From an uncultured Bacteroidales bacterium (GTDB lineage Bacteria; Bacteroidota; Bacteroidia; Bacteroidales; UBA932): DNA of 64,000 nt. Positions within the stretch are counted from its first letter, which is position 1; each line of letters opens with the position of its first letter. A program made the position numbers and the translations under genes. The stretch is taken from positions 1-64,000 of the forward strand of contig CALUPB010000006.1 of assembly GCA_944322585.1 (NCBI GenBank). Direction: 5' to 3'. Below, one piece after another: positions 1 to 64,000 of the stretch. The notes under the pieces are model-generated. The model saw only the letters and a list, made by a program, of their open reading frames with translations. It did no database searches and was not told the origin of the DNA.

Positions 1-8
1 TGTAATTC

Positions 9-85
9 GGCTGGCGCCATATATACGGTTCACGCCTTGGCATAGCAAATAAATTTGCTCTGCACTCGGCTTCTGCGTATATTTG
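9..85 (+). repeat. Dispersed promoter-bearing repeat, copy A
   Basis: This stretch matches 42153-42228 almost base for base, with one single-base length difference and a handful of substitutions. Both copies contain the inverted repeat AGCAAAT-AA-ATTTGCT (here 44-59) followed after 18 bases by TATATTTG (78-85). The copy may extend left of the window. Each copy sits directly upstream of a gene on the same strand (rsfS here, a TM2 protein there), so it works as a mobile or shared promoter region. It has no coding capacity. Confidence 0.75.
54..85 (+). promoter_or_regulatory. Bacteroidota-type promoter for rsfS
   Basis: TTTG at 54-57 and TATATTTG at 78-85 are separated by 20 bases, which fits the -33/-7 (TTTG ... 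TAnnTTTG) consensus of Bacteroidota primary sigma promoters. Transcription would begin near 90, so the TTG at 83 that opens the longest reading frame cannot be the start codon; this supports the ATG at 119. Confidence 0.65.
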
Positions 86-118
86 CACTGCAAAATTAAT
101 AATTATTTAAATTTACGG

Positions 119-469
119 ATGGACAATAATCAGGTGAAGGTCATTGCAGACGCGATGATTGAGAAAAAAGGACAGAATGTCGTGTCTCTTGACCTCAGGA
201 ATATAGGAACGGCGATTTCCGATTATTTCATAGTGTGCAATGCGGATTCCGGCACTAATGTACTTGCAATAGCCGACAATATAGAGGACAGGATGGCTGA
301 ACTGTGCCACCGCAAGGTGATCCGCAGTCAGGGCCGCGAGAATGCCATATGGATAATACTCGACTACGGTGATATCGTAGTCCATGTGTTCCAGACCGAA
401 TACAGGGCTTTCTATCGTCTGGAGGCACTGTGGGCAGATGCGGACAGGACGGAATTCAATGAAGATTAA
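119..469 (+). CDS. rsfS: Ribosomal silencing factor RsfS
   Basis: A 116-residue protein of the RsfS/YbeB/Iojap family. These proteins bind ribosomal protein L14 on the 50S subunit and block joining with 30S when nutrients are short. Family hallmarks seen are the N-terminal helix (VKVIADAMIEKKGQNV), the strand with SDYFIVCNADSG, and the C-terminal WIILDYGDIVVHVF followed by RAFYRLEALWADA. The ATG at 119 is chosen because the reading frame upstream runs through the promoter -7 box. The gene lies 35 bases before ftsH on the same strand, an arrangement common in Bacteroidota, and both are probably transcribed together. Confidence 0.93.
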   Translation: MDNNQVKVIADAMIEKKGQNVVSLDLRNIGTAISDYFIVCNADSGTNVLAIADNIEDRMAELCHRKVIRSQGRENAIWIILDYGDIVVHVFQTEYRAFYRLEALWADADRTEFNED

Positions 470-504
470 TCATACCGGGATACGGGTCAATCAGAAGATC
501 AAAA

Positions 505-2583
505 ATGGAAGACAACAGGCAGACAGACAGAAATACACGCGGCAGGGGAGATGGGGGCAAGCGGCAGAGAAAGGTTTCATTCAACATATCATGGATTTAC
601 ATTCTGCTGATTTTCGGCATAATATGGATGTTCTTCAACCAGGGCGGAGCCAATCCCCAGAAAGTCGAATGGGACGATGTCAGGTCAATGGTCGAAGCAG
701 GCGATGTCAAGGAGATAACTTTCATAAGGAACGATTATAAGGGACAGGTGACTGTACGGCCGGACAGACTGGAGAAATACGCCGACAAGTTCGGAGGTAC
801 AGTGCCGTCGAAGTCCCCTCATTTCATCTTTCTCGTTTCAAGCAGTTTCAATCCCGAGGAAATGTTCGGACAGCTGAACGACAGCCTTCCTGAGAATGAA
901 AGATTCAAGCTGGTGATTGACGAGGACAGGAACATGTGGGGCACCATAATAGAATGGCTTCTTTTCCCTGTCATTCTGATAGCCATGTGGTATTTCATGT
1001 TCAGGGGAATGAACAGGAATATGGGCGGTCCTGGTGGTCCCGGCAATATCTTTTCAGTGGGAAAATCCACGGGAAAGCTTGCCGAAAAGAATAATATGAA
1101 GGTCACTTTCAAGGATGTGGCAGGACTCTACGGAGCCAAGGAAGAAATAATGGAAATAGTGGATTTCCTGAAAAATCCCAAGAAATATACGGCTCTCGGA
1201 GGCAAGATTCCCAAGGGAGCTTTGCTCGTAGGGCCTCCTGGTACCGGCAAGACACTGTTGGCAAAGGCCGTGGCAGGCGAGGCTGATGTGCCGTTCTTTT
1301 CGATTTCGGGTTCAGATTTCGTGGAAATGTTCGTCGGCGTCGGTGCCTCGAGGGTAAGGGATCTTTTCCGTCAGGCTAAAGAGAAGGCACCGTGCATCGT
1401 GTTCATAGACGAAATCGATGCCGTGGGCAGGGCAAGGAGCAAGAATGCCGGCTTTTCTTCCAATGACGAAAGGGAAAACACTCTCAACCAGCTGCTGACC
1501 GAGATGGACGGGTTCGATTCCAATTCGGGAGTGATTATCCTCGCTGCGACCAACAGGGCGGATATCCTCGACAAGGCCCTTCTCCGTGCAGGACGTTTCG
1601 ACAGGCAGATACATGTGGACCTTCCGGATCTGAAAGAAAGGGAGGAGATTTTCAAGGTACACCTGAGAGGGCTGAAACTTGCCAGCGATTTCGATGTCAC
1701 ATTCCTTTCAAAGCATACTCCGGGCTTTTCCGGAGCCGACATCGCCAATGTATGCAACGAGGCGGCACTGACGGCGGCCCGCAGGAACAAGCCTGAAATC
1801 GACCGGCAGGATTTCCTGGATGCAGTGGACAGGATAATAGGCGGACTGGAGCGGAAGGACAAGCTGATTACGCCTGAGGAGAAACGTTCCATAGCGCATC
1901 ATGAAGCTGGTCATGCGACTGTCAGCTGGATGCTGCCTTATGCCAATCCTCTTTTCAAGGTGACGATAGTGCCGAGAGGGCAGTCCCTCGGTGCTGCGTG
2001 GTATCTGCCGGAAGAAAGGCAGCTTGTGACAAGGGAACAGATGTACGATGAGATGTGTTCCCTTATAGGGGGCCGTGTCGCCGAGGAGATTGTAAACGGA
2101 CAGCCTTCCACGGGAGCCCTGAATGACCTCGAGAGGCTTACGAAGATGGCCTACGCCATGGTGACATATTACGGGATGAGCGAAAAGGTAGGCACTGTCT
2201 CTTTTTATGACTCTACCGGATCCCGGGGCTTCGAGCTCGGAAAACCGTACAGCGAGAAGACGGCGGAACTGATCGACAAGGAGGTGAAGAGCCTGATAGA
2301 GTTCATTCATGACAGGACGAGGAAGATCCTGGAAGACAACAAAGACGGTTTTCTTGCCATCGCTGCCCTTCTTCTTGAGAAGGAGGTGATCTTTGCCGAT
2401 GATCTGGAAAGGATACTCGGCCCGCGCAAGGGTACGAAGGTGTCGGAAGATCCGGAGGAGACGGCAGCGGCCGGCGGGAAGGAATCCGCGGACGATGCGG
2501 GGAAGGCTCAGGCTGAATCCGAGCCCGTTGCGGACGCAATGCCGGACGGGGACGGGATGGCAGCAGAGGGAAAACAGGAATAA
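505..2583 (+). CDS. ftsH: ATP-dependent zinc metalloprotease FtsH
   Basis: A 692-residue membrane-anchored AAA+ protease that degrades misfolded and short-lived membrane and cytosolic proteins. A basic N-terminus is followed by a transmembrane segment (about 28-44), a periplasmic domain, a second membrane segment (about 147-167), then the AAA module with Walker A GPPGTGKT (about 243-250), Walker [10 protein letters not shown] and the arginine-finger region [10 protein letters not shown]. The zinc site HEAGH is at 466-470. The last 45 residues form an acidic, alanine-rich low-complexity tail ([17 protein letters not shown]...) not needed for catalysis. It lies between rsfS and cdsA, 18 bases before the latter, as in many Bacteroidales. 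Confidence 0.98.
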
Positions 2584-2601
2584 GCGGGAACGGACTGTGC
2601 T

Positions 2602-3432
2602 ATGAAAAATCTTATTGTCAGGACCCTTTCAGGAATAGGTTTCCTTGCCATAATGATCGGTGCTCTGCTGTGGTGCAGGTTTTCCTTTGCCGTGCTGATG
2701 CTGTGGATAATGGGGATGATGATGTATGAATTCTTCAGAATGACGATGGGGAAATCCTATCTATTTTCCCGTCTCCTTGCCATAACGGCGGCATACACCC
2801 TTTTCAATCTCACTTTCCTTTTCAAGAGTTACGATATTCCCGGAAGGATGGTGATACTGTCCATCATCCCGATTTTCATCGTTATGATCGATTCCCTGTA
2901 TGTCAAGGACAAGACTGAATTCGGGAAATTCGCCAATCTCTATACTGCCATCCTGTATATCGCCGTGCCGATGTCCCTTACGAACTTTGCCGTATTCGAC
3001 AGTCAGGGCAATTACAGCGGTCTCCTTCTGTTGTGCTTTTTCGCTATCATATGGGGCTCTGATGTGGGGGCCTATGTCTTCGGATGCACCCTCGGACAGA
3101 GATACGGCAAGAAGCTTTTTCCCGAGATTTCCCCGAAGAAATCGTGGATAGGCTTCTGGGGCGGTCTCGCAGTGGCTATCGGAGTGGCGGCAGGTCTCCA
3201 TTTCGCGGGTCTTCTTGAGATGTCGCTTGTAAAGTCCCTTGCCCTCGGTGTGGTGATCAATATTTCCGGAGTGTACGGTGACCTTATCGAATCACAGTGG
3301 AAAAGGCATTATTCTGTCAAGGATTCCGGACGGGGAATTCCGGGGCACGGAGGCTATCTCGACCGGTTCGACAGTGCACTCACGGCATTGCCGATGGGGA
3401 TAATATTCGTGGAGCTGACAGGGCTGGTATAG
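2602..3432 (+). CDS. cdsA: Phosphatidate cytidylyltransferase CdsA
   Basis: A 276-residue integral membrane enzyme that makes CDP-diacylglycerol from phosphatidic acid and CTP, the branch point of phospholipid synthesis. Several hydrophobic segments cover most of the protein, and the C-terminal family signature is complete: SQWKRHYSVKDSGRGIPGHG followed by GYLDRFDS. It follows ftsH by 18 bases and precedes psd by 60 bases, so two enzymes of phosphatidylethanolamine synthesis are neighbours; the phosphatidylserine synthase that would link them is not in the window. Confidence 0.95.
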   Translation: MKNLIVRTLSGIGFLAIMIGALLWCRFSFAVLMLWIMGMMMYEFFRMTMGKSYLFSRLLAITAAYTLFNLTFLFKSYDIPGRMVILSIIPIFIVMIDSLYVKDKTEFGKFANLYTAILYIAVPMSLTNFAVFDSQGNYSGLLLLCFFAIIWGSDVGAYVFGCTLGQRYGKKLFPEISPKKSWIGFWGGLAVAIGVAAGLHFAGLLEMSLVKSLALGVVINISGVYGDLIESQWKRHYSVKDSGRGIPGHGGYLDRFDSALTALPMGIIFVELTGLV

Positions 3433-3461
3433 TTATGTTTTTCTATCTCAAAGATTTTTTA

Positions 3462-3469
3462 TAGTTTTG
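3462..3469 (+). promoter_or_regulatory. Possible -7 box upstream of psd
   Basis: TAGTTTTG fits TAnnTTTG and lies 23 bases before the psd ATG. No clean TTTG is seen at the right distance upstream, so this may be a weak internal promoter or chance. Confidence 0.3.
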
Positions 3470-3492
3470 CACCTCAAAGATTTCGTGACATT

Positions 3493-4149
3493 ATGACGAT
3501 ACACAGGGACGGATTGGGAACGATAGCTGCGATATGGCTGTTCTGCGGGCTGCTGATATTCCTCAGCCTGCATTTCATCGCATATCAGTTCATCTCTTTC
3601 CCCATTACAGCCATTCTTGTGCTTTTCATGATCTTCGTCTTCTTCTTTTTCAGGGTTCCGCACAGGAAGACTGCGGAAGGGGACAACGTGGTGACTTCGG
3701 TCGCGGACGGGGAAGTGGTCATAATAGAGAAAGTCTACGAAAAGGAATATATCCGCGGAGAGTGTATACAGGTGTCCGTCTATATGGACTTTTTCAATGT
3801 GCATGTGAATTTCTGGCCCATATCCGGGAAAGTCACCTATTACAGATATCATCCCGGAAAATATCTCCTTGCCTTCCTTCCGAAAGCATCGGAACTGAAT
3901 GAGCATACTTCGGTCGCCGTGCGGAACGAATGGGGAGAAGTGTTCTTCAAGCAGCTTGCCGGCACCTTTGCACGACGGATAGTCTGCTATGCGGAGCCCG
4001 GCGCGGAAGAGACCAAGGGGACCCAGTGCGGTATAATCAAGTTCGGTTCGCGTATTGACATGTATCTGCCTCTCGGAAGCGACATCAAGGTAAATGTCGG
4101 GGATGAAGTGCGTGCCTGCGAGACAGTCATAGCCGAATTAAAGAAATAA
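3493..4149 (+). CDS. psd: Phosphatidylserine decarboxylase proenzyme
   Basis: A 218-residue short-type decarboxylase that converts phosphatidylserine to phosphatidylethanolamine. Two N-terminal hydrophobic segments (about 14-32 and 37-53) anchor it. The family core is visible as SVYMDFFNVHVNFWPISGKV, and the self-processing site is the FGS in IIKFGSRIDMYLP near residue 182, where cleavage before Ser creates the pyruvoyl group. The length is typical for the small Psd form found in Bacteroidota. It is two bases upstream of the next gene, suggesting cotranscription. Confidence 0.93.
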   Translation: MTIHRDGLGTIAAIWLFCGLLIFLSLHFIAYQFISFPITAILVLFMIFVFFFFRVPHRKTAEGDNVVTSVADGEVVIIEKVYEKEYIRGECIQVSVYMDFFNVHVNFWPISGKVTYYRYHPGKYLLAFLPKASELNEHTSVAVRNEWGEVFFKQLAGTFARRIVCYAEPGAEETKGTQCGIIKFGSRIDMYLPLGSDIKVNVGDEVRACETVIAELKK

Positions 4150-4151
4150 TT

Positions 4152-5459
4152 ATGGATGAAATTTTTATAATTCTTCTTCTCATTCTTCTGAACGGATTTT
4201 TCGCCATGTCGGAGATTGCCCTCATATCCGCAAGGAAGTCCAATCTTCAGACAGAGGCCGACAAAGGCAACCGCAATGCCAGACGGGCCCTGAAACTGGC
4301 TTCCGACCCGGACAAATTCCTTTCGGCAGTCCAGATAGGCATTACACTTATAGGAATTCTTACCGGTATCTTTTCAGGCAACAGGATTGCTGCCGAGTTC
4401 GCCGATGTATTCGAGCGGGCCGGAATGTCGGTCGTGGCGGCCGATTCTCTGGCAAAAGGTATCATAGTGGTCATAGTCACATTCCTTACCCTCATATTCG
4501 GGGAACTTGTCCCCAAGAAGATAGGAATGAGTGCGGCGGAGAAAGTCTCCAAGTTCGTTTCCGGACCGATGCGCTTCATCTCTGTCATCGCATCTCCGTT
4601 CGTGTGGATACTTTCCAAGACGACACAGCTGATATCCAAGGCACTGCATCTTCAGGACCAGGAATCGAAGGTTACCGAGGAAGAGATCCGTTCCATCATC
4701 CAGGAGGGTACGGACGAAGGTGAGGTTCTTCCTATGGAGCAGGATATCGTGGAGAATGTGTTCACTCTCGGAGACCAGAAGGTCGGGACCATAATGACTC
4801 ACAGAAGCGACATCGTATGGCTCGAAAAAGGAATGGACGAGGCTGAAGTACGCAGGACGATAGAGGAGAATCTGTACGAAGAATATCCTGTGGCCGACGG
4901 GGATCTCGACCATGTGGTCGGTGTGCTGAGCCTGAAGGATTTCGTGCTCAATCTCGGGAAAGGTTCGTTCGACCTTGAGAAGATGATGCATGAGCCGGTG
5001 TATTTCCACGAAAACATGAACGTGTACACCGTTCTGGAGGAGATGAAGAAGAGGCGTGTCAGCAGGGCGCTGATATGCGATGAATTCGGTCTATGTTCCG
5101 GTATCATAACCCTGAAGGATATCATCGAAGAGCTTGTGGGCAATGTCAATGACGACGGGGAGGATCCTGATATTGTAGCCCGTCAGGGGAATGACGGATG
5201 GCTTGTGGACGGACAGTGTCCGATATACGATTTTCTGAGGCATTTCGACCTTGACGGTGAACTGCTCGAGGATTCTGAATACACTACTGTCGCCGGTCTC
5301 ATACTAGACGAACTCGATCATGTTCCGGTAGCTGGAGAGAAGGTCGACTGGGAGAATTTCTCGTTCGAAGTGGTTGACATGGACGGAGCCCGCATTGACA
5401 AGGTAATCGTCAAGCTCATAAAGCCGGAGGATTCCGACTCTGCGCCTGCAGGCAACTGA
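4152..5459 (+). CDS. CorC/HlyC-family CBS-domain membrane protein
   Basis: A 435-residue protein with the DUF21/CNNM membrane domain (about 1-190, with FFAMSEIALISARKS near the start and FGELVPKKIGM in the middle), a CBS pair (about 205-330, beginning VGTIMTHRSDIVWL) and a C-terminal CorC/HlyC domain (about 345-425). Relatives are annotated as hemolysins, but characterised members move magnesium or related cations. GldE of gliding bacteria belongs to the same superfamily; nothing here identifies this as GldE. It is the last gene of the rsfS-to-here run and is convergent with ispG, leaving 53 bases between stop codons. Confidence 0.9.
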   Translation: MDEIFIILLLILLNGFFAMSEIALISARKSNLQTEADKGNRNARRALKLASDPDKFLSAVQIGITLIGILTGIFSGNRIAAEFADVFERAGMSVVAADSLAKGIIVVIVTFLTLIFGELVPKKIGMSAAEKVSKFVSGPMRFISVIASPFVWILSKTTQLISKALHLQDQESKVTEEEIRSIIQEGTDEGEVLPMEQDIVENVFTLGDQKVGTIMTHRSDIVWLEKGMDEAEVRRTIEENLYEEYPVADGDLDHVVGVLSLKDFVLNLGKGSFDLEKMMHEPVYFHENMNVYTVLEEMKKRRVSRALICDEFGLCSGIITLKDIIEELVGNVNDDGEDPDIVARQGNDGWLVDGQCPIYDFLRHFDLDGELLEDSEYTTVAGLILDELDHVPVAGEKVDWENFSFEVVDMDGARIDKVIVKLIKPEDSDSAPAGN

Positions 5460-5512
5460 TCATTCCCGGCAGGTCAAATCAGGACTTCCGGCACAATCGA
5501 GTCCGTGTTTTG

Positions 5513-6859
5513 CTATTGCTGAGTTTGCCCGTCTGTTTCTATGAGGGAGAGGAGGCGGTCGATGGCTTCGGTTTCCGGTACATGGAGGGCGACGGGAGTC
5601 CTGCCCTTGTAGATGGTTACCTTATGGTTGCCTTCACCGACATAGCCCCAGTCCGCATCGGCCATTTCTCCGGGGCCGTTGACAATACAGCCCATTACGG
5701 CTATCACCATGCCCTTGAGATGGGCAGTGCGTTTCCTGACTTCGTTGAACGTCTCTTCGAGATTGTACATCGTCCTTCCGCATCCTGGACATGCAATGTA
5801 TTCCGGACGGTAGAACCTGCGTCTGGCAGCCTGCATCAGTTCATCGGTAAGATATGCCGCAAATGAGGAGCCGTCAAGTTGCTGTCTGCTGCCGTCTTCC
5901 CCGACATACGAACCGCGCAGTTCCACCTCATCTATCTTGCGGTCGAGCAGCATTTTACCGAAATCCGCGGAGAAATCCATCAGCAGCCTTTCCCTGGAAG
6001 GGGCATCGTATGTGGCCACGGCACGTTTCCCTTCAAGATTCAGGGAAACCATGGATGAATGCAGCCTGTGCCCGTATCTGTCGGCAAGATATTGCGCGAC
6101 AGGCAGTTCGTTCTCCGGCGGTTCCGTAAGGGAGACCCTTACTGTATCTCCGATGCCTTCCGACAGCAGGGTAGATATTCCGGTTATGGACTTGATACGT
6201 CCGGCATCCCCGTTTCCGGCTTCAGTCACCCCTACATGAAGCGGGAAAACAGTCCCGTATTCTTCCATTGCCCTCGCCAGAAGCCTGTAGGCTTCGACCA
6301 TGACAATGGTGTTACTTGCCTTCAGGGATACGACTACGTTGTAGAAATCGTTGGAGACGCACATTCTGATCCATTCCATCGCGGCCTCCTTCATTGCAAG
6401 GGGAGTGTTCCCGTACAGTGTGGTTATCCTTTCCCCGAGAGAGCCGTGGTTCAGTCCGATACGGATTGCCGTGCCGTATTCCCTGCATACGGAGACAAGC
6501 CTTGCGAACTGTTCGCAGGCCTTATTGTGCTCCCTGTGGAAATTCCCCGGATTGATCCTTACCTTTTCCACGATCTTCGCCGCTTCGATTGCCGTCTCCG
6601 AGGAGAAATGTATGTCAGCTACAAGGGGAGTGCGGATGCCCTCGCCACGAAGCCTTCCATGTATTTCCCGCAGCGGTTTTATGTCCTGCAGTCCCGGGAC
6701 GGTAAGCCTTATCATCTGCGCTCCGGCCTCATGCAGTTTCCGGCACTGGGCAAGGGTGGCTTCCACGTCCGATGTATGTGTATTGCACATTGTCTGCACT
6801 ACAATCGGACTGCCACCTCCTATTTCTATATTTCCTACCTTTACTTTCCGTGTTATCAT
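5513..6859 (-). CDS. ispG: 4-hydroxy-3-methylbut-2-enyl diphosphate synthase IspG with shortened insert
   Basis: A 448-residue [4Fe-4S] enzyme of the MEP isoprenoid pathway, converting MEcPP to HMBPP. The TIM barrel covers about 1-245 and ends in GDTVRVSLTEPP. The cluster cysteines are C357 and C360 (ACPGCGRT) and C391 (VMGCIVNGPGE), with the catalytic glutamate E398. Ordinary bacterial IspG is about 370 residues, while most Bacteroidota carry a large extra domain and reach about 600. Here roughly 108 residues (about 247-354) lie between barrel and cluster domain, an intermediate size. It is the last gene of the ligA operon, 11 bases after the preceding stop. Confidence 0.94.
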   Translation of the reverse strand: MITRKVKVGNIEIGGGSPIVVQTMCNTHTSDVEATLAQCRKLHEAGAQMIRLTVPGLQDIKPLREIHGRLRGEGIRTPLVADIHFSSETAIEAAKIVEKVRINPGNFHREHNKACEQFARLVSVCREYGTAIRIGLNHGSLGERITTLYGNTPLAMKEAAMEWIRMCVSNDFYNVVVSLKASNTIVMVEAYRLLARAMEEYGTVFPLHVGVTEAGNGDAGRIKSITGISTLLSEGIGDTVRVSLTEPPENELPVAQYLADRYGHRLHSSMVSLNLEGKRAVATYDAPSRERLLMDFSADFGKMLLDRKIDEVELRGSYVGEDGSRQQLDGSSFAAYLTDELMQAARRRFYRPEYIACPGCGRTMYNLEETFNEVRKRTAHLKGMVIAVMGCIVNGPGEMADADWGYVGEGNHKVTIYKGRTPVALHVPETEAIDRLLSLIETDGQTQQ

Positions 6860-6870
6860 AATATGAAGAT

Positions 6871-7752
6871 TTACCGTTCCGGAACATTCCCTCCCGAATT
6901 TCTTTGGTAATATATTTCCCGGGCCTCTTTCCTGAGCTGATGGCTGGTCTTTCCTGTCCTTTTTGTCAGCTGGAAATGCACTCCCACGGAGAATATGAAA
7001 TTGGATACGGACGCGAACCTGTAATAATACTCGCTGTAGTAGTCAGGCTCATACATCGATGCGAAACCGTATTTGTACATCGCCGTGAAATGTATCTCTA
7101 TCGGATCGAAGACGAAACCGAAACCGGCTCCGCCCTTGATGCCGTAGTCGAATCTCCTGTCCGTTTCAAGAAACGTATTCGCGACTGACGGCAGCACGGC
7201 ATTTCCGCTCCTTTCGATATTCAGTCTGTAGCTGGCGTAAAATCCTATGTTCGCCATGAGCTTCATCTTCCAGAAATCGAAATGCATATGGGCCAGCACC
7301 GGGACTTCCACTACATCCCAGAATACGCTCTGCGCCCCTTCGATATTGTAGTCCTCCTCTAAGCTGTAGCCTTCCCTTGCATAGAACAGTCCGGCCTGGA
7401 TACCGAAATACGGCATGTAGCCGAACATCTTTCCGTATCTGGTCCATGTCACCCCGAAATTGACCGGTACGAACTGCATTTTCTGCTCCATCCTCGGATT
7501 CCAACTCATCTGGTTCAGTCCCATGCCGTACTGGACACCGATCATCGTATAGTCGTTGATTACTGACTTCTTGCGGATATCGATGGAATCCACATAAGAG
7601 TCCGAAAACATGACCGAATCCTCGTCGAAGTCGATGTCTATGGATATCTTGAGCGTGTCTTTCCTCTCCTGGGCAAGTGCAGTGTACATGGAAGACACGG
7701 CGAACAGGGATAATATGGTAAGGATTATTCTCATTTCGTCTCTCATTGTCAT
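6871..7752 (-). CDS. Putative outer-membrane beta-barrel protein
   Basis: A 293-residue protein with an N-terminal signal peptide ending near SMYTALAQ, then a short acidic linker (DIDFDEDSVMFSD) and a barrel-like remainder with alternating aromatic residues and glycine (GVQYGMGLNQMSW, GIKGGAGFGFVFDP, FSVGVHFQLTKR). This is the pattern of small porin-like proteins common in Bacteroidales; function unknown. Its start overlaps the stop of the Big_5 lipoprotein gene as ATGA, so the two are translationally coupled. A second ATG lies six bases inside. Confidence 0.72.
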   Translation of the reverse strand: MTMRDEMRIILTILSLFAVSSMYTALAQERKDTLKISIDIDFDEDSVMFSDSYVDSIDIRKKSVINDYTMIGVQYGMGLNQMSWNPRMEQKMQFVPVNFGVTWTRYGKMFGYMPYFGIQAGLFYAREGYSLEEDYNIEGAQSVFWDVVEVPVLAHMHFDFWKMKLMANIGFYASYRLNIERSGNAVLPSVANTFLETDRRFDYGIKGGAGFGFVFDPIEIHFTAMYKYGFASMYEPDYYSEYYYRFASVSNFIFSVGVHFQLTKRTGKTSHQLRKEAREIYYQRNSGGNVPER

Positions 7753-9596
7753 TTGAACAGTTCTCCTATGTCAATGCTCTGCTCCAGTTCCGTCATCTCG
7801 GGGATATCGATAAGGAAGGTGCCGTCATCGAGCCTGAAGAATTTCACTTTCTCCGGCTGCTTGTGTTCCAGCAGGTTACCTGTGTCCACAAGACCGTTAC
7901 GGTTCAGGTCTTCCGTGATCCTGATGCAGTATTTCCCGGCCTTTATATACGGGAACAGCAATGTGCAGTCGCTGTCGATGATATACGATCTCATGACATT
8001 GTCTCTCTTCTCGTTAAGAAGATCCACGATATATTTGTTCTTCACGTTTGTGAGTACGAGCGACATGGAGCTGAGCTTGTCATCATTCGGAAGCGTTACC
8101 TGCACTTCCGAGCTGTCATTATAGAAGCCGTTGATGTCTATGAATTTACGTGCAGGAACCTTCAGGAAATATTCATATCCCGGCATCAGCTTTTCATCGG
8201 GGGTCACCACATATTTCCTCAGGTTCAGACTGTCCTGCACCACCTTGTATGTCCCCTTGGACTCCTGCTGTCTCGGATTGAGGTACCGGAATTCCAGGGA
8301 ATCGAAGGCCGACTTGACCAAAGGGTATTTGAATTCTATGACGAACCCGTACTGTTCCACTGTTTCCGGTTCGGCCGTGATGGTGAATACGGTGGTCGTA
8401 TCCTCTTTCTTGATGTCGCGTCTGGAGCTTTTGGCCGCAGCGGTCTGTCTCGGTTTGGTCAGCTTGACTTCTTCAATGAAAGGGGAGAGCTGGCCGAGGG
8501 TGTCTGTCTTCAGATACGAGACATTCAGGAAAAGGGTGTCCGGCTGCTCCTTGGGGTCATTGACCCAGATTTCAAGACTGTCTCTTTCAAGATTGAACTG
8601 GGTGATGAGCTTTCCCGGAGGCAGGTCGCGTATCCATATGGAATCCACATCCGCGTAAGGAGCCATGAAAGTGATGTACGCAGTCCTTTCACCGAGACGT
8701 TCACTATTGACTATCATCTGTTTGGAAGGCGTTTCCCTGAACAGGTTCATTTCATATTCGCTTTTCCTTGCAAGACATTCGAGAGTGTCGGTCATAAGGT
8801 ATTTGATGACTTCCGGGAGAGAATCGTCCACGACCGTCACAGGTCTGACAAGCGAGTCGATGAAGGCTACCCTGTCGTTGTCAGGGTCATATATATTGTT
8901 GGCTGTCTCTTCAAGGACGGCGTACATCCTGTAGAGGGTATCCTCGATGTTCCTTACACAGAAAAATCCCCAGTCATCGGTTCTGGCAGCGGCGTCCGGA
9001 CGTTTCAGGAAAATGGCGGAGTCCGCCGGGACGGTCAGAGTGTCGTTGATTACCGTCGAATCTCCGGTGAATTTGTAAAGCATCACAGTGGCTCCCTTGA
9101 CCGGCATCAGGGTGTTGCAGTCATAGACGCTTCCGGTGACCATCATGGAATCGAGGGTATGTCCGGTCGAGAAAGCCAGGGTGTATCCCGGGAACATGTT
9201 CCCTTCGTTGTTGTCGGCTATGGCGTTGGTCAGGTCGAGGGTATAGGTCCTGTTGGAGTCGAGATCCTCTTCGAACGAGATGACCACGCTCTTGCCACGT
9301 ATCCTGTATTGCGGAGCCTTTGCCTGGGGAGGGGACAGGAATATGTTCTGCCTTTCCTTGACCACGACGAATTCGTCGAATGTAAAAGAAATCTGCGTCT
9401 TGTGCACAGGTACCATCGTGTCCCCGTTCATCGGGTATATCTTTGTCAGTACCGGGGGAATGGTGTCCTTGGGGCCTCCGCTCGGAGGTGTAGTGGTGTT
9501 GGCACACGAATGCGAGAACATCATGCTTCCGAGCACTATCCCTATCGGGACGGCCGGCAGGTATCTGGAAATTATTCTTCTCAATATCTTTTTCAT
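7749..9596 (-). CDS. Lipoprotein with Ig-like (Big_5) domain
   Basis: A 615-residue putative surface or periplasmic lipoprotein. The signal sequence ends at a lipobox-like FSHSC (Cys about 32), followed by the recurrent Bacteroidota start ANTTTPPSGGPKDTIPP and an SbsA-type Ig-like domain (about 43-140, including KTQISFTFDEFVVV and YTLDLTNAIADNNEG). A carboxypeptidase-regulatory-like beta domain follows (VTGSVYDCNTLMPVKGATV). The C-terminus (ELEQSIDIGELFK) matches the usual end of this family. The role is unknown. It starts four bases after the rel stop codon and overlaps the next gene by ATGA. Confidence 0.85.
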   Translation of the reverse strand: MKKILRRIISRYLPAVPIGIVLGSMMFSHSCANTTTPPSGGPKDTIPPVLTKIYPMNGDTMVPVHKTQISFTFDEFVVVKERQNIFLSPPQAKAPQYRIRGKSVVISFEEDLDSNRTYTLDLTNAIADNNEGNMFPGYTLAFSTGHTLDSMMVTGSVYDCNTLMPVKGATVMLYKFTGDSTVINDTLTVPADSAIFLKRPDAAARTDDWGFFCVRNIEDTLYRMYAVLEETANNIYDPDNDRVAFIDSLVRPVTVVDDSLPEVIKYLMTDTLECLARKSEYEMNLFRETPSKQMIVNSERLGERTAYITFMAPYADVDSIWIRDLPPGKLITQFNLERDSLEIWVNDPKEQPDTLFLNVSYLKTDTLGQLSPFIEEVKLTKPRQTAAAKSSRRDIKKEDTTTVFTITAEPETVEQYGFVIEFKYPLVKSAFDSLEFRYLNPRQQESKGTYKVVQDSLNLRKYVVTPDEKLMPGYEYFLKVPARKFIDINGFYNDSSEVQVTLPNDDKLSSMSLVLTNVKNKYIVDLLNEKRDNVMRSYIIDSDCTLLFPYIKAGKYCIRITEDLNRNGLVDTGNLLEHKQPEKVKFFRLDDGTFLIDIPEMTELEQSIDIGELFK

Positions 9597-9600
9597 ATCG

Positions 9601-11826
9601 CTACAGGTCTGTTCTGACTACGTTCTGTATCCCTTCTATCTTGCCGAGTTTCCTGATGAGCTTGTCAAGGTCATTCTTGTCATGCACGTACAGATCAATG
9701 CTGCCCTCGAACACACCTCCTTCGGTGGAGATATTGATGCCTCTGATGTTTACGCTCATGACAAAGGAGATATATCTTGTTATTTCGTTTATTATGCCTA
9801 TCCTGTCCACGCCTTTGATGGAGAGCCGCACCAGGAACGAGGCCCGGTTGCTTTCCTCCCATTCGGGAACTACAATCCTGTCCCCGTGCTTTGCGGCTTC
9901 ATCGTTCGCTACAGGGCAGCTTTTCTTGTGTACCGTCACTGTCCCGTCCGGTCCCCGAAATCCTACGACACTGTCTCCGGGAATAGGATTACAGCAAGTG
10001 GCCGTCACATACCGGTGTTCCGGCCCCGTAGACTCTCCGACCGCCGGCTCCTCCTTCTTCGCCTTGGGCCTGAACCACGACATCCAGGACTTCGATCTGG
10101 CTGTTTCCTGTCTGTCGAGACTGCCTGCGATATCGTCTGTCCCGATGATGCCTACTCCTATCCTGAAATAGAGTTCATCCTGATTGTCTTCAGAAATTCC
10201 GTACCTGGACATTATTCTGTGCAGGATCTTGTCGGTAACTTTGATTCCGGAGGCGTTCAGACTGTTTTCAAGCATGCTTCGTCCTGTCCTGACACTGTCA
10301 TTCCTTTCGCTCTTGAGGTAGTCCATTACTATCGACCTGGCCTTGCGGGTCTGCAGGAACTGAAGCCATTCCCTCTTGGGCTTTTCGGTTTCGGCAGTGA
10401 TGATTTCCACCTGATCGCCTCCCTTGAGTACATAGGAGAGAGGCACAAGCCGCATGTTTACCTTGGCGGCTATCGCAGTGTTGCCTATATGGGTGTGGAT
10501 ACTGTATGCGAAGTCCAGTGCCGTGGCGCCTTTCTGTATCCTTTTCTGCTCTCCTTTCGGTGTGAATACGAATATGTCCTGCGTGTTCAGGTCATTGTGT
10601 ATGATATCGAGCAGCTCCAAGGCATTCACGTCCGGATTGACAAGGATTTCCTTTACTTTGGATATCCATTTGTCCATTTCGCTTTCGTTCTCGCCTGCAA
10701 AACCGTCCTTCTTGTATGCCCAGTGCGCCGCAATGCCTTTCTCTGCTATGTCATCCATCCTTTTCGTCCTGATCTGGACCTCTATCCATATTCCCGAACG
10801 GCTCATCAGCGTGCAATGCAGGGCTTCGTATCCGTTGTTCTTGGGATGCTTGACCCAGTCACGCACCCTGTCGGGCTTGTATCTGTAGATGTCGGTTATG
10901 ATGGAGAAGACATGGTAGCACTGATCCCTTTCGGTCTCGGTAGTGCCCGGAGCGGGAGTGAAGATTATGCGTACGGCATACAGGTCGTATATCTGTTCGA
11001 AAGTTATGCCTTTAGTGACCATCTTGTGCCATATGGAGTAAGGCGTCTTGACCCTCTTGCGTATCTCGAAATTGAAAGAGGCCGCTTCCAAAGCCTTGCC
11101 TATGGGTGCTATGAAGTCGTCTATTTCCTTCTCCTTGTCATTGACATTACGGTTGATCTTGGCCGTTATATCATTGAACGCTTCAGGTTCCTTGTATCTG
11201 AGCCAGATGTCTTCCATCTCTGACTTGACCTCATACAGACCGAGCCTGTGGGCAAGGGGGATGAATATGAACATCGTCTCGCTCAGGATCTTGTCCCTCT
11301 TGTATTCCGGCATGAATTCTATCGTCCTGCAGTTGTGCAGCCTGTCAGCCAGCTTTATGAGGACAACCCTGACATCATCGTTGAGAGTGAGCAGTATTCT
11401 TTTGAAGTTTTCGGCCTGTATGCTCCTGTTCCCGGCCTTGGCGTCATTGTCGAGCACCACCTTGATCTTGGTCAGACCGTCCACCAGCAGGGCGATGCGA
11501 TCCCCGAACAGGTTGCGTATGTCATCGACCGTATAGTCGGTATCCTCGACCACATCATGCAGCAGGGCGGCCGCAATCGACTTGTATCCGAGACCGATAT
11601 TTGTCACAACTATCTTGGCCACTGCTATAGGGTGCAGGATATACGGCTCGCCGCTGCGGCGCCTGACTCCCTTATGGGCCTCGTTGGCGAACTCGAAAGC
11701 CTTCTGGACCACATCCATTTCTTCCTGGTTGGCGCACCTCTTCATGGCGACCTCTTTCAGGTCGGCGTATTCGCGTGCGATGACCTCATAGTCCTGTTGT
11801 GTGAATTCAGAAAAACTCATTGTCAT
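9601..11826 (-). CDS. rel: Bifunctional (p)ppGpp synthetase/hydrolase (RelA/SpoT family)
   Basis: A 741-residue stringent-response enzyme that makes and degrades (p)ppGpp. The hydrolase HD domain is intact (H51, then HDVVEDT at 90-96), the synthetase domain has YSIWHKM and the conserved EVQIRTKRMDDIAEKGIAAHW, followed by TGS (FVFTPKGEQKRIQKGATALD), a zinc-finger-like region with TATCCNPIPGD, and a C-terminal ACT domain. Both activities therefore look possible. The start overlaps the stop of the YihY gene by ATGA, and another ATG follows six bases later. It is the third gene of the ligA operon. Confidence 0.96.
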   Translation of the reverse strand: MTMSFSEFTQQDYEVIAREYADLKEVAMKRCANQEEMDVVQKAFEFANEAHKGVRRRSGEPYILHPIAVAKIVVTNIGLGYKSIAAALLHDVVEDTDYTVDDIRNLFGDRIALLVDGLTKIKVVLDNDAKAGNRSIQAENFKRILLTLNDDVRVVLIKLADRLHNCRTIEFMPEYKRDKILSETMFIFIPLAHRLGLYEVKSEMEDIWLRYKEPEAFNDITAKINRNVNDKEKEIDDFIAPIGKALEAASFNFEIRKRVKTPYSIWHKMVTKGITFEQIYDLYAVRIIFTPAPGTTETERDQCYHVFSIITDIYRYKPDRVRDWVKHPKNNGYEALHCTLMSRSGIWIEVQIRTKRMDDIAEKGIAAHWAYKKDGFAGENESEMDKWISKVKEILVNPDVNALELLDIIHNDLNTQDIFVFTPKGEQKRIQKGATALDFAYSIHTHIGNTAIAAKVNMRLVPLSYVLKGGDQVEIITAETEKPKREWLQFLQTRKARSIVMDYLKSERNDSVRTGRSMLENSLNASGIKVTDKILHRIMSRYGISEDNQDELYFRIGVGIIGTDDIAGSLDRQETARSKSWMSWFRPKAKKEEPAVGESTGPEHRYVTATCCNPIPGDSVVGFRGPDGTVTVHKKSCPVANDEAAKHGDRIVVPEWEESNRASFLVRLSIKGVDRIGIINEITRYISFVMSVNIRGINISTEGGVFEGSIDLYVHDKNDLDKLIRKLGKIEGIQNVVRTDL

Positions 11827-12746
11827 TCAAGATTATAGTTATTGACGTTCTGGAAAGCGTACGATAGTTCCGCCCCGAACAGGATGATGAACCATCCGAA
11901 ATTCAGCCAGAACATGAAAAGCGGTATCGCCGCAACGGCTCCGTACACCATGTTCAGCCTCGTCACGAAGACCTGTGTCTCGAGGTACAGGTACTGCAGG
12001 ACGGTAAATGCCGCGGCGGAAATGACCGCTGCCCTGAAAGCATGGCTGTACTTTACCTTATAGTTGGGGATGAACTTGTACATTGCGGAGAAAGTGAGCG
12101 TGGCTATGACGTAGAATATCGCCCAAGCCAGCACGGAGGATATGGTGTCGAAATATGCCACTCCGAGTCCTATGCCCTTGAGGGCATCGGTATATATGAT
12201 CGAACCGGAGAAGAAGAGCAGAACGATGAACGGGGCAATAAACAGTATAAGGAGATAGAATCCCAGCCTTTTGAAGAAATTGCGGGACTTGCGTACTCTC
12301 CAGACATTGTTGAACACCCTTTCCACGCACATCATCATCCAGATGATGAGCCATACGAAGACAAGGGCGCTGACAAGCCCCATCGCGTTGCTCTGTGATG
12401 CCTCTATTATGTTGTTGGCATAAGTCAGTACGGTATCGATTATCTCCTGATATCCGTCGAAATTCGCATACAGCAACTGACGCAGCTTGTCCGAGAGCCC
12501 GAAACCGTCGGTGACGGCGAATGCCACGGCTACGAAAGGAACTACTGCCATGGTCCCGAAAAAACTCAGGGCTACGGCCTGGAAGCCTATTTTCTCGGCG
12601 GAGAAAGTCTTTATGGTGATGATAAGTATCTTGATGTACTTGACAGTCTTCGCCTTCGCTCTGGAAAGTTCCTCAAGGTTCACTTTCCAGATGTCATCGG
12701 CAATAAACTGTCTCGCCCGGCTGATATATTGACCTATCCTGCCCAT
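11823..12746 (-). CDS. YihY/BrkB-family membrane protein
   Basis: A 307-residue protein with about six hydrophobic segments and the family motif near AVALSFFGTMAVVPFVAVAF in the first helix, GLVSALVFVWLIIWMM, and the C-terminal AVAAIPLFMFWLNFGWFI with GAELSYAF. Relatives were once called ribonuclease BN, which is now considered wrong; the function is unsettled. The reading frame extends to 12851, inside ligA, but the ATG at 12746 lies seven bases after the ligA stop and starts a natural N-terminus (MGRIGQYISRARQF), so it is preferred. The stop overlaps the rel start. Confidence 0.88.
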   Translation of the reverse strand: MGRIGQYISRARQFIADDIWKVNLEELSRAKAKTVKYIKILIITIKTFSAEKIGFQAVALSFFGTMAVVPFVAVAFAVTDGFGLSDKLRQLLYANFDGYQEIIDTVLTYANNIIEASQSNAMGLVSALVFVWLIIWMMMCVERVFNNVWRVRKSRNFFKRLGFYLLILFIAPFIVLLFFSGSIIYTDALKGIGLGVAYFDTISSVLAWAIFYVIATLTFSAMYKFIPNYKVKYSHAFRAAVISAAAFTVLQYLYLETQVFVTRLNMVYGAVAAIPLFMFWLNFGWFIILFGAELSYAFQNVNNYNLE

Positions 12747-12753
12747 CCCGTTA

Positions 12754-15000
12754 TCAGAAAAGTTTAAGCTGGTCCCCGTCCTGAATTTTACCGGAAGCCG
12801 TTTCCAGTCCGTCAGCGCCGCTTTCCCCGTCTTCTCCGTTACGGCTGTCATTGCCTTCCGTGTCCGTTTCCGGCAAACTGCCTTCGCTTGTGCCTTTCCC
12901 TGCCGTTACGGTTTCTTCGCCGCGGGTTTCAAGCATCCGCATCAGGTCATCCTCTCCGATTACCTGTATCCCGAGCCGTTCCGCCTTTTTAATCTTCTCC
13001 GGTCCCGGTTTAGTGCCTGCAAGCAGGAATGAAGTCTTCCCGCTCACCGAACTGCTGTTCCTGCCTCCGTTCCTCTCTATGAGAGTCTTCATCTCATCCC
13101 GTGAAATGCTGAAATTCCCGCTTATGACTATTGTCTTGCCTGCAAGGGCGCCGGAACCGTCTTCGGAGTCCGCGTTATCAACTGAGAATTTCAGTCCGGC
13201 AGCCTTCAGCCTGGCAACCTCTTCCCTGTTTGCCGGTCTGGAGAAATAGTCCAGTATGCTGTCTGCTATCACTTCACCGACGTCTTCGGCTTCGAGAAGC
13301 TCCTCCCGGGATGCCGACATCAGTGCATCCATATTGCCGAAATGCCGTGCAAGCCCTTTCGCGGTTGTCTCCCCGACATACCTTATACCAAGGGCAAACA
13401 GGACATTCTCGAACGGTGTGGATTTCGAGGCCTCTATGCTGGAGAGGAATCTCTCCGCAGAACGGTCTTTCCAACCGTCCAGTTTCAGAAGGTCATCCTT
13501 TGTAAGGGAATAGAAGTCGGAAGGCTTTCTGACAAGGGACAGCCGGAACATCTGCTCTATCGTGGCATCCCCTGCAATGACATTCATCGCCTTCCGGCTT
13601 ATGAAATGCACCAGCCGTCCCATGATCTGGGTCGGACAGCCGTCCCGGTTCGGGCAGAAGAACTTCGCCTCACCCTCGTCCCGGACCAGGGGAGTGCCGC
13701 AATCCGGACATACTGAAGGGAATTCAGGCACAGCCGCTCCCTCCGGACGGAGGGTCATTTCCACGCCTGTGATTTTCGGGATTATCTCACCGCCTTTTTC
13801 CACATATACCCTGTCTCCGACCCTTATGTCGAGAAATTTCATCTGGTCGAGATTGTGCAGGGTAGCCCTTTTGACTGTCGTCCCGGAAAGAGGTACGGGA
13901 GCGAGGTTGGCGACCGGCGTAACGGCTCCTGTCCTGCCCACCTGGTAGTCGATGGAGAGCACTTCCGTAAGAGCCTGCTCGGCCTTGAACTTGTATGCCA
14001 CTGCCCAACGCGGGAATTTCGCCGTATATCCCAAAACATTCCGGAATGCAAGCTCGTTGACCTTTATCACTATCCCGTCGGTAGCGAACGGAAGCAGCTT
14101 CCTCCCGGTGTCCCAGTAATCGATATATTCCTTGATTTCCCCTATGTCCCTGCAGATGCGTCTCTTGTCCGATACAGGAAGACCCCAGGAGGCGGCAGCC
14201 TTCAGCGCCTCGTCATGGGTGGTGAACGGAAGATCCTCTCCCGGTATATGGTATAGCGTGCATTCGAGCCCCCTGTGAGCCACTTCTTCCGGGTTTGTCA
14301 GCTTCAGCGAGCCTGAAGCCGCATTCCTCGGATTGGCAAACGGAGGATCCTCGTCCCTTTCCCTCTCGGCATTGAGTCTGTCGAACGCCTTGTAGGGCAT
14401 ATATATTTCCCCCCGTATCTCGAATTCGTCAGGCCAGCCGCTCCCTGAAAGTTTCCGGGGAATATTGCTGATATGCAGGACATTTTCGGTGACATCATCC
14501 CCGACTGTCCCGTCTCCGCGCGTCAGAGCCCTGAAAAGCTGTCCTTTACGGTATGTAAGACATATGGCAGTCCCGTCGAATTTAAGTTCAGTGGAAAACG
14601 TGAAAGGCTCTCCGATACCTTTGGCAGCCCTTTCGACGAATGCCTCCACTTCGCTGATGTCATATGTGTTGCCGAGTGAAAGCATCGGATACCTGTGCGG
14701 ATATTGGGCGAATTCCCTGCTCCCCTGACCTGCCGCATCCTGTTTTCCTGCTCCTGTTCCGGGAGAGTCTGCGGTGCCGTATTCCGGGGAATTCCCGAGA
14801 TCGCTCCCGACTTTCTGTGTCGGCGAGTCCGGAGTGACAAGATCAGGATATTCCTTTTCAAGGGAGACAAGTTCGTTCATCAGCATGTCATAGTCGTAGT
14901 CGCTGATCTGCGGACTGTTCTCCACATAGTATCTCCTGTTGTTCTCTTCTATGATATTTCTGAGCTCGGCGACCCTTGCTGCTGCCTGTTCCCTTTCCAT
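12754..15000 (-). CDS. ligA: NAD-dependent DNA ligase LigA
   Basis: A 748-residue replicative ligase that seals nicks using NAD. An N-terminal Ia domain is followed by the adenylation domain with the active-site lysine K140 in LKFDG, an OB fold, a Cys4 zinc finger (CPDC ... CPNRDGC), helix-hairpin-helix repeats and a BRCT domain (LAGKTIVISGNFSISRDEM). Compared with the usual length of about 670, it carries a low-complexity Gly/Ala/Ser-rich insert at about 70-97 and a polar tail of about 60 residues after BRCT that ends in DQLKLF. It is the first gene of a six-gene operon. Confidence 0.97.
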   Translation of the reverse strand: MEREQAAARVAELRNIIEENNRRYYVENSPQISDYDYDMLMNELVSLEKEYPDLVTPDSPTQKVGSDLGNSPEYGTADSPGTGAGKQDAAGQGSREFAQYPHRYPMLSLGNTYDISEVEAFVERAAKGIGEPFTFSTELKFDGTAICLTYRKGQLFRALTRGDGTVGDDVTENVLHISNIPRKLSGSGWPDEFEIRGEIYMPYKAFDRLNAERERDEDPPFANPRNAASGSLKLTNPEEVAHRGLECTLYHIPGEDLPFTTHDEALKAAASWGLPVSDKRRICRDIGEIKEYIDYWDTGRKLLPFATDGIVIKVNELAFRNVLGYTAKFPRWAVAYKFKAEQALTEVLSIDYQVGRTGAVTPVANLAPVPLSGTTVKRATLHNLDQMKFLDIRVGDRVYVEKGGEIIPKITGVEMTLRPEGAAVPEFPSVCPDCGTPLVRDEGEAKFFCPNRDGCPTQIMGRLVHFISRKAMNVIAGDATIEQMFRLSLVRKPSDFYSLTKDDLLKLDGWKDRSAERFLSSIEASKSTPFENVLFALGIRYVGETTAKGLARHFGNMDALMSASREELLEAEDVGEVIADSILDYFSRPANREEVARLKAAGLKFSVDNADSEDGSGALAGKTIVISGNFSISRDEMKTLIERNGGRNSSSVSGKTSFLLAGTKPGPEKIKKAERLGIQVIGEDDLMRMLETRGEETVTAGKGTSEGSLPETDTEGNDSRNGEDGESGADGLETASGKIQDGDQLKLF

Positions 15001-15018
15001 GTTCCGGTCTGATTAATG

Positions 15019-15051
15019 CTTCCGCAAAGCGGAAGTCAAATTACAAAATTA
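15019..15051 (-). promoter_or_regulatory. ligA leader: -7 box and short hairpin
   Basis: On the minus strand TAATTTTG (15051 to 15044) fits the -7 consensus. Between it and the ligA start lies a perfect hairpin, CTTCCGC-AAA-GCGGAAG at 15019-15035, which would be in the 5' untranslated leader. No clean -33 TTTG is visible. Confidence 0.45.
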
Positions 15052-15063
15052 GCGATTTTTTCG

Positions 15064-15092
15064 TTGAAATTTGACGAAAATGGATAATTTTG
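15064..15092 (+). promoter_or_regulatory. Promoter for the phosphofructokinase gene
   Basis: TAATTTTG at 15085-15092 fits the -7 consensus, with a partial -33 element TTG at 15064-15066, 18 bases upstream. It is divergent from and close to the ligA -7 box. Confidence 0.5.
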
Positions 15093-15134
15093 CAACGCGA
15101 AAGCAGGAAACAGTATAACTTTTAATACATATCA

Positions 15135-16373
15135 ATGATGAAAGACTCAATTATTATCCTTTGCGGAGGCGGCCCTGCTCCGGGAATGAACTCCGTGTCA
15201 ATGAGTGTGGCAAAGACTTTTCTTTCAAAAGGCTACAGGGTCATCGGCCTTCACGGCGGATATTCCGGACTTTTCAGCAGGAACGCCCGCATCGAGGACA
15301 TAGATTTCCTCAAGGCGGACAGGTATTTCAACAGGGGAGGCTCCTATCTCGAAATGAGCAGGTTCAAGCCTACTGACAAGGATTTCGAGGAGAATTTCAA
15401 CCTTGACCTGTTCAAGGACAACAACATAAAGCTTCTTGTGACAATCGGCGGCGACGATACTGCCTCCACTGCCAACAGGATTTCCAAGTTCCTCGCATCC
15501 AAGCATTATCCGATCGCCAATATCCACTGCCCGAAGACTATCGACAACGACCTTCCTCTTCCGAACAATACTCCGACTTTCGGATACAATTCGGCCAAGA
15601 ATGAGGGCGCACATCTGGCAAGGACCATTTACGAAGATGCCCGCACTTCCGGCAACTGGCTGATTATCTCAGCCATGGGGCGTACTTGCGGAAGTCTTGC
15701 CTTAGGTATCGGCGAGGCGACCCACTGCCCTATGACCATAATTCCGGAGATGTTCAACAAGACAGAGATGACCCTCGACAAGATTATCAGGCTCTCCGTA
15801 TCGGCCATCCTCAAGAGGAAGATAATGGGTGTGAACTACGGTACAATCGTGGCTGCCGAAGGTCTTTTCCATAATGACGGTGTTGCCAGGGAAGCTGCCG
15901 ACGCAGGCATACATTTCACATATGACGAGCACGGCCATCCGGAACTCGGAAAGATATCCAAGGCTGTCCTCTTCAACGACCTGCTCGAAAAGGAATTCAA
16001 GAAGATGGGCATCAAGGTCAAGACCCGTCCGGTAGAGATCGGCTATGACGTACGTTGCCAGGATCCGGTCGCATACGACCTCACGTACTGCACCGAGCTT
16101 GCAATGGGAGTATACCAGCTTTTCAGCGAAGGCAAGACGGGATGCATGGTCTATGTGGATGCATACGGAAACGTGTCTCCGCTCTATCTGGCCGACCTCC
16201 AGGATCCGGAGACAGGCAAGATACCTCCGCGCGTAGTGGACATCAATGCCGGTACTGCACAGAACTATTACAAGTATATCGCACACTACATCACTCCGGA
16301 CGACTATGAGGCAGCAAAGGCCTATGTACAGGATCCGGAGAACTATGATTTCTGCAAAATACTGAACTGGTAA
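15135..16373 (+). CDS. 6-phosphofructokinase, probably PPi-dependent
   Basis: A 412-residue PFK-family enzyme phosphorylating fructose 6-phosphate. The nucleotide or PPi loop is GGGPAPGMNS (11-20), the GGDD motif is at 105-108, and the catalytic loop is PKTIDNDLP (133-141). In this family the second Asp of GGDD and the Lys before TIDND mark pyrophosphate-using enzymes, whereas ATP users have GGDGS; the assignment to PPi is therefore inference from motif. PPi use would make the step reversible. It is monocistronic, with its own promoter and a strong downstream hairpin. Confidence 0.9.
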   Translation: MMKDSIIILCGGGPAPGMNSVSMSVAKTFLSKGYRVIGLHGGYSGLFSRNARIEDIDFLKADRYFNRGGSYLEMSRFKPTDKDFEENFNLDLFKDNNIKLLVTIGGDDTASTANRISKFLASKHYPIANIHCPKTIDNDLPLPNNTPTFGYNSAKNEGAHLARTIYEDARTSGNWLIISAMGRTCGSLALGIGEATHCPMTIIPEMFNKTEMTLDKIIRLSVSAILKRKIMGVNYGTIVAAEGLFHNDGVAREAADAGIHFTYDEHGHPELGKISKAVLFNDLLEKEFKKMGIKVKTRPVEIGYDVRCQDPVAYDLTYCTELAMGVYQLFSEGKTGCMVYVDAYGNVSPLYLADLQDPETGKIPPRVVDINAGTAQNYYKYIAHYITPDDYEAAKAYVQDPENYDFCKILNW

Positions 16374-16397
16374 TCCTGTCTACAGGCATTACCTGAC

Positions 16398-16521
16398 AAA
16401 GAGGGCCCAAAAGGGTAATTTCTGCATTATGTTCGGTTCGGAAATCCTCATGTACGACAGTACACTTCGGTTTCCTTATCTGCACAAGCGATGAAATTCC
16501 GCCTTTTGGGTCGTCTTTTTT
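16398..16521 (+). terminator. Long rod-like hairpin between convergent genes
   Basis: The arms CCCAAAAGG (16406-16414) and CCTTTTGGG (16502-16510) pair perfectly, then AATTTC (16417-16422) with GAAATT (16493-16498), then GGAAA (16440-16444) with TTTCC (16471-16475), and at the tip TGTAC with GTACA around a GACA loop (16456-16459). Outside the base, AAAGAG pairs with part of TCGTCTTT. Six Ts (16516-16521) follow on the plus strand. It likely stops transcription of the phosphofructokinase and, being symmetric, also of the opposite gene. The size and structure go beyond a simple terminator. Confidence 0.65.
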
Positions 16522-16527
16522 CTGCAG

Positions 16528-17109
16528 TCAGAAGTTCAGGGCAAGTCCCACGCCGTGCCGCTGCATCCCGAAGGAAAGGCTTGCGGACGGAACGGCATTG
16601 CATGCATCGGCGATATTGTTCATATGCTTTTTGTACACGCAGTAGACCGTCGTTCCCGCGGCTATTCCGAGGACTCCGACACCAGTGGCGCACAGTCCGG
16701 CAATCGCGACACCCCTGAATTTGCTGTTATAGGTTATTTCAGGGTCTTCTCCGGCAACGACAGCAAGCGGAGCCACGAATGCCGTACCTATTCCGAGTGC
16801 CACTCCTTCCACCATCATCCCGACAACTCCGACACCGGTAACGAGAAGCCCTGCTCCCGTCAATGAACCGAAACCTATCAGCATCCCTTTACCAGCATTG
16901 AAACCCTTCCGGGCCTTGTCCCAGTCTGCGGCTGTCACTCCCTCCACATTCTCCAGCAGGGAATATACCTGTTCCGGAGTAAGTCTGATGTCACCGGAAT
17001 ACAGATTGGCGCCTTTACGGTAGACATCGCTGTACTGGGCCGATGCAGTCACGCTTCCGGCAAGTGCCGCTACGACGAAAACCAGCAGCATTACAATTCT
17101 TTTCATCAT
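16528..17109 (-). CDS. Secreted glycine-rich protein of unknown function
   Basis: A 193-residue protein with a clear signal peptide (MMKRIVMLLVFVVAALAG, cleavage after VTASAQ), a short polar region (DVYRKGANLYSGDIRLTPEQ) and two to three long Gly/Ala/Val-rich hydrophobic segments (GSLTGAGLLVTGVGVVGMM; GVAIAGLCATGVGVLGIAA) resembling glycine-zipper helices. The C-terminus (SLSFGMQRHGVGLALNF) resembles a final beta strand. I do not recognise a named family. It is alone between the phosphofructokinase hairpin and the GH2 gene. Confidence 0.6.
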   Translation of the reverse strand: MMKRIVMLLVFVVAALAGSVTASAQYSDVYRKGANLYSGDIRLTPEQVYSLLENVEGVTAADWDKARKGFNAGKGMLIGFGSLTGAGLLVTGVGVVGMMVEGVALGIGTAFVAPLAVVAGEDPEITYNSKFRGVAIAGLCATGVGVLGIAAGTTVYCVYKKHMNNIADACNAVPSASLSFGMQRHGVGLALNF

Positions 17110-17154
17110 CTCAATCTAAGTTACGGAAAATATTTATGGCAATTCCGTCGCATG

Positions 17155-19650
17155 CTATCTGCATTGTATGCTGACAGTTCCCGGCTGCAGGCCGTCGGAC
17201 GAGGCTGTCAGCCTTATCTTGCCGGACTTGCCGTTGTTCCGGATCACGACGAGGCATTTGCCGTACATCGCGTTCCTTTCCGAAGCCTGGAATCTCTCCA
17301 TGGATGTCTGGCTGCCGTTGTCCACTCCGGCTATGACGCCGTTGCCTTCCACTCCGAACCTGACCCTGTTGTCAGCAAGAGGACAGAAATTACCGTCCTT
17401 GTCCAGTATCTCTACAGTCACGAAGCTAAGGTCGTCTCCGTCGGCATCGATAAGCGTCCTGTCTGCAGTAAGCCTTATCTGCGCGGGTTCACCTGCCGTG
17501 CGCCGGACGGCTTCATTTACGACTTCGCCGTTTTTCTTCGCTACGGCCCGGATTGTCCCCGGTTCATATTCCACACTCCAGCATACATGGAAATCTTCGG
17601 GACCTTTTTTCTTCACTCCAAGAGACTTGCCGTTCAGGAAAAGCTCCACTTCATCAGCATTGCTGTAATATGCCCACACGTCGATGACCTGTCCCGGCTC
17701 CCAGTTCCAGTGAGGGAAGACATGCAGGACATTCTTCTCCGGATTCCATTCGCTCTGGTACATATAATATACATCTTTCGGGAATCCTGCCAGATCGACG
17801 ATGCCGAAATAGGAACTTCTGGCCGGCCATGGATAAGGGGTAGGCTCACCGATATAGTCGAATCCCGTCCAGATATACTGTCCGCTGATGAAATCATTGA
17901 ATTTCACGTGCCTCAAAGTCTCTTCCTGGGTGGATCCCCACGGGACATGACAGTTGTCATAGGAAGAGCATTTGTATGACGGATCACACCAGCCGCTTCC
18001 CTGAGGCCAGATGTACATGCTGTCGCTCGGCATCCTGTAATATCCTCTCGTGCCGAGTCCCGAAACACTCTCCGTCACGAGGAACGGCTTTCCCGGAAAT
18101 TTCTCGGGGACACCGGCAAACCAGTCTTCATGATAGTTGAACCCGATGATGTCGAGGGCACCCGCCCTGAAAAGATGGTTGGCCGGGTCCGGTTCGTTGC
18201 AGCCCGCAGTTACAGGCCTGGTGCTGTCAAGGGACTTCACTATCTCTACAAGTCTCCTTGTAAGCAATGAATTCACAGACATTTCACCTTCTTTCGCCAA
18301 CTGTTCCCTGCTGTGCCCGAAGTTGAGTATCATATTGGCTTCCGCCAGACTGAGCGTATCAGCAGCCGCGTCGGACCACTGCTCCAGGACTTCGTTGCCC
18401 ACACTCCACATGAAGATGGAAGGGTGATTGCGGTCCCTCACTACCATATCGGTGAGATCCCTCTCGTACCACTTGTCGAAGAAACGGGCATAGTCGTTTT
18501 CAGTCTTGCGTCTGCGCCACATGTCGAACGCCTCGTCCATCACTATGAATCCCATCCTGTCGCACAGATCAAGGAGCTCGGGAGCAGGAGGGTTGTGGGA
18601 GGTGCGGATACCGTTGCATCCCATTTCCTTGAGTATCTCAAGCTGCCTCCGGATAGCCCTCGTGTTTACGGCCGCCCCGAGACATCCGAGATCATGGTGC
18701 ATGCATACACCGTTGATTTTCATATGTTCACCGTTAAGGAAGAAGCCTTTGTCCGGGTCGAAGCGGAATGAGCGTATCCCGAACGGTGTCTCATATCTGT
18801 CTACCGTCTTGCCGTCCCGTATGATTTCCGTCACTGCCGTGTACATAAGAGGTGTCTCCACGCCCCAGAGTACGGGCGAGGACACATTGACAGTCTGTCC
18901 GCATTCTTTCCTGCTGCTGCCTGCCACGGCGGTTCCGGTCTCCGCAGTACCGGCCGTATTCCCGTAAGGGTCAAGCAGCGTTGTCCTGACCAGCACTTCC
19001 GTTTCGGAACCGAGCGTGTTTTCCACAGTAGTGCGCACCGTGACATCCGCCGCACCGTCAGAGATATTGTCTGTCGTGATATAGGTACCCCACAGGGCCA
19101 CATGTACAGGATCCACCTTTGTCAGCCAGACATTCCTGTATATGCCGCATCCGGAATACCACCTTGAATTGGGCTGGTCGCTGTTGTCCACCTTGACGGC
19201 GACTACATTCTCTTCACCCCATCTTGCATAAGGGGTCAGGTCATATCTGAAGGATATGTATCCGTACGGACGGGTACCGAGTTCATGACCGTTGAAATAG
19301 ACGGTGGAGTTCATGTAGACACCGTCGAAATCGATGTAGATCACTTTGCTGCTGTCTGCCGCATCAAGCGTGAAAGTCTTGCGGTACCATCCTGTTCCGC
19401 CCGGGAGAGCCCCTCCGCCCGGAGTGGACGGATTGTCGATACTGAAATCCCCTTCGATGGCCCAGTCGTGCGGCAGGTCGAGGACCCTCCATCCGGAATC
19501 ATCGTATTCAGGATCACTGAACTCAGGCGCATCATTGAGAATGAATGACCATCCGTCAGTGAATTCAGTTGTCCTTTCCTGCTCGTTTCCACAGGACGGC
19601 AAGGCCAGCAGGATGCCTAATGCCGACAGAAGTGACATGGTTCTGTTCAT
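17155..19650 (-). CDS. GH2 glycoside hydrolase lipoprotein (beta-galactosidase-like)
   Basis: An 831-residue glycosidase with a lipobox (LALPSC, Cys about 21). The order is sugar-binding jelly roll (GWRVLDLPHDWAIEGDF ... GGTGWYRKTF), Ig-like sandwich, TIM barrel with GVCMHHDLGCLGAA, the acid/base E420 in SVGNEV and nucleophile E527 in LVTESVSG, then a DUF4982-like domain (EWNPEKNVLHVFPHWNW) and a final Ig-like domain. Such enzymes in Bacteroidales act on beta-galactosides, beta-glucuronides or related sugars; the exact substrate cannot be told. It is divergent from the sigma-factor gene and shares its control region, so it probably belongs to the PUL. Confidence 0.93.
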   Translation of the reverse strand: MNRTMSLLSALGILLALPSCGNEQERTTEFTDGWSFILNDAPEFSDPEYDDSGWRVLDLPHDWAIEGDFSIDNPSTPGGGALPGGTGWYRKTFTLDAADSSKVIYIDFDGVYMNSTVYFNGHELGTRPYGYISFRYDLTPYARWGEENVVAVKVDNSDQPNSRWYSGCGIYRNVWLTKVDPVHVALWGTYITTDNISDGAADVTVRTTVENTLGSETEVLVRTTLLDPYGNTAGTAETGTAVAGSSRKECGQTVNVSSPVLWGVETPLMYTAVTEIIRDGKTVDRYETPFGIRSFRFDPDKGFFLNGEHMKINGVCMHHDLGCLGAAVNTRAIRRQLEILKEMGCNGIRTSHNPPAPELLDLCDRMGFIVMDEAFDMWRRRKTENDYARFFDKWYERDLTDMVVRDRNHPSIFMWSVGNEVLEQWSDAAADTLSLAEANMILNFGHSREQLAKEGEMSVNSLLTRRLVEIVKSLDSTRPVTAGCNEPDPANHLFRAGALDIIGFNYHEDWFAGVPEKFPGKPFLVTESVSGLGTRGYYRMPSDSMYIWPQGSGWCDPSYKCSSYDNCHVPWGSTQEETLRHVKFNDFISGQYIWTGFDYIGEPTPYPWPARSSYFGIVDLAGFPKDVYYMYQSEWNPEKNVLHVFPHWNWEPGQVIDVWAYYSNADEVELFLNGKSLGVKKKGPEDFHVCWSVEYEPGTIRAVAKKNGEVVNEAVRRTAGEPAQIRLTADRTLIDADGDDLSFVTVEILDKDGNFCPLADNRVRFGVEGNGVIAGVDNGSQTSMERFQASERNAMYGKCLVVIRNNGKSGKIRLTASSDGLQPGTVSIQCR

Positions 19651-19676
19651 ACAGTCATAGTGTTATTGATCCTATG

Positions 19677-19724
19677 CAAAGTTAGAATATATTTTGACAA
19701 TACATTCACAAAATACTATCTTTG
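19677..19724. promoter_or_regulatory. Divergent promoter region of the PUL
   Basis: On the plus strand TTTG (19693-19696) and TATCTTTG (19717-19724), 20 bases apart, form a near-perfect promoter for the sigma-factor gene. On the minus strand TAACTTTG (19684 to 19677) fits the -7 box for the GH2 gene, 27 bases from its ATG. The two promoters overlap, so activity in one direction may affect the other. Confidence 0.65.
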
Positions 19725-19781
19725 CCATGAATCCGCATGCAGCGCCGTCTGACCTGCCGGATGCCGTCAATAACAATTGTC

Positions 19782-20335
19782 ATGAATTCCAAATCCGGAG
19801 AACTGAAAAGCGAACGCGGACTTGTCCTGTCCCTGAAGGCAGGCGACATGGAGGCCTACCGTCTGCTTTTCTCGAGATTTTATCCGAAATTCCTGCATTT
19901 TGCCGCAACCTTGTCTGGGGGGGTATAGATGACGCTAAGGACATAATGCAGGACGTCTTCATCAAGATCTGGCGCTACCGCGACAGGCTTGACGAAAATC
20001 TTTCGCTCTACAATTATATATATGTACTGACCAAGCGCGAGGTGCTGAATTACCTCAGGGGCCGGCGTGTCCCTGTCGCCTTACCGGAAGACGACAGTAT
20101 CCTTTCGGAAGAATCCGTTGAAAGGACTGTCTCGGGGAAGGAGATGGAAGCCGTCGTGACCGGCATTATCCGGGAGATGCCCCAGCCCAAGCGCAGGATA
20201 TTTCTGATGTCCCGGTTCAACGGGATGTCCGTCAAGGATATAGCCGGAATTCTCAGCCTTTCCGTACGATCGGTGAACTACCATATCGAGACGGCAAAGG
20301 AATTCCTCAGAAAAAGGCTTGCGGATATGAAATGA
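19782..20335 (+). pseudogene. ECF (FecI-type) sigma factor, frame broken at a G7 tract
   Basis: The first part starts at ATG 19782 (MNSKSGELKSERGLVLSLK) and gives sigma region 2 up to KFLHFAATLSG, then meets TAG at 19926. The second part, in another frame, continues region 2 (IDDAKDIMQDVFIKIWRY) and region 4 (MPQPKRRIFLMSRFNGMSV ... SVRSVNYHIETAKEFL) to 20335. The break falls exactly in seven consecutive Gs (19917-19923). Eight or five Gs, or a -1 slip of the ribosome, would join the parts into one protein of about 184 residues, the normal size. It may be a phase-variable switch in the off state, a frameshifted gene or an assembly error. It pairs with the FecR-like gene downstream to control the SusCD operon. 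Confidence 0.85.
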
Positions 20336-20352
20336 TGATTTTTTGTCGAATG

Positions 20353-20378
20353 GCGGGAATGAGTTTGCCAATTCCCGC
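20353..20378 (+). terminator. Hairpin between sigma and anti-sigma genes
   Basis: GCGGGAAT (20353-20360) and ATTCCCGC (20371-20378) form a perfect 8-bp stem with a 10-base loop, followed by only three Ts. It could be a partial terminator or mRNA stabiliser that sets the ratio of sigma to anti-sigma. Confidence 0.5.
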
Positions 20379-20410
20379 TTTCATTGTGTTCTATATAATG
20401 TACATCAGTT

Positions 20411-21343
20411 ATGAAAAAGAAAAGAACAGACAACAGAGCCGGCTTCAACCGCTGGCTGCTCGAGAATTCGGAAAGGATTCCTGAAGCGGACGCAATGCTG
20501 AAGGAAATTCTCGGGAATGTACAACCGTCTCCGGAAGACACTGACCTCGCTTCGTCGGCCTATGAAGATTTCAGGGCGGAAGTGAAGAGACGGCAGCGGA
20601 TTTCCGCGGTGGCCGGCCGTTTCCAAAGGGCAGCCGCATTGATTGCCGTCCCGCTTGCCGCGGGGCTCGTATTCTCGATGCTTTCCGACAGACAGTCAGG
20701 ATGGGAGGAAATCTACACCATGACCGGGGAAACCAGGACCGTGGTGTTGCCTGACAGTTCTGTGATGAAACTTGCCCCGCACAGCAAGATCGTCTATCCG
20801 GAAAAGTTCGGAAGGAAGGAAAGGCACATATTCCTGACGGGGGAGGCCTATGCTGACATCATGCCGGACAGCGGATGTCCGTTCAGGATATCGGCAGGAG
20901 ACATGGAAGTCAGGGTTCTCGGCACTCAGTTCAGCATCAGCGCATATCTGGAGAATACCGAATGCGAAGTGGCGCTTGTGGAGGGGTCGGTGGAGCTTCA
21001 GGTGGCCGGCAGGGAGACCCCGATGCGGCTGAATCCGGGAGAACTTGCGGTATATGACAGACGGACCGGAGTCCTGTCCGGCAGGACATTCATACCTGAA
21101 TATTTCAAGGAGGTAGAGATGCAGGACGGCTGCCAGTTCCTCAACATGCGTTTTGTCGACATAGCTTCATACCTGGAAAGGAGGTTCGGTGTGAAGATAT
21201 TCATAGCGGATGAAAGCATAGGGAACGAGCGGTTCTATGCATCGTTCATCAACGGAGAGGGCGTGGATGAGATTCTTGAAATACTGAATATGGAAGGCAG
21301 GTTCAGTATAAGAAGGAACGGCAACACTGTCCTGATAGAATAG
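20411..21343 (+). CDS. FecR-family anti-sigma factor
   Basis: A 310-residue single-pass inner-membrane regulator. The cytoplasmic N-terminal part (1-70) would bind the ECF sigma factor; a membrane segment follows (about 72-90, AAALIAVPLAAGLVFSM), then the periplasmic FecR domain (about 98-215, with VVLPDSSVMKLAPHSKI, FLTGEAYADI and VEGSVEL) and a C-terminal DUF4974 domain (about 235-310, MRFVDIASYLERRFGVKIF). In known trans-envelope systems the STN domain of the partner SusC signals to this periplasmic domain. The partner sigma gene is frameshifted, which would leave this protein without its target in the present state. Confidence 0.93.
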   Translation: MKKKRTDNRAGFNRWLLENSERIPEADAMLKEILGNVQPSPEDTDLASSAYEDFRAEVKRRQRISAVAGRFQRAAALIAVPLAAGLVFSMLSDRQSGWEEIYTMTGETRTVVLPDSSVMKLAPHSKIVYPEKFGRKERHIFLTGEAYADIMPDSGCPFRISAGDMEVRVLGTQFSISAYLENTECEVALVEGSVELQVAGRETPMRLNPGELAVYDRRTGVLSGRTFIPEYFKEVEMQDGCQFLNMRFVDIASYLERRFGVKIFIADESIGNERFYASFINGEGVDEILEILNMEGRFSIRRNGNTVLIE

Positions 21344-21394
21344 ACGGCTCCTGAAGGCAGACCAGGAATAACACTATTAACTGATACATTATAT

Positions 21395-24300
21395 ATGAAA
21401 ACCAATGACCTTAACCGACTGATGAGACGGATCGTCCTGTTCTGTTTCTCATTGGCGGTTCCGCTGGCAGTCAGCGGACAGACGATTACCCTGGACGTCC
21501 ACGACGAATCCAGGCAGAAAGTAATCATGAAGATCCAGCAGGAGTACGGCTATTCCGTAGCCTTCAATTCCACTGATGTGGATCTTGACGTTCCGGTTTC
21601 AATTGACGTCAGGGACGAACCGGTAGAAAAGGTGATGGAGATGATTTTCGACGGCGAGAATGTGGAATGCCGCGTCTCCGGGAAGACCATCATCGTTTCA
21701 AGGGCGGGACAGCAGCAGCCTGACACCCTTGTCACTGTAACAGGAAAGATCGTGGATGACAAAAACGCCCCGGTGATAGGTGCTGCCGTGATGGTCAAGG
21801 GGGACAGTTCCACAGGTTCGATTTCGGATCTTGACGGGAACTATTCAATCAGTGCCCCTTCCGGTGCGGTTATAGTCTTCACTTCGCTCGGGTATGTCTC
21901 CCGGGAAGTGGAAGTCCGCGGAAGGACGACAATCAATGTCACCATGCCGCTGGATGCGGAAAAGCTGGACGAGGCCATAGTCGTGGGCTACGGTACGGCT
22001 TCGAAGAGACTTGTCAGCTCATCGATTGCATCCGTCAAGATGGATGACATAGACGCAGGGGCCGAGATAGACCCGATCAAGGCACTTCAGGGAAGAGTGA
22101 CGGGTATCAGCATATCCAGCACTTCCGGACGTCCCGGTTCGGCACCGAATGTAATCATCAGAGGTGTCAGTTCCATATCCGGCAATTCTTCCCCTCTTTA
22201 CGTTGTCGACGGGATACCTTCCGAGACATACCCTAACATCAATTCAGCCGACATCGAGAGCATTGAAGTCCTGAAAGATGCCTCCGCGACAGCCATATAC
22301 GGTTCCAGGGCCAATTCGGGAGTAGTCATCATCACCACCAAATCCGGCTACAGCGGCAAGACTACGGTGGATGTGGAAGGATACTACGGTTTCTCCCATA
22401 TAGCGAAGGATATTCCTATGGCGAATACTGCCGAGTACATCAATGTCATGCAGACGGCCATCGACAACTATAATGTCCAGATGGGAGCGGCAGAGACCCT
22501 GTACATCCCTGAGAATATCGAGGAATACGACTGGATCGCCGGCGTGTCGCGAAAGCTCGCCCTGAGAGGCGGTGCATCAGCCAGTCTTCAGGGAGGTAAC
22601 GAGAAAACGAAGTTCTATGTATCGCTTGGTGTGGAACAGCAGCAAGGATATCTCAACAAGACTTCGTACAATCTCTATACGGGAAGGGCCAAATTCTCCC
22701 ATAATATATTCAAGTGGCTGGATATCAACCTTAATCTTGCCGGTTCCTATGCAAGGTACAATATGGTGGAGGAGACCGACGGCTCGCTCAAGATACTGCG
22801 TGCCGCGCGTGAGGAACAGCCGTGGTACAGCCCGTATATGGACAGCGAGAGCGGGTACAGGGTCATGACCACCAACGGACTGGTAAGACACAACCCGGTG
22901 ATGATGATCAACGAAGAGGACTACTGGAATGACAAGTACCAGATACAGGGAACACTCAACTTCGATGTCAGGATAGCCAAAGGGTTGAAATGGACGCCTT
23001 CGATAAGCGCCTACACCACTTTCGACAAGACAATAAAGAAACTGACCGAGAACCATACAGACAGGGCATACAAGGACGGATGGCATGCATTGAGCGAGCA
23101 GAAGGACAACACCCTGAGATATGTAATCGACAATATCCTCTCATATGAAGGCAAGAGCGGGGGATTCATGTATTCAGCCATGGTCGGTCACTCTTTCGAG
23201 AAATACGAGAGCGAGCCGTTCGGAGCCAACAGCGACAATTATGCCAACAGTGCATTCCCTTCTTCGAGTTTCGGGCTCATCACATCCGGCAACAGCATTT
23301 ATCCGGGAAATATCGGCTACGATGCCTATGCGCTTGAGTCGTATTTCTTCAGGGGAGCGATGAACTGGAAAGACCGCTACATCGTCAACTTCTCATTCAG
23401 GTCGGACGGCTCGTCGCGTTTCCCGAAAACCAGCAGATACGGATATTTCCCTGCCGGGTCTTTTGCATGGATCATCACCAATGAGGAATTCATGCCGGAA
23501 AGCGATGTCCTTACCGAACTGAAACTGAGGCTGAGCGCCGGACAGACAGGAAGCATGGCGGGTATCAGCAACTGGGCGGCGATGACCCTCATCTCCGCAG
23601 GTACACCGTACAACGGAGAATCCGGCATGAGACTGACCCAGACGGCACAGAACGTGAAATGGGAGAAATCCACAAAATACAATTTCGGTGTGGATGCCGA
23701 ACTTTTCAACGGAAGAATGGGACTCAATCTCGATGCCTTCTATTCCCGGACAGATGATCTTCTCTATAACAAGCCGGTCGTTTCCACTACAGGTTTCACG
23801 ACCCTCGCAAGCAACATCGGCTCGCTGTACAACACCGGTGTCGAGTTCAATGTCAGCGGCAGGGTAATAGACACTGACTTCAAATGGGATCTTCAGGCCA
23901 ATATGTCATGGAGCAAAAATGTGCTCACATCCCTGCTCGACGAGACTGACATGATCATCGTGACGGGCAGTAACCTTTACGGCGGCAACAAGCATGCCCT
24001 CATCATAGGAGAACCTATTTCGACCTGGTACATGCTCAAGATGGACGGCATTTACCAAACCGATGCGGAAGTGCCGCAAAAACTGTATGACAAGGGCGTG
24101 AGGGCAGGAGATGTCAGATACCGTGACCTGAACAATGACGGAGACATAACCGACGATGACCGTATGGTCTGCGGCAAGGCGACCCCGGACATCTTCGGAG
24201 GTCTCAGCTCGACTATGCGCTGGAAAGGTCTTGAACTGGATATTTTCTGCCAGTATGCCATCGGAGGACAGGTTTTCGCGGGCTGGAAAGGCTGCGGACA

Positions 24301-24772
24301 GGAAGGAACGGAACATCTCGGACTGTCTTCAGGGACAGTGACCACGGATGAAGGTTCGACAGCCCTCCAGTTCTTCAACGTAAGCCGGGATGCCGCTCTC
24401 AACTACTGGAAAGGTCCTGGTACTTCAGACACTATACCGAGACCTATATACAGCAACAACGATGTCCACACCGGATGGAGTCCCGACTACAACATCATGA
24501 CTTCATCCCGCTATCTGGAAGACGCATCCTACTTCAAGATCAAGACAATAACCTTGGGATACAATCTTCCGGAAAAATGGATACGGAAAATCAATGTCGA
24601 AGGCATCAAGGTCTATTTCACCGTCGACAACGCCTACACATTCACCGCATATTCTGGATACGATCCGGAAGTGTCAATATCGGGCGCGCCGGCATCATCC
24701 GACTACGGACTGGATTTCGGTTACCAGCCGACCCTGAGGTCTTTCCTTTTCGGAGTCAAATTCCAGTTCTGA
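21395..24772 (+). CDS. susC: SusC-like TonB-dependent outer-membrane transporter with STN domain
   Basis: A 1125-residue glycan importer. A signal peptide (to about residue 29) is followed by an STN domain (about 30-82, VIMKIQQEYGYSVAFNST), a carboxypeptidase-regulatory-like domain (about 108-190), the SusC plug signature (DEAIVVGYGTASKR, then GVSSISGNSSPLYVVDGIPS and SIEVLKDASATAIYGSRA), and a 22-strand-type barrel ending in FLFGVKFQF. The STN domain marks it as a signal-transducing receptor that works with the FecR/ECF pair upstream. It forms a lidded pair with the SusD protein 33 bases downstream. Confidence 0.97.
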   Translation: MKTNDLNRLMRRIVLFCFSLAVPLAVSGQTITLDVHDESRQKVIMKIQQEYGYSVAFNSTDVDLDVPVSIDVRDEPVEKVMEMIFDGENVECRVSGKTIIVSRAGQQQPDTLVTVTGKIVDDKNAPVIGAAVMVKGDSSTGSISDLDGNYSISAPSGAVIVFTSLGYVSREVEVRGRTTINVTMPLDAEKLDEAIVVGYGTASKRLVSSSIASVKMDDIDAGAEIDPIKALQGRVTGISISSTSGRPGSAPNVIIRGVSSISGNSSPLYVVDGIPSETYPNINSADIESIEVLKDASATAIYGSRANSGVVIITTKSGYSGKTTVDVEGYYGFSHIAKDIPMANTAEYINVMQTAIDNYNVQMGAAETLYIPENIEEYDWIAGVSRKLALRGGASASLQGGNEKTKFYVSLGVEQQQGYLNKTSYNLYTGRAKFSHNIFKWLDINLNLAGSYARYNMVEETDGSLKILRAAREEQPWYSPYMDSESGYRVMTTNGLVRHNPVMMINEEDYWNDKYQIQGTLNFDVRIAKGLKWTPSISAYTTFDKTIKKLTENHTDRAYKDGWHALSEQKDNTLRYVIDNILSYEGKSGGFMYSAMVGHSFEKYESEPFGANSDNYANSAFPSSSFGLITSGNSIYPGNIGYDAYALESYFFRGAMNWKDRYIVNFSFRSDGSSRFPKTSRYGYFPAGSFAWIITNEEFMPESDVLTELKLRLSAGQTGSMAGISNWAAMTLISAGTPYNGESGMRLTQTAQNVKWEKSTKYNFGVDAELFNGRMGLNLDAFYSRTDDLLYNKPVVSTTGFTTLASNIGSLYNTGVEFNVSGRVIDTDFKWDLQANMSWSKNVLTSLLDETDMIIVTGSNLYGGNKHALIIGEPISTWYMLKMDGIYQTDAEVPQKLYDKGVRAGDVRYRDLNNDGDITDDDRMVCGKATPDIFGGLSSTMRWKGLELDIFCQYAIGGQVFAGWKGCGQEGTEHLGLSSGTVTTDEGSTALQFFNVSRDAALNYWKGPGTSDTIPRPIYSNNDVHTGWSPDYNIMTSSRYLEDASYFKIKTITLGYNLPEKWIRKINVEGIKVYFTVDNAYTFTAYSGYDPEVSISGAPASSDYGLDFGYQPTLRSFLFGVKFQF

Positions 24773-24805
24773 CGCAGGTACGGATCACATAAATTCATTA
24801 CAGAA

Positions 24806-26227
24806 ATGAAAAGATACATATACATATTCATGGCCATCCTGATGATACCGGCCGCAGCCGGATGTTCATCGATGCTGGATGACATAACTCCGAGACATGC
24901 AATTTCATCGGACAAGCTGAGCGACTCTGATCTGAACCAGCTCATCAACGGTATGCTGAACATGATGGAGTCCTATTCCAGGGACATATGGTTTACCGGA
25001 GACTATCTCGGAGAGAATTTCCAGGGCGGTCCAGGAGCGGTTCCGAGAACCGACTGGTCCACTGACCTGGCGCAGTCGACATCCTCCCTGGCCGAAAGCG
25101 AGTGGAACGGCTCGTTCACCAAGCTGCTGTATGCCAACGAACTGATAGCAGCCGCCGGGAAGTCTGCCAACCAGTCCTCCGAGACTGTTACTGACGCCTA
25201 CGGTACGGGATACTTCTGCAGGGCATACATATATCTCAATCTTGCGGTAAGATACGGGAACGTACCGATCATAAGGAACACTACCAATGACGTCGTGCCC
25301 ATATCTCCGGAAGCCGATGTCTGGAATTTCATCCTCGAAAACTGCACGGAAGCAATTTCCGCGCTGAGACCGTTCTACGACAAATATTATCCGTCCAAGG
25401 AAGCCGCCTATATACTCTATGCCAAGGTAAACCTGTGGCTGGCTGCTCTGGCGGACAGGGACGGGACATATCTCGGGAAGGCCGGAGACGACTACCGTGC
25501 CACAGCAGAGGAATATGCGGACAAGGTCCTTTCGAACAGCAGTTTCTCCATGACTTCCACATCGGAAGATTTTGCCGGACTCTATATCAACGGAACGCAG
25601 AATTCCGAGATAGTGTTCGCCCTTGCAAATGCCCGCCCTACTGCATTCATCCGTCTGTTCGAGTGGGTCAATGACACCGACGGTTCGTTCAACTACAGTC
25701 CGGCGGAAGCCATGTACTCCGGTCTTTTCAGCGATGACAGCTATCGCACGGGCGACATCCGCAAGGCACCGACATTCTCTCCGACGGACGCAACCCGGAC
25801 GATAAAGTTCCCTAACGGCAGGGAAGGCCAGTTCATAGAGAATCCGGATGCCCAGACATCCCCGATGATGGTGTTCAGACTTGCGGATGCATATCTGCTG
25901 AAGGCCGAGGCGGAAGGGGCTTCGGCAGGCCTCGCGACCATGGAGGAATTCATGGAGAACCGTTATGGCTCTGTAAGCCTGCCTGCAGCGATGTCGGATG
26001 ACGAATTCCGCACCCTCCTGCTTGACGAGAACAACAGGGAATTCTATGCGGAAGGCCGCAGATGGTTCGACATCAAACGGCTGTATCTTTCGGATGTATC
26101 GACGGCAAAGCCTTTCAGGGGCGGGTTCAATGAATGGGCATCGGAGCATTCTTTCCTCTGGCCCGTACCGCAGAACCAGATAGACATAGCCGGAAAGGAG
26201 AATTACCCTCAGAACCCCAATTATTGA
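24806..26227 (+). CDS. susD: SusD-like glycan-binding surface lipoprotein
   Basis: A 473-residue RagB/SusD-family lipoprotein with lipobox PAAAGC (Cys about 20). Family features are the helical TPR-like core (CRAYIYLNLAVRYGNVPII; YILYAKVNLWLAALADRDG), the VFRLADAYLLKAEAEG helix, and the C-terminal REFYAEGRRWFDIKRL followed by FLWPVPQNQIDIAGKENYPQNPNY-like ending typical of the family. It caps the SusC barrel and delivers glycan. The bound sugar cannot be predicted from sequence. Confidence 0.96.
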   Translation: MKRYIYIFMAILMIPAAAGCSSMLDDITPRHAISSDKLSDSDLNQLINGMLNMMESYSRDIWFTGDYLGENFQGGPGAVPRTDWSTDLAQSTSSLAESEWNGSFTKLLYANELIAAAGKSANQSSETVTDAYGTGYFCRAYIYLNLAVRYGNVPIIRNTTNDVVPISPEADVWNFILENCTEAISALRPFYDKYYPSKEAAYILYAKVNLWLAALADRDGTYLGKAGDDYRATAEEYADKVLSNSSFSMTSTSEDFAGLYINGTQNSEIVFALANARPTAFIRLFEWVNDTDGSFNYSPAEAMYSGLFSDDSYRTGDIRKAPTFSPTDATRTIKFPNGREGQFIENPDAQTSPMMVFRLADAYLLKAEAEGASAGLATMEEFMENRYGSVSLPAAMSDDEFRTLLLDENNREFYAEGRRWFDIKRLYLSDVSTAKPFRGGFNEWASEHSFLWPVPQNQIDIAGKENYPQNPNY

Positions 26228-26265
26228 CCGGGTCTGCCCCGACGGGGTACTTTCTGCTTTCCCGG
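26228..26265 (+). repeat. Inverted repeats after susD
   Basis: CCCC-GAC-GGGG (26237-26247) lies within a larger arm pair CCGGG (26228-26232) and CCCGG (26261-26265). The structure begins next to the susD stop codon and has no T-run, so it more likely tunes mRNA decay or read-through than ends transcription. Confidence 0.4.
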
Positions 26266-26311
26266 ACTGACGGGACTTAAGTAATTGATATCATTGTTAA
26301 ACTTTTCTGAT

Positions 26312-27976
26312 ATGAAGAAGTTATTGTTTATTACAGCAAGTGTTGCAGCGGCGTTTCTATGCGGCTGCAGCAAGAACACCGGTTCCGCTACCCTTATAGC
26401 GGACTTCACCATGACTCCCAATCCTGCCAGCGCAGGCCAGGAAGTGACATTCACACCATCCGTGACCGGAGGGGAGACACCTTATACCTATTCCTGGAGT
26501 GCAGTCGCCAGGGGAGTCCAGGACGCAGTCTTCACCTCCACCGATGAGTCATGCTCATATACATTCGAGTCCAACGGGACCTACAATGTGACTTTTGTCG
26601 TGACAGATGCGGCCGGGACAAGCGTTCAGAGACAGAAGAATCTGGTTGTCAACCCCGCTGCCGTAGAGGAGACCGGGAAACTGGATCTGAAATGGGTCGT
26701 ACCTATGGGCGGTTATGTTTCCGGGTCTGCCCCGGCGGTTCATGACGGTATCGTATATGCAGTCTGCGGAACTCCTGACAATAACCTGTATGCGATAGAT
26801 GCGGCAGACGGGACCGTGAAATGGAAACAGCAGCTTGTTTCCGATGCAGAGTCTTCGGTAAAGGGTATTCCGAGTGTCGATGAGGACGGCAATGTCTATA
26901 TTCTCGGAGGCGACAAGAACAGTACGGGCATATTCGTTTCATACACACCGGAAGGAGTTCAGAGATGGTCCTTCGACGGATGGTGGGCTGCAAACGATGC
27001 GGTTCCGGCACCAGCCGCACATAGCGTGATACCGGCCCTTGACGTGAATTTAGCATATATCGGCACCGCGGGAATCAACGGAACCATAATTTCAGTGGAC
27101 ATGGCTACCGGCGAAAGGGTCAACCTGTGCAAGAATACAGACGGCTCCGGGCCTGCCGGAGGAGCCAGGAACGGTATCGTGATATCCAACGACGGAGCGA
27201 TCAACTGGTTCGGAGGAATATATTCTCTGTTCGGGCTCAGCAAGGATGATATGGCTGAAGACGGAGATGGAGTCGTCCCTCTCTGGTCCAAACTGTCTGG
27301 CTGGGGAGAAGCGTCCGCAAGTGCTGTCGGAGGTATTGCAATAGCGACTGTAAACGGTAAATCATGTGTATGCGGAGTCTATCCGCAGAACGGATCTACC
27401 GTCCTCTATGTCGTAGAATGCAGGACTGGAGAAGAGATAGTGAAATATGTCATCCCTGACTCCGGGGCACAGGACGGAGGCGGTGTATCCGTCACTGAAG
27501 AAGGCTATCTGGCAGTCGGACTGAACTATACTCTCGGGAAAGACAATGGCGGTATCCTTGTCTATGACCCTGCCGCCAATGCTGAAGTCGCACGTTACAG
27601 GACCCAGGAAAAGGTTGCAGGCACACCTGCAATCGACGCTGCCGGAAATATCCATTTCGCTACTGAGGAAGGCAGCTATTACATCGTAAGGCTGAACGGG
27701 GACAGTTTCGAACTGCTGGTGAAGAACAATATGGCAGACATCATCAAGGCGGACTCGAGGTATGCGGACGAATATTCGCGGATGACAATCGCCAAGATGT
27801 GGAGTTCGCCTGTCATCGCCGACGACGGAACGGTCTATATCAGCTTTACCGACGATGCAATAAGGACTATAGCCGGAACGGTAGCTGTCCGCTATGAAGG
27901 GACTGACGGACCGGCAGACTCGGAGTGGCCTATGCTCGGACAGAATGCCCGCCATACAAGTGTCCAGCCTGAATGA
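26312..27976 (+). CDS. PUL lipoprotein with PKD domain and PQQ-like beta-propeller
   Basis: A 554-residue lipoprotein in the SusE/SusF position. The signal sequence ends in AAFLCGC (Cys about 20). A PKD domain follows (about 30-115, PNPASAGQEVTFTPSV and YTYSWSAVARGV), then a PQQ-like beta-propeller with repeated strands (YAVCGTPDNNLYAIDAADG, VKWKQQLV, GNVYILGGDKNSTG). The end reads WPMLGQNARHTSVQPE, matching the end of the protein at 29040-31196, so the two propellers are paralogues. Start at ATG 26312 gives a standard signal peptide; the frame reaches 26285. Probable role: surface glycan binding. Confidence 0.85.
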   Translation: MKKLLFITASVAAAFLCGCSKNTGSATLIADFTMTPNPASAGQEVTFTPSVTGGETPYTYSWSAVARGVQDAVFTSTDESCSYTFESNGTYNVTFVVTDAAGTSVQRQKNLVVNPAAVEETGKLDLKWVVPMGGYVSGSAPAVHDGIVYAVCGTPDNNLYAIDAADGTVKWKQQLVSDAESSVKGIPSVDEDGNVYILGGDKNSTGIFVSYTPEGVQRWSFDGWWAANDAVPAPAAHSVIPALDVNLAYIGTAGINGTIISVDMATGERVNLCKNTDGSGPAGGARNGIVISNDGAINWFGGIYSLFGLSKDDMAEDGDGVVPLWSKLSGWGEASASAVGGIAIATVNGKSCVCGVYPQNGSTVLYVVECRTGEEIVKYVIPDSGAQDGGGVSVTEEGYLAVGLNYTLGKDNGGILVYDPAANAEVARYRTQEKVAGTPAIDAAGNIHFATEEGSYYIVRLNGDSFELLVKNNMADIIKADSRYADEYSRMTIAKMWSSPVIADDGTVYISFTDDAIRTIAGTVAVRYEGTDGPADSEWPMLGQNARHTSVQPE

Positions 27977-27980
27977 CACA

Positions 27981-28026
27981 TGCCGCACTTCAGTCCGTAC
28001 CGGCAATATGTGCGGACTGAAGGCAT
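27981..28026 (+). repeat. Strong hairpin between PUL genes
   Basis: CTTCAGTCCG (27988-27997) and CGGACTGAAG (28013-28022) pair perfectly over 10 bp with a 15-base loop, and flanking TGCC/GGCA can add pairs. There is no T-run, so it may be an RNase-processing or stabilising element separating SusCD-level expression from the downstream genes. Confidence 0.55.
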
Positions 28027-28050
28027 TCATACAATAAATCACGAAGATAT

Positions 28051-29028
28051 ATGAAAAGGATATTGATACTGCTGCCGGTCATCCTCTCTGCTTTCCTGAT
28101 GATTTCCTGCATGTCCTGCAGCAGGGGCAACGATGAAGGGAACAGAGGAGAGCAGATTGTGGAACCGAAGCCGGAAATGAACCTTCTCGACCTGTTCTAT
28201 TCCCTTGTGGATGAACAGAAAGAGACGGGAACAAGGTCGAAAGTCTTTGTCGTCGCCCACAGGGCAAATACATTGGAAGGGATACAGAACAATGTTCCGG
28301 ACAATTCCATCCCGGCAATCGACCTTGCCGTAAAGCATGGGGCCGATATGGTGGAACTCGATGTCAGGACTACCGCCGACGGAGTGTTTGTCATGGCTCA
28401 TGACGCGACTATAGACCATTTCACCAACGGCACAGGCAATGTAGCCGACATGACCTACGAAGAGATCTGTCAGTACGACATGCAGAAAGGCGGTGTCGTC
28501 TACAGGGATGCTGAAGGCAATACCATCAAGGTCCCGACTCTTGCCCAGGCCCTGGCCGCCTGCAAGGACAGGATATATGTGAATATCGACACTAAAGACA
28601 TCAATGCAAGACTTCTGGTGGATGCCGTCAAGGAAGCCGGGATGCAGGACCAGGTGATGATATATACCGGGGACAGGAGCTTTGCCGAAAGCTGCCAGAA
28701 GGTCGATATCAACGTAGCAGTGCATCCGTACATCTATTCGGCGGATGACATAGACTACTTCAGGAATACGGGGATGACCGGAGCAGTGCTTTTCCAGTAC
28801 GGGAACACCTGCATATACGGGGATAACCCGACCGATCCCGAGATGGGAAGGCAGATTCGTGCAAAGGGAGCCCTGTCATATACCAATCTGCTGAATGAAT
28901 ACGATACAGCGATGCTCAACGGTGACTACGGCTATGTCCGCCAGTTCGTCGATTCCGAATCCGATTTCGTCCAGACGGACTATTGCGAGAAAGTCATCGA
29001 ATATCTTGAACTCGTCGATTTACGTTAA
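28051..29028 (+). CDS. Glycerophosphodiester phosphodiesterase-family lipoprotein
   Basis: A 325-residue GDPD-family enzyme exported as a lipoprotein (LMISC, Cys about 20; a second Cys follows at 23). The core motifs are VVAHRANTLEGIQNN with the catalytic His, then MVELDVRTTADGVFVMAHD, which supplies the metal ligands and second His, and VNIDTKD further on. The family hydrolyses glycerophosphodiesters to glycerol 3-phosphate plus an alcohol. Finding it inside a SusCD operon suggests a glycan with glycerophosphate or similar phosphodiester groups, though this is inference. It is 74 bases after the propeller gene and 11 bases before the next lipoprotein. Confidence 0.9.
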   Translation: MKRILILLPVILSAFLMISCMSCSRGNDEGNRGEQIVEPKPEMNLLDLFYSLVDEQKETGTRSKVFVVAHRANTLEGIQNNVPDNSIPAIDLAVKHGADMVELDVRTTADGVFVMAHDATIDHFTNGTGNVADMTYEEICQYDMQKGGVVYRDAEGNTIKVPTLAQALAACKDRIYVNIDTKDINARLLVDAVKEAGMQDQVMIYTGDRSFAESCQKVDINVAVHPYIYSADDIDYFRNTGMTGAVLFQYGNTCIYGDNPTDPEMGRQIRAKGALSYTNLLNEYDTAMLNGDYGYVRQFVDSESDFVQTDYCEKVIEYLELVDLR

Positions 29029-29039
29029 ATTACGGACTT

Positions 29040-31196
29040 ATGAAAAAATATCTGTTTATTATCGGATTGATGACATTTGCCGCCCTTTCCTGCAGGAAAG
29101 AGGAGAGCGGCATAGTCTCCGGAGCCGAGGCCACGGTGGCAGCCACGGCGTGGACAGGTTACAGCTGGCAGGACGGAGACGCCATCGGAGTCTACACTTC
29201 CGACGGGGTGGTGAATGCAAAGGCTGTCCTGAATTCTGAAGGTACGTTCACAGGCAATTTCGGAGATGCCTCTCTGATAGAAGGCGCCTACTGGCCGTAC
29301 AGTGCCGGAGCGGGGAATGATGTGGACATGGTGAAGTTCACTGTCCCGGACAAGGTCGCACAGGCCGGAGATGAGACCGCGCTCTATACTTTCGCTACCG
29401 GAGCCTGCGGCGCTGACGGCTCGCTTGCATTCTCGCAGCGCATGGCCACACTGAAGGTGGTCTTCAGGAATGTGGCAGGCTCGGCTCTGGAGGGCACTAA
29501 AATACAGAGTCTGACTGTCGATACGGACGGGGCCGCATATCTTACTGGTGTCTTCAATGTATCGGTTTCCGATGAAATGGCACCGGTTGTCAGCACCGTC
29601 GCCTCCATAGACGGCGTTACCATGACCTTCGGTGACACGGAGGTCACGGACGGACTGGAAGGCTATGCATCGGTGGTGCCGTATGTGATAGCCGGCAACA
29701 GGGTATTCAAGATGACTGCCGTTGCCGACGGGACCTCATATACCGCAAGCGTTACCTGCAGCAGCGGAGTGGAAACCGGTGAGACAGTGACTCTTGAATT
29801 CGACGCATCCCAGTTCGAACCTTCGATAGAGCTGGTGTGGGCCAATGCCGATTTCGAGGGAATGCCGTTCAAGATAAACTATCCTGCCATCGACAACGCG
29901 GGCAATGTCTATGTGGAGTCTTCCAACAGTTCAGTGCTTGTAAAGCTCTCTCCTGACGGAAAGACCGCATGGAAAGCCGACATGGGCTTCCCTGTCAATG
30001 ACAATAACTTCATCTCTCCGTCAGTCGAGCCGGACGGAAGCATGATATATGCATCCGGCGGGAGTTCGGCGGGAACCAATACCCGCATATGTGCATACGG
30101 GGCGGACGGGGGAGAGCCTGAATGGGTTTTCACCGCCGACAGATTTTTCGGCAACGGCGCGAATCCGAGCCCGAACCTCAATAAGATGACTGTTGCAATC
30201 GGGGATAAGAACATTTATGTCGGCAATGGAGGGACAACCGGAAGCGTACTTGCAATCGACAAAGCTTCTGGCGGACGCATCTCCTATGTGGCCGCCAATG
30301 CCGACGGGACAGGAGGCCCTGCCGGCGGCTGTGTCAGCGGTCCGGCTTTATCCGCTTCCGGAGTCCTCGGATGGACGAGCAACTATAATCTCGGGACTGT
30401 CAGTCAGGCCGGGCTGGACAACCCGGCAGGGAATCATGAAACTTACGGCAAATTCACGACCGGCCTTCTCTATCCGACATCGAATCTGAACGGTCCTGTA
30501 GGGGGACTCGTATGCACGAATGTCGGCGGTGAAGATTATATAGTGTCCTATTTCCCTGCAAAATCAGGCAATACGGTGACAGTCATCAGCGTAAAGGCTT
30601 CCGACGCCTTGAATACGACAGGCAGCTCGGGCAAGCCGGCCTGGACATATGAAATCAAGGACAGCAAACAGGATCAGGGCGGCATAGCTGTCGGCCCTCA
30701 GGGAGAAATCATCGTTCCTCTCAAGAATGTCGGCGGGAACGGCGGTCTCGTGGCAGTGAAGGCTGACGGAAGCGGAATCGCATGGCAATATGAAATCGGT
30801 ACCGATGTCGGAGGAGGAGCCGCTGTCGATGATGCAGGAAACATACATTTCATCTCCGACGCAAATCCTGCTACATATTACATCGTGAAACCGGATTATG
30901 AGAATCAGACATGCGACCTGCTTGCTTCCGTCGACCTGCTTGCCCTGGCGAAATCTTCGACACCTGCGGGAGGCAGTCTTGACGACTGTGAAGTATCCAA
31001 GTCATGGACATCAGTCATGATCGGGAACGACGGAAAGATGTATGTTTCCATCAATGCGGGCCCGACCGGAAACCAGTATGCAAAAGGACTTGTCATGTGT
31101 CTGACATACAAAGGGTGCAAAGGCCCGGGCAATACCCCTTGGCCGATGCAGGCAGCCGACTGCAGCCACACCGCAGTCCAGAAAACCGTCAGATAG
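29040..31196 (+). CDS. PUL lipoprotein with fimbrillin-like module and PQQ-like beta-propeller
   Basis: A 718-residue lipoprotein (FAALSC, Cys about 18). Residues about 20-265 resemble the fimbrillin-like Ig fold found in many Bacteroidales surface lipoproteins (GYSWQDGDAIGVYTS; FSQRMATLKVVFRNVAG; ASVVPYVIAGNRVFKMT). From about 270 a beta-propeller follows (NVYVESSNSSVLVKLSPDG; IYVGNGGTTGSVLAIDKASG; NIHFISDANPATYYIVKPD). The C-terminus WPMQAADCSHTAVQ parallels that of the PKD-propeller protein, so the two share the propeller and differ in the N-terminal module. A perfect place for a surface glycan-binding protein; the ligand is unknown. Confidence 0.83.
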   Translation: MKKYLFIIGLMTFAALSCRKEESGIVSGAEATVAATAWTGYSWQDGDAIGVYTSDGVVNAKAVLNSEGTFTGNFGDASLIEGAYWPYSAGAGNDVDMVKFTVPDKVAQAGDETALYTFATGACGADGSLAFSQRMATLKVVFRNVAGSALEGTKIQSLTVDTDGAAYLTGVFNVSVSDEMAPVVSTVASIDGVTMTFGDTEVTDGLEGYASVVPYVIAGNRVFKMTAVADGTSYTASVTCSSGVETGETVTLEFDASQFEPSIELVWANADFEGMPFKINYPAIDNAGNVYVESSNSSVLVKLSPDGKTAWKADMGFPVNDNNFISPSVEPDGSMIYASGGSSAGTNTRICAYGADGGEPEWVFTADRFFGNGANPSPNLNKMTVAIGDKNIYVGNGGTTGSVLAIDKASGGRISYVAANADGTGGPAGGCVSGPALSASGVLGWTSNYNLGTVSQAGLDNPAGNHETYGKFTTGLLYPTSNLNGPVGGLVCTNVGGEDYIVSYFPAKSGNTVTVISVKASDALNTTGSSGKPAWTYEIKDSKQDQGGIAVGPQGEIIVPLKNVGGNGGLVAVKADGSGIAWQYEIGTDVGGGAAVDDAGNIHFISDANPATYYIVKPDYENQTCDLLASVDLLALAKSSTPAGGSLDDCEVSKSWTSVMIGNDGKMYVSINAGPTGNQYAKGLVMCLTYKGCKGPGNTPWPMQAADCSHTAVQKTVR

Positions 31197-31225
31197 ACAT
31201 TGCGGGATTTCCTGATCATTATGAA

Positions 31226-31259
31226 GCTGCTGTACCAAGTCCTGGTGCAGCGGCTTTTT
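31226..31259 (+). terminator. Intrinsic terminator of the SusCD operon
   Basis: GCTGCTGTACCA (31226-31237) pairs with TGGTGCAGCGGC (31243-31254), allowing G-U pairs, around a five-base loop, followed directly by TTTTT (31255-31259). Confidence 0.8.
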
Positions 31260-31296
31260 ATCGGATCCGGGGCAGTCCGGACAATTCGTCCGTCGA

Positions 31297-31392
31297 CGTT
31301 ACTGCAGGAAAACCTGCAGAGAAACGTTATGGGATTATGAAAAATTCGCTATATTAGCTGCGACAATATGAAGTTGATAATCATGATTATCA
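31297..31392 (+). promoter_or_regulatory. Control region with two operators-like inverted repeats
   Basis: CTGCAGG-AAAA-CCTGCAG (31302-31319) is flanked by ACGTT and AACGT, extending the symmetry. Near the start codon lies a perfect 18-base palindrome, TGATAATCATGATTATCA (31375-31392). TATATTAG at about 31350-31357 is one base off the -7 consensus. Both repeats could be regulator binding sites for the GH99-like gene. Confidence 0.5.
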
Positions 31393-32582
31393 TGTTGAAG
31401 AAGATCGGACTATACTCTGCTGCCGTCCTGATGCTTGCGGCAGGGGCTTCATGCGTCAACAAGACGGATGAGACAAATGTGAAGACTACCGACGGTTATA
31501 TAGTGGCAGCCTATGTCTGGCCGTCCTGCCATGATGACAGTCTTGCGCACAGGTATCTGTGGAGCGAGGGAACAGGAGAGTGGGAGATAATCAGGCAGGG
31601 AAATCCCAGATTTGCCGGTCACTACCAGCCGAAACAGCCTCTTTGGGGATACGAAATGGACAATGACCCGAAAGTAGTGGAACGGTGGATAGACACGGCG
31701 GTAGAGCATGGCGTCAACACTTTCATTTATGACTGGTACTGGTTCATGGACGGGCCATATCTTGAAAGTGCCCTGAACGACGGTTTCCTCAAGGCACGTA
31801 ACCGTGACAGGATGAATTTCTACATAATGTGGGCGAACCACACTGTGGCGAAGAATTACTGGAACTGCCACAGGTACGGGGACGACGACTCTGTCCTGTT
31901 TTCCCCGACTGTGGACCGGGACAATTTCAGGACAATAGCCGACAGGATTATCCGTCAGTATTTCGTCCAGCCCAATTATCTGAAGATAGATAATTGTCCG
32001 GTAATGGCGATATTCGACTATGGCCAGCTTGTGCAAAGCTTCGGAAGCGCAGCTGAAACGGCAAAAGCTCTCGACTGGTTCCGGGACGAAGCAGTAAAGG
32101 CCGGTTTCGACGGCATACATTTCCAGATGAATCCGGGAGGCGGGTATCATCTTTCGGAATCGGAGACGCAAAGACTTGCAGGTCTGATCGATACCCTGGG
32201 GATCAACAGTATAGCGTTTTACAACATGGGAGGTTTCGACCCGGACTATCTCAGACATGGAGCGGAAGCGATGAAAATCCGCGAAGAATGGGACGATGCC
32301 TTCGACATCCCGGTCTTTCCGACGGTCTCCATCGGTTGGGACGATACTCCGAGATTTCCTGCCAAAGGTGCTGATGACGTGACAAGGTTCCATAATACCC
32401 CCGTATCGTTCGGCGCCTTCCTTGATGAAGCGAAGTCCTATGCCGACCGGCATCCGGACCAGCCGAAAATGGTAGTGATCAATGCATGGAACGAATGGGT
32501 CGAGGGAAGTTACCTCCTCCCTGACCGTCTGAACGGTTTCGGCTATCTCGAAACCGTCAGAGATGTTTTCCTTCCTGATTAG
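31392..32582 (+). CDS. GH99/WbsX-like glycoside hydrolase lipoprotein
   Basis: A 396-residue lipoprotein (LAAGASC, Cys about 19) of the GH99-like/WbsX group, whose known glycoside hydrolases include endo-alpha-mannosidases. Recognised motifs are YVWPSCHDD, HYQPKQPLWGYEMDNDP, FIYDWYWFMDGPYLE, IMWANH and the C-terminal VVINAWNEWVEGSYLLPD. The frame begins at ATG 31368, but starting at 31392 removes an awkward hydrophobic prefix and gives a regular signal peptide (MLKKIGLYSAAVLML). The catalytic residues of this subgroup are not well enough fixed to name. It follows the SusCD terminator, so it may be a separate transcription unit of the same PUL. Confidence 0.82.
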   Translation: MLKKIGLYSAAVLMLAAGASCVNKTDETNVKTTDGYIVAAYVWPSCHDDSLAHRYLWSEGTGEWEIIRQGNPRFAGHYQPKQPLWGYEMDNDPKVVERWIDTAVEHGVNTFIYDWYWFMDGPYLESALNDGFLKARNRDRMNFYIMWANHTVAKNYWNCHRYGDDDSVLFSPTVDRDNFRTIADRIIRQYFVQPNYLKIDNCPVMAIFDYGQLVQSFGSAAETAKALDWFRDEAVKAGFDGIHFQMNPGGGYHLSESETQRLAGLIDTLGINSIAFYNMGGFDPDYLRHGAEAMKIREEWDDAFDIPVFPTVSIGWDDTPRFPAKGADDVTRFHNTPVSFGAFLDEAKSYADRHPDQPKMVVINAWNEWVEGSYLLPDRLNGFGYLETVRDVFLPD

Positions 32583-32694
32583 GAAAGATTTGCGGACCGA
32601 AGAAAAGCGGAGGCAGGCATATTGGAGTGTATGCCGCATGTTCCGGCATCCTATTTGATGTATGGTGGCGCGGTGAAAATCTAAATCATACTGA

Positions 32695-34383
32695 ATGGAC
32701 AAGCCGATCATATACCAGGTGCTCCCGCGACTGTGGGGCAACATGAATACATCAAATATCTTCAACGGTACACTGGACCAGAACGGGACTGGCAGATTCT
32801 CCGACATGGATTCTGCCAGTCTTGATTATATAAGGTGGCTCGGATGCAGTCATGTATGGTATACAGGCGTCATACGCCATGCGACCAAAGAATCCACACA
32901 TGGATGCATGCCCTCGAACCCGCAGTTCGTCAAGGGAAATGCCGGGTCTCCCTACGCCATCACGGACTATTATGATGTCAATCCGTATCTTGCCGACAAT
33001 CCGGACAAAAGGATGGATGAGTTCATGGAACTCTTGAAAAGGACGCATGATGCCGGACTGAAAGTGATAATAGACTTCGTTCCCAACCATGTCTCCAGGG
33101 ACTACGGCAGGGTCAACCCGGTTCCGGGCCATCCTGTGCTCGGTCTGGACGATGACAGATCCGTCCACTGGAAGCATGAAAATGACTTCTATTATTATCC
33201 GGGTCAGGCATTGCAGTTGCCCGTACCGCCAGTTCCAGGGGAAGTGCAGTATGTCGAGTATCCGGCAATGGCCACAGGGAACAACTGCTTTTCACCTGCT
33301 CCCGGGATAAACGACTGGTACGAGACAGTAAAGATCAATTATTGCGAGACCCATTCCCCGACATGGGACAAGATGTACGACATAGTCAGGTTCTGGGCGG
33401 AGAAAGGAGTGGACGGCTTCCGCTGCGACATGGTGGAACTGGTGCCGGCTTCTTTCTTTACATGGCTCATAGCTGAAATAAAGAAGGATTATCCTGATAT
33501 CATTTTCATTGCGGAGGTTTATCAGAAGGATTCATACAGGAAATATATAAGAGAGGTCGGCTTCGACTTCCTTTACGACAAATCCGGACTGTATGACACA
33601 CTGCGTACCATAGTGACCAAGAATGTGGACGATAACGGAATGCCTGTAGAGTTGTGGCAGTCTGCAGAGGGTATAACGCGCAACTGGCAGTATCTCGGAG
33701 ACCTTCAGCCGTATATGCTGAATTTCCTTGAGAACCATGACGAGCAGCGGTTCGCCTCCGGCTTTTTCGGCAAGGACGGTGCCAATTCCTTCGCGGCCCT
33801 CAATGTCTCCCTCTGTCTGAACAGGGCACCTTTCATGCTCTACATGGGCGAAGAACTCGGGGAAAACGGAATGGATGCGGAAGGATTCAGCGGGGCGGAC
33901 GGACGGACTACGATTTTCGACTGGTGGAGTGTGAAATCATTACGCACATTGAATACAATCATACACAGAAATCTGTATCAATCCATCGAAAGCGGGACTA
34001 TAGATGCGGCCACTCTGGAAGAAAACGGTATTTCCGAGCATGAAGCCATGATATTCCGCAGGTATGCCAAGCTTCTCCGCCTTGCAGCATCAAGCGAAGC
34101 TCTCCGCAAAGGCATGTCGTATGACCTCTGCTATTGCAACACTTCATCTGAGGGATTCGACAGGACAAGGCATTTCGCATGGTTGAGGGACTACGGCAAT
34201 GAGACCCTCCTGTTTGCAGCCAATTTCTCCGCCCGTGAAGCACAGATGGAACTGACAATTCCGGATCATGCCTTCGAATGGATGGAACTTCCCGAAACCG
34301 TGATGCTCAATCACGGGACAAGGATAAGGATGAACATCCCGCCGATGGATGCAGTGATGTTCACCCTTTCTGAGCCGGAATGA
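32695..34383 (+). CDS. GH13 alpha-amylase-family enzyme, cytoplasmic
   Basis: A 562-residue GH13 enzyme with no signal peptide (MDKPIIYQVLPRLWGN). The barrel motifs are VIIDFVPNHVS, GFRCDMVE with nucleophile D245, FIAEVYQ with acid/base E274, and FLENHDEQR with D349, so the catalytic triad is complete. A C-terminal beta domain follows. It probably splits imported alpha-glucoside or other alpha-glycosidic oligosaccharides after uptake through SusCD. The 112 bases upstream hold no clear promoter; a short inverted repeat GGCATA/TATGCC lies there. Its stop is 12 bases from the convergent stop of the next gene. Confidence 0.92.
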   Translation: MDKPIIYQVLPRLWGNMNTSNIFNGTLDQNGTGRFSDMDSASLDYIRWLGCSHVWYTGVIRHATKESTHGCMPSNPQFVKGNAGSPYAITDYYDVNPYLADNPDKRMDEFMELLKRTHDAGLKVIIDFVPNHVSRDYGRVNPVPGHPVLGLDDDRSVHWKHENDFYYYPGQALQLPVPPVPGEVQYVEYPAMATGNNCFSPAPGINDWYETVKINYCETHSPTWDKMYDIVRFWAEKGVDGFRCDMVELVPASFFTWLIAEIKKDYPDIIFIAEVYQKDSYRKYIREVGFDFLYDKSGLYDTLRTIVTKNVDDNGMPVELWQSAEGITRNWQYLGDLQPYMLNFLENHDEQRFASGFFGKDGANSFAALNVSLCLNRAPFMLYMGEELGENGMDAEGFSGADGRTTIFDWWSVKSLRTLNTIIHRNLYQSIESGTIDAATLEENGISEHEAMIFRRYAKLLRLAASSEALRKGMSYDLCYCNTSSEGFDRTRHFAWLRDYGNETLLFAANFSAREAQMELTIPDHAFEWMELPETVMLNHGTRIRMNIPPMDAVMFTLSEPE

Positions 34384-34395
34384 CGCATTCTAAAG

Positions 34396-37377
34396 TCAGA
34401 TGCCGACGATTGCGGCGGAGGTGTTGCGGTCGATGCAGGCGATGATGTCATGAGGTGTCTTGCAGACAGTCACACGGTCTGTCTGTTCCTCGATTTCGAG
34501 ACTGTCGAGTGTTTTCCTGTCGAGGGAGTCCGGACTGATGACTGTGTCTATGTTGAGATAGCCTATGCCGAGGGAAGTGATGTTCTGGAAGAAATGCGTA
34601 CCCTGGCTCGGCTCTATCCTGAATCCCGGTATGGCGCATTCCACAATCATCCTCGCCTCCGAAATGTCGCTCCAGAGCACGGGGATGCCCAACCAAGGGT
34701 CGGAGGAACCCCATCTTCCAGGTCCTATGAGAAGGTAGTTCTGCCCTTCGGCCCTCATCCTGGCATTGATGCGGGAAATCTCCTCTGCCATTTCCCTTGT
34801 ACGGGCGCTGTCGAAACGTTCCTCCGGTACGTACACTATATGCCTCATGCCCTCTATCATCCCGCACCCGAGAGCCTTGTCCGAAGTGACTATCATCCGG
34901 CTTATCTCCGACCTGACCTCTTCCATGGACAGGCCTGCATCTGCGGAGAATTCGCTCACAGGACGGACCTGGAGCAGCTTCAGGACGCAGTCGCGTCCGC
35001 CGCTTTCAGGAATTATGTCTGCGGCGAACTCTATCTCCACATCGCTCATCAGCTCTGCCTTGCAGATGTCCATTACATCCCTGAGTATCTGCGCAAGAGG
35101 GAACTTGCCGTATTTCAGGATAGCATCGAAGGAGACTATCCTGCTGCCGTCTTCCGTCACGCCCGGGACTATCCTGTGGTCGGACGCCCGGTAAGTGGAT
35201 GCTACTGTCTCCGGATAATCGAAATCCGCAAGAGCATCGGTAACAGGCATGTGGACAAGGTTGATACTGTCGTTCCGGGATATCTTGAAAGCACCCGGAC
35301 GCAGGTCAAGGGCATACATCATTTTCTGCGTGTCGCGCAGGGCGAGCTTGGGGTCGGAAAGCTGGAGTATCTTCCGGGGATATTTCGGGGAGAACCGCAG
35401 TGTGTTACCCCCGTCCACGACTGTCTTGCCTAACCCGAATGCCAGATTGACTATGCCGTCCTGAGGCTTTTCACCGCCTATCGGATAGAAATTGACCGAC
35501 CTCGCCACTCCCGAGAGCATCGGGTAGTAACAGCCGTTGTGTTCGGTTCCACAGATACTTTGGATAACCACGGCCATCTGCTCCTCGCTCAACAGATTGC
35601 CTGTCGTCTGGAGGTATGCCCTGCTGCCACTGAAAAACACGGAGGCATACACGCTCTTGATAGCCTTTTCGAGCATTCTCTGCATCTGTCCCCTGTTACC
35701 GATGAGAGGAATCATATATGTGGAATAGACGCCTGCAAAAGGCTGGTAGTTGCTGTCTTCCAGCTTCGAACTCGAGCGTACGGCAAGAGGGGAGGAGACA
35801 GTCCCGATGAAGACCTTCAGTTCTTCAAGAAGTGCCGAAGGCAGTCTTGACGCCACGAAATCCGACAGTATCTCGTCATCGCTTATATCCGAATCTATCA
35901 CATACTGCAGGTCATTCTCTATTATGAACTGGTCGAAATATTCGGTGGCAACCACCACAGTACGCGGAATGGATATTTTTACATTGCCGTATTTCTTCGA
36001 GAGTCCGTATTTCTGTATCAGGGAATTGAGGAACCCGAGTCCGCGGGCCTTCCCGCCGAGGGAACCGTCGCCCATCCTTGCGAACCAGATGTATTTTTCG
36101 TAAGTCTCCTTCTCGAAATGCGCTATTATGCCCCTGCCCGTAAGGACATGATAGTCATGTATCTGCTGCACGACATATTCCCTCAGCTCCTTCACCGTGG
36201 CGAAATGGCTTTCCTGGACTGCCTTGAAACTGTGTGCGAGCGTGAACAGCCCGCGTGAGAAAAACCATTTCGACAGTCTGTTGCGGGACGTGTTGTACAG
36301 CAGGATCGCGTCCGGAACGGCCCGTATGATATTTTCCAGTTCCTTCAGGTTGGCAGCACGTCCGTATTCCGTTCCCGATGCATCCCTGAACACGAAGTCC
36401 CCGAACCCGAACTCGTCCCTGATATAGTCCGTCAGCTGAAGCATCAGGGTCTTGGAATATTTTCTCAGAAAACCTACTCCCAGACTTTTCGCCACTTCCG
36501 ACATGCTTTCCTGCGAGGACTGGAGAAGGACAGGCATGTTGGGATCATCGGCCTTTATCGTACGCACGAGATCTATGCCGGCATCGAGTTTCTCCGTATC
36601 CGGAGAATCCCCCTTGTGCAGGACAAAACCCACATCCGATATGACTCCGAGCAGATTGTGCTTGTATTTTTCATACATCTTCATTGCATCCTCATAATTG
36701 GTCGCAAGAAGGATTTTCGGACGTGAACGCTTGCGGACCTTGCGGTGCTGCTCATTGAAGGTGTCTTTCAGGAACTCGGCACTCTGTTTCAGGACAATCT
36801 TGTACAGTTCAGGAAGATAGGTGGAATAATAGCGTACGGAATCCTCCACGAGCAGTATGGCCTGCACTCCGACTTTCAGGATGTCGTCATCGGCATTCGC
36901 AAGATCCTCGAACAGCTTGATGATGGCCACTATGAGTTCCGTATTGCCGTGCCAGCTGAATACATAGTCCACTCCCGATGTATCATGTCGTGATATGTTC
37001 CTGTATATCTCCCGGGAAAAATGGGTGAGAAGCACGAACGGGATGGAGGACGACTTTTTCTTCAATTTACCGGCAAATGTAAAGACATCCTTGTCGCCTG
37101 CGTTATACATGCAGATGACCATGTCGATGTCGTCGTTGCTGTTGATGATGGCTTCGGCCTTGGCTGAAGTAGTGGCCCAGATGAAGCGCGGAGGATTGCT
37201 GATATTCAGATCGATGTATTCACGGTATATCTGCGCCTCAATCTGGCCGTCCTCTTCGAGGATAAATGCGTCGTAATTGCTGCATATCATCAGTATCTTC
37301 CTGATACGGTGCTTGATCAGGGAGGCATAGTCAGTCGTCTTGAGTTCCTTGAGACTTACCGGTTCGATAGTGTTCAT
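34396..37377 (-). CDS. Large PEP/pyruvate-binding (PPDK-N) protein with receiver-like N-terminus
   Basis: A 993-residue cytoplasmic protein often annotated as PEP synthase in Bacteroidota. The N-terminal third holds two response-regulator-like regions (KILMICSNYDAFILEEDG and AILLVEDSVRYYSTYLP; LLGVISDVGFVLHKGD). The ATP-grasp PEP/pyruvate-binding domain starts about residue 438 (GSLGGKARGLGFLNSL) and includes AVRSSSKLEDS (about 530), GRWGSSDPWLGIPV and a C-terminal part. I see no phosphohistidine swivelling domain and no PEP-utilising C-terminal domain, so it should not be a complete PEP synthase. Function unknown; perhaps a kinase or sensor. Last gene of a three-gene run. Confidence 0.85.
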   Translation of the reverse strand: MNTIEPVSLKELKTTDYASLIKHRIRKILMICSNYDAFILEEDGQIEAQIYREYIDLNISNPPRFIWATTSAKAEAIINSNDDIDMVICMYNAGDKDVFTFAGKLKKKSSSIPFVLLTHFSREIYRNISRHDTSGVDYVFSWHGNTELIVAIIKLFEDLANADDDILKVGVQAILLVEDSVRYYSTYLPELYKIVLKQSAEFLKDTFNEQHRKVRKRSRPKILLATNYEDAMKMYEKYKHNLLGVISDVGFVLHKGDSPDTEKLDAGIDLVRTIKADDPNMPVLLQSSQESMSEVAKSLGVGFLRKYSKTLMLQLTDYIRDEFGFGDFVFRDASGTEYGRAANLKELENIIRAVPDAILLYNTSRNRLSKWFFSRGLFTLAHSFKAVQESHFATVKELREYVVQQIHDYHVLTGRGIIAHFEKETYEKYIWFARMGDGSLGGKARGLGFLNSLIQKYGLSKKYGNVKISIPRTVVVATEYFDQFIIENDLQYVIDSDISDDEILSDFVASRLPSALLEELKVFIGTVSSPLAVRSSSKLEDSNYQPFAGVYSTYMIPLIGNRGQMQRMLEKAIKSVYASVFFSGSRAYLQTTGNLLSEEQMAVVIQSICGTEHNGCYYPMLSGVARSVNFYPIGGEKPQDGIVNLAFGLGKTVVDGGNTLRFSPKYPRKILQLSDPKLALRDTQKMMYALDLRPGAFKISRNDSINLVHMPVTDALADFDYPETVASTYRASDHRIVPGVTEDGSRIVSFDAILKYGKFPLAQILRDVMDICKAELMSDVEIEFAADIIPESGGRDCVLKLLQVRPVSEFSADAGLSMEEVRSEISRMIVTSDKALGCGMIEGMRHIVYVPEERFDSARTREMAEEISRINARMRAEGQNYLLIGPGRWGSSDPWLGIPVLWSDISEARMIVECAIPGFRIEPSQGTHFFQNITSLGIGYLNIDTVISPDSLDRKTLDSLEIEEQTDRVTVCKTPHDIIACIDRNTSAAIVGI

Positions 37378-37405
37378 CGTATGACAGATTTTCGTTCATG
37401 TATGC

Positions 37406-38158
37406 TTACAGCAGCCTTCTTCTGAATTCAGCTGTCGCGATTGCAGTGGCCACGGCAACGTTCAGTGACTCGGAACCTCTCTCATCCTGCGGATAGGACG
37501 GGATATAAAGTCTGTCCGGGACTGTCCCTGCAACCGCATCCGAAATTCCGTCCGCCTCATTGCCCATCACTACCATGACAGGGGTGTCTGTTCCGGTCTT
37601 CAGGTCGAGGCTGTAGATATTCTCCCCGTCGAGGAAAGTCCCGTAGACGCTTCCTCCGGATGAAATTATCCCCGCTGCCACTGCACACAGGTCGCAGTAA
37701 TGGAATTTCACCCTGAATATGGCTCCCATTGTGGACTGCACGACCTTCGGATTGTACAGGTCTACCGTGTCCCTGGATGCAAATATAGCATTTATTCCGA
37801 ACCAGTCCGCAATCCTTATGACCGTTCCGAGATTACCGGGATCGCGCAGGGAATCCAGCCCGAGATACAGTCCGTTTCCGGGAATACCGGGTTCTGTTTC
37901 TTCCGGTTTCCTGACCACGGCCAGAACAGGCGGGGGAGAGCTCATCCGGCTTATCCTCGACATGGCATCCTCCCCGATATCCTCGCGTCTGTATACGGCT
38001 TCGATGACGTATCCCGACCGCAGGGCTTCCTCCACCATCTTTTCCCCTTCTACGGTAAACAATCCGTATTCATCACGGAATTTCTTGTGGGACAGAGACT
38101 TTATTCTCTTTATCTCATTGTTCGATATAGACGATTTGATTATTCCTGTCATTTTCAT
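37406..38158 (-). CDS. TrmH/SpoU-family RNA 2'-O-ribose methyltransferase
   Basis: A 250-residue SPOUT methyltransferase. The N-terminal substrate-binding domain (IKSLSHKKFRDEYGLFTVEG) precedes the knotted domain with LYLGLDSLRDPGNLGTVIR (motif 1), VVMGNEADGISD (motif 2) and LYIPSYPQDERGSESLNVAV (motif 3), which bind AdoMet. The RNA target (tRNA or 23S rRNA) is not certain. The frame continues upstream to 38569, but that part lies inside the decarboxylase gene; ATG at 38158 (MKMTGIIKSS) or 38152 gives the natural start. It sits 56 bases after speA. Confidence 0.9.
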   Translation of the reverse strand: MKMTGIIKSSISNNEIKRIKSLSHKKFRDEYGLFTVEGEKMVEEALRSGYVIEAVYRREDIGEDAMSRISRMSSPPPVLAVVRKPEETEPGIPGNGLYLGLDSLRDPGNLGTVIRIADWFGINAIFASRDTVDLYNPKVVQSTMGAIFRVKFHYCDLCAVAAGIISSGGSVYGTFLDGENIYSLDLKTGTDTPVMVVMGNEADGISDAVAGTVPDRLYIPSYPQDERGSESLNVAVATAIATAEFRRRLL

Positions 38159-38214
38159 GCGTATCTGGGTCAGATGGTTGATTCCCGGATGGCTGTCAAT
38201 GCCGCCGTAATATG

Positions 38215-39609
38215 TCAATAACCGAGAATTTTCAGCATCGACTTGTAAGTCTGCTCCTTGCTGAAAAGCTTGGTATAATACTCCCCGTCCTCGTCCTTGT
38301 CGATTATGATGTGTTTCGGTGCCGGCTGAAGACAGTGCTGTATCCCTCCGTATCCTGCTATAGACTCCTGATATGCTCCCGTATGGAAAAAGCCTATATA
38401 AAGAGGATCCTCCCTGTTCTCTATCTTCGGAAGGAAGATGGCATTGGCATGGGCATCGGCATTGTAATAGTCCTGGCTGTCGCATGTCAGCCCCCCGAGG
38501 AAGACCCGCTGGTATTTCTCGTTCCATTTGTTTATCGGAAGCAGTATGAACCTCTGCTTGATCCCCCATGTGTCAGGCAGGGTGGTCATGAAGGAATTGT
38601 CTATCATGTACCACCTTTCCCTGTCATTCTGCTGCTTTACATCGAGTATCTGGAATATCGTAGCACCGGATTCTCCGACGGTGAAACTGCCGAATTCCGT
38701 GAAAATGTTGGGCTCGTCGATCCCCCTCGCATTACACATCGTCTTTATCTGGCTGATGATTTCCTCCGCCATGTATTCGTACTCGAAATCCATCGCAAGC
38801 GAATTCTTTATCGGGAACCCTCCTCCGATATTGAGGGAATCCAGTTCAGGACAGATAGCCTTTAGGTCGCAATAGACATTGACGCACTTGGACAGCTCGT
38901 TCCAGTAGTATGCAGTGTCCTTAATTCCAGTATTTATGAAGAAATGCAGCATCTTCAGATGGAACTTGCTGCTCTTGCTTATCACATTCGTATAGAAAGG
39001 AACGATGTCACTGTATCTTATCCCGAGCCGCGACGTGTAGAAGTCGAAGTTCGGCTCCTCTTCCGATGCAATCCTTATTCCGAGGTTGATCGGCAGGTCT
39101 ATGAGGTCATTCAGCTGGTCATATTCGTACATGTTGTCGAGTATCGGAATGATGTTTCTCCACCCGGCATTGACCAAATTGGATATATTGTCTATATAGG
39201 ACAACTTCTTAAAGCCGTTGCAGATGACGAACAGGTCCTTGTCGACCACTCCTTCCGCCTCCAGGGCCTCGATCAGGTTGAGATCGAATGCTGATGACGT
39301 TTCAAGGTGTATGTCGTTCTTCATGGCCTCACGGAGGACGAACTCGAAATGAGAGCTCTTTGTACAATAGCAGTAATGGTACGAGCCTTTATAGTCCACT
39401 TTGGCCATTGCGACATTGAACATCCTCTTGGCACGCTGAATCTGGGAGGATATCTTCGGCAGATATGTTATCTTGAGCGGCGTACCATACTGGTTGATGA
39501 TGTCCATCATGTTGATGTCATGAAAATAGAGCGTTCCGTTCTCCACACGGAATTCATCCTGCGGAAACTCGAATGTCTGGTTAATCAGATCAATGTACTT
39601 GTCTTTCAT
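38215..39609 (-). CDS. speA: Arginine decarboxylase-like PLP enzyme (fold III)
   Basis: A 464-residue alanine-racemase-fold decarboxylase. The PLP-binding lysine is in YCTKSSHFEFVLREAM, the phosphate-binding glycine loop is LNIGGGFPI, and the barrel-to-beta-domain junction is FTEFGSFTVGESGATIF followed by MIDNSFMTTLPDTW. The Bacteroidota branch of biosynthetic arginine decarboxylases is about this long, shorter than the 630-residue E. coli SpeA. Arginine is the probable substrate, leading through agmatine to polyamines; diaminopimelate or carboxynorspermidine are less likely alternatives. Confidence 0.85.
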   Translation of the reverse strand: MKDKYIDLINQTFEFPQDEFRVENGTLYFHDINMMDIINQYGTPLKITYLPKISSQIQRAKRMFNVAMAKVDYKGSYHYCYCTKSSHFEFVLREAMKNDIHLETSSAFDLNLIEALEAEGVVDKDLFVICNGFKKLSYIDNISNLVNAGWRNIIPILDNMYEYDQLNDLIDLPINLGIRIASEEEPNFDFYTSRLGIRYSDIVPFYTNVISKSSKFHLKMLHFFINTGIKDTAYYWNELSKCVNVYCDLKAICPELDSLNIGGGFPIKNSLAMDFEYEYMAEEIISQIKTMCNARGIDEPNIFTEFGSFTVGESGATIFQILDVKQQNDRERWYMIDNSFMTTLPDTWGIKQRFILLPINKWNEKYQRVFLGGLTCDSQDYYNADAHANAIFLPKIENREDPLYIGFFHTGAYQESIAGYGGIQHCLQPAPKHIIIDKDEDGEYYTKLFSKEQTYKSMLKILGY

Positions 39610-39647
39610 TTTTACCGATCCGGTTATGTTACATTATCCCAATTTTT

Positions 39648-39689
39648 CCAATCCGTCTCATCCGGATTGGATTTCAGAGCGCAAATATA
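39648..39689 (-). promoter_or_regulatory. speA leader: -7 box and perfect stem-loop
   Basis: On the minus strand TATATTTG (39689 to 39682) fits the -7 box. Between it and the speA ATG is the inverted repeat CCAATCCG (39648-39655) / CGGATTGG (39663-39670) with a seven-base loop, which the speA mRNA would form in its leader. It may regulate polyamine synthesis or simply protect the mRNA. Confidence 0.45.
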
Positions 39690-39729
39690 TCATATATATT
39701 CTATAATTATAGCCGCTTTCAAATAAAAT

Positions 39730-39760
39730 TTTGCGTTTCCGTCATAATGGAATAAATTTG
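39730..39760 (+). promoter_or_regulatory. Promoter for tamL
   Basis: TTTG (39730-39733) and TAAATTTG (39753-39760) are 19 bases apart, a very good match to the Bacteroidota consensus. Transcription would begin about 39765, arguing that the first in-frame ATG (39765) is not used and that translation starts at 39780. Confidence 0.7.
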
Positions 39761-39779
39761 TAGTATGTTTTATCGTGCG

Positions 39780-41966
39780 ATGAAAGGTTTCATAAGGACA
39801 GCCGTGACATGTTTTGCTATGCTTGCAACGCTGTCCTGCAGTACAACACGTGTTCTGCAGGACGGGGAATACCGTCTGGCCGGAAACAGGATAAGCGTCA
39901 CCAATGATCCCAAGTTCAATCTTAACGAGATAGAGCCTTATCTGAAGCAGAAGCCCAATTCGTATTTCATATTCGGGTGGAACCCCTTTCTCAACGTCTA
40001 CAACTGGCAGACCGGCAAGGACAACGGCTGGGACAGATTCGTCAGGAAGATCGGCGTCGCGCCGGTCGTATATGACCCGGAACTCGTGGACAGTTCCATA
40101 GAGAATGTCAGGAACCATCTCGAATATCTCGGCTATTACGGCTCGCGGATCAGAAGCAAGATATTCGTGAGAGGGAAGCGGGTTACAGTAGAATATGAGG
40201 TGACACTCGGTAAAAGATATCCTATCAACAGTATAACATACAGGCTTCCAGAGGGTGAATTTGCCGAAGACTTTCTTGCGGACACAGTCAATTCCACGGT
40301 ACATGTCGGAGATTTCCTTTCCGAAGACGCCCTCTCGGAGGAAAGCGGAAGATCGAGTGCGGCAATGAGGGACATAGGATATTACGGCTTTAACCGCAAC
40401 TATTATTTCTATGAGGCGGATACCCTGTCCGTACCCGGCCATGCGGCACTCGAACTGACTGTCAATGAATATACCAGAAACGAGACCGGAGCGAATGCGA
40501 GACCGTTCAGGAAATTCAGGATCAACAATGTGACTGTCTCATATCCCAAGAGCCTTAAAATCAAGGAAAAGATAATCCGCAACCTCAATACTATCCATCC
40601 CGGCGAAATCTATAGCGAGACCGATATCGGCAATACGTATTCCAGACTCTCGTCACTGAGGATGTTCAACGGCATCAACATAGAGATGACACAGGTGGAT
40701 ACGTCCTTGGTCGACTGCATGATAGATCTTTCGCAGTCAAGACTTCAGGGATTCAAGATCAATCTGGAGGCCTCCATCAATTCCACAGGTCTCTTCGGCA
40801 TTTCCCCGCAGCTGTCATATTATCACAAGAACATATTCCGCGGAGGGGAGTGGCTCAACCTCAGTTTTATGGGCAATTTCCAGTTCATGTTCAACAATTC
40901 CGTGAGGTCCAATGAATTCGGAGTCTCTGCCGGACTCAGCTTCCCGAAATTCCTCGGTCTGCCCTACAGGCTTTTCAAAGGACCGCTTATCCCGAGAACC
41001 GATATCAACCTTTCCTATAACTATCAGAGCCGCCCGGAATACACGCGAAATATCATTTCCACTTCATTCGGATATAACGGGAACATCCGCAGCCGGTTTT
41101 TCTATCAGGTATATCCCGTACAGCTCAATATAGTAAGGCTTTTTGACCTTGACCCGAATTTCTACAGTTCCCTCTCCAATGATCCTTTCATGAAGAATGC
41201 GTACCAGAACCATTTCGACCTCGGTCTCGGCAGCACATTCTACTATACGACAGACGCCGATGTCAATCCGAAGACATCCTATTTCTATACAAGGCTGCAG
41301 TTCGACATATCCGGCAATCTTCTGAGCGCATTCAAGCCCTTGATGGACAAGGATGACGCCGGAGCCGGCATGATATGGAACACTCCGTATTCACAATACG
41401 TCAGGGCGGAAGTGACTGTAGGGAAGACATGGCGGTTCGGAAGATCCGACGGACAGGCCGTCGCCGTCAGATTCCTGGCCGGTGCCGGATATGCCTATGG
41501 AAATTCAAGTGCCCTGCCTTTTGAAAAACATTTCTACGCAGGAGGTTCCAACAGTCTCAGGGGATGGCAGGCCCGGACTGTCGGTCCAGGACTTGCACCG
41601 ATGGACAGGACATTCCTCATCCCCAACCAGACGGGAGACATCAAGATGGAGGCGAATGCAGAGTACCGGTTCCACATGTTCTGGAAAATGGAAGGTGCGG
41701 CATTCATCGATGCGGGAAACGTGTGGACTTTCCGGGAAGCAGGAAGCGAAGGCCATTCCTCACGGCTTACTCCGGAGACTTTCGCCAGAAGCATCGCTGC
41801 GAACTGGGGAGTAGGTGTACGGCTCGACCTGGATTTCCTCGTGATACGTGTCGACATGGGGCTCAAGGTGCATGACCCGGCCAGGGAACGCAGATGGGTA
41901 GGTCCGTCGCAATGGTTCCGCAGGGACGGATATGCAGTCCATTTCGGAGTCGGATATCCATTCTGA
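39780..41966 (+). CDS. tamL: TamL-like BamA/TamA-family outer-membrane lipoprotein
   Basis: A 728-residue Omp85-superfamily protein. With start at 39780 the signal peptide is MKGFIRTAVTCFAMLATLSC, a lipobox, followed by STTRVLQDGEYRLAGNRI, typical of the lipidated TamA homologues of Bacteroidota. POTRA-like repeats (about 25-340) lead into the D15/BamA barrel (about 345-728) with GGSNSLRGWQARTVGPG, the conserved lid-lock motif region (RGW), and a C-terminal strand ending in HFGVGYPF. It probably works with a TamB-like partner in outer-membrane or lipid homeostasis. It stands alone and ends in a run of hairpins. Confidence 0.9.
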   Translation: MKGFIRTAVTCFAMLATLSCSTTRVLQDGEYRLAGNRISVTNDPKFNLNEIEPYLKQKPNSYFIFGWNPFLNVYNWQTGKDNGWDRFVRKIGVAPVVYDPELVDSSIENVRNHLEYLGYYGSRIRSKIFVRGKRVTVEYEVTLGKRYPINSITYRLPEGEFAEDFLADTVNSTVHVGDFLSEDALSEESGRSSAAMRDIGYYGFNRNYYFYEADTLSVPGHAALELTVNEYTRNETGANARPFRKFRINNVTVSYPKSLKIKEKIIRNLNTIHPGEIYSETDIGNTYSRLSSLRMFNGINIEMTQVDTSLVDCMIDLSQSRLQGFKINLEASINSTGLFGISPQLSYYHKNIFRGGEWLNLSFMGNFQFMFNNSVRSNEFGVSAGLSFPKFLGLPYRLFKGPLIPRTDINLSYNYQSRPEYTRNIISTSFGYNGNIRSRFFYQVYPVQLNIVRLFDLDPNFYSSLSNDPFMKNAYQNHFDLGLGSTFYYTTDADVNPKTSYFYTRLQFDISGNLLSAFKPLMDKDDAGAGMIWNTPYSQYVRAEVTVGKTWRFGRSDGQAVAVRFLAGAGYAYGNSSALPFEKHFYAGGSNSLRGWQARTVGPGLAPMDRTFLIPNQTGDIKMEANAEYRFHMFWKMEGAAFIDAGNVWTFREAGSEGHSSRLTPETFARSIAANWGVGVRLDLDFLVIRVDMGLKVHDPARERRWVGPSQWFRRDGYAVHFGVGYPF

Positions 41967-41986
41967 TACGGTAACGCCTCGGCAAA

Positions 41987-42121
41987 TCTTTCTTCGAAAG
42001 ATTAATCCCTCTAAACCCCTCTGTTCACTCTCGAATGTCCACTGGACATTCTCGTAAACCGTTCACGACCCCTATCAGGGGGATTTCGCGACTACCCGTC
42101 GCGGTCCCTTCGGGACTTTTT
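41987..42121 (+). repeat. Chain of five inverted repeats with terminator
   Basis: In order: TCTTTC-TTC-GAAAGA (41987-42001), GAATGTCCA-C-TGGACATTC (42033-42051), CCCCT-ATC-AGGGG (42069-42081), CGCGAC-TACCC-GTCGCG (42087-42103) and GTCCC-TTC-GGGAC (42104-42116), the last followed by TTTTT. The final hairpin is a good terminator for tamL. The others are more than a terminator needs and lead without a gap into the promoter repeat, so the block looks like one composite element. Confidence 0.65.
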
Positions 42122-42228
42122 ATTTGCTTTGCTCTCGGCTTTTGCGATATTTGGCTGACGCCATATATACTGTTGCGCCTCGGCACAGCAAATAAATTTG
42201 CTCTGCTCTCGGCTTTTGCGTATATTTG
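42122..42228 (+). repeat. Dispersed promoter-bearing repeat, copy B, with tandem partial unit
   Basis: 42153-42228 matches 9-85. It holds AGCAAAT-AA-ATTTGCT (42187-42202) and TATATTTG (42221-42228) in the same spacing as copy A. Just upstream, 42122-42153 repeats the second half of the element (ATTTGCT, CTCTCGGCTTTTGCG, then GATATTTG), so the unit is partly duplicated in tandem with a decayed -7 box in the first unit. The TATATTTG lies 61 bases before the TM2 gene. Confidence 0.75.
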
Positions 42229-42288
42229 TAAAATCCGGTGGCAAGCAAAGGCTTCCGGAGTATGAATATTAACCTAAAAATCAAAATC

Positions 42289-42708
42289 ATGGCTCTTATC
42301 AACTGCAAGGAATGCGGACAGGAGATTTCCGACAGCGCTTCCGTATGCCCTCATTGCGGCGCTCCTGTAATCAAGGATGTCTATTGCCCGAAATGCGGCA
42401 CCAAAGTTCCAGAGAATATACAGTTCTGCCCGACATGCGGCAATCCGATAGCGAGGGCGGCCAAGCCGGCAGGTGCCAAGGACAAGACCGTCGCCGGACT
42501 TCTGGCAATCTTTCTCGGGACACTCGGCATCCAGTATTTTTACCTCGGAAAGACTACCGCCGGTATCCTGACCATCGTCATATCATTGTGTTCATGCGGA
42601 CTCTGGTCCCTGCTGATGTTTATCCAGGGAATACTTATGCTGACCATGTCAGATGAGGTATTCAACGAGAAATACGTGAACAACGACAAGACATTCCCTC
42701 TCTTCTGA
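42289..42708 (+). CDS. Zinc-ribbon TM2-domain membrane protein
   Basis: A 139-residue protein with two zinc ribbons (CKECGQEISDSASVCPHCG at 6-24 and CPKCGTKVPENIQFCPTCG at about 33-51) followed by a TM2 domain: KDKTVAGLLAIFLGTLGIQYFYLG, a Gly/Asp-type turn, then a second membrane helix GILTIVISLCSCGLWSLLM. TM2 proteins are widespread and poorly understood. The start at 42289 (MALINCKECG) is chosen over the upstream ATG at 42262 because it begins directly with the ribbon, but 42262 is possible. It lies four bases before the CD225 gene. Confidence 0.85.
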   Translation: MALINCKECGQEISDSASVCPHCGAPVIKDVYCPKCGTKVPENIQFCPTCGNPIARAAKPAGAKDKTVAGLLAIFLGTLGIQYFYLGKTTAGILTIVISLCSCGLWSLLMFIQGILMLTMSDEVFNEKYVNNDKTFPLF

Positions 42709-42712
42709 CATT

Positions 42713-43159
42713 ATGTATTGTAAGGATTGCGGTGCAGAACTTCCTCCGGGAGCGAAGTTCTGCACGGTTTGCGGCAGCGACCAGACGACCGCCCCGCCGC
42801 AGCAGACTTTCTCTCCGTCTTCCGTACCTTCCCGGTATCCGGCCAGTACAGGCAATTACGGAAAGCCGGGAAACTATCTCGTGCTTTCGGTTCTTGTCAC
42901 CCTGTGCTGCTGCACCCCTTTCGGTGTAGTGGCGCTCATTTATGCCTCGCAGGTGGATTCCTGCTGGAACAGAGGCAATGTGGAGGAAGCATGGAAAAAC
43001 TCCAGGTTGGCGCGGAACTGGTCTCTCTGGGGACTCGGTCTGACAATAGTGTTCTGGATACTGTATATAATCCTGATAGTTGTCGGGGTACTGGCAGAAG
43101 AGTGGAACATATTCAGATTCGACGAATACTATACTGCCGCCCCTTATTTCTTTCTGTAG
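42713..43159 (+). CDS. Zinc-ribbon CD225/dispanin-domain membrane protein
   Basis: A 148-residue protein with an N-terminal zinc ribbon (MYCKDCGAELPPGAKFCTVCG), a proline-rich linker, and a CD225 (dispanin) domain: YLVLSVLVTLCCCTPFGVVALIYASQVDSCWNRG, then AWKNSRLARNWSLWG and a second membrane helix. The cysteine cluster before PFGVVA is the family signature shared with animal IFITM proteins. Bacterial roles are unknown. Its 3' end overlaps the convergent rarA gene by 16 bases. Confidence 0.85.
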   Translation: MYCKDCGAELPPGAKFCTVCGSDQTTAPPQQTFSPSSVPSRYPASTGNYGKPGNYLVLSVLVTLCCCTPFGVVALIYASQVDSCWNRGNVEEAWKNSRLARNWSLWGLGLTIVFWILYIILIVVGVLAEEWNIFRFDEYYTAAPYFFL

Positions 43160-44463
43160 TATTTCGGCCAGAGGGAAGCAAGACGGTCGGCGAGTGTCTG
43201 CTCCGGTCTGCCGGTGTCCGCAGGTTCATAGAGCGTGGTGCCGGCGAGACCTTCAGGCATGAACTCAAGGTCTGTCCAATGACCAGGAAAGTCATGCGCA
43301 TATCTGTACCCGTCAGCATATCCAAGGTCTTTCATGAGTTTTGTCGGAGCATTTCTCAAATAAAGAGGGACAGGAGCTGTCGGGGTTTCCCTTGCAAGTT
43401 CCATCGCCCTGTCTATGGCCATGTATGCGGAATTGCTCTTTGGGGATGACGCAAGATAAATGGTCGTCTCTGCGAGCGGGATGCGGGCTTCCGGCATGCC
43501 TATGTTATGCACTGTCTGGAAACATGCATTCGCCAGCAGGAGCGCATTGGGATTTGCGAGCCCGATATCTTCGGCTGCGAGTATACAGAGCCTGCGGGCG
43601 ATGAAAAGCGGATCCTCGCCTCCGTTCAGCATACGCGCCAGATAATAGACCGCAGCATTCGGATCAGAACCGCGGACACTCTTTATGAATGCCGAAATCA
43701 CGTCATAGTGCATTTCCCCGCCCTTGTCATAGAACGCCATATTCTCCTGAAGACACGCCGTGACAGTCCTGTTGTCGATTACGATTCTGCTTCCTGCCTC
43801 GGATGCCCCCACGACGATTTCAAGAATATTGAGCAGTTTGCGTGCATCCCCTCCGCTGTAGCGGAAGAGGGCTCCTGTCTCCGATACGGTGATTTCCCTG
43901 GTGCGGAGTATTTCGTCAGTAAGGATGGCTCTATTCAACAATTCCTCGAGATCATAACTTTCAAGAGGTTTAAGGACAAATACCTGACAACGGGAAAGGA
44001 GGGGAGTGATGACTTCGAATGACGGGTTCTCCGTAGTCGCTCCTATCAACACTATCGTTCCGTCCTCGACGGCTCCGAGCAAGGCATCCTGCTGTGATTT
44101 GCTGAAACGGTGTATTTCGTCTATGAACAGTATAGGAGCCAGTCCCCGGGAAAATATGGAATTCCCTTTTGCCTTGTCTATGACTTCACGTACTTCCTTT
44201 ACTCCCGCACTTACGGCGGACAAGGTATGGAATTCACGTTTCAGGGAACGGGCCACAATCCTTGCAAGGGTAGTCTTGCCTACTCCCGGAGGTCCCCAGA
44301 GAATGAATGAGGACAGATTCCCGGTATGTATCATGTTCCACAGCACATTGCCTTCACCCACAAGATGTTTCTGTCCGACATATTCGTCCAGATCCGTGGG
44401 ACGCATCCTCTCGGGAAGTGGAGGAAGCATTCTGTTCATGTTTCTGCTGTCAGTTTCAGCCAT
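43144..44463 (-). CDS. rarA: Replication-associated recombination protein RarA (MgsA)
   Basis: A 439-residue clamp-loader-like AAA+ ATPase acting at stalled replication forks. Motifs are RMRPTDLDEYVGQKHLVG, Walker A GPPGVGKT (57-64), Walker B LFIDEIHRFSKSQQDALL, sensor TTENPSFEV and the C-terminal MgsA domain (SVRGSDPNAAVYYLARML; YLASSPKSNSAYMAI; YRYAHDFPGHW). Length is normal. It is divergent from pyk; a possible -7 box TAACTTTG lies at 44548-44541 on its strand. Confidence 0.95.
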   Translation of the reverse strand: MAETDSRNMNRMLPPLPERMRPTDLDEYVGQKHLVGEGNVLWNMIHTGNLSSFILWGPPGVGKTTLARIVARSLKREFHTLSAVSAGVKEVREVIDKAKGNSIFSRGLAPILFIDEIHRFSKSQQDALLGAVEDGTIVLIGATTENPSFEVITPLLSRCQVFVLKPLESYDLEELLNRAILTDEILRTREITVSETGALFRYSGGDARKLLNILEIVVGASEAGSRIVIDNRTVTACLQENMAFYDKGGEMHYDVISAFIKSVRGSDPNAAVYYLARMLNGGEDPLFIARRLCILAAEDIGLANPNALLLANACFQTVHNIGMPEARIPLAETTIYLASSPKSNSAYMAIDRAMELARETPTAPVPLYLRNAPTKLMKDLGYADGYRYAHDFPGHWTDLEFMPEGLAGTTLYEPADTGRPEQTLADRLASLWPKYYRKK

Positions 44464-44540
44464 ACTCGATTATCTTGGACACAGGGACGGCCGGCGTCCA
44501 TAGTCACGGGAAATATGGATTATTCGGCTTCCAGAGACGA

Positions 44541-44559
44541 CAAAGTTACGATATTTTTG
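44541..44559. promoter_or_regulatory. Overlapping divergent -7 boxes of rarA and pyk
   Basis: TAACTTTG on the minus strand (44548 to 44541) and TATTTTTG on the plus strand (44552-44559) both match TAnnTTTG and are separated by only three bases. No good TTTG element is seen for either. Confidence 0.45.
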
Positions 44560-44593
44560 TTAAATTCGCGGCGGTTAGTTAACGACTTCGGTT

Positions 44594-45997
44594 ATGTTTG
44601 AGAAAAAGACGAAGATAATATGCACCATATCCGACATAAACTGCGATGTGGACTTCATAAGAATGCTGTATGAGAGCGGGATGAATGTCGTTAGGATCAA
44701 TTCGGCCCATGCCTCGGTAGAAGGGGCGCAGCGGATTGTGGACAACGTCAGGAAAGTTTCCGACAGGATAGCCATCCTCGTGGATACCAAAGGTCCGGAA
44801 GTAAGGCTGACCGCAATGGAATCCGCTGTAGGGTTCGTCGTAAACGAGGGCGACTGGATCGAGATACACAACGGCCCCCGGGAATTCTGCACGCCCAAGG
44901 TCCTGTACACCACATGCCAGGATTTTGTCAGTGATGTGCCTGTCGGTGCGCACGTGCTTCTGGACGATGGGGCGGTGGATCTGTTCGTAACCGGAAAGGA
45001 GGGGGACAAACTTCTGTGTGAAGTGCAGAACAACGGTGTCATAAAAGGCAAGAAAAGCGTCAATGTACCCAATGTGCACATTTCGCTTCCAGCCCTCAGC
45101 GAAAAGGACAGGAAATTCGTCCAATGGGCGATTGATTCCGACATAGACTTTATCGCCCATTCCTTTGTCCGGGGAAAGAATGACCTTCTCGAGATACAGA
45201 AGATACTTGATGAACAGAACAGCCACCTCAAGATCATATCGAAGATAGAGAACCAGCAGGGTGTGGACAATATAGAGGAAATTCTCGACCATTCCTACGG
45301 TGTGATGGTTGCCAGGGGAGACCTCGGAGTAGAAATACCTGCCGAGAGGATACCGATCATCCAGAAAGATATTATCCAGGTGTGCAGGGCAAGGAAAAAG
45401 CCCGTGATTATCGCAACCCAGATGCTTCACAGCATGATTGAGAATCCGCGGCCGACAAGGGCGGAAGTAACCGACGTCGCTAATGCCATTTTCCAGAGTA
45501 CGGATGCCATCATGCTGAGCGGGGAGACGGCCAGCGGGAAATATCCGGTCGAAGCAGTGAAGACCATGAGCCGGATAGCGAAGGAAATAGAGAAGTCAAT
45601 CGACATTTCCCTCGATCTTCATCTTGAGAAAGTCCACAAGCCGATTGCCGCCGTACTTGCGCGGTCTCTTGTCGCATCCACGAAAGAGCTTCCGGTCAAG
45701 GCCATCATTTTCGACACATGGACCGGCCGCACAGGACGCTATCTGGCGGAATCAAGACCGAAGGTGCCCATATATGCCATGTGTTACAATGCCTCTACAA
45801 TGAGGGAGCTGAACCTCACGTACGACATATATTCGTACAAGTTCGACATACAGAAGAGCAAGGAAGACATGGTGATGAATTCAATAAGGATACTTGAAGA
45901 GGACGGCAGGCTGCAGAAGGGGGATCTTGTCGGATTCATCGGAGGCAGCTTCAATGACGAACTCGGCGCCACTTACATGGAATTCAAATACATATAG
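44594..45997 (+). CDS. pyk: Pyruvate kinase
   Basis: A 467-residue glycolytic enzyme forming ATP and pyruvate from PEP. Recognised motifs include TKIICTISD at the start, GMNVVRINSAHAS, LVDTKGPEVRL, SKIENQQGVDNIEEIL with the catalytic Lys, MVARGDLGVEIPAERIP and IIATQMLHSMIENPRPTRAE with TDAIMLSGETASGKYPVEAV. A C-terminal allosteric domain is present. It is nine bases upstream of an outer-membrane protein gene and probably cotranscribed with it. Confidence 0.96.
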   Translation: MFEKKTKIICTISDINCDVDFIRMLYESGMNVVRINSAHASVEGAQRIVDNVRKVSDRIAILVDTKGPEVRLTAMESAVGFVVNEGDWIEIHNGPREFCTPKVLYTTCQDFVSDVPVGAHVLLDDGAVDLFVTGKEGDKLLCEVQNNGVIKGKKSVNVPNVHISLPALSEKDRKFVQWAIDSDIDFIAHSFVRGKNDLLEIQKILDEQNSHLKIISKIENQQGVDNIEEILDHSYGVMVARGDLGVEIPAERIPIIQKDIIQVCRARKKPVIIATQMLHSMIENPRPTRAEVTDVANAIFQSTDAIMLSGETASGKYPVEAVKTMSRIAKEIEKSIDISLDLHLEKVHKPIAAVLARSLVASTKELPVKAIIFDTWTGRTGRYLAESRPKVPIYAMCYNASTMRELNLTYDIYSYKFDIQKSKEDMVMNSIRILEEDGRLQKGDLVGFIGGSFNDELGATYMEFKYI

Positions 45998-46006
45998 CCA
46001 TCCCGG

Positions 46007-47161
46007 ATGACAAGAGGCAGGATAATAGCCGTTGTAGTCCTTACCGTCACGGTCGGGGGGTACGTGTATGCGCAGCCCAAGTCGGCAGGAGTGACTTTCT
46101 CTCCGGACCGGGCGGGTGCAAGCTATCAGAACTACCTCGGGGACGATGCTTTCTGGAACATGGATGTGGCCGTGGACTACGGGAACTGCGTATTGGGACA
46201 GGGCAGGACTCCCGGTATACGGGCAGCGGTCGGATACAATTTCATCGTATGGAAAGCCGTCTCGGGCAGGGGAGAATCGAGAATATATGCCGGCCCCGGA
46301 GCGACAGTCGGATTCGCTCCTGACCGGAAGCATGACAACGGAGGGTTCGGAGGCATTTCAGGCAATTTCGGATATGAATACGATTTCCCGTCATCAATTA
46401 CGCTGTCGCTCGGAATATCCCCGACTTTGGGTGTCCATCTGCACAATACGGACAACGGGATGCAGCTCAGTACATACACCAACGGTCTGCTGTGGGCCTT
46501 TGCCCCGCACCTCGGAATAAGGTACAGGTTCGGGAACAACGGCAGGAAATTCAATGATATCCTGGGTGACCTGAAATCGGTCTCTGCGATGCCGCGGAAT
46601 GACGGGAACAACGGGAAAAGGGCTTTCCCGAGGTTTACCTACGGTATCGAATGGAGCTATATCGCTACGATCAATACTGTCTATCACCATAATTTCAGGG
46701 CGGAGGAAGGCTTCCGCATGAACGAGAAAGGCAGTACGATGATGTATGCATCAAACGGGGCCATCCTTGCCCATGCGGGCATCAATATCGGGGTCAACTG
46801 CAACTTATCCGTATATGCCGGCTATGCAGGTCTCGCGGAAGGATATGCAGTCATGCCTGTGTCATTGAGATACTCATGGCTTTTCGGGAAAGATCCCTCT
46901 GCTTCCAGATGGCTGTGCTTTATCGGAGGCGGATGCGGGCTGCATGCCGGCGATGACAGCATCTCATATACGGGCCGTATCGGAGGCGGATACAGGATGT
47001 CGCTTTCCAGAAGCATAAAGCTGGACTTCACTGTTTCATATCAGTGTTCGTATGCAGGAATACCCTTTTCCGACATTGACGGAGAAGTCCCTGCCGACAG
47101 GATTAGGAGAAATGACAACTATTTGAGCGCAATAAATATAGGTATAGGAATAACTTTATAA
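46007..47161 (+). CDS. Putative outer-membrane beta-barrel protein
   Basis: A 384-residue exported protein with a signal peptide (MTRGRIIAVVVLTVTVGGYVYAQ) followed by alternating hydrophobic and polar strands rich in Gly and Tyr (YAGPGATVGFAPDRK, SGNFGYEYDFPSSITLSLG, LWAFAPHLGIRYRFGN) and a final strand YLSAINIGIGITL ending in an aliphatic residue. I do not recognise a named family. It sits between pyk and the flavodiiron protein gene with 9 and 10 base spacers, so it is likely in their operon. Confidence 0.7.
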   Translation: MTRGRIIAVVVLTVTVGGYVYAQPKSAGVTFSPDRAGASYQNYLGDDAFWNMDVAVDYGNCVLGQGRTPGIRAAVGYNFIVWKAVSGRGESRIYAGPGATVGFAPDRKHDNGGFGGISGNFGYEYDFPSSITLSLGISPTLGVHLHNTDNGMQLSTYTNGLLWAFAPHLGIRYRFGNNGRKFNDILGDLKSVSAMPRNDGNNGKRAFPRFTYGIEWSYIATINTVYHHNFRAEEGFRMNEKGSTMMYASNGAILAHAGINIGVNCNLSVYAGYAGLAEGYAVMPVSLRYSWLFGKDPSASRWLCFIGGGCGLHAGDDSISYTGRIGGGYRMSLSRSIKLDFTVSYQCSYAGIPFSDIDGEVPADRIRRNDNYLSAINIGIGITL

Positions 47162-47171
47162 ACGGAATGTC

Positions 47172-48371
47172 ATGAAAATTTCTGGAGCAGTCAGATATGT
47201 GGGCGTCAACGACCACGAAAAGACGATTTTTGAAGGATTGTGGCCACTTCCTTTCGGAGTATCATACAACTCTTATCTCGTTGTCGGGGACAAGGTCGCA
47301 CTCGTGGATACGGTAGAAAGCGAATTCGGGGATGAATTCATACGGAATATCAGGGACGAAATAGGGGACAGGAAAGTTGACTATCTGATAGTCAATCATA
47401 TGGAACCTGACCATTCTTCGAGCATGAAGCTCGTCCGGAGTAATTTCCCTGATATACGGATAGTCACGAACGCCAAGGCGGTACCGATGATTGCGGGATA
47501 TTACGGCATTACGGACAATATAATGACCGTCAGGGACGGGGAAAGCCTTGATCTCGGAGGCTGTACCCTGACTTTCCATATGACTCCGATGGTACACTGG
47601 CCGGAGACGATGATGACATGGTTCAATGAAGAGGGGACCCTGTTCTCCGGTGACGCCTTCGGGACTTTCGGGGCTGTGGACGGAGACATCAGGGATTCCT
47701 CCGGAGCAAGGCTGAGCGGTTGGCTGGACTCACCTGAGGACACTTTCTCCGAATTCAGAAACGAAATGACAAGATATTATTCCAATATTGTAGGGAAATA
47801 CGGAGTGCCTGTGCAGAATGCGATGAAGAAGCTGTCCGGACTTCCGGTCAGAAGGATATGCAGCACTCATGGCCCGGTCTGGGAAACCCGGATACAGGAG
47901 GTCGTCTCCCTGTATGACAGGCTCAGCCGGTACGAGGGTGAGAGAGGCGTGTGCATAGTCTATGCCTCCATGTACGGGAATACGGCCGAAGCAGCCAGGG
48001 CTCTCGAAGCGGAACTTATCCGCAGGGGAGTGCCGTATGCAATCCACGATGCCGCCAGGGAAAACCTGTCATATGCCTACAGGGACGCATTCCGGTTCGA
48101 TACGCTTGCTGTCGGTTCACCTACGTATAACAATGAAATATTCCCTCCTGTCGCATCCTTCATGAACGGAATAGTCTCGCGCGGACTGAAGAACAGGAAA
48201 TTCGCTGCCTTCGGTTCATACACATGGATGGGAGGAAGTGTAAGACAGCTCAACGAAAAAGCCCAAAACCTCGGTTTTGAGCTTTTGTCCGACGGACTTG
48301 CATTCGCTCAGGGATATGCCCCTGGGAAATGCGATATGTCATCCTTGGCCGATGCAGTCCTCAAAGACTGA
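47172..48371 (+). CDS. Flavodiiron protein (FprA-type)
   Basis: A 399-residue A-type flavoprotein that reduces O2 to water or NO to N2O, protecting anaerobes. The beta-lactamase-like domain has the diiron ligands in VNHMEPDHSS (H76, E78, D80, H81), FSGDAFGTFG and CSTHGPVW. The flavodoxin domain begins near residue 258 (CIVYASMYGNTAEAARALE) with GSPTYNNEIFP and FGSYTWMGGS for FMN. Both domains are complete. Electron donor unknown; a rubredoxin is not nearby. Confidence 0.95.
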   Translation: MKISGAVRYVGVNDHEKTIFEGLWPLPFGVSYNSYLVVGDKVALVDTVESEFGDEFIRNIRDEIGDRKVDYLIVNHMEPDHSSSMKLVRSNFPDIRIVTNAKAVPMIAGYYGITDNIMTVRDGESLDLGGCTLTFHMTPMVHWPETMMTWFNEEGTLFSGDAFGTFGAVDGDIRDSSGARLSGWLDSPEDTFSEFRNEMTRYYSNIVGKYGVPVQNAMKKLSGLPVRRICSTHGPVWETRIQEVVSLYDRLSRYEGERGVCIVYASMYGNTAEAARALEAELIRRGVPYAIHDAARENLSYAYRDAFRFDTLAVGSPTYNNEIFPPVASFMNGIVSRGLKNRKFAAFGSYTWMGGSVRQLNEKAQNLGFELLSDGLAFAQGYAPGKCDMSSLADAVLKD

Positions 48372-48400
48372 TCTTCCACAGGCATCGGCGGCAGGAGAGG

Positions 48401-49858
48401 TCAGTCCCTCCTGTCGCCCAGATGTCTGAGCTTGCTTACATTGAATGTCAGTCCGAAATTGAGGCTGACATTCGTCCTTTTATACGGCACCCCTATGTTG
48501 ATGCCTTCCATAAGCGGAGGAGTCACATCCCAGAACAGGTTGTCAGTTCCAAGGAATATTCCGATACCCGGGAAATCAAGGCTCAATGTCGCCCCGAACG
48601 ATGACCCGTGGTTGGATATGCCGTAATTTGCCGAAAGCTCGAACCATTTAAGAGGATGTATATCCACGAAGAACCTTCCGTCATATTTCGAATAAGGCCC
48701 TGAAAAACGATTGGAATACAGGAAACCTACCGAAAGTCTTTTGTAGAAAGGCATTTTGTACTCCGCCCCCACATTGAGGGTCGCTGACAGCATCTCGAGA
48801 CGCCTGCCGTTCTGTTCATCCTTGTACAATACTATGAAATCCTTGAACTCCTCGCCGATTGCCTCTATCTGCTTGTCTATCGTCGTGCTGCTTTCAGGAT
48901 CATTTATGGCAATATTCTCGAACCCGTCGAATGTCCATGGCTCGTTGTCGGTATGTGCACTCACGACATTGCCCCATGACAGGAAGCCGAAATCAAGCAG
49001 AGCTGCTGAAACCGTAAGTCCGTCAATGATTTCGTAAGATGCTCCGAGGTCGATGGCTGCTCCGTATCCGAGTCCTTTCGCAGCCTGGCTGATAATCGAA
49101 CTTATGCTTCCGTCATTGTCGTACTCGAATATGGATATGTCATTGAAATCGATTTCGCCCCCGGCCTTTGTCCCTAAATCCAGACCCGGTACTGCCGCAT
49201 AGAGGCTTCCGTTGGCATCAACCCTCCACTGATCCTCATACATGTCCACCTTTACATCGTCCACACGCACGTCGGCACTGGCTATCCCGAGCAGGAACTT
49301 TACCTTGGCACCTATATTGAGCCTCTTGGTAATGCTGTGCGAATGGCCTATCGCAAGTTCCATGTAATTCCTGCTCCGTACTCCGAGATTGCTGAAATTG
49401 TACGACTGCCTCTGTCCCACATTCTTCATGAAATCGAAAAGGTCTTTCGGCAGATTCACTGCAGAACTGGATTTGAGATTGAGTTCCACGGACGTGAACC
49501 CGTGCTTGCCCCACGTTCCGGTTGATATCAATGAAACTCCTGCGTCAACCCCCAGAATGTTCTTCCTGTTCAGTCTGGACAGGAATTCGTCCGCGCTGAC
49601 GGAACCGTTCATGAAAGTGGTCAGCCGGCCGTCGGCGGTAGGGTAGAGGAAGGTGCTGATTCCCATGTTGCTGTTCACCCCTACGTTTATGTTCCCCGTA
49701 GCTATGGAGAAATAGCTCCTCGAACTTGCAAACGCCGGATTGAGCTGGTGTCTGAATTTGTATCCCTCTGTAAAGTATGCAGAATTGAGCTGCTGCGCTG
49801 AAACAGGCAATACTGCAGTACTTATGGCTATGGCCAATATAAAATATATCTTTTTCAT
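48401..49858 (-). CDS. DUF5723-family outer-membrane protein
   Basis: A 485-residue protein with a signal peptide (AIAISTAVLPVSAQ) followed by LNSAYFTEGYKFRHQLNPAFAS, the recognisable start of the DUF5723 family, and FadL/PorV-like barrel strands throughout (LNIGAKVKFLLGIASADV; RLSVGFLYSNRFSGPYSKY; FGATLSLDFPGIGIFLG). The function is unknown. It follows the large lipoprotein gene by 15 bases and is probably its operon partner. Confidence 0.82.
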   Translation of the reverse strand: MKKIYFILAIAISTAVLPVSAQQLNSAYFTEGYKFRHQLNPAFASSRSYFSIATGNINVGVNSNMGISTFLYPTADGRLTTFMNGSVSADEFLSRLNRKNILGVDAGVSLISTGTWGKHGFTSVELNLKSSSAVNLPKDLFDFMKNVGQRQSYNFSNLGVRSRNYMELAIGHSHSITKRLNIGAKVKFLLGIASADVRVDDVKVDMYEDQWRVDANGSLYAAVPGLDLGTKAGGEIDFNDISIFEYDNDGSISSIISQAAKGLGYGAAIDLGASYEIIDGLTVSAALLDFGFLSWGNVVSAHTDNEPWTFDGFENIAINDPESSTTIDKQIEAIGEEFKDFIVLYKDEQNGRRLEMLSATLNVGAEYKMPFYKRLSVGFLYSNRFSGPYSKYDGRFFVDIHPLKWFELSANYGISNHGSSFGATLSLDFPGIGIFLGTDNLFWDVTPPLMEGINIGVPYKRTNVSLNFGLTFNVSKLRHLGDRRD

Positions 49859-49873
49859 TTCGTTCCGGTCCTG

Positions 49874-51784
49874 TTAAAGTTCTGTACTTATTCCTCCGAC
49901 TATGCTCACGCTTATGTCCTTGAGCTGTATCCCCTGATCCTTGTTGATGGCCTGTCCCGCAAATCCGCTGTCACAGCTTCCTTTGAGGTCAAGCCTGAAC
50001 CCGTCCAGTTTCCTGACAGTTTCCATGTCGGCGTGGACCGTTATCAGAGCTGATGTACTGCCGGGATTATTTATGCTGCCCGGAGCAACGGATACATCCG
50101 CTCCGGTGGCAGGATCGGTCAATGATATTTCAATACCGCTTTCTATTACATTGCCGTCCGTATCGATAGGCAAAGCGGTCACTCCGAGACGGAAAGGTAT
50201 CTCATTCACGAATGTCAGGCTGACCGTCGCTTCCGTAAAGCGTATTTCCACTCCGTCATTGCCGGAACCGGTTTCCTCCGAAGATGAGTTGAAAGTGTCA
50301 TTGAGTCCCTTTATATCATATGGATATTCTATCAGCAGATCCTCTCCGAATGCCATCGGGGAATATATGCTGTAATCCATCGCAAACGTATATTCCCTGG
50401 AGCCGTCCAGTTCCATATCCATCATTTCCTGTACAGTCTGCACCTTGATGCCGGATATCACAATCTCGTCCGGAAGGGCTGAAACGAGGTTTCCTATTTC
50501 GTCTTTGACTACCGGTATGTATCCGTTGGTGCCGGGAATGATGTCGCCCGGATCGTACGGTTTACGCGAAATATATACAGGAGTGACTCCCGGTGACAGG
50601 ACAATAGCGTCTTCCGCATCCGGATCCTGACTGCCGAGCATGACCGAAACGGGATCTTTCCCTTCCGTATTTGCGGTGATAGTCGCACTCAGGGCAGCCG
50701 AGAGGGGAGAGTCATTGCGGACAGTAAGGGTAATGACAGGATTGTAAAGGTCTATATTCACATCAGCTCCTTCAAGGAACTCCGGCCTCTCTCCGGTAAC
50801 TTCAATGGTCTGGTCTTCTACAGTCACCTCAGGGTCGATCATGAGCCTGGCCGACCTGACCGCTGCGACATCTATTCCGAGGTCTATGTCCAATGACAAT
50901 TCCGTAGGAAGATCATCGACAGTGTTTCCGAAAGATATCGCCCTGGCCGATACCTTCAGTCCAGACATGACAATCTTGTCATTGATGCTTATGCTTCCGT
51001 CCATGAACCCCTGGCCTTCAGGCATCCCGGTGAAATCGATACCCGTTATGCCTATGTCGAGTCTGAGCGGACTGCCTGTTTCAACCGAGACATCGGATAC
51101 TGTCACTATGGAATTGTCCGTCCGGTCAAGGCTGAATCTCGTATCTTCCGGAGATTCTATGCTGATATAGTCCGGAAAATCCAGCCTGAAACCCTCCTTC
51201 ATCGTAATGGCACCGCCGCTGCCTGTGCCTCCGCTTCTGGTGAGGGACAATGAGACTGTAAGTGCGGCATCCAGATCAACACTTTCAATGTCCGTAACAT
51301 AGTCGACCGGCTGCGAAATATTTATGTCTGTGGATGCCTCCCTTTCAACAGCAATGTTATCAAACCTGTAATCCTCTGGAACAGAGACATCCCCGACAGG
51401 AAGCTGCTGCACGAGTTCATCTATTGGGACATCCATATTCACCCGGAATCCCCCGTCATTGTCGTTGTTCCCGATATTTATGTTGTCGAGATTTATATCC
51501 GGAATTTCTATTTTCTGCGGATCGATACTGCCATCCATTGAAATCACATAGTCACCGTTCTCGTCAGCCTTAATCATCGAATTCTCCTGATCTATCTCAA
51601 GAAGGTCTCCGATGAGTATCTTCTGGGTGCTTCCTAACGGTACACTGATGTCCGCGTTGATGTCGACTGTCGTGTCAATGCCTTTCGAGAGGTCATACGC
51701 CTCGTTGACGCAGGCTGTCGTGCACAGCGAAACTATGGATGTCATCCCTGCAAGGGGTATCCATAATCGTCTTTTCAGGTTCAT
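49874..51784 (-). CDS. Large lipoprotein of unknown function
   Basis: A 636-residue lipoprotein (SLCTTAC, Cys about 25), beginning VNEAYDLSKGIDTTVDINADISVPLGSTQ-like residues common to Bacteroidota proteins next to DUF5723 genes. It is rich in Asp, Ile, Val and Ser, with strands in regular alternation and LEP-beta-like repeats such as IEIPDINLDNINIGNN, suggesting stacked Ig-like domains. No catalytic motif is seen. The -7 box TATATTTG on the minus strand (51850 to 51843) lies about 60 bases upstream. Confidence 0.78.
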   Translation of the reverse strand: MNLKRRLWIPLAGMTSIVSLCTTACVNEAYDLSKGIDTTVDINADISVPLGSTQKILIGDLLEIDQENSMIKADENGDYVISMDGSIDPQKIEIPDINLDNINIGNNDNDGGFRVNMDVPIDELVQQLPVGDVSVPEDYRFDNIAVEREASTDINISQPVDYVTDIESVDLDAALTVSLSLTRSGGTGSGGAITMKEGFRLDFPDYISIESPEDTRFSLDRTDNSIVTVSDVSVETGSPLRLDIGITGIDFTGMPEGQGFMDGSISINDKIVMSGLKVSARAISFGNTVDDLPTELSLDIDLGIDVAAVRSARLMIDPEVTVEDQTIEVTGERPEFLEGADVNIDLYNPVITLTVRNDSPLSAALSATITANTEGKDPVSVMLGSQDPDAEDAIVLSPGVTPVYISRKPYDPGDIIPGTNGYIPVVKDEIGNLVSALPDEIVISGIKVQTVQEMMDMELDGSREYTFAMDYSIYSPMAFGEDLLIEYPYDIKGLNDTFNSSSEETGSGNDGVEIRFTEATVSLTFVNEIPFRLGVTALPIDTDGNVIESGIEISLTDPATGADVSVAPGSINNPGSTSALITVHADMETVRKLDGFRLDLKGSCDSGFAGQAINKDQGIQLKDISVSIVGGISTEL

Positions 51785-52099
51785 AGTAAATCTAATTTTT
51801 AACTTTTACGATGCTGTGAATACAATAACTACAAAATTTTCGCAAATATATTCAATTTATTTTCAATAAGAAACAATTATCCGTTTAAAATATTTCAAAA
51901 TATCCGGAACCCCTCCCAGACACTCCCGCAGGCCGGTTCTCCCTTTCTTTTCGTAATTTTGTTACACAATTTATATTATGTTAAGTAAAAGATAATTGCA
52001 GTATCCCCTTTTGTATTCTCGCATCTATTGACTATTTTTGCAGTCGCTGAAAAAATCCGGAACGAGGACGCTTCCGGCGTACAGCCAAAAATCCAGAAT
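51785..52099. other. Intergenic region without a gene
   Basis: These 315 bases hold the minus-strand -7 box CAAATATA (51843-51850 as read on plus) for the lipoprotein gene and a plus-strand promoter at 52010-52040. The middle is AT-rich with a C-rich patch (about 51906-51932). I see no RNA gene or inverted repeat of note. Confidence 0.5.
52010..52040 (+). promoter_or_regulatory. Promoter for the small lipoprotein gene
   Basis: TTTG (52010-52013) and TATTTTTG (52033-52040) with 19 bases between them match the Bacteroidota consensus closely. The TTG at 52028 that opens the long frame lies inside the promoter, so the start must be downstream. Confidence 0.65.
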
Positions 52100-52519
52100 G
52101 TGAAACTGAGATTCTACATACTTGCAGCCATTGCCGCGTGTATTGCATCATACGCCTGCGACAGCTATATGCAGAATTTTGTGGCAACGGCCGAACCTCT
52201 ATACGAGACTTCCGGCAATGGAGTCCTTACGGACAAGGACTCGGATACGGACAGGTACGTAGACTACAACTGCGCATTCTGTGCCCCGGCAGGAGCAAGC
52301 ATATCCGCCCAGCGTACCAGCAGTCCCAATTCGATTCCGCGGAACTGGAGCGAATGCAAGCGATGCCCTGAGACCGACAATCCATTCATTACAATCAAAT
52401 CAGGAAAAGTGACGGGCATAGCTGCCCTGAACAGTTTCCTGTCAGTAATCTCATTGTATCCTTCCGGTCTCTTCTCTGAGAGTCACCGGTTCATCCACTT
52501 CTGCAGGCTGACAATCTGA
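52100..52519 (+). CDS. Small cysteine-containing putative lipoprotein
   Basis: A 139-residue frame beginning at GTG 52100: MKLRFYILAAIAACIASYAC is a good lipoprotein-type signal. The mature part has DSYMQNFVATAEPLYETSGNG, faintly like the start of NVEALA-type secreted peptides, then four cysteines in two CxxC-like pairs (NCAFCAP, ECKRCPE). The last 40 residues (SLYPSGLFSESHRFIHF...) look less protein-like and might be beyond a frameshift. Clear promoter upstream supports a real gene. Family not recognised. Confidence 0.45.
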   Translation: MKLRFYILAAIAACIASYACDSYMQNFVATAEPLYETSGNGVLTDKDSDTDRYVDYNCAFCAPAGASISAQRTSSPNSIPRNWSECKRCPETDNPFITIKSGKVTGIAALNSFLSVISLYPSGLFSESHRFIHFCRLTI

Positions 52520-52688
52520 TCCTCTTGTACCCCAGATATTTAGCAAGACATAGCCAGGGTATCCTGAAGGCTGCCTGTCATGGCTTTGTCACCGATAAGG
52601 TCAACAATGGGTGCCGGCGTCTGAATACTCGTACCCGGTGGTTTTGCTGACAGCAATTAGGAAACAACTATTAATAAATATATCATAT

Positions 52689-53135
52689 ATGAAAAAAGAA
52701 TTTGTGCGCGTACGCAGTACGCTTGATTATATCATATCGGTCGGGCTTTTGGTCATTGGCTGCACCATTGTAGCCATTCCTACCCCGGTTTCAGTGAACA
52801 TTGTCGGTATTTTCTCCATTTTTGCCGGAATCCTGCTTGTCGTTATCCTCAGATCAGCATGGAAAGACAAGGAAGACGGCGTTAAATACCATAAGAAGGA
52901 ATTCTATTTCCCGCAGAGCAGCAAGGAAAGAATAATGAAAGCTGTCTCAGGAGATATAGAAAATATCGACATTTCCGATGAGGACAACGGGAACGGTCTG
53001 AGACTCGACCTGTTCTACAGCAGGAAAAACGGGAAAGCCTTCCTGCAGGTGTTCGAATATATTCCCTACCGCTATGAACCGGCATCGGATTTCTTCGAAT
53101 ACCCGGTAGAAAAAGTCCATAAGCTTACAAAATAA
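52689..53135 (+). CDS. Small two-helix membrane protein of unknown function
   Basis: A 148-residue protein starting MKKEFVRVRSTLDYIISVGLL, with two hydrophobic helices (about 13-31 and 36-53) and a soluble C-terminal part of about 90 residues with KEFYFPQSSKERIMKAVSG and LQVFEYIPYRYEPASDFFEYP. The frame extends upstream to 52611, but the ATG at 52689 gives the more natural start. I do not recognise the family. The preceding 169 bases (52520-52688) contain nothing I can assign beyond AT-rich sequence before the ATG. It ends before a strong terminator. Confidence 0.7.
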   Translation: MKKEFVRVRSTLDYIISVGLLVIGCTIVAIPTPVSVNIVGIFSIFAGILLVVILRSAWKDKEDGVKYHKKEFYFPQSSKERIMKAVSGDIENIDISDEDNGNGLRLDLFYSRKNGKAFLQVFEYIPYRYEPASDFFEYPVEKVHKLTK

Positions 53136-53151
53136 CCGATCATATTACTAT

Positions 53152-53190
53152 AAAAGGGGGTGACTCAAAAGTGAAAGTCATCCCCTTTTT
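53152..53190. terminator. Strong bidirectional terminator
   Basis: AAAAGGGG-GTGACT (53152-53165) pairs with AGTCAT-CCCCTTTT (53176-53189), with one G-U pair, around a ten-base loop. The A-rich left arm and T-rich right arm make it work in both directions, fitting its place between the small membrane protein and the convergent maeB gene. Confidence 0.8.
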
Positions 53191-53203
53191 CCTTGTTTTT
53201 CCG

Positions 53204-53217
53204 TGAGGTCGACCTCA
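53204..53217. repeat. 14-base palindrome TGAGGTCGACCTCA
   Basis: A perfect palindrome between the terminator and the maeB stop codon. It may be a protein-binding site or a by-product of the repeat-rich intergenic region; no promoter is near it. Confidence 0.35.
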
Positions 53218-53292
53218 GTTCCTCTTTCGAATATTCGATTCTCAGAGAGTTATCAAACCTTTTGGGCCGGCCTCTTTTTCATGACTGAAGAT

Positions 53293-54564
53293 TTATTCCC
53301 TCGGTATGGAACGCAGGTAAGTCCTGTATGCATCCCAGTCCTCTATCGGTCTGCGTGCCACACCTGAATCCATGGCGGCTTTTGCAACTGCTACCGAGAC
53401 TGTTTCGAGCAGTCTTCCGTCAAGCGCTTTCGGAATGATGTAGTCAGGCCCGTATTCCAGACTGTCGGCTCCGTATGCCTTCAGCACTTCATCCGGTACC
53501 GGCTGCTTTGCAAGTTCCGCAATGGAATATACGGCCGCAAGCTTCATTTCCTCATTGATCTTGCTTGCCCTCGTATCAAGGGCTCCCCTGAAAATATACG
53601 GGAAACCAATCACATTGTTCACCTGGTTGGGATAATCGCTCCTTCCAGTAGATACGAGTGCGTCAGGGCGGGCTTCCATTGCATCCTCATAGCTTATTTC
53701 CGGATACGGATTGGCCAGGGCCATGATTATCGGCCGCTCCGCCATTGTCTTCACCATATCCTTGCTCAGGACATCAGCCTTTGAGAAACCTGCAAACACG
53801 TCGGCATCCCGTATCGCATCAGCAAGAGTGTGAAGATCGCGCGTCGTGGCATATTTGCGTTTGTAAGGATTGAGATCCGTCCTGTCAGCCCTGATAACGC
53901 CCTTGCTGTCGCACATCACTATGTTCTCGATCCTGACCCCTACCTTAAGATACAGGTCGGTACAGGCAATCGCCGCCGCTCCCGCCCCGTTCACTACCAT
54001 CCTGACATCTTCAGCCTTCTTCCCGGCAAGTTCAAGGGAATTCACGAGCGCAGCAGCCGTGATAATGGCCGTACAGTGCTGGTCATCATGCATTACCGGT
54101 ATATCCAGCTCGTCGATGAGCCTTCGTTCCACTTCAAAGCATTCAGGGGCCTTGATGTCTTCGAGGTTGATGCCTCCGAAAGTCGGGGCAATGCCCTTTA
54201 CAGTCTGTATAAAGACTTCAGGATCGGATGCATCCACTTCTATGTCGAATGCATTCACTCCCCCGAGTATCTTGAACAGCAACGCCTTGCCTTCCATCAC
54301 CGGTTTGGCGGCCGCCGGACCGATATTGCCGAGTCCGAGCACCGCGGTACCGTTCGAAATCACGGCTATGAGATTGCCTTTGCCGGTATAGTCGTACGCC
54401 TTGTCCCTGTCGACGGCTATGGCTTCGGCAGGAGCCCCCACACCCGGAGTGTATGCGAGGGCGAGGTCATGCTGTGTCGCTGTCGGTTTTGTCGGTCTGA
54501 CGCCGGTCTTGCCTGCCGGATAAGCACTATGATATTCAAGTGCTTTCGAATCAATTGTCTTCAT
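53293..54564 (-). CDS. maeB: NADP-dependent malic enzyme, short form
   Basis: A 423-residue enzyme that decarboxylates malate to pyruvate with reduction of NAD(P). It carries the MaeB-type N-terminus (ALEYHSAYPAGKTGVRPTK), ALAYTPGVGAP, DINLEDIKAPECFEVER for metal binding and VVNGAGAAAIACTDLYL as the dinucleotide loop. Many MaeB proteins have a phosphotransacetylase-like C-terminal domain and reach about 760 residues; this one lacks it. A minus-strand -7 box TAATTTTG (54645 to 54638) is upstream, and a GCCGT/ACGGC hairpin lies in the leader. Confidence 0.95.
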   Translation of the reverse strand: MKTIDSKALEYHSAYPAGKTGVRPTKPTATQHDLALAYTPGVGAPAEAIAVDRDKAYDYTGKGNLIAVISNGTAVLGLGNIGPAAAKPVMEGKALLFKILGGVNAFDIEVDASDPEVFIQTVKGIAPTFGGINLEDIKAPECFEVERRLIDELDIPVMHDDQHCTAIITAAALVNSLELAGKKAEDVRMVVNGAGAAAIACTDLYLKVGVRIENIVMCDSKGVIRADRTDLNPYKRKYATTRDLHTLADAIRDADVFAGFSKADVLSKDMVKTMAERPIIMALANPYPEISYEDAMEARPDALVSTGRSDYPNQVNNVIGFPYIFRGALDTRASKINEEMKLAAVYSIAELAKQPVPDEVLKAYGADSLEYGPDYIIPKALDGRLLETVSVAVAKAAMDSGVARRPIEDWDAYRTYLRSIPRE

Positions 54565-54691
54565 ATCTATCCTTACTTTACTACTAACCAGGAAACTATA
54601 CGGTTTCCAAAAAGCCGTCTGAAAACGGCGGGAAACACAAAATTACAAAAAATCCGAGAATTTTATTTATGTTTGCAGCCGAAAAGATTGC

Positions 54692-56128
54692 ATGATGTCA
54701 AGAAAACACAGGGAAATAATACTGGAGAATGTACTTGTAGAGGCCGTGGCTGCCGAAGGGAAAGCACTTTCGCATATAGACGGAGCCGTATTGTTCATAC
54801 AGTTCGCCGTTCCCGGCGACATAGTGGACGTCAGGGTCACAAAAAAGAAAAAGAACTATATGGAAGGATATATCCTGAGGATAGTCAGGCCTTCCGAACA
54901 CCGTCTCGAACCTTTCTGCAGTCATTTCGGTATCTGCGGAGGCTGCAAATGGCAGCCGCTGCCATACAATATGCAGCTTGAGGCGAAGCAGCGGCAGGTC
55001 TACGACCAGCTTGTCAGGATCGGACACCTTGACGTACCGCAACTCTCCCCTATCATAGCTTCCGACAGGACTGAATATTACCGCAACAAACTGGAGTTCA
55101 CCTTTTCCGAAAGAAGATGGATCGAAGACGGTGAAAATCCTGAGGAAATCGCTCCTGAAGACAGGACAGGGCTCGGTTTCCATGTGGGAAGATTTTTCGA
55201 CAAGGTTCTCGACATACGTACATGCTATCTCCAGAAAGAGCCTTCGAACGCCATCAGGCTGTTCATAAAGCAATACGCCACAGAACACGGTCTTCCTTTC
55301 TTCAATATAAGGGAACACCGCGGCCTTCTGCGCAACATGATCATCAGGACGACGGAAGCGGGGGAAGTCATGCTGATTGTATGTTTCTACCATGACGCCC
55401 CGGAAGTCAGGACTGCACTTCTCGATGCCGTTGCAGAACGGTTCCCGCAGATAACATCCCTGTATTATGTGATCAACGGCAAAGCCAATGATTCAATAGC
55501 CGATCTGGAATGCATATTATATAAAGGTAAGGAAACCATAGAGGAAGAGATGGAGGGACTGAAATTCCGGATAGGCCCGAAATCATTTTATCAGACCAAT
55601 TCGTCCCAGGCGTACAGACTCTATTGCGTTGCAAGGGATTTTGCCGCTCTCAGCGGCAGCGAAACCGTATATGACCTGTACACCGGAACAGGCACCATAG
55701 CACAGTTCGTCTCGGGAAAGGCACGTAAAGTAATAGGAATAGAGTATGTTCCCGAAGCGATAGCCGACGCTAAGATGAATGCCGCAAACAACGGCATCAC
55801 CAACTGCGAATTCTTCGCAGGGGACATGAAAGACGTGCTTGACAGCGGTTTCATTGCCTCCCACGGACATCCCGACGTCATAATCCTCGACCCTCCGAGA
55901 GCAGGCATACATCCGGATGTGGCGGAAGTCATACTCGAGGCAGCACCGGAAAGAATAGTGTATGTCAGCTGCAACCCTGCGTCACAGGCCAGGGACCTTG
56001 CCGTGCTCTGCGAAAAATACAGGATAACTGCCGTACAGCCTGTGGATATGTTCCCTCACACGCATCATGTGGAGAACGTAGTTGCCCTTGAACTGAAGCA
56101 GAAATCACCCTTTGTGTTGACCTCTTAG
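54692..56128 (+). CDS. rlmD: 23S rRNA (uracil-5-)-methyltransferase RlmD-like
   Basis: A 478-residue TrmA/RlmD-family enzyme. A TRAM domain (about 10-70, AVAAEGKALSHIDGAVLFI) is followed by iron-sulfur ligands CSHFGICGGC (Cys at about 71, 77 and 80) and a later Cys in IRTCYL, then the AdoMet domain with YDLYTGTGTIAQFV, ILDPPRAGIHPDV, and the catalytic Cys in VYVSCNPASQARDL. The conserved VDMFPHTHHVENV is present. A -7 box TATGTTTG lies at 54668-54675. The stop overlaps the convergent permease gene by four bases. Confidence 0.94.
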   Translation: MMSRKHREIILENVLVEAVAAEGKALSHIDGAVLFIQFAVPGDIVDVRVTKKKKNYMEGYILRIVRPSEHRLEPFCSHFGICGGCKWQPLPYNMQLEAKQRQVYDQLVRIGHLDVPQLSPIIASDRTEYYRNKLEFTFSERRWIEDGENPEEIAPEDRTGLGFHVGRFFDKVLDIRTCYLQKEPSNAIRLFIKQYATEHGLPFFNIREHRGLLRNMIIRTTEAGEVMLIVCFYHDAPEVRTALLDAVAERFPQITSLYYVINGKANDSIADLECILYKGKETIEEEMEGLKFRIGPKSFYQTNSSQAYRLYCVARDFAALSGSETVYDLYTGTGTIAQFVSGKARKVIGIEYVPEAIADAKMNAANNGITNCEFFAGDMKDVLDSGFIASHGHPDVIILDPPRAGIHPDVAEVILEAAPERIVYVSCNPASQARDLAVLCEKYRITAVQPVDMFPHTHHVENVVALELKQKSPFVLTS

Positions 56129-57972
56129 AACGGGAACAGCAGAGGCAGGACAAATATCATCACTGCCCCCATTATCAGCTGAAGCGGAAGCCCCACTTTC
56201 ACGTAGTCTCCGAACTTGTATCCTCCTGCACTCATTACCAATGCATTGGGCGGTGTCGAAAAAGGCGAGGCAAAGCACATGCTCGCCGCCACTGCCACTG
56301 CAAACAGATACGGATACGGACTTACTCCCATAGTCAGGGCCGCGTCCATTGCAATCGGGGCGAACAGGACGGCAGTTGCAGTGTTGCTCAGGAACATGGT
56401 CACTATGGATGTGGCGAAATACACTATGGCAAGCAGGGCATGAGGCCCCACATCCCCGAAACCATTCAGGAGAAAACCTGATATGTCCGACGTTATGCCC
56501 GTCTTGTCGAATGCGACAGACATGGGTATCATCGCCGCTATCAGCACGATACTGCTCCAGTTGATACTCGAGTACGCTTCCTCCATATTCCGCAGGCATC
56601 CTGTCACGACCATAAGCACCGCTGCAAGCATCACTGCCGCAACGGCCGGAATAATCTCGAGTACCATCACTACGACCATTGCAAGCAATATCGCAGCGGC
56701 AACCGGTGCCTTGCTGTCGAGCGTGACCTTTGCCATCCTCTTGTCAGGCTGGCCTACTATGACGAAGTCATCCGAATAATCCCCGAGAGCAGTGATATTC
56801 TCCCATGTCCCCTGTATCAGAAGGGCATCTCCCGAATGCATCCTGACATCCCTTATGTCTTCGAGAGCGGAGTCTCCGGACCTTTTGATACCCAGCACAT
56901 TGACATTGTAGTATTCCCTGAAGCGGCTGTCGGCAAGCGTATGGTTGATAAGGTGCGAATTGGGGACTATGAAAACGACAGCATACCCCGTCTCGGCGGT
57001 ATCCCCTGCCGCAAGAGCATCGGCCCGGGCGAATTCCAGACCGTTCTCCCTGACAAATCGGGCCACGTTCTCCTCGGGGCCGTGCACATTCAGGATATCA
57101 CCCGCAAGTATAACGCTTTCCGGACCGGCCACTTCTTCCGTGGCGTTCCTGCGCCTGAACCTCCCTTGCGGCTGATGAATTATGCGTCCGACGCTCAAGT
57201 CATATACAGACCCTATCTGCAGCTCCTTGAGAGAATGCCCCACAAGCGGAGATGCCGGGTTTACCCTGACGTTGAAAATCTGATGTGCAAGGTTGTATTC
57301 ATCCACGAGTTCGGATACGGACTTTGTCCGCCGCCTTTTCTTTCCTGAAGATTTGCTCTCCTTGTCCACGAGCAGTCTGCTCAGGAAAAACAGGACGGCA
57401 ATGCCCACTATGACCGCAACCGCACCCACAGGGGCAAAGGAGAAAAAGCCGAGAGGTTCGAGCCCCGCTCCGGTTATGGTATCCTGTATGACAAGGTTGG
57501 GCGGCGTGCTGATCAGAGTGAAAAGCCCCATACTGCTGGCAAAGGCCATCGGCATGAGATACCGGCCCGCACTGATGCCGGAAGATGAAGCCATACTCAT
57601 GACTATCGGCATCATCACGGCGACGGTTCCGGTATTGCTGACAAAGGCTCCTATAAACGAAGTGACAAGCATTACAAGCAGGAAGAGCATATTCTCGTTC
57701 CTGCCTCCGATTTTCAGGATGCGTCCCCCGATCATCTTTGCCAGTCCCGTCCGGAAAATTCCGGCCCCCACGACAAAAAGCCCTATCATCATTATTACTA
57801 CTGAACTCGAAAAGCCCGACAGTGCTTCCTCCGGTGTCAGAACATCCGAGAGAAGCAGTACAAGCAGCGATCCGAGGGCAACCAGATCCGACCGGACCTT
57901 CCCGCTCATGAACAGTATGCAGGACAGTGCCAGTACGATAAGGGTTATTGCTGATGGTCCGGGAAAAGTCAT
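56125..57972 (-). CDS. SLC13/DASS-type permease with two TrkA-C domains
   Basis: A 615-residue transporter with an N-terminal membrane half (about 1-205, with VSNTGTVAVMMPIVMSMA and LISTPPNLVIQDT, the paired re-entrant SNT-like motifs of the citrate/sulfate transporter superfamily), a soluble middle with two TrkA-C/RCK-C domains (about 225-400), and a C-terminal membrane half (FLSNTATAVLFAPIAM; SPFSTPPNALVMSAGGYKFGDY). Relatives move sulfate, citrate or other dicarboxylates with sodium; the soluble domains imply ligand control. Sulfate would fit the neighbouring sulfur-linked cluster, but this is speculative. Confidence 0.92.
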   Translation of the reverse strand: MTFPGPSAITLIVLALSCILFMSGKVRSDLVALGSLLVLLLSDVLTPEEALSGFSSSVVIMMIGLFVVGAGIFRTGLAKMIGGRILKIGGRNENMLFLLVMLVTSFIGAFVSNTGTVAVMMPIVMSMASSSGISAGRYLMPMAFASSMGLFTLISTPPNLVIQDTITGAGLEPLGFFSFAPVGAVAVIVGIAVLFFLSRLLVDKESKSSGKKRRRTKSVSELVDEYNLAHQIFNVRVNPASPLVGHSLKELQIGSVYDLSVGRIIHQPQGRFRRRNATEEVAGPESVILAGDILNVHGPEENVARFVRENGLEFARADALAAGDTAETGYAVVFIVPNSHLINHTLADSRFREYYNVNVLGIKRSGDSALEDIRDVRMHSGDALLIQGTWENITALGDYSDDFVIVGQPDKRMAKVTLDSKAPVAAAILLAMVVVMVLEIIPAVAAVMLAAVLMVVTGCLRNMEEAYSSINWSSIVLIAAMIPMSVAFDKTGITSDISGFLLNGFGDVGPHALLAIVYFATSIVTMFLSNTATAVLFAPIAMDAALTMGVSPYPYLFAVAVAASMCFASPFSTPPNALVMSAGGYKFGDYVKVGLPLQLIMGAVMIFVLPLLFPF

Positions 57973-57984
57973 ATGGCAATCATT

Positions 57985-58017
57985 TTTGCAAAATTAACAT
58001 TATATTTTATAACTTTG
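57985..58017 (+). promoter_or_regulatory. Promoter of the Hdr-like cluster
   Basis: TTTG (57985-57988) and TAACTTTG (58010-58017), 21 bases apart, match the consensus. It places the start of transcription near 58022 and excludes the TTG at 58025 as a start codon. Confidence 0.65.
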
Positions 58018-58039
58018 CACAGTTTTGTCTATGCTTATT

Positions 58040-58747
58040 ATGGGTAAACTTTATGACGAACTGAGCAAGGACTACAGGGTCAAGGAGGGACTGAAGACCT
58101 GTATCAACTGCGGCACATGCACTGCCATATGTCCTGCGGCTGAATTCTACAGGTACGATCCCAGGAAGATAGTGGACATAGTCCAGAGCAAGGATGAGGA
58201 CGAGATAGAGAAACTGCTGAAAAGCGACACTATCTGGTATTGCGGCGAGTGCATGTCCTGTGTCACGAGATGTCCCCGGAAGAACGGCCCGGGACTTGTC
58301 ATCATGGCGTTGAGGAACCTGTCCGCAAAGCTCGGCTATTTCGTGTACTCCGAAAAGGGACGGCAGCTCTATCCGCTTACAAGAATACTGACAGGCAATA
58401 TCCTGAATTACGGTTACTGCGTATATCCTGATACTTTCAAATGGGAGGATCATGTGGAATCCGGCCCTGTATGGAAATGGCATACGGAACATCTGAAAGA
58501 CAATTTCGAACGGCTCGGCGCCAATTATAAGGGTGACGGTCCCGGTGTGCTCAGGAAAATCCCGCAGGAAGCTCTCGACGAACTGAAGAGCATATTCGAT
58601 GTCACAGGAGGAACGGAAAGGATAGAGACCGTCAACAGATATTCCAGAAAAACCGCCGAAGAGATGGGATTGACCATGGAAGAATATTTCCGCAAGACTT
58701 TCGAGGAGATTTCTCCCGGACATCTCAATTCCGAGGATGAAGGATGA
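58040..58747 (+). CDS. HdrC-like [4Fe-4S] protein (first copy)
   Basis: A 235-residue soluble iron-sulfur protein with two full CxxCxxCxxxCP motifs, CINCGTCTAICP (about 21-32) and CGECMSCVTRCP (about 68-79), the arrangement of HdrC, an electron-transfer subunit of heterodisulfide reductase. The C-terminal 130 residues are longer than in methanogen HdrC. Start at ATG 58040 (MGKLYDELSKDYRV) is chosen; ATG 58031 is also in frame. It is the first of five Hdr-like genes and is preceded by its own promoter. Confidence 0.85.
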   Translation: MGKLYDELSKDYRVKEGLKTCINCGTCTAICPAAEFYRYDPRKIVDIVQSKDEDEIEKLLKSDTIWYCGECMSCVTRCPRKNGPGLVIMALRNLSAKLGYFVYSEKGRQLYPLTRILTGNILNYGYCVYPDTFKWEDHVESGPVWKWHTEHLKDNFERLGANYKGDGPGVLRKIPQEALDELKSIFDVTGGTERIETVNRYSRKTAEEMGLTMEEYFRKTFEEISPGHLNSEDEG

Positions 58748-58833
58748 GAACGGATGCCGTCCCCGGCAATCCAACACTATAATATTGATAATATAATACA
58801 AATCAAATAAATACGTCGGACTGACGTTCGGTT

Positions 58834-59904
58834 ATGATATATCAAGGAAAGCAGAAAATCTGGTCCGAATACCAGAAGGAAATACCTGATGACCACTGGT
58901 TCTATGTCAGGAGCTGCATCAGGCAGAATTTCTTTCCAGGTGCGGAAGTGATGTTCATGAAGATATGCAGGGATCTGCTTGGCAAGGACATATACGAGGC
59001 GGCTCACCATACGACCTGCGGCGGTATCGCCTACCATTGTGATACTATCCCGCAGGAGACGGTGATGACAATCGTGGCCCGCCAGTTCGCCCTCATGACG
59101 GAAGCCGGATACGAAAACTATGTGGCAAGCTGCATCACATCATTCGGCAACTACATAGAGATACTTGAGACATGGAACGAATTTCCGGAAGTGGAGGCAA
59201 AGGTAAGGGAAATGCTGTGGAAAGCATGCAGAAGGGAGTTCAACAAGCCGAAATACGTCGCCCATGCCAGTGATCTGGTGTACAAGTTCCGCAACGATAT
59301 CGCGGCAAGGGCGAAGTTCCGTCTGGTTAACCGGAAGACGGGTGAACCTCTCAAGGTAGTGGAGCACATCGGCTGCCATTATTCCAAGATGTTCCCTTCA
59401 AAGGGTGTGGGAGGCGCTGAATATCCCTACGTACTGTGCGGCATGATCGAGAGTTGGGGCGGGAACGTGATAGATTACCCTGAAAGACGGCACTGCTGCG
59501 GATACGGCTTCAGACAGTATCATGTAAAGGCCAACAGGGGCTATTCCATAGCCAACACCCACAAGAAATTCGAATCCATGGAACCCTACCATCCGGACAT
59601 GATCATCACCAACTGTCCCGGCTGTCCGTATTTTCTGGACAGATGGCAGTACGCCATTTCCGAACTGGAAGGCAAGACATACGGAGAGAACGGATACGGT
59701 ATTCCGGTGTTCACCTACGAAGAGGTGGCAGGACTTGTACTCGGCTATGACCCGTGGGATCTCGGCCTGCAGCTTCACCAGGTGGCCGTAGAGCCGCTCC
59801 TCGACAAGATTGGCATTCCATACGACCCCGACGAAAAATACAGGGGCATCAACCACAAGGATCTGTTGAAGCCTGAAATTCCGGGCGTACTCAGATGCTG
59901 CTGA
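58834..59904 (+). CDS. HdrB-like CCG-domain protein
   Basis: A 356-residue protein related to HdrB, which binds unusual noncubane iron-sulfur clusters through CCG motifs and reduces disulfides. The second CCG motif is complete: C181, C221-C222 (HCCGYGF) and C261-PG-C264. The first is degenerate (C28, C62 in TTCGG, C69, C100 in ASCITSF), so probably only one noncubane cluster is formed. The 86 bases upstream are AT-rich with an ACGTC/GACGT repeat but no clear promoter. It probably receives electrons from the HdrA/HdrC neighbours. Confidence 0.83.
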   Translation: MIYQGKQKIWSEYQKEIPDDHWFYVRSCIRQNFFPGAEVMFMKICRDLLGKDIYEAAHHTTCGGIAYHCDTIPQETVMTIVARQFALMTEAGYENYVASCITSFGNYIEILETWNEFPEVEAKVREMLWKACRREFNKPKYVAHASDLVYKFRNDIAARAKFRLVNRKTGEPLKVVEHIGCHYSKMFPSKGVGGAEYPYVLCGMIESWGGNVIDYPERRHCCGYGFRQYHVKANRGYSIANTHKKFESMEPYHPDMIITNCPGCPYFLDRWQYAISELEGKTYGENGYGIPVFTYEEVAGLVLGYDPWDLGLQLHQVAVEPLLDKIGIPYDPDEKYRGINHKDLLKPEIPGVLRCC

Positions 59905-59936
59905 AATTAATAACGTGATACTGTAGACCCGAACCG

Positions 59937-60959
59937 ATGAAAGAGAACATAGTAATAATAGGAGGCGGCATAGCCGGGCTCGAAGCGGCCGGACAGCTGA
60001 TCCGTCTGGGGTATTCGCCTATCATAGTCGAGAAACAGGATCATCTCGGAGGCCATGTCGCAGAATGGCACTGCCTTTTTCCCGACATGACCCCGGCCTC
60101 TGATGTCGTGTCCAGACTGACGGAGAACGTATCCGAGGCGAATATCTTCGTAAATACGGAAATCCTCTTTATAAACCACCTGAAGGACAGTTATAATGTC
60201 ATGCTGTCCAACGGGATTTCCATTGTCACCCGTATCATCCTTTTCACTACGGGTTTCCGACTTTTCGATGCATCGAAAAAAGAAGAATACGGCTATGGAG
60301 TATATGACCAGGTCATCACGAACAGGGATCTGGAACAATGGTTCAGCACCGGAAATGACGACAGGGTCAATTCCAGGGAACTGAACGCCGTCGGATTCGT
60401 GCACTGCGTGGGCTCCCGCGACGAAAAGGCCGGCAACGGACAGTGCTCCAAGGTATGCTGCATCACTGCCGTCAAACAGGCTATCGAGATGAAGCAGCGG
60501 TTTCCAGAAGCCCAGGTATACTGTTTCTATATGGATCTCAGGATGTTCGGCAAGAAATACGAGGATTTCTACATTTCCGCCCAGAGAGATTACGGAGTGC
60601 GTTTCATAAGAGGACGGGTATCCGAAGTCAGCGAGAACATCGAAGGGAAAGTCATCGTAAAGGCCGAGGACACGCTTGCCGGGAAACCGGTAAAGGTCAC
60701 GCTCGACCTGCTTGTACTTATGGCCGGCATAGTCTGCAATCCTGACTGCACCAAGGTAGCCTCCATGATACCGCTCCAGATGGACAGCGACGGATTTCTC
60801 AAAAGCCGGGACAATATCATGGACATAACTGGATCTTCCAGAAGCGGGATATTCTATGCAGGCGCATGCACAGGCGCCAAGACAGTGCCCGAGACACTTG
60901 CAGAAGCACGGTCCGCCGCTTTAGACATACACAACTATATCACCTCTTCACGGATATGA
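59937..60959 (+). CDS. HdrA-like FAD protein, short form
   Basis: A 340-residue flavoprotein with the FAD dinucleotide loop IIGGGIAGLEAAGQL at the start, HLGGHVAEW, the HdrA signature FVHCVGSRDEK ... CSKVCC that binds a [4Fe-4S] cluster, and a C-terminal IFYAGACTGAKTVPETLAEA. Methanogen HdrA is about 650 residues with ferredoxin domains; this one has none, like the short HdrA proteins of sulfur-oxidiser sHdr complexes and QmoA. It should pass electrons between a cofactor and the HdrBC partners. Its stop overlaps the next start (ATGA). Confidence 0.85.
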   Translation: MKENIVIIGGGIAGLEAAGQLIRLGYSPIIVEKQDHLGGHVAEWHCLFPDMTPASDVVSRLTENVSEANIFVNTEILFINHLKDSYNVMLSNGISIVTRIILFTTGFRLFDASKKEEYGYGVYDQVITNRDLEQWFSTGNDDRVNSRELNAVGFVHCVGSRDEKAGNGQCSKVCCITAVKQAIEMKQRFPEAQVYCFYMDLRMFGKKYEDFYISAQRDYGVRFIRGRVSEVSENIEGKVIVKAEDTLAGKPVKVTLDLLVLMAGIVCNPDCTKVASMIPLQMDSDGFLKSRDNIMDITGSSRSGIFYAGACTGAKTVPETLAEARSAALDIHNYITSSRI

Positions 60960-61291
60960 TGAATTTCGGCTTCAAGATAGCTCCGAGCGCCACGATTAAC
61001 CTGGACAATGTCGACATGGAAAAATTCACTCTTCTCCATGAGATGGAACCGGATGTGTACAAGTGCATGGCCTGCGGCTCGTGCAGCGCAACATGTCCGG
61101 CCGGACGTTTTACGGGAATGAGCGTGCGGAAGGTGATACTCGACCTTCAGAGAGGACGGGAGAAGGAGGCCGTGAGGATGCTCAAGGGATGCATGCTGTG
61201 CGGGAAATGCAGCATGGTGTGTCCGAGAGGCATCAACACAAGACACCTGATATTGTCCGTATGTAGAATCTATAATGAGGATAAGCAGTGA
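60956..61291 (+). CDS. HdrC-like [4Fe-4S] protein (second copy)
   Basis: A 111-residue protein with two CxxCxxCxxxCP motifs, CMACGSCSATCP (about 36-47) and CMLCGKCSMVCP (about 79-90). It starts at ATG 60956, overlapping the stop of the HdrA-like gene; the frame extends upstream but only into that gene. It overlaps the next gene by GTGA. It is a small electron carrier of the same complex. Confidence 0.85.
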   Translation: MMNFGFKIAPSATINLDNVDMEKFTLLHEMEPDVYKCMACGSCSATCPAGRFTGMSVRKVILDLQRGREKEAVRMLKGCMLCGKCSMVCPRGINTRHLILSVCRIYNEDKQ

Positions 61292-63135
61292 GAGAAAGGT
61301 TTCTGACAGGATATAACGACTTTGTGCTGCCGTTCATGATAGGGATGATATTCATCCTGACATGGTGTACCGTCGGCATGATCCGTATCATTGCAAATCT
61401 TCCCAAAGATGACAGGAAACGGTTTTTCCTGTCTCTGGTGAATCCGAAGATAATGCTGAAGAATATCCGCGACATCTTCTGCGACTGTCTGTTCCATGTC
61501 AAGCTGTGGAAAAGGAACAGACTTCTCGGCTACATGCATTCGAGCATAGCTTTCGGATGGTTCATGCTGATTGTCATAGGGCATATCGAAGTGTTCTTTT
61601 ATGCTCCTCACAGGGCCAAACTCCTCTATTTCCCTATATTCTTCAGGTATTTCATGGCTGAAGACGACAGCACCATGGGAGGAGCCTTCTTTTTCTTCCT
61701 CATGGACTTCTTCCTCCTGGTGGTGCTGAGCGGAATAGCCCTCGCCATAGTCAAAAGGGTCCACTCCCGTTTCTTCGGAATGAGGAGGACCACCAATCCG
61801 AGTTTCATGGATCTGGTAGGTCTGTATTCGCTGTGGTCGATATTTCCGCTCAGACTGTTCGCCGAAGGGTTCACGGCCGACATAAGCGGAGGATCTTTCC
61901 TGACGGAGTCCCTGAATCATGTCTTCCATGCGTTTCTCGGCAACCACATGAACATGCTGCCGACATGGTGGGCCTATTCACTTGCTCTCGGCATATTCTT
62001 CTGCGCCCTTCCGTTCACCAGGTACATGCATATCCCGACGGAAATTCTCCTGATACCTTTGAGAAACGCCGGCGTCAGGATAAGGCATCCGCGCAAAGGT
62101 TATGCAGAAGCGGAAGTCTACGCCTGTCCGAGCTGCGGCGTATGCATCGACGCATGCCCTATGGGCGTAATGAAAACCCATATCAAGGATACCACCGTAT
62201 ATCTTAACAGGCAGCTGAGAAGACACAACGAAACACGGATAGAAGAAATCAGCGACAAGTGTCTCTTATGCGGGAAATGCACCGCAGTATGCCCGGTCGG
62301 CGTCGAGGGAGACAGACTCAGGATAGCCCAGAGATCGGCCCGCAAATACAATATCAGCCCCGACTACTCATGCATCGACACGGATATACTGAAGAAAGAG
62401 GCTTCATTCAGGGCTCCGGCATCCGGCAAGGTCCTGTATTTTGCCGGATGCATGACTGCCCTGACACCACAGATCAGGAAATCGGTAGAATCCGTACTGA
62501 CCCGATGCGGGACCGATTACGAGTTCATGGACCGGGACGGAGGGATCTGCTGCGGAAGGCCAATGCTGATGGCAGGAAGATTCGATGCTGCGGAAGAAAT
62601 GATTGCGAAGAATACCGACATAATCCTCGGCAGCGGGGCGGATACTCTTCTCCTGAGCTGTCCTATATGCTACAGGATATTCAGGGAAAACTACAACCTC
62701 GGGAAAATGCGTATCGTACATCATACCGAATATTTTGCGGAACTCATCGGATCCGGGACTATCGGTATGCTGCACGGTTCAGACAGGTACGTATTCCACG
62801 ACCCGTGCGAGCTCGGACGTGGCTGTGGCATCTATGATGAGCCGAGAGCAGTCCTTTCAGCCGCAGGAGAACTCGTGGAAGCCGAGAAGCATCACAGGGA
62901 AAGTATCTGCTGCGGGGGAAGCCTCGGCAGTCTGACCCTCGGGTTCGGGAAACGGCAGGCGATGACGGAAAATGCACTGCATAACCTGACAGCGGCGTCG
63001 CCGGATTCCATAGTGACGGCATGTCCGCTCTGTCTGAGCACTTTCCACCGCTATGCAGACAGACCTGTCATGGACATAGCCGAAGTGGTGGACAGGAATA
63101 TGATACCTGCTGACAGCAATGATATTGATGACTAA
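61288..63135 (+). CDS. HdrE-HdrD-like membrane iron-sulfur fusion protein
   Basis: A 615-residue protein starting at GTG 61288. The N-terminal half (about 1-250) has five membrane helices of the NarI/DsrM/HdrE type; H84 and H99 in one stretch and H211, H214 and H220 in another are candidate heme-b ligands. Two ferredoxin motifs follow (C270-C280 in CPSCGVCIDACP; C315-C325 in CLLCGKCTAVCP), then two CCG motifs (GICCGRP with SCPICY; SICCGGSLG with ACPLC) as in HdrD/DsrK. It probably links the soluble Hdr-like proteins with the quinone pool. Confidence 0.85.
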   Translation: MRERFLTGYNDFVLPFMIGMIFILTWCTVGMIRIIANLPKDDRKRFFLSLVNPKIMLKNIRDIFCDCLFHVKLWKRNRLLGYMHSSIAFGWFMLIVIGHIEVFFYAPHRAKLLYFPIFFRYFMAEDDSTMGGAFFFFLMDFFLLVVLSGIALAIVKRVHSRFFGMRRTTNPSFMDLVGLYSLWSIFPLRLFAEGFTADISGGSFLTESLNHVFHAFLGNHMNMLPTWWAYSLALGIFFCALPFTRYMHIPTEILLIPLRNAGVRIRHPRKGYAEAEVYACPSCGVCIDACPMGVMKTHIKDTTVYLNRQLRRHNETRIEEISDKCLLCGKCTAVCPVGVEGDRLRIAQRSARKYNISPDYSCIDTDILKKEASFRAPASGKVLYFAGCMTALTPQIRKSVESVLTRCGTDYEFMDRDGGICCGRPMLMAGRFDAAEEMIAKNTDIILGSGADTLLLSCPICYRIFRENYNLGKMRIVHHTEYFAELIGSGTIGMLHGSDRYVFHDPCELGRGCGIYDEPRAVLSAAGELVEAEKHHRESICCGGSLGSLTLGFGKRQAMTENALHNLTAASPDSIVTACPLCLSTFHRYADRPVMDIAEVVDRNMIPADSNDIDD

Positions 63136-63147
63136 AACCTGATAATT

Positions 63148-64000
63148 ATGAAATTTACACCGACTAAGTACACGCTGGTCAACTATGCTGACGGGAGAAG
63201 ATTCGAGGATACCGGCTGGATGCTGGCCGACCCGCAGGCTGCTGAACCTTCTTTGATCAGAGCCGATTACGAAATAAGACGGTTCAATCCGAGGGAGGAT
63301 CTTGACGGTTTCTACAGATATGCGGACTGGCTGCCGATAAGAAGGACACTCGAGCATTCCCATGCCCCGGTAACATACAGAAGCGAGGGGCTGGCATCCT
63401 GCCTCGGTCTGGAAAATCTCTATATTACATTCTCGGGATATTTCCCTAAGATAGGTGCCCGGATGGAGACATGTTCCTTCAAGGAGACTGAGGCATATTC
63501 GGTCTGCGCCAGAATACCTGAAAACAGCGGGCGCATATTGGTGCTGGCCTCCGCAGGAAACACGGCACGTGCCTTTGCCAAGGTATGTTCCGACAACAAT
63601 ATTCCCGTGGTAATATCTGTGCCTGAAGACAATATCGGGGCACTGTGGTTCCACAAGCCGCTCAACAGCTGCGTGAAGATAATAGCCGCCCCTGCCGGAA
63701 GCGACTATTTCGATGCCATCGCCTTGGCCGACAAGCTCAACGAATCCCCGAGGTATATGGCTGAAGGCGGAGCCAAGAACATTGCCAGGAGGGACGGTAT
63801 GGGCACTACCCTGCTCTCTGCAGTGGAGGTCATCGGAAGAATCCCTGATGCCTATTTCCAGGCAATCGGCAGCGGTACGGGAACGATTGCGGTCTGGGAG
63901 AACAATCTGAGGCTCATCAGGGACGGACGTTTCGGTTCCCACAAGATGAGGCTGTATCCTTCACAGAACGCCCCGTTCACCATCATGTATGATTCCTGGA
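63148..64000 (+). CDS. Threonine-synthase-like PLP enzyme, probable cysteate synthase (partial)
   Basis: A frame open from ATG 63148 to the window edge (284 codons, no stop), 12 bases after the previous stop. It is a fold-II PLP enzyme: the PLP lysine is in METCSFKETEAYSV, and the cofactor-binding loop is ASAGNTARAFAKV. Later GGAKNIARRDGMGTTLLSAVE and AIGSGTGTIAVWE fit the threonine synthase/cysteate synthase family. The N-terminus (YTLVNYADGRRFEDTGWMLAD) lacks the zinc-ribbon-like start of true threonine synthases. Cysteate synthase makes cysteate from phosphoserine and sulfite, the first committed step of sulfonolipids in some gut Bacteroidota. The specific call is inference. Confidence 0.7.
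   Translation, partial: MKFTPTKYTLVNYADGRRFEDTGWMLADPQAAEPSLIRADYEIRRFNPREDLDGFYRYADWLPIRRTLEHSHAPVTYRSEGLASCLGLENLYITFSGYFPKIGARMETCSFKETEAYSVCARIPENSGRILVLASAGNTARAFAKVCSDNNIPVVISVPEDNIGALWFHKPLNSCVKIIAAPAGSDYFDAIALADKLNESPRYMAEGGAKNIARRDGMGTTLLSAVEVIGRIPDAYFQAIGSGTGTIAVWENNLRLIRDGRFGSHKMRLYPSQNAPFTIMYDSW

Follow-up and report, generated by a model that had tools for sequence, protein, structure and literature searches.

A five-gene Hdr-like block that goes with sulfonolipid genes in Bacteroidales, and its probable role in sulfite supply

Near the 3' end of the window (by which we mean the whole 64,000-nucleotide stretch that was analysed) lies a block of five genes, hdrC1-hdrB-hdrA-hdrC2-hdrED, all on one strand and spanning 58040-63135; gaps of 86 and 32 bases are followed by two 4-base overlaps, and 12 bases then separate the block from a PLP gene. 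A preliminary description had proposed just such an Hdr-like cluster with a PLP gene beside it, and the arrangement is confirmed by the open reading frames together with NCBIfam and domain matches. The features are:

56125..57972, minus strand: SLC13-type permease, divergent from the block (Pfam domains CitMHS, TrkA_C and Na_sulph_symp)
57985..58017, plus strand: putative promoter-like site 5' of hdrC1, read in the sequence as TTTG (57985-57988), 21 bases, then TAACTTTG (58010-58017)
58040..58747, plus strand: hdrC1, ferredoxin-type HdrC (NCBIfam HdrC, 8.7e-23)
58834..59904, plus strand: hdrB, with one complete and one reduced CCG site (NCBIfam, 9.8e-38)
59937..60959, plus strand: hdrA, a short FAD protein of 340 aa with a CVGSR..CS.VCC motif (NCBIfam, 1.2e-70)
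60956..61291, plus strand: hdrC2, a double [4Fe-4S] protein of 111 aa (NCBIfam, 2.2e-10)
61288..63135, plus strand: hdrED, 615 aa, with a membrane domain, a ferredoxin (double [4Fe-4S]) domain and two complete CCG sites (domain matches)
63148..64000, plus strand: cysteate synthase gene, truncated at the end of the window; in full it runs to contig position 64434

All of the NCBIfam scores fall below the curated cut-offs, and we therefore describe the block proteins as relatives of the Hdr proteins rather than as their named equivalents. The promoter-like site is of the kind known from Bacteroidetes. The hdrC1 reading frame opens with TTG at 58025; the alternative ATG start at 58040 agrees with relatives whose proteins begin MGKL or MGNL. 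In HdrB the site cysteines are invariant in the alignment and the N-terminal motif is sHdrB1-like; the closest hdrB among the best 80 of 588 named loci is that of Candidatus Cryptobacteroides intestinavium (95%). In HdrED three histidines (H70, H84 and H248) are invariant, and the protein has eight ferredoxin cysteines besides its two CCG sites; its predicted model has a pLDDT of 83.2. The window genome contains three matches to the CCG domain (PF02754), and all three are inside the block. The divergent SLC13-type permease is a possible partner of the block. On the other side, 3' of position 64000, we found an MscS channel (Pfam); TrpS, a nitroreductase and housekeeping genes were recognised there by eye. 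A search of this region for SulA/CapB-like and SDR genes had been suggested; no sulA or capC-like SDR gene was seen up to contig position 77000.

When the PLP gene was fetched whole, its 428-aa product scored 453.5 bits against the cysteate synthase model TIGR03844 (cut-off 324.9), and among solved structures it came closest to the cysteate synthase 9k3c (560.7 bits), with threonine synthases at 40.9 bits or less. By these scores the gene that begins 12 bases after hdrED is a true cysteate synthase, as was first proposed; the alternative raised at the time, an ordinary threonine synthase, is rejected. Further sulfonolipid genes are encoded on contig 4 of the same genome: a SulA (723.8 bits to the SulA of a relative; 590.1 bits to the crystal structure 7U7H, named as SulA in the part of PMC9304779 that we saw) is followed by a gene for a 274-aa SDR. 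In the alignment to 7u7h this SulA keeps Lys281, which replaces an alanine of Spt and which, according to the Discussion of PMC9304779, distinguishes SulA from serine palmitoyltransferase. The window genome (93.5% complete) yielded neither CysD nor CysH.

The distribution of the block was followed in two samples. Among 296 genomes of the phylum, of which only three of those listed belong to the window's order, the window genome alone gave a full HdrB match; two others, with HdrB matches of 142-144 bits, proved to hold sHdr loci flanked by LbpA-like and DsrE-like genes, and SulA was present in 108 of the 296. Among 247 genomes of the order, block-type HdrA (matches of at least 219 bits) occurs in 78, cysteate synthase above cut-off in 66 and SulA in 175; a second PLP enzyme, PALP2 (matches of about 84-144 bits, under the TIGR03844 cut-off), occurs in 47. 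The CysD set numbers 162 at E under 1e-50 (159 over cut-off), and the CysH set comprises 136 strong and 17 weak matches. The gene sets for the statistics were compiled by hand from search listings. The gene caller does not show genes that lie beneath a longer frame on the opposite strand, and it missed small block genes; block gene counts in 20 loci chosen for block-type HdrA were thus redone by tblastn, by which SulA was also found in loci L251 and L252, where the gene caller gave no matches. The five-gene grouping is more than chance, since 19 of these 20 loci hold all five genes (L083 and L084 in changed order); L072 has the block without HdrC1 and HdrB.

We next consider the company that the block keeps. 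Among the best 80 of 588 named loci, a selection skewed to the window's kin, cysteate synthase directly follows hdrED in 42, is absent from the flank in 30, and cannot be judged in 8 that are too short. In seven of these 80 (L158, L159, L185, L192, L199, L202 and L206, which include Alistipes sp. and Paludibacteraceae) the genes VOC-SulA-SDR-HdrC1-HdrB-HdrA-HdrC2-HdrED-cysteate synthase are close-packed in one direction. Thirteen named loci were examined for this nine-gene order; besides those seven, L212 has it without VOC, L188 without SulA, and the other four contain the block and cysteate synthase only. Of the 30 named genomes without cysteate synthase beside the block, all of unstated completeness, 23 have a SulA of at least 70% identity and seven do not. 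Four genomes of three other families (L081-L084) show a different arrangement: in 4/4 the block is clustered with SulA and a threonine-synthase-like PLP enzyme, with an SDR in three and a VOC protein in three; the L083 acyltransferase scores 579.3 bits to SulA vs 210.9 to serine palmitoyltransferase. New here, then, are the block inside a nine-gene sulfonolipid order and, elsewhere, its clustering with SulA and a different PLP enzyme. The remaining 16 of the 20 HdrA-chosen loci comprise two with cysteate synthase beside the block and 14 without a nearby sulfonolipid gene. Block and cysteate synthase are both present in 28 of the sampled genomes; by coordinates they are adjacent in three, all of the window's family, and in the rest they often lie on different contigs. 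Outside that family, no conserved cysteate synthase neighbourhood was seen in 20 loci drawn from the 66 genomes with the gene. At the cut-offs used, 36 of the 78 block genomes have neither cysteate synthase nor PALP2.

The same association emerges from co-occurrence. SulA is present in 73 of 78 block genomes vs 102 of 169 others (p=1.2e-8), and with one genome per family (119 genomes, G000-G007 and G009-G119, some family labels being taken from the genome numbering order) it is present in 36/37 vs 52/82 (p=3e-5). In families without CysH, again with one genome each, the figures are 14/14 vs 10/30 (p=3.4e-5); families with CysH have no block-SulA tie (22/23 vs 42/52, p=0.16). The first proposal was to be refuted by relatives that keep the cluster without the lipids; this test comes out nearly clean, with SulA missing from 5 of the 78 block genomes (three are at most 82% complete; the other two are 94% and 99% complete). 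Because of the shared clusters and the co-occurrence with SulA, we conclude that the block goes with sulfonolipid genes, as had been supposed.

We also asked where CysH, a sulfite-forming enzyme, stands in relation to the block; CysH was searched instead of CysD because many CysD loci (20 examined) are of the CysQ/CysC/CysD/CysN kind with no CysH nearby. Block or CysH is found in 160 of 175 genomes with SulA vs 20 of 72 without (p=2e-23), and CysH alone is also tied to SulA (135/175 vs 18/72). Within the SulA-containing genomes the two are anti-correlated (OR 0.33, p=0.003), although CysH is present in 48 of the 73 that have the block; at one genome per family the exclusion has p=0.053. Within 16 mixed SulA-containing families there is none: CysH is commoner without the block in four, commoner with it in four, and equal in eight. 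The idea of mutual exclusion between Hdr and CysH is weakened to that extent. More telling are 15 loci selected by coordinates that place PALP2 near SulA, CysH or CysD. SulA, CysH and PALP2 stand together, without the block, in eight of them: L236, L237, L238 and L240; L239, with a permease in addition; and L241, L242 and L244, which add VOC, CysD, CysN, an SLC13-type permease and CysQ. The permeases of L239 and L241 carry the same three domains as that of the window (CitMHS, TrkA_C, Na_sulph_symp), and the CysH proteins of L236, L237, L238 and L240 are divergent (121-145 bits, 32-35% identity). The other selected loci have CysH-CysD-CysN-PALP2 (L243, L245), CysD near PALP2 (L250), or SulA and PALP2 with neither CysH nor block (L246-L249). 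Two of the 15 genomes, G167 (L241) and G022 (L245), carry the block elsewhere. In other genomes the block takes the position that sulfite-forming CysH has here beside SulA, and nothing else hints so strongly that the product of the block is sulfite.

PALP2 itself scores below the cut-offs of both the cysteate synthase and the threonine synthase models, and its matches among solved proteins are to threonine synthases. In none of the 175 SulA-containing genomes is it found alongside cysteate synthase. This non-overlap fits a split drawn in the portion of a review that we saw (PMC10191378), in which Alistipes and Odoribacter have an archaeal-type cysteate synthase and other Bacteroidota have CapA; PALP2 may be CapA.

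That the block works for sulfonolipid synthesis is, in our judgement, very probable, and that it does so by supplying sulfite is likely; supply by oxidation, with menaquinone as acceptor, we hold to be evenly poised. The combined reading that we prefer, and regard as fairly probable, is that the block is a menaquinone-linked, membrane-bound relative of sHdr that supplies sulfite for sulfonolipid (capnine-type) synthesis. The five proteins presumably form one complex; its sulfite product, sulfur donor and electron direction are those we infer as follows. The CCG iron-sulfur sites of HdrB and HdrED would oxidise reduced sulfur (sulfide, or sulfane sulfur on a thiol) to sulfite, and HdrC1, HdrA-FAD and HdrC2 would carry the electrons to HdrED, which would hand them to menaquinone. 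Cysteate synthase would join the sulfite to phosphoserine, SulA would condense cysteate with acyl-ACP, and the SDR would reduce the product. The potential at which sulfide or sulfane sulfur is converted to sulfite is close to that of menaquinone, and an anaerobe with fumarate respiration could therefore run sulfite formation. More tentatively, we suggest that the block may represent a hitherto undescribed assimilatory sulfur-oxidising complex: an sHdr relative without a lipoate carrier, coupled to menaquinone through the fused HdrED, that takes the place of CysH and lets strict anaerobes make the sulfite for their lipids from reduced sulfur. Several observations count against sulfite supply, namely the CysH found in 48 of 73 SulA-containing block genomes, the lack of exclusion within families and of a block-SulA tie in families with CysH, the 14 of 20 loci without a nearby sulfonolipid gene, the 36 of 78 block genomes without either PLP enzyme, and the TusA and lipoyl-carrier searches, which identified no sulfur carrier.

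The same lipid pathway could be served by a reductive release of sulfite, which we consider unlikely: menaquinol electrons would split an S-S bond beside a sulfonate, in thiosulfate or in an S-sulfonate such as S-sulfocysteine, and so set sulfite free along with a thiol or sulfide. The links of the block to SulA and cysteate synthase count for this scheme as well. It comes nearest to the chemistry of classical heterodisulfide reductases, with which HdrED shares two complete CCG sites, but HdrA and the reduced site of HdrB group with sHdr, the sulfur-oxidising type, as judged from two sHdr loci only. Decidedly improbable, we think, is a general thiol-quinone redox or energy enzyme that shares operons with lipid genes for regulatory reasons; the 14 HdrA-chosen loci and the 30 of the best 80 of 588 named loci that lack such genes or cysteate synthase, respectively, near the block would suit it, as would the resemblance of HdrED to the electron carrier protein EtfD, yet the block is joined to sulfonolipid genes in differing arrangements, and its association with SulA persists when each family is represented by a single genome. 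Least credible is a reversed sulfite balance, in which the complex would help to remove surplus sulfite or keep a redox partner of the pathway reduced while sulfite came from elsewhere, for example by permease uptake: such loci do have permeases for neighbours (in the window of SLC13 type; in L067 of SulP type, where its gene overlaps that for cysteate synthase), but the block has no sulfite-reducing enzyme, and permeases leave unexplained why a redox complex occupies the position that CysH has in other loci.

Sulfonolipids of gut bacteria have been linked to immune responses, as stated in part of PMC11211663. The word sulfite is absent from the parts of PMC9304779, PMC11211663, PMC10191378 and PMC12927429 that we saw, and within the portions covered of the openly licensed PMC papers on sulfonolipids there is no mention of an Hdr complex in a sulfonolipid operon. 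No openly licensed PMC paper was found that brings sulfonolipid together with heterodisulfide (reductase); a description elsewhere is possible. The clusters now name a candidate enzyme for the sulfite source of anaerobes without sulfate reduction, which makes the question directly testable. If the sulfite-supply reading is true, Hdr chemistry reaches beyond energy metabolism into the building of lipids.

Among the known systems closest to the block is sHdr. HdrA of the block is short, as the preliminary description had remarked, and matches PDB 6tjr, which we take to be sHdrA of Hyphomicrobium (H. denitrificans), over residues 4-330 (205.3 bits); its matches to methanogen HdrA span at most 95-329. 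For an unrooted HdrA tree we chose 14 of the 21 block sequences that had been aligned, together with two sHdrA and 19 other HdrA from Bacteroidales; in it the block proteins share a side with sHdrA (support 96/92), the latter being only two in number. The N-terminal site of block HdrB is reduced to C..C..CxTS (C28/C62/C100 with T102-S103), as in the two sHdrB1 found here, whereas the aligned methanogen HdrB has CC and CxxC; the C-terminal site is complete in the block, whereas both sHdrB1 have D for a cysteine. The likeness in gene order that had been drawn holds for HdrC1-HdrB-HdrA-...-HdrC2 and fails beyond it, since the block (C1-B-A-C2-ED) has no hyp gene and a membrane fusion, HdrED, replaces the separate soluble HdrB2. 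The block is also tied to lipid synthesis, whereas sHdr is tied to energy metabolism. TusA was not found in 21 of 25 genomes with block and SulA and without CysH, the window genome among them. LbpA, which all but very few shdr genomes encode according to the part of PMC10332631 that we saw, was not found in the window genome, where the only strong lipoyl-carrier match looks like GcvH and sits between genes that by eye resemble gcvT and gcvP; a second match is weak (24.9 bits), and the same search of genome G018 gave none. Canonical sHdr is rejected because the block has no separate HdrB2 and neither LbpA nor TusA was found in the window genome; we therefore regard the block as a relative of sHdr, not sHdr proper.

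The membrane subunit invites comparison with EtfD, a menaquinone-linked protein. Like EtfD/HdrED-type membrane proteins, block HdrED has membrane helices, a ferredoxin domain and two CCG sites, and the best fold match of its model is EtfD 9ojn (TM 0.67/0.57, 15% identity); unlike EtfD, it is grouped with HdrC1-B-A-C2, and no ETF genes were seen beside the block. The H70/H84/H248 set, ferredoxin cysteines, CCG sites and EtfD-like predicted fold of HdrED make it plausible that electrons are exchanged between menaquinone and the soluble Hdr proteins; of the quinone link first supposed, the EtfD-like membrane subunit stands, and transfer to menaquinone stays at that plausible level. QmoABC likewise pairs a short HdrA-like protein with a quinone-linked membrane subunit, but the block has no QmoB-like gene and HdrC1 reaches 49.6 bits to qmoC vs a cut-off of 300, and Qmo is rejected. 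Methanogen-type HdrABC differs in that block HdrA, at 340 aa, is not long and the N-terminal CCG site of HdrB is incomplete. With the sulfonolipid pathway (cysteate synthase or CapA, SulA/CapB and CapC), finally, the window genome shares its cysteate synthase, SulA and SDR.

PALP2, a second PLP enzyme, resembles threonine synthase, has a cysteine-rich N-terminus and is encoded in clusters with SulA (loci L082, L083 and L236-L245, the last series chosen for PALP2 near SulA, CysH or CysD), as in:

L082:11912-13141, PALP2 gene, clustered with SulA
L083:15450-16670, PALP2 gene, clustered with SulA

Among the 175 SulA-positive genomes of our 247-genome Bacteroidales sample, PALP2 and the archaeal-type cysteate synthase never co-occur, and PALP2 is possibly CapA. 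At the cut-offs used, 73 of these 175 genomes have neither enzyme; therefore, another cysteate source, or an overlooked variant, may exist in them.

SulA is also adjoined by a VOC (glyoxalase-superfamily) protein of approximately 350-370 residues, both in sulfonolipid loci that carry the Hdr block and in those with CysH near SulA:

L158:6133-7203, VOC protein gene beside SulA
L083:13169-14239, VOC protein gene beside SulA
L238:12207-13262, VOC protein gene beside SulA
L241:6153-7268, VOC protein gene beside SulA
L244:12962-14065, VOC protein gene beside SulA

In the window genome, no VOC protein was found beside SulA. CysD matches (L216-L235) fall into two groups by score, >485 bits versus ~410-440 bits; in the loci looked at, the higher-scoring group has CysN, CysC and CysQ as neighbours, with no adjoining CysH.

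Two genes border cysteate synthase:

L067:12876-14651, SulP-type permease gene of genome G224 (Pfam Sulfate_transp, 293.8 bits), overlapping the terminal part of the cysteate synthase gene
L004:7012-7950, MscS channel gene of the window genome, following cysteate synthase

A relative of this channel gene occurs in 27 of the 80 named loci (the best 80 of 588).

Elsewhere in the window's phylum, outside its class, two genomes (G281 and G363) carry sHdr loci (L267 and L268), in which genes resembling those for LbpA, DsrE, ETF and membrane EtfD are present.
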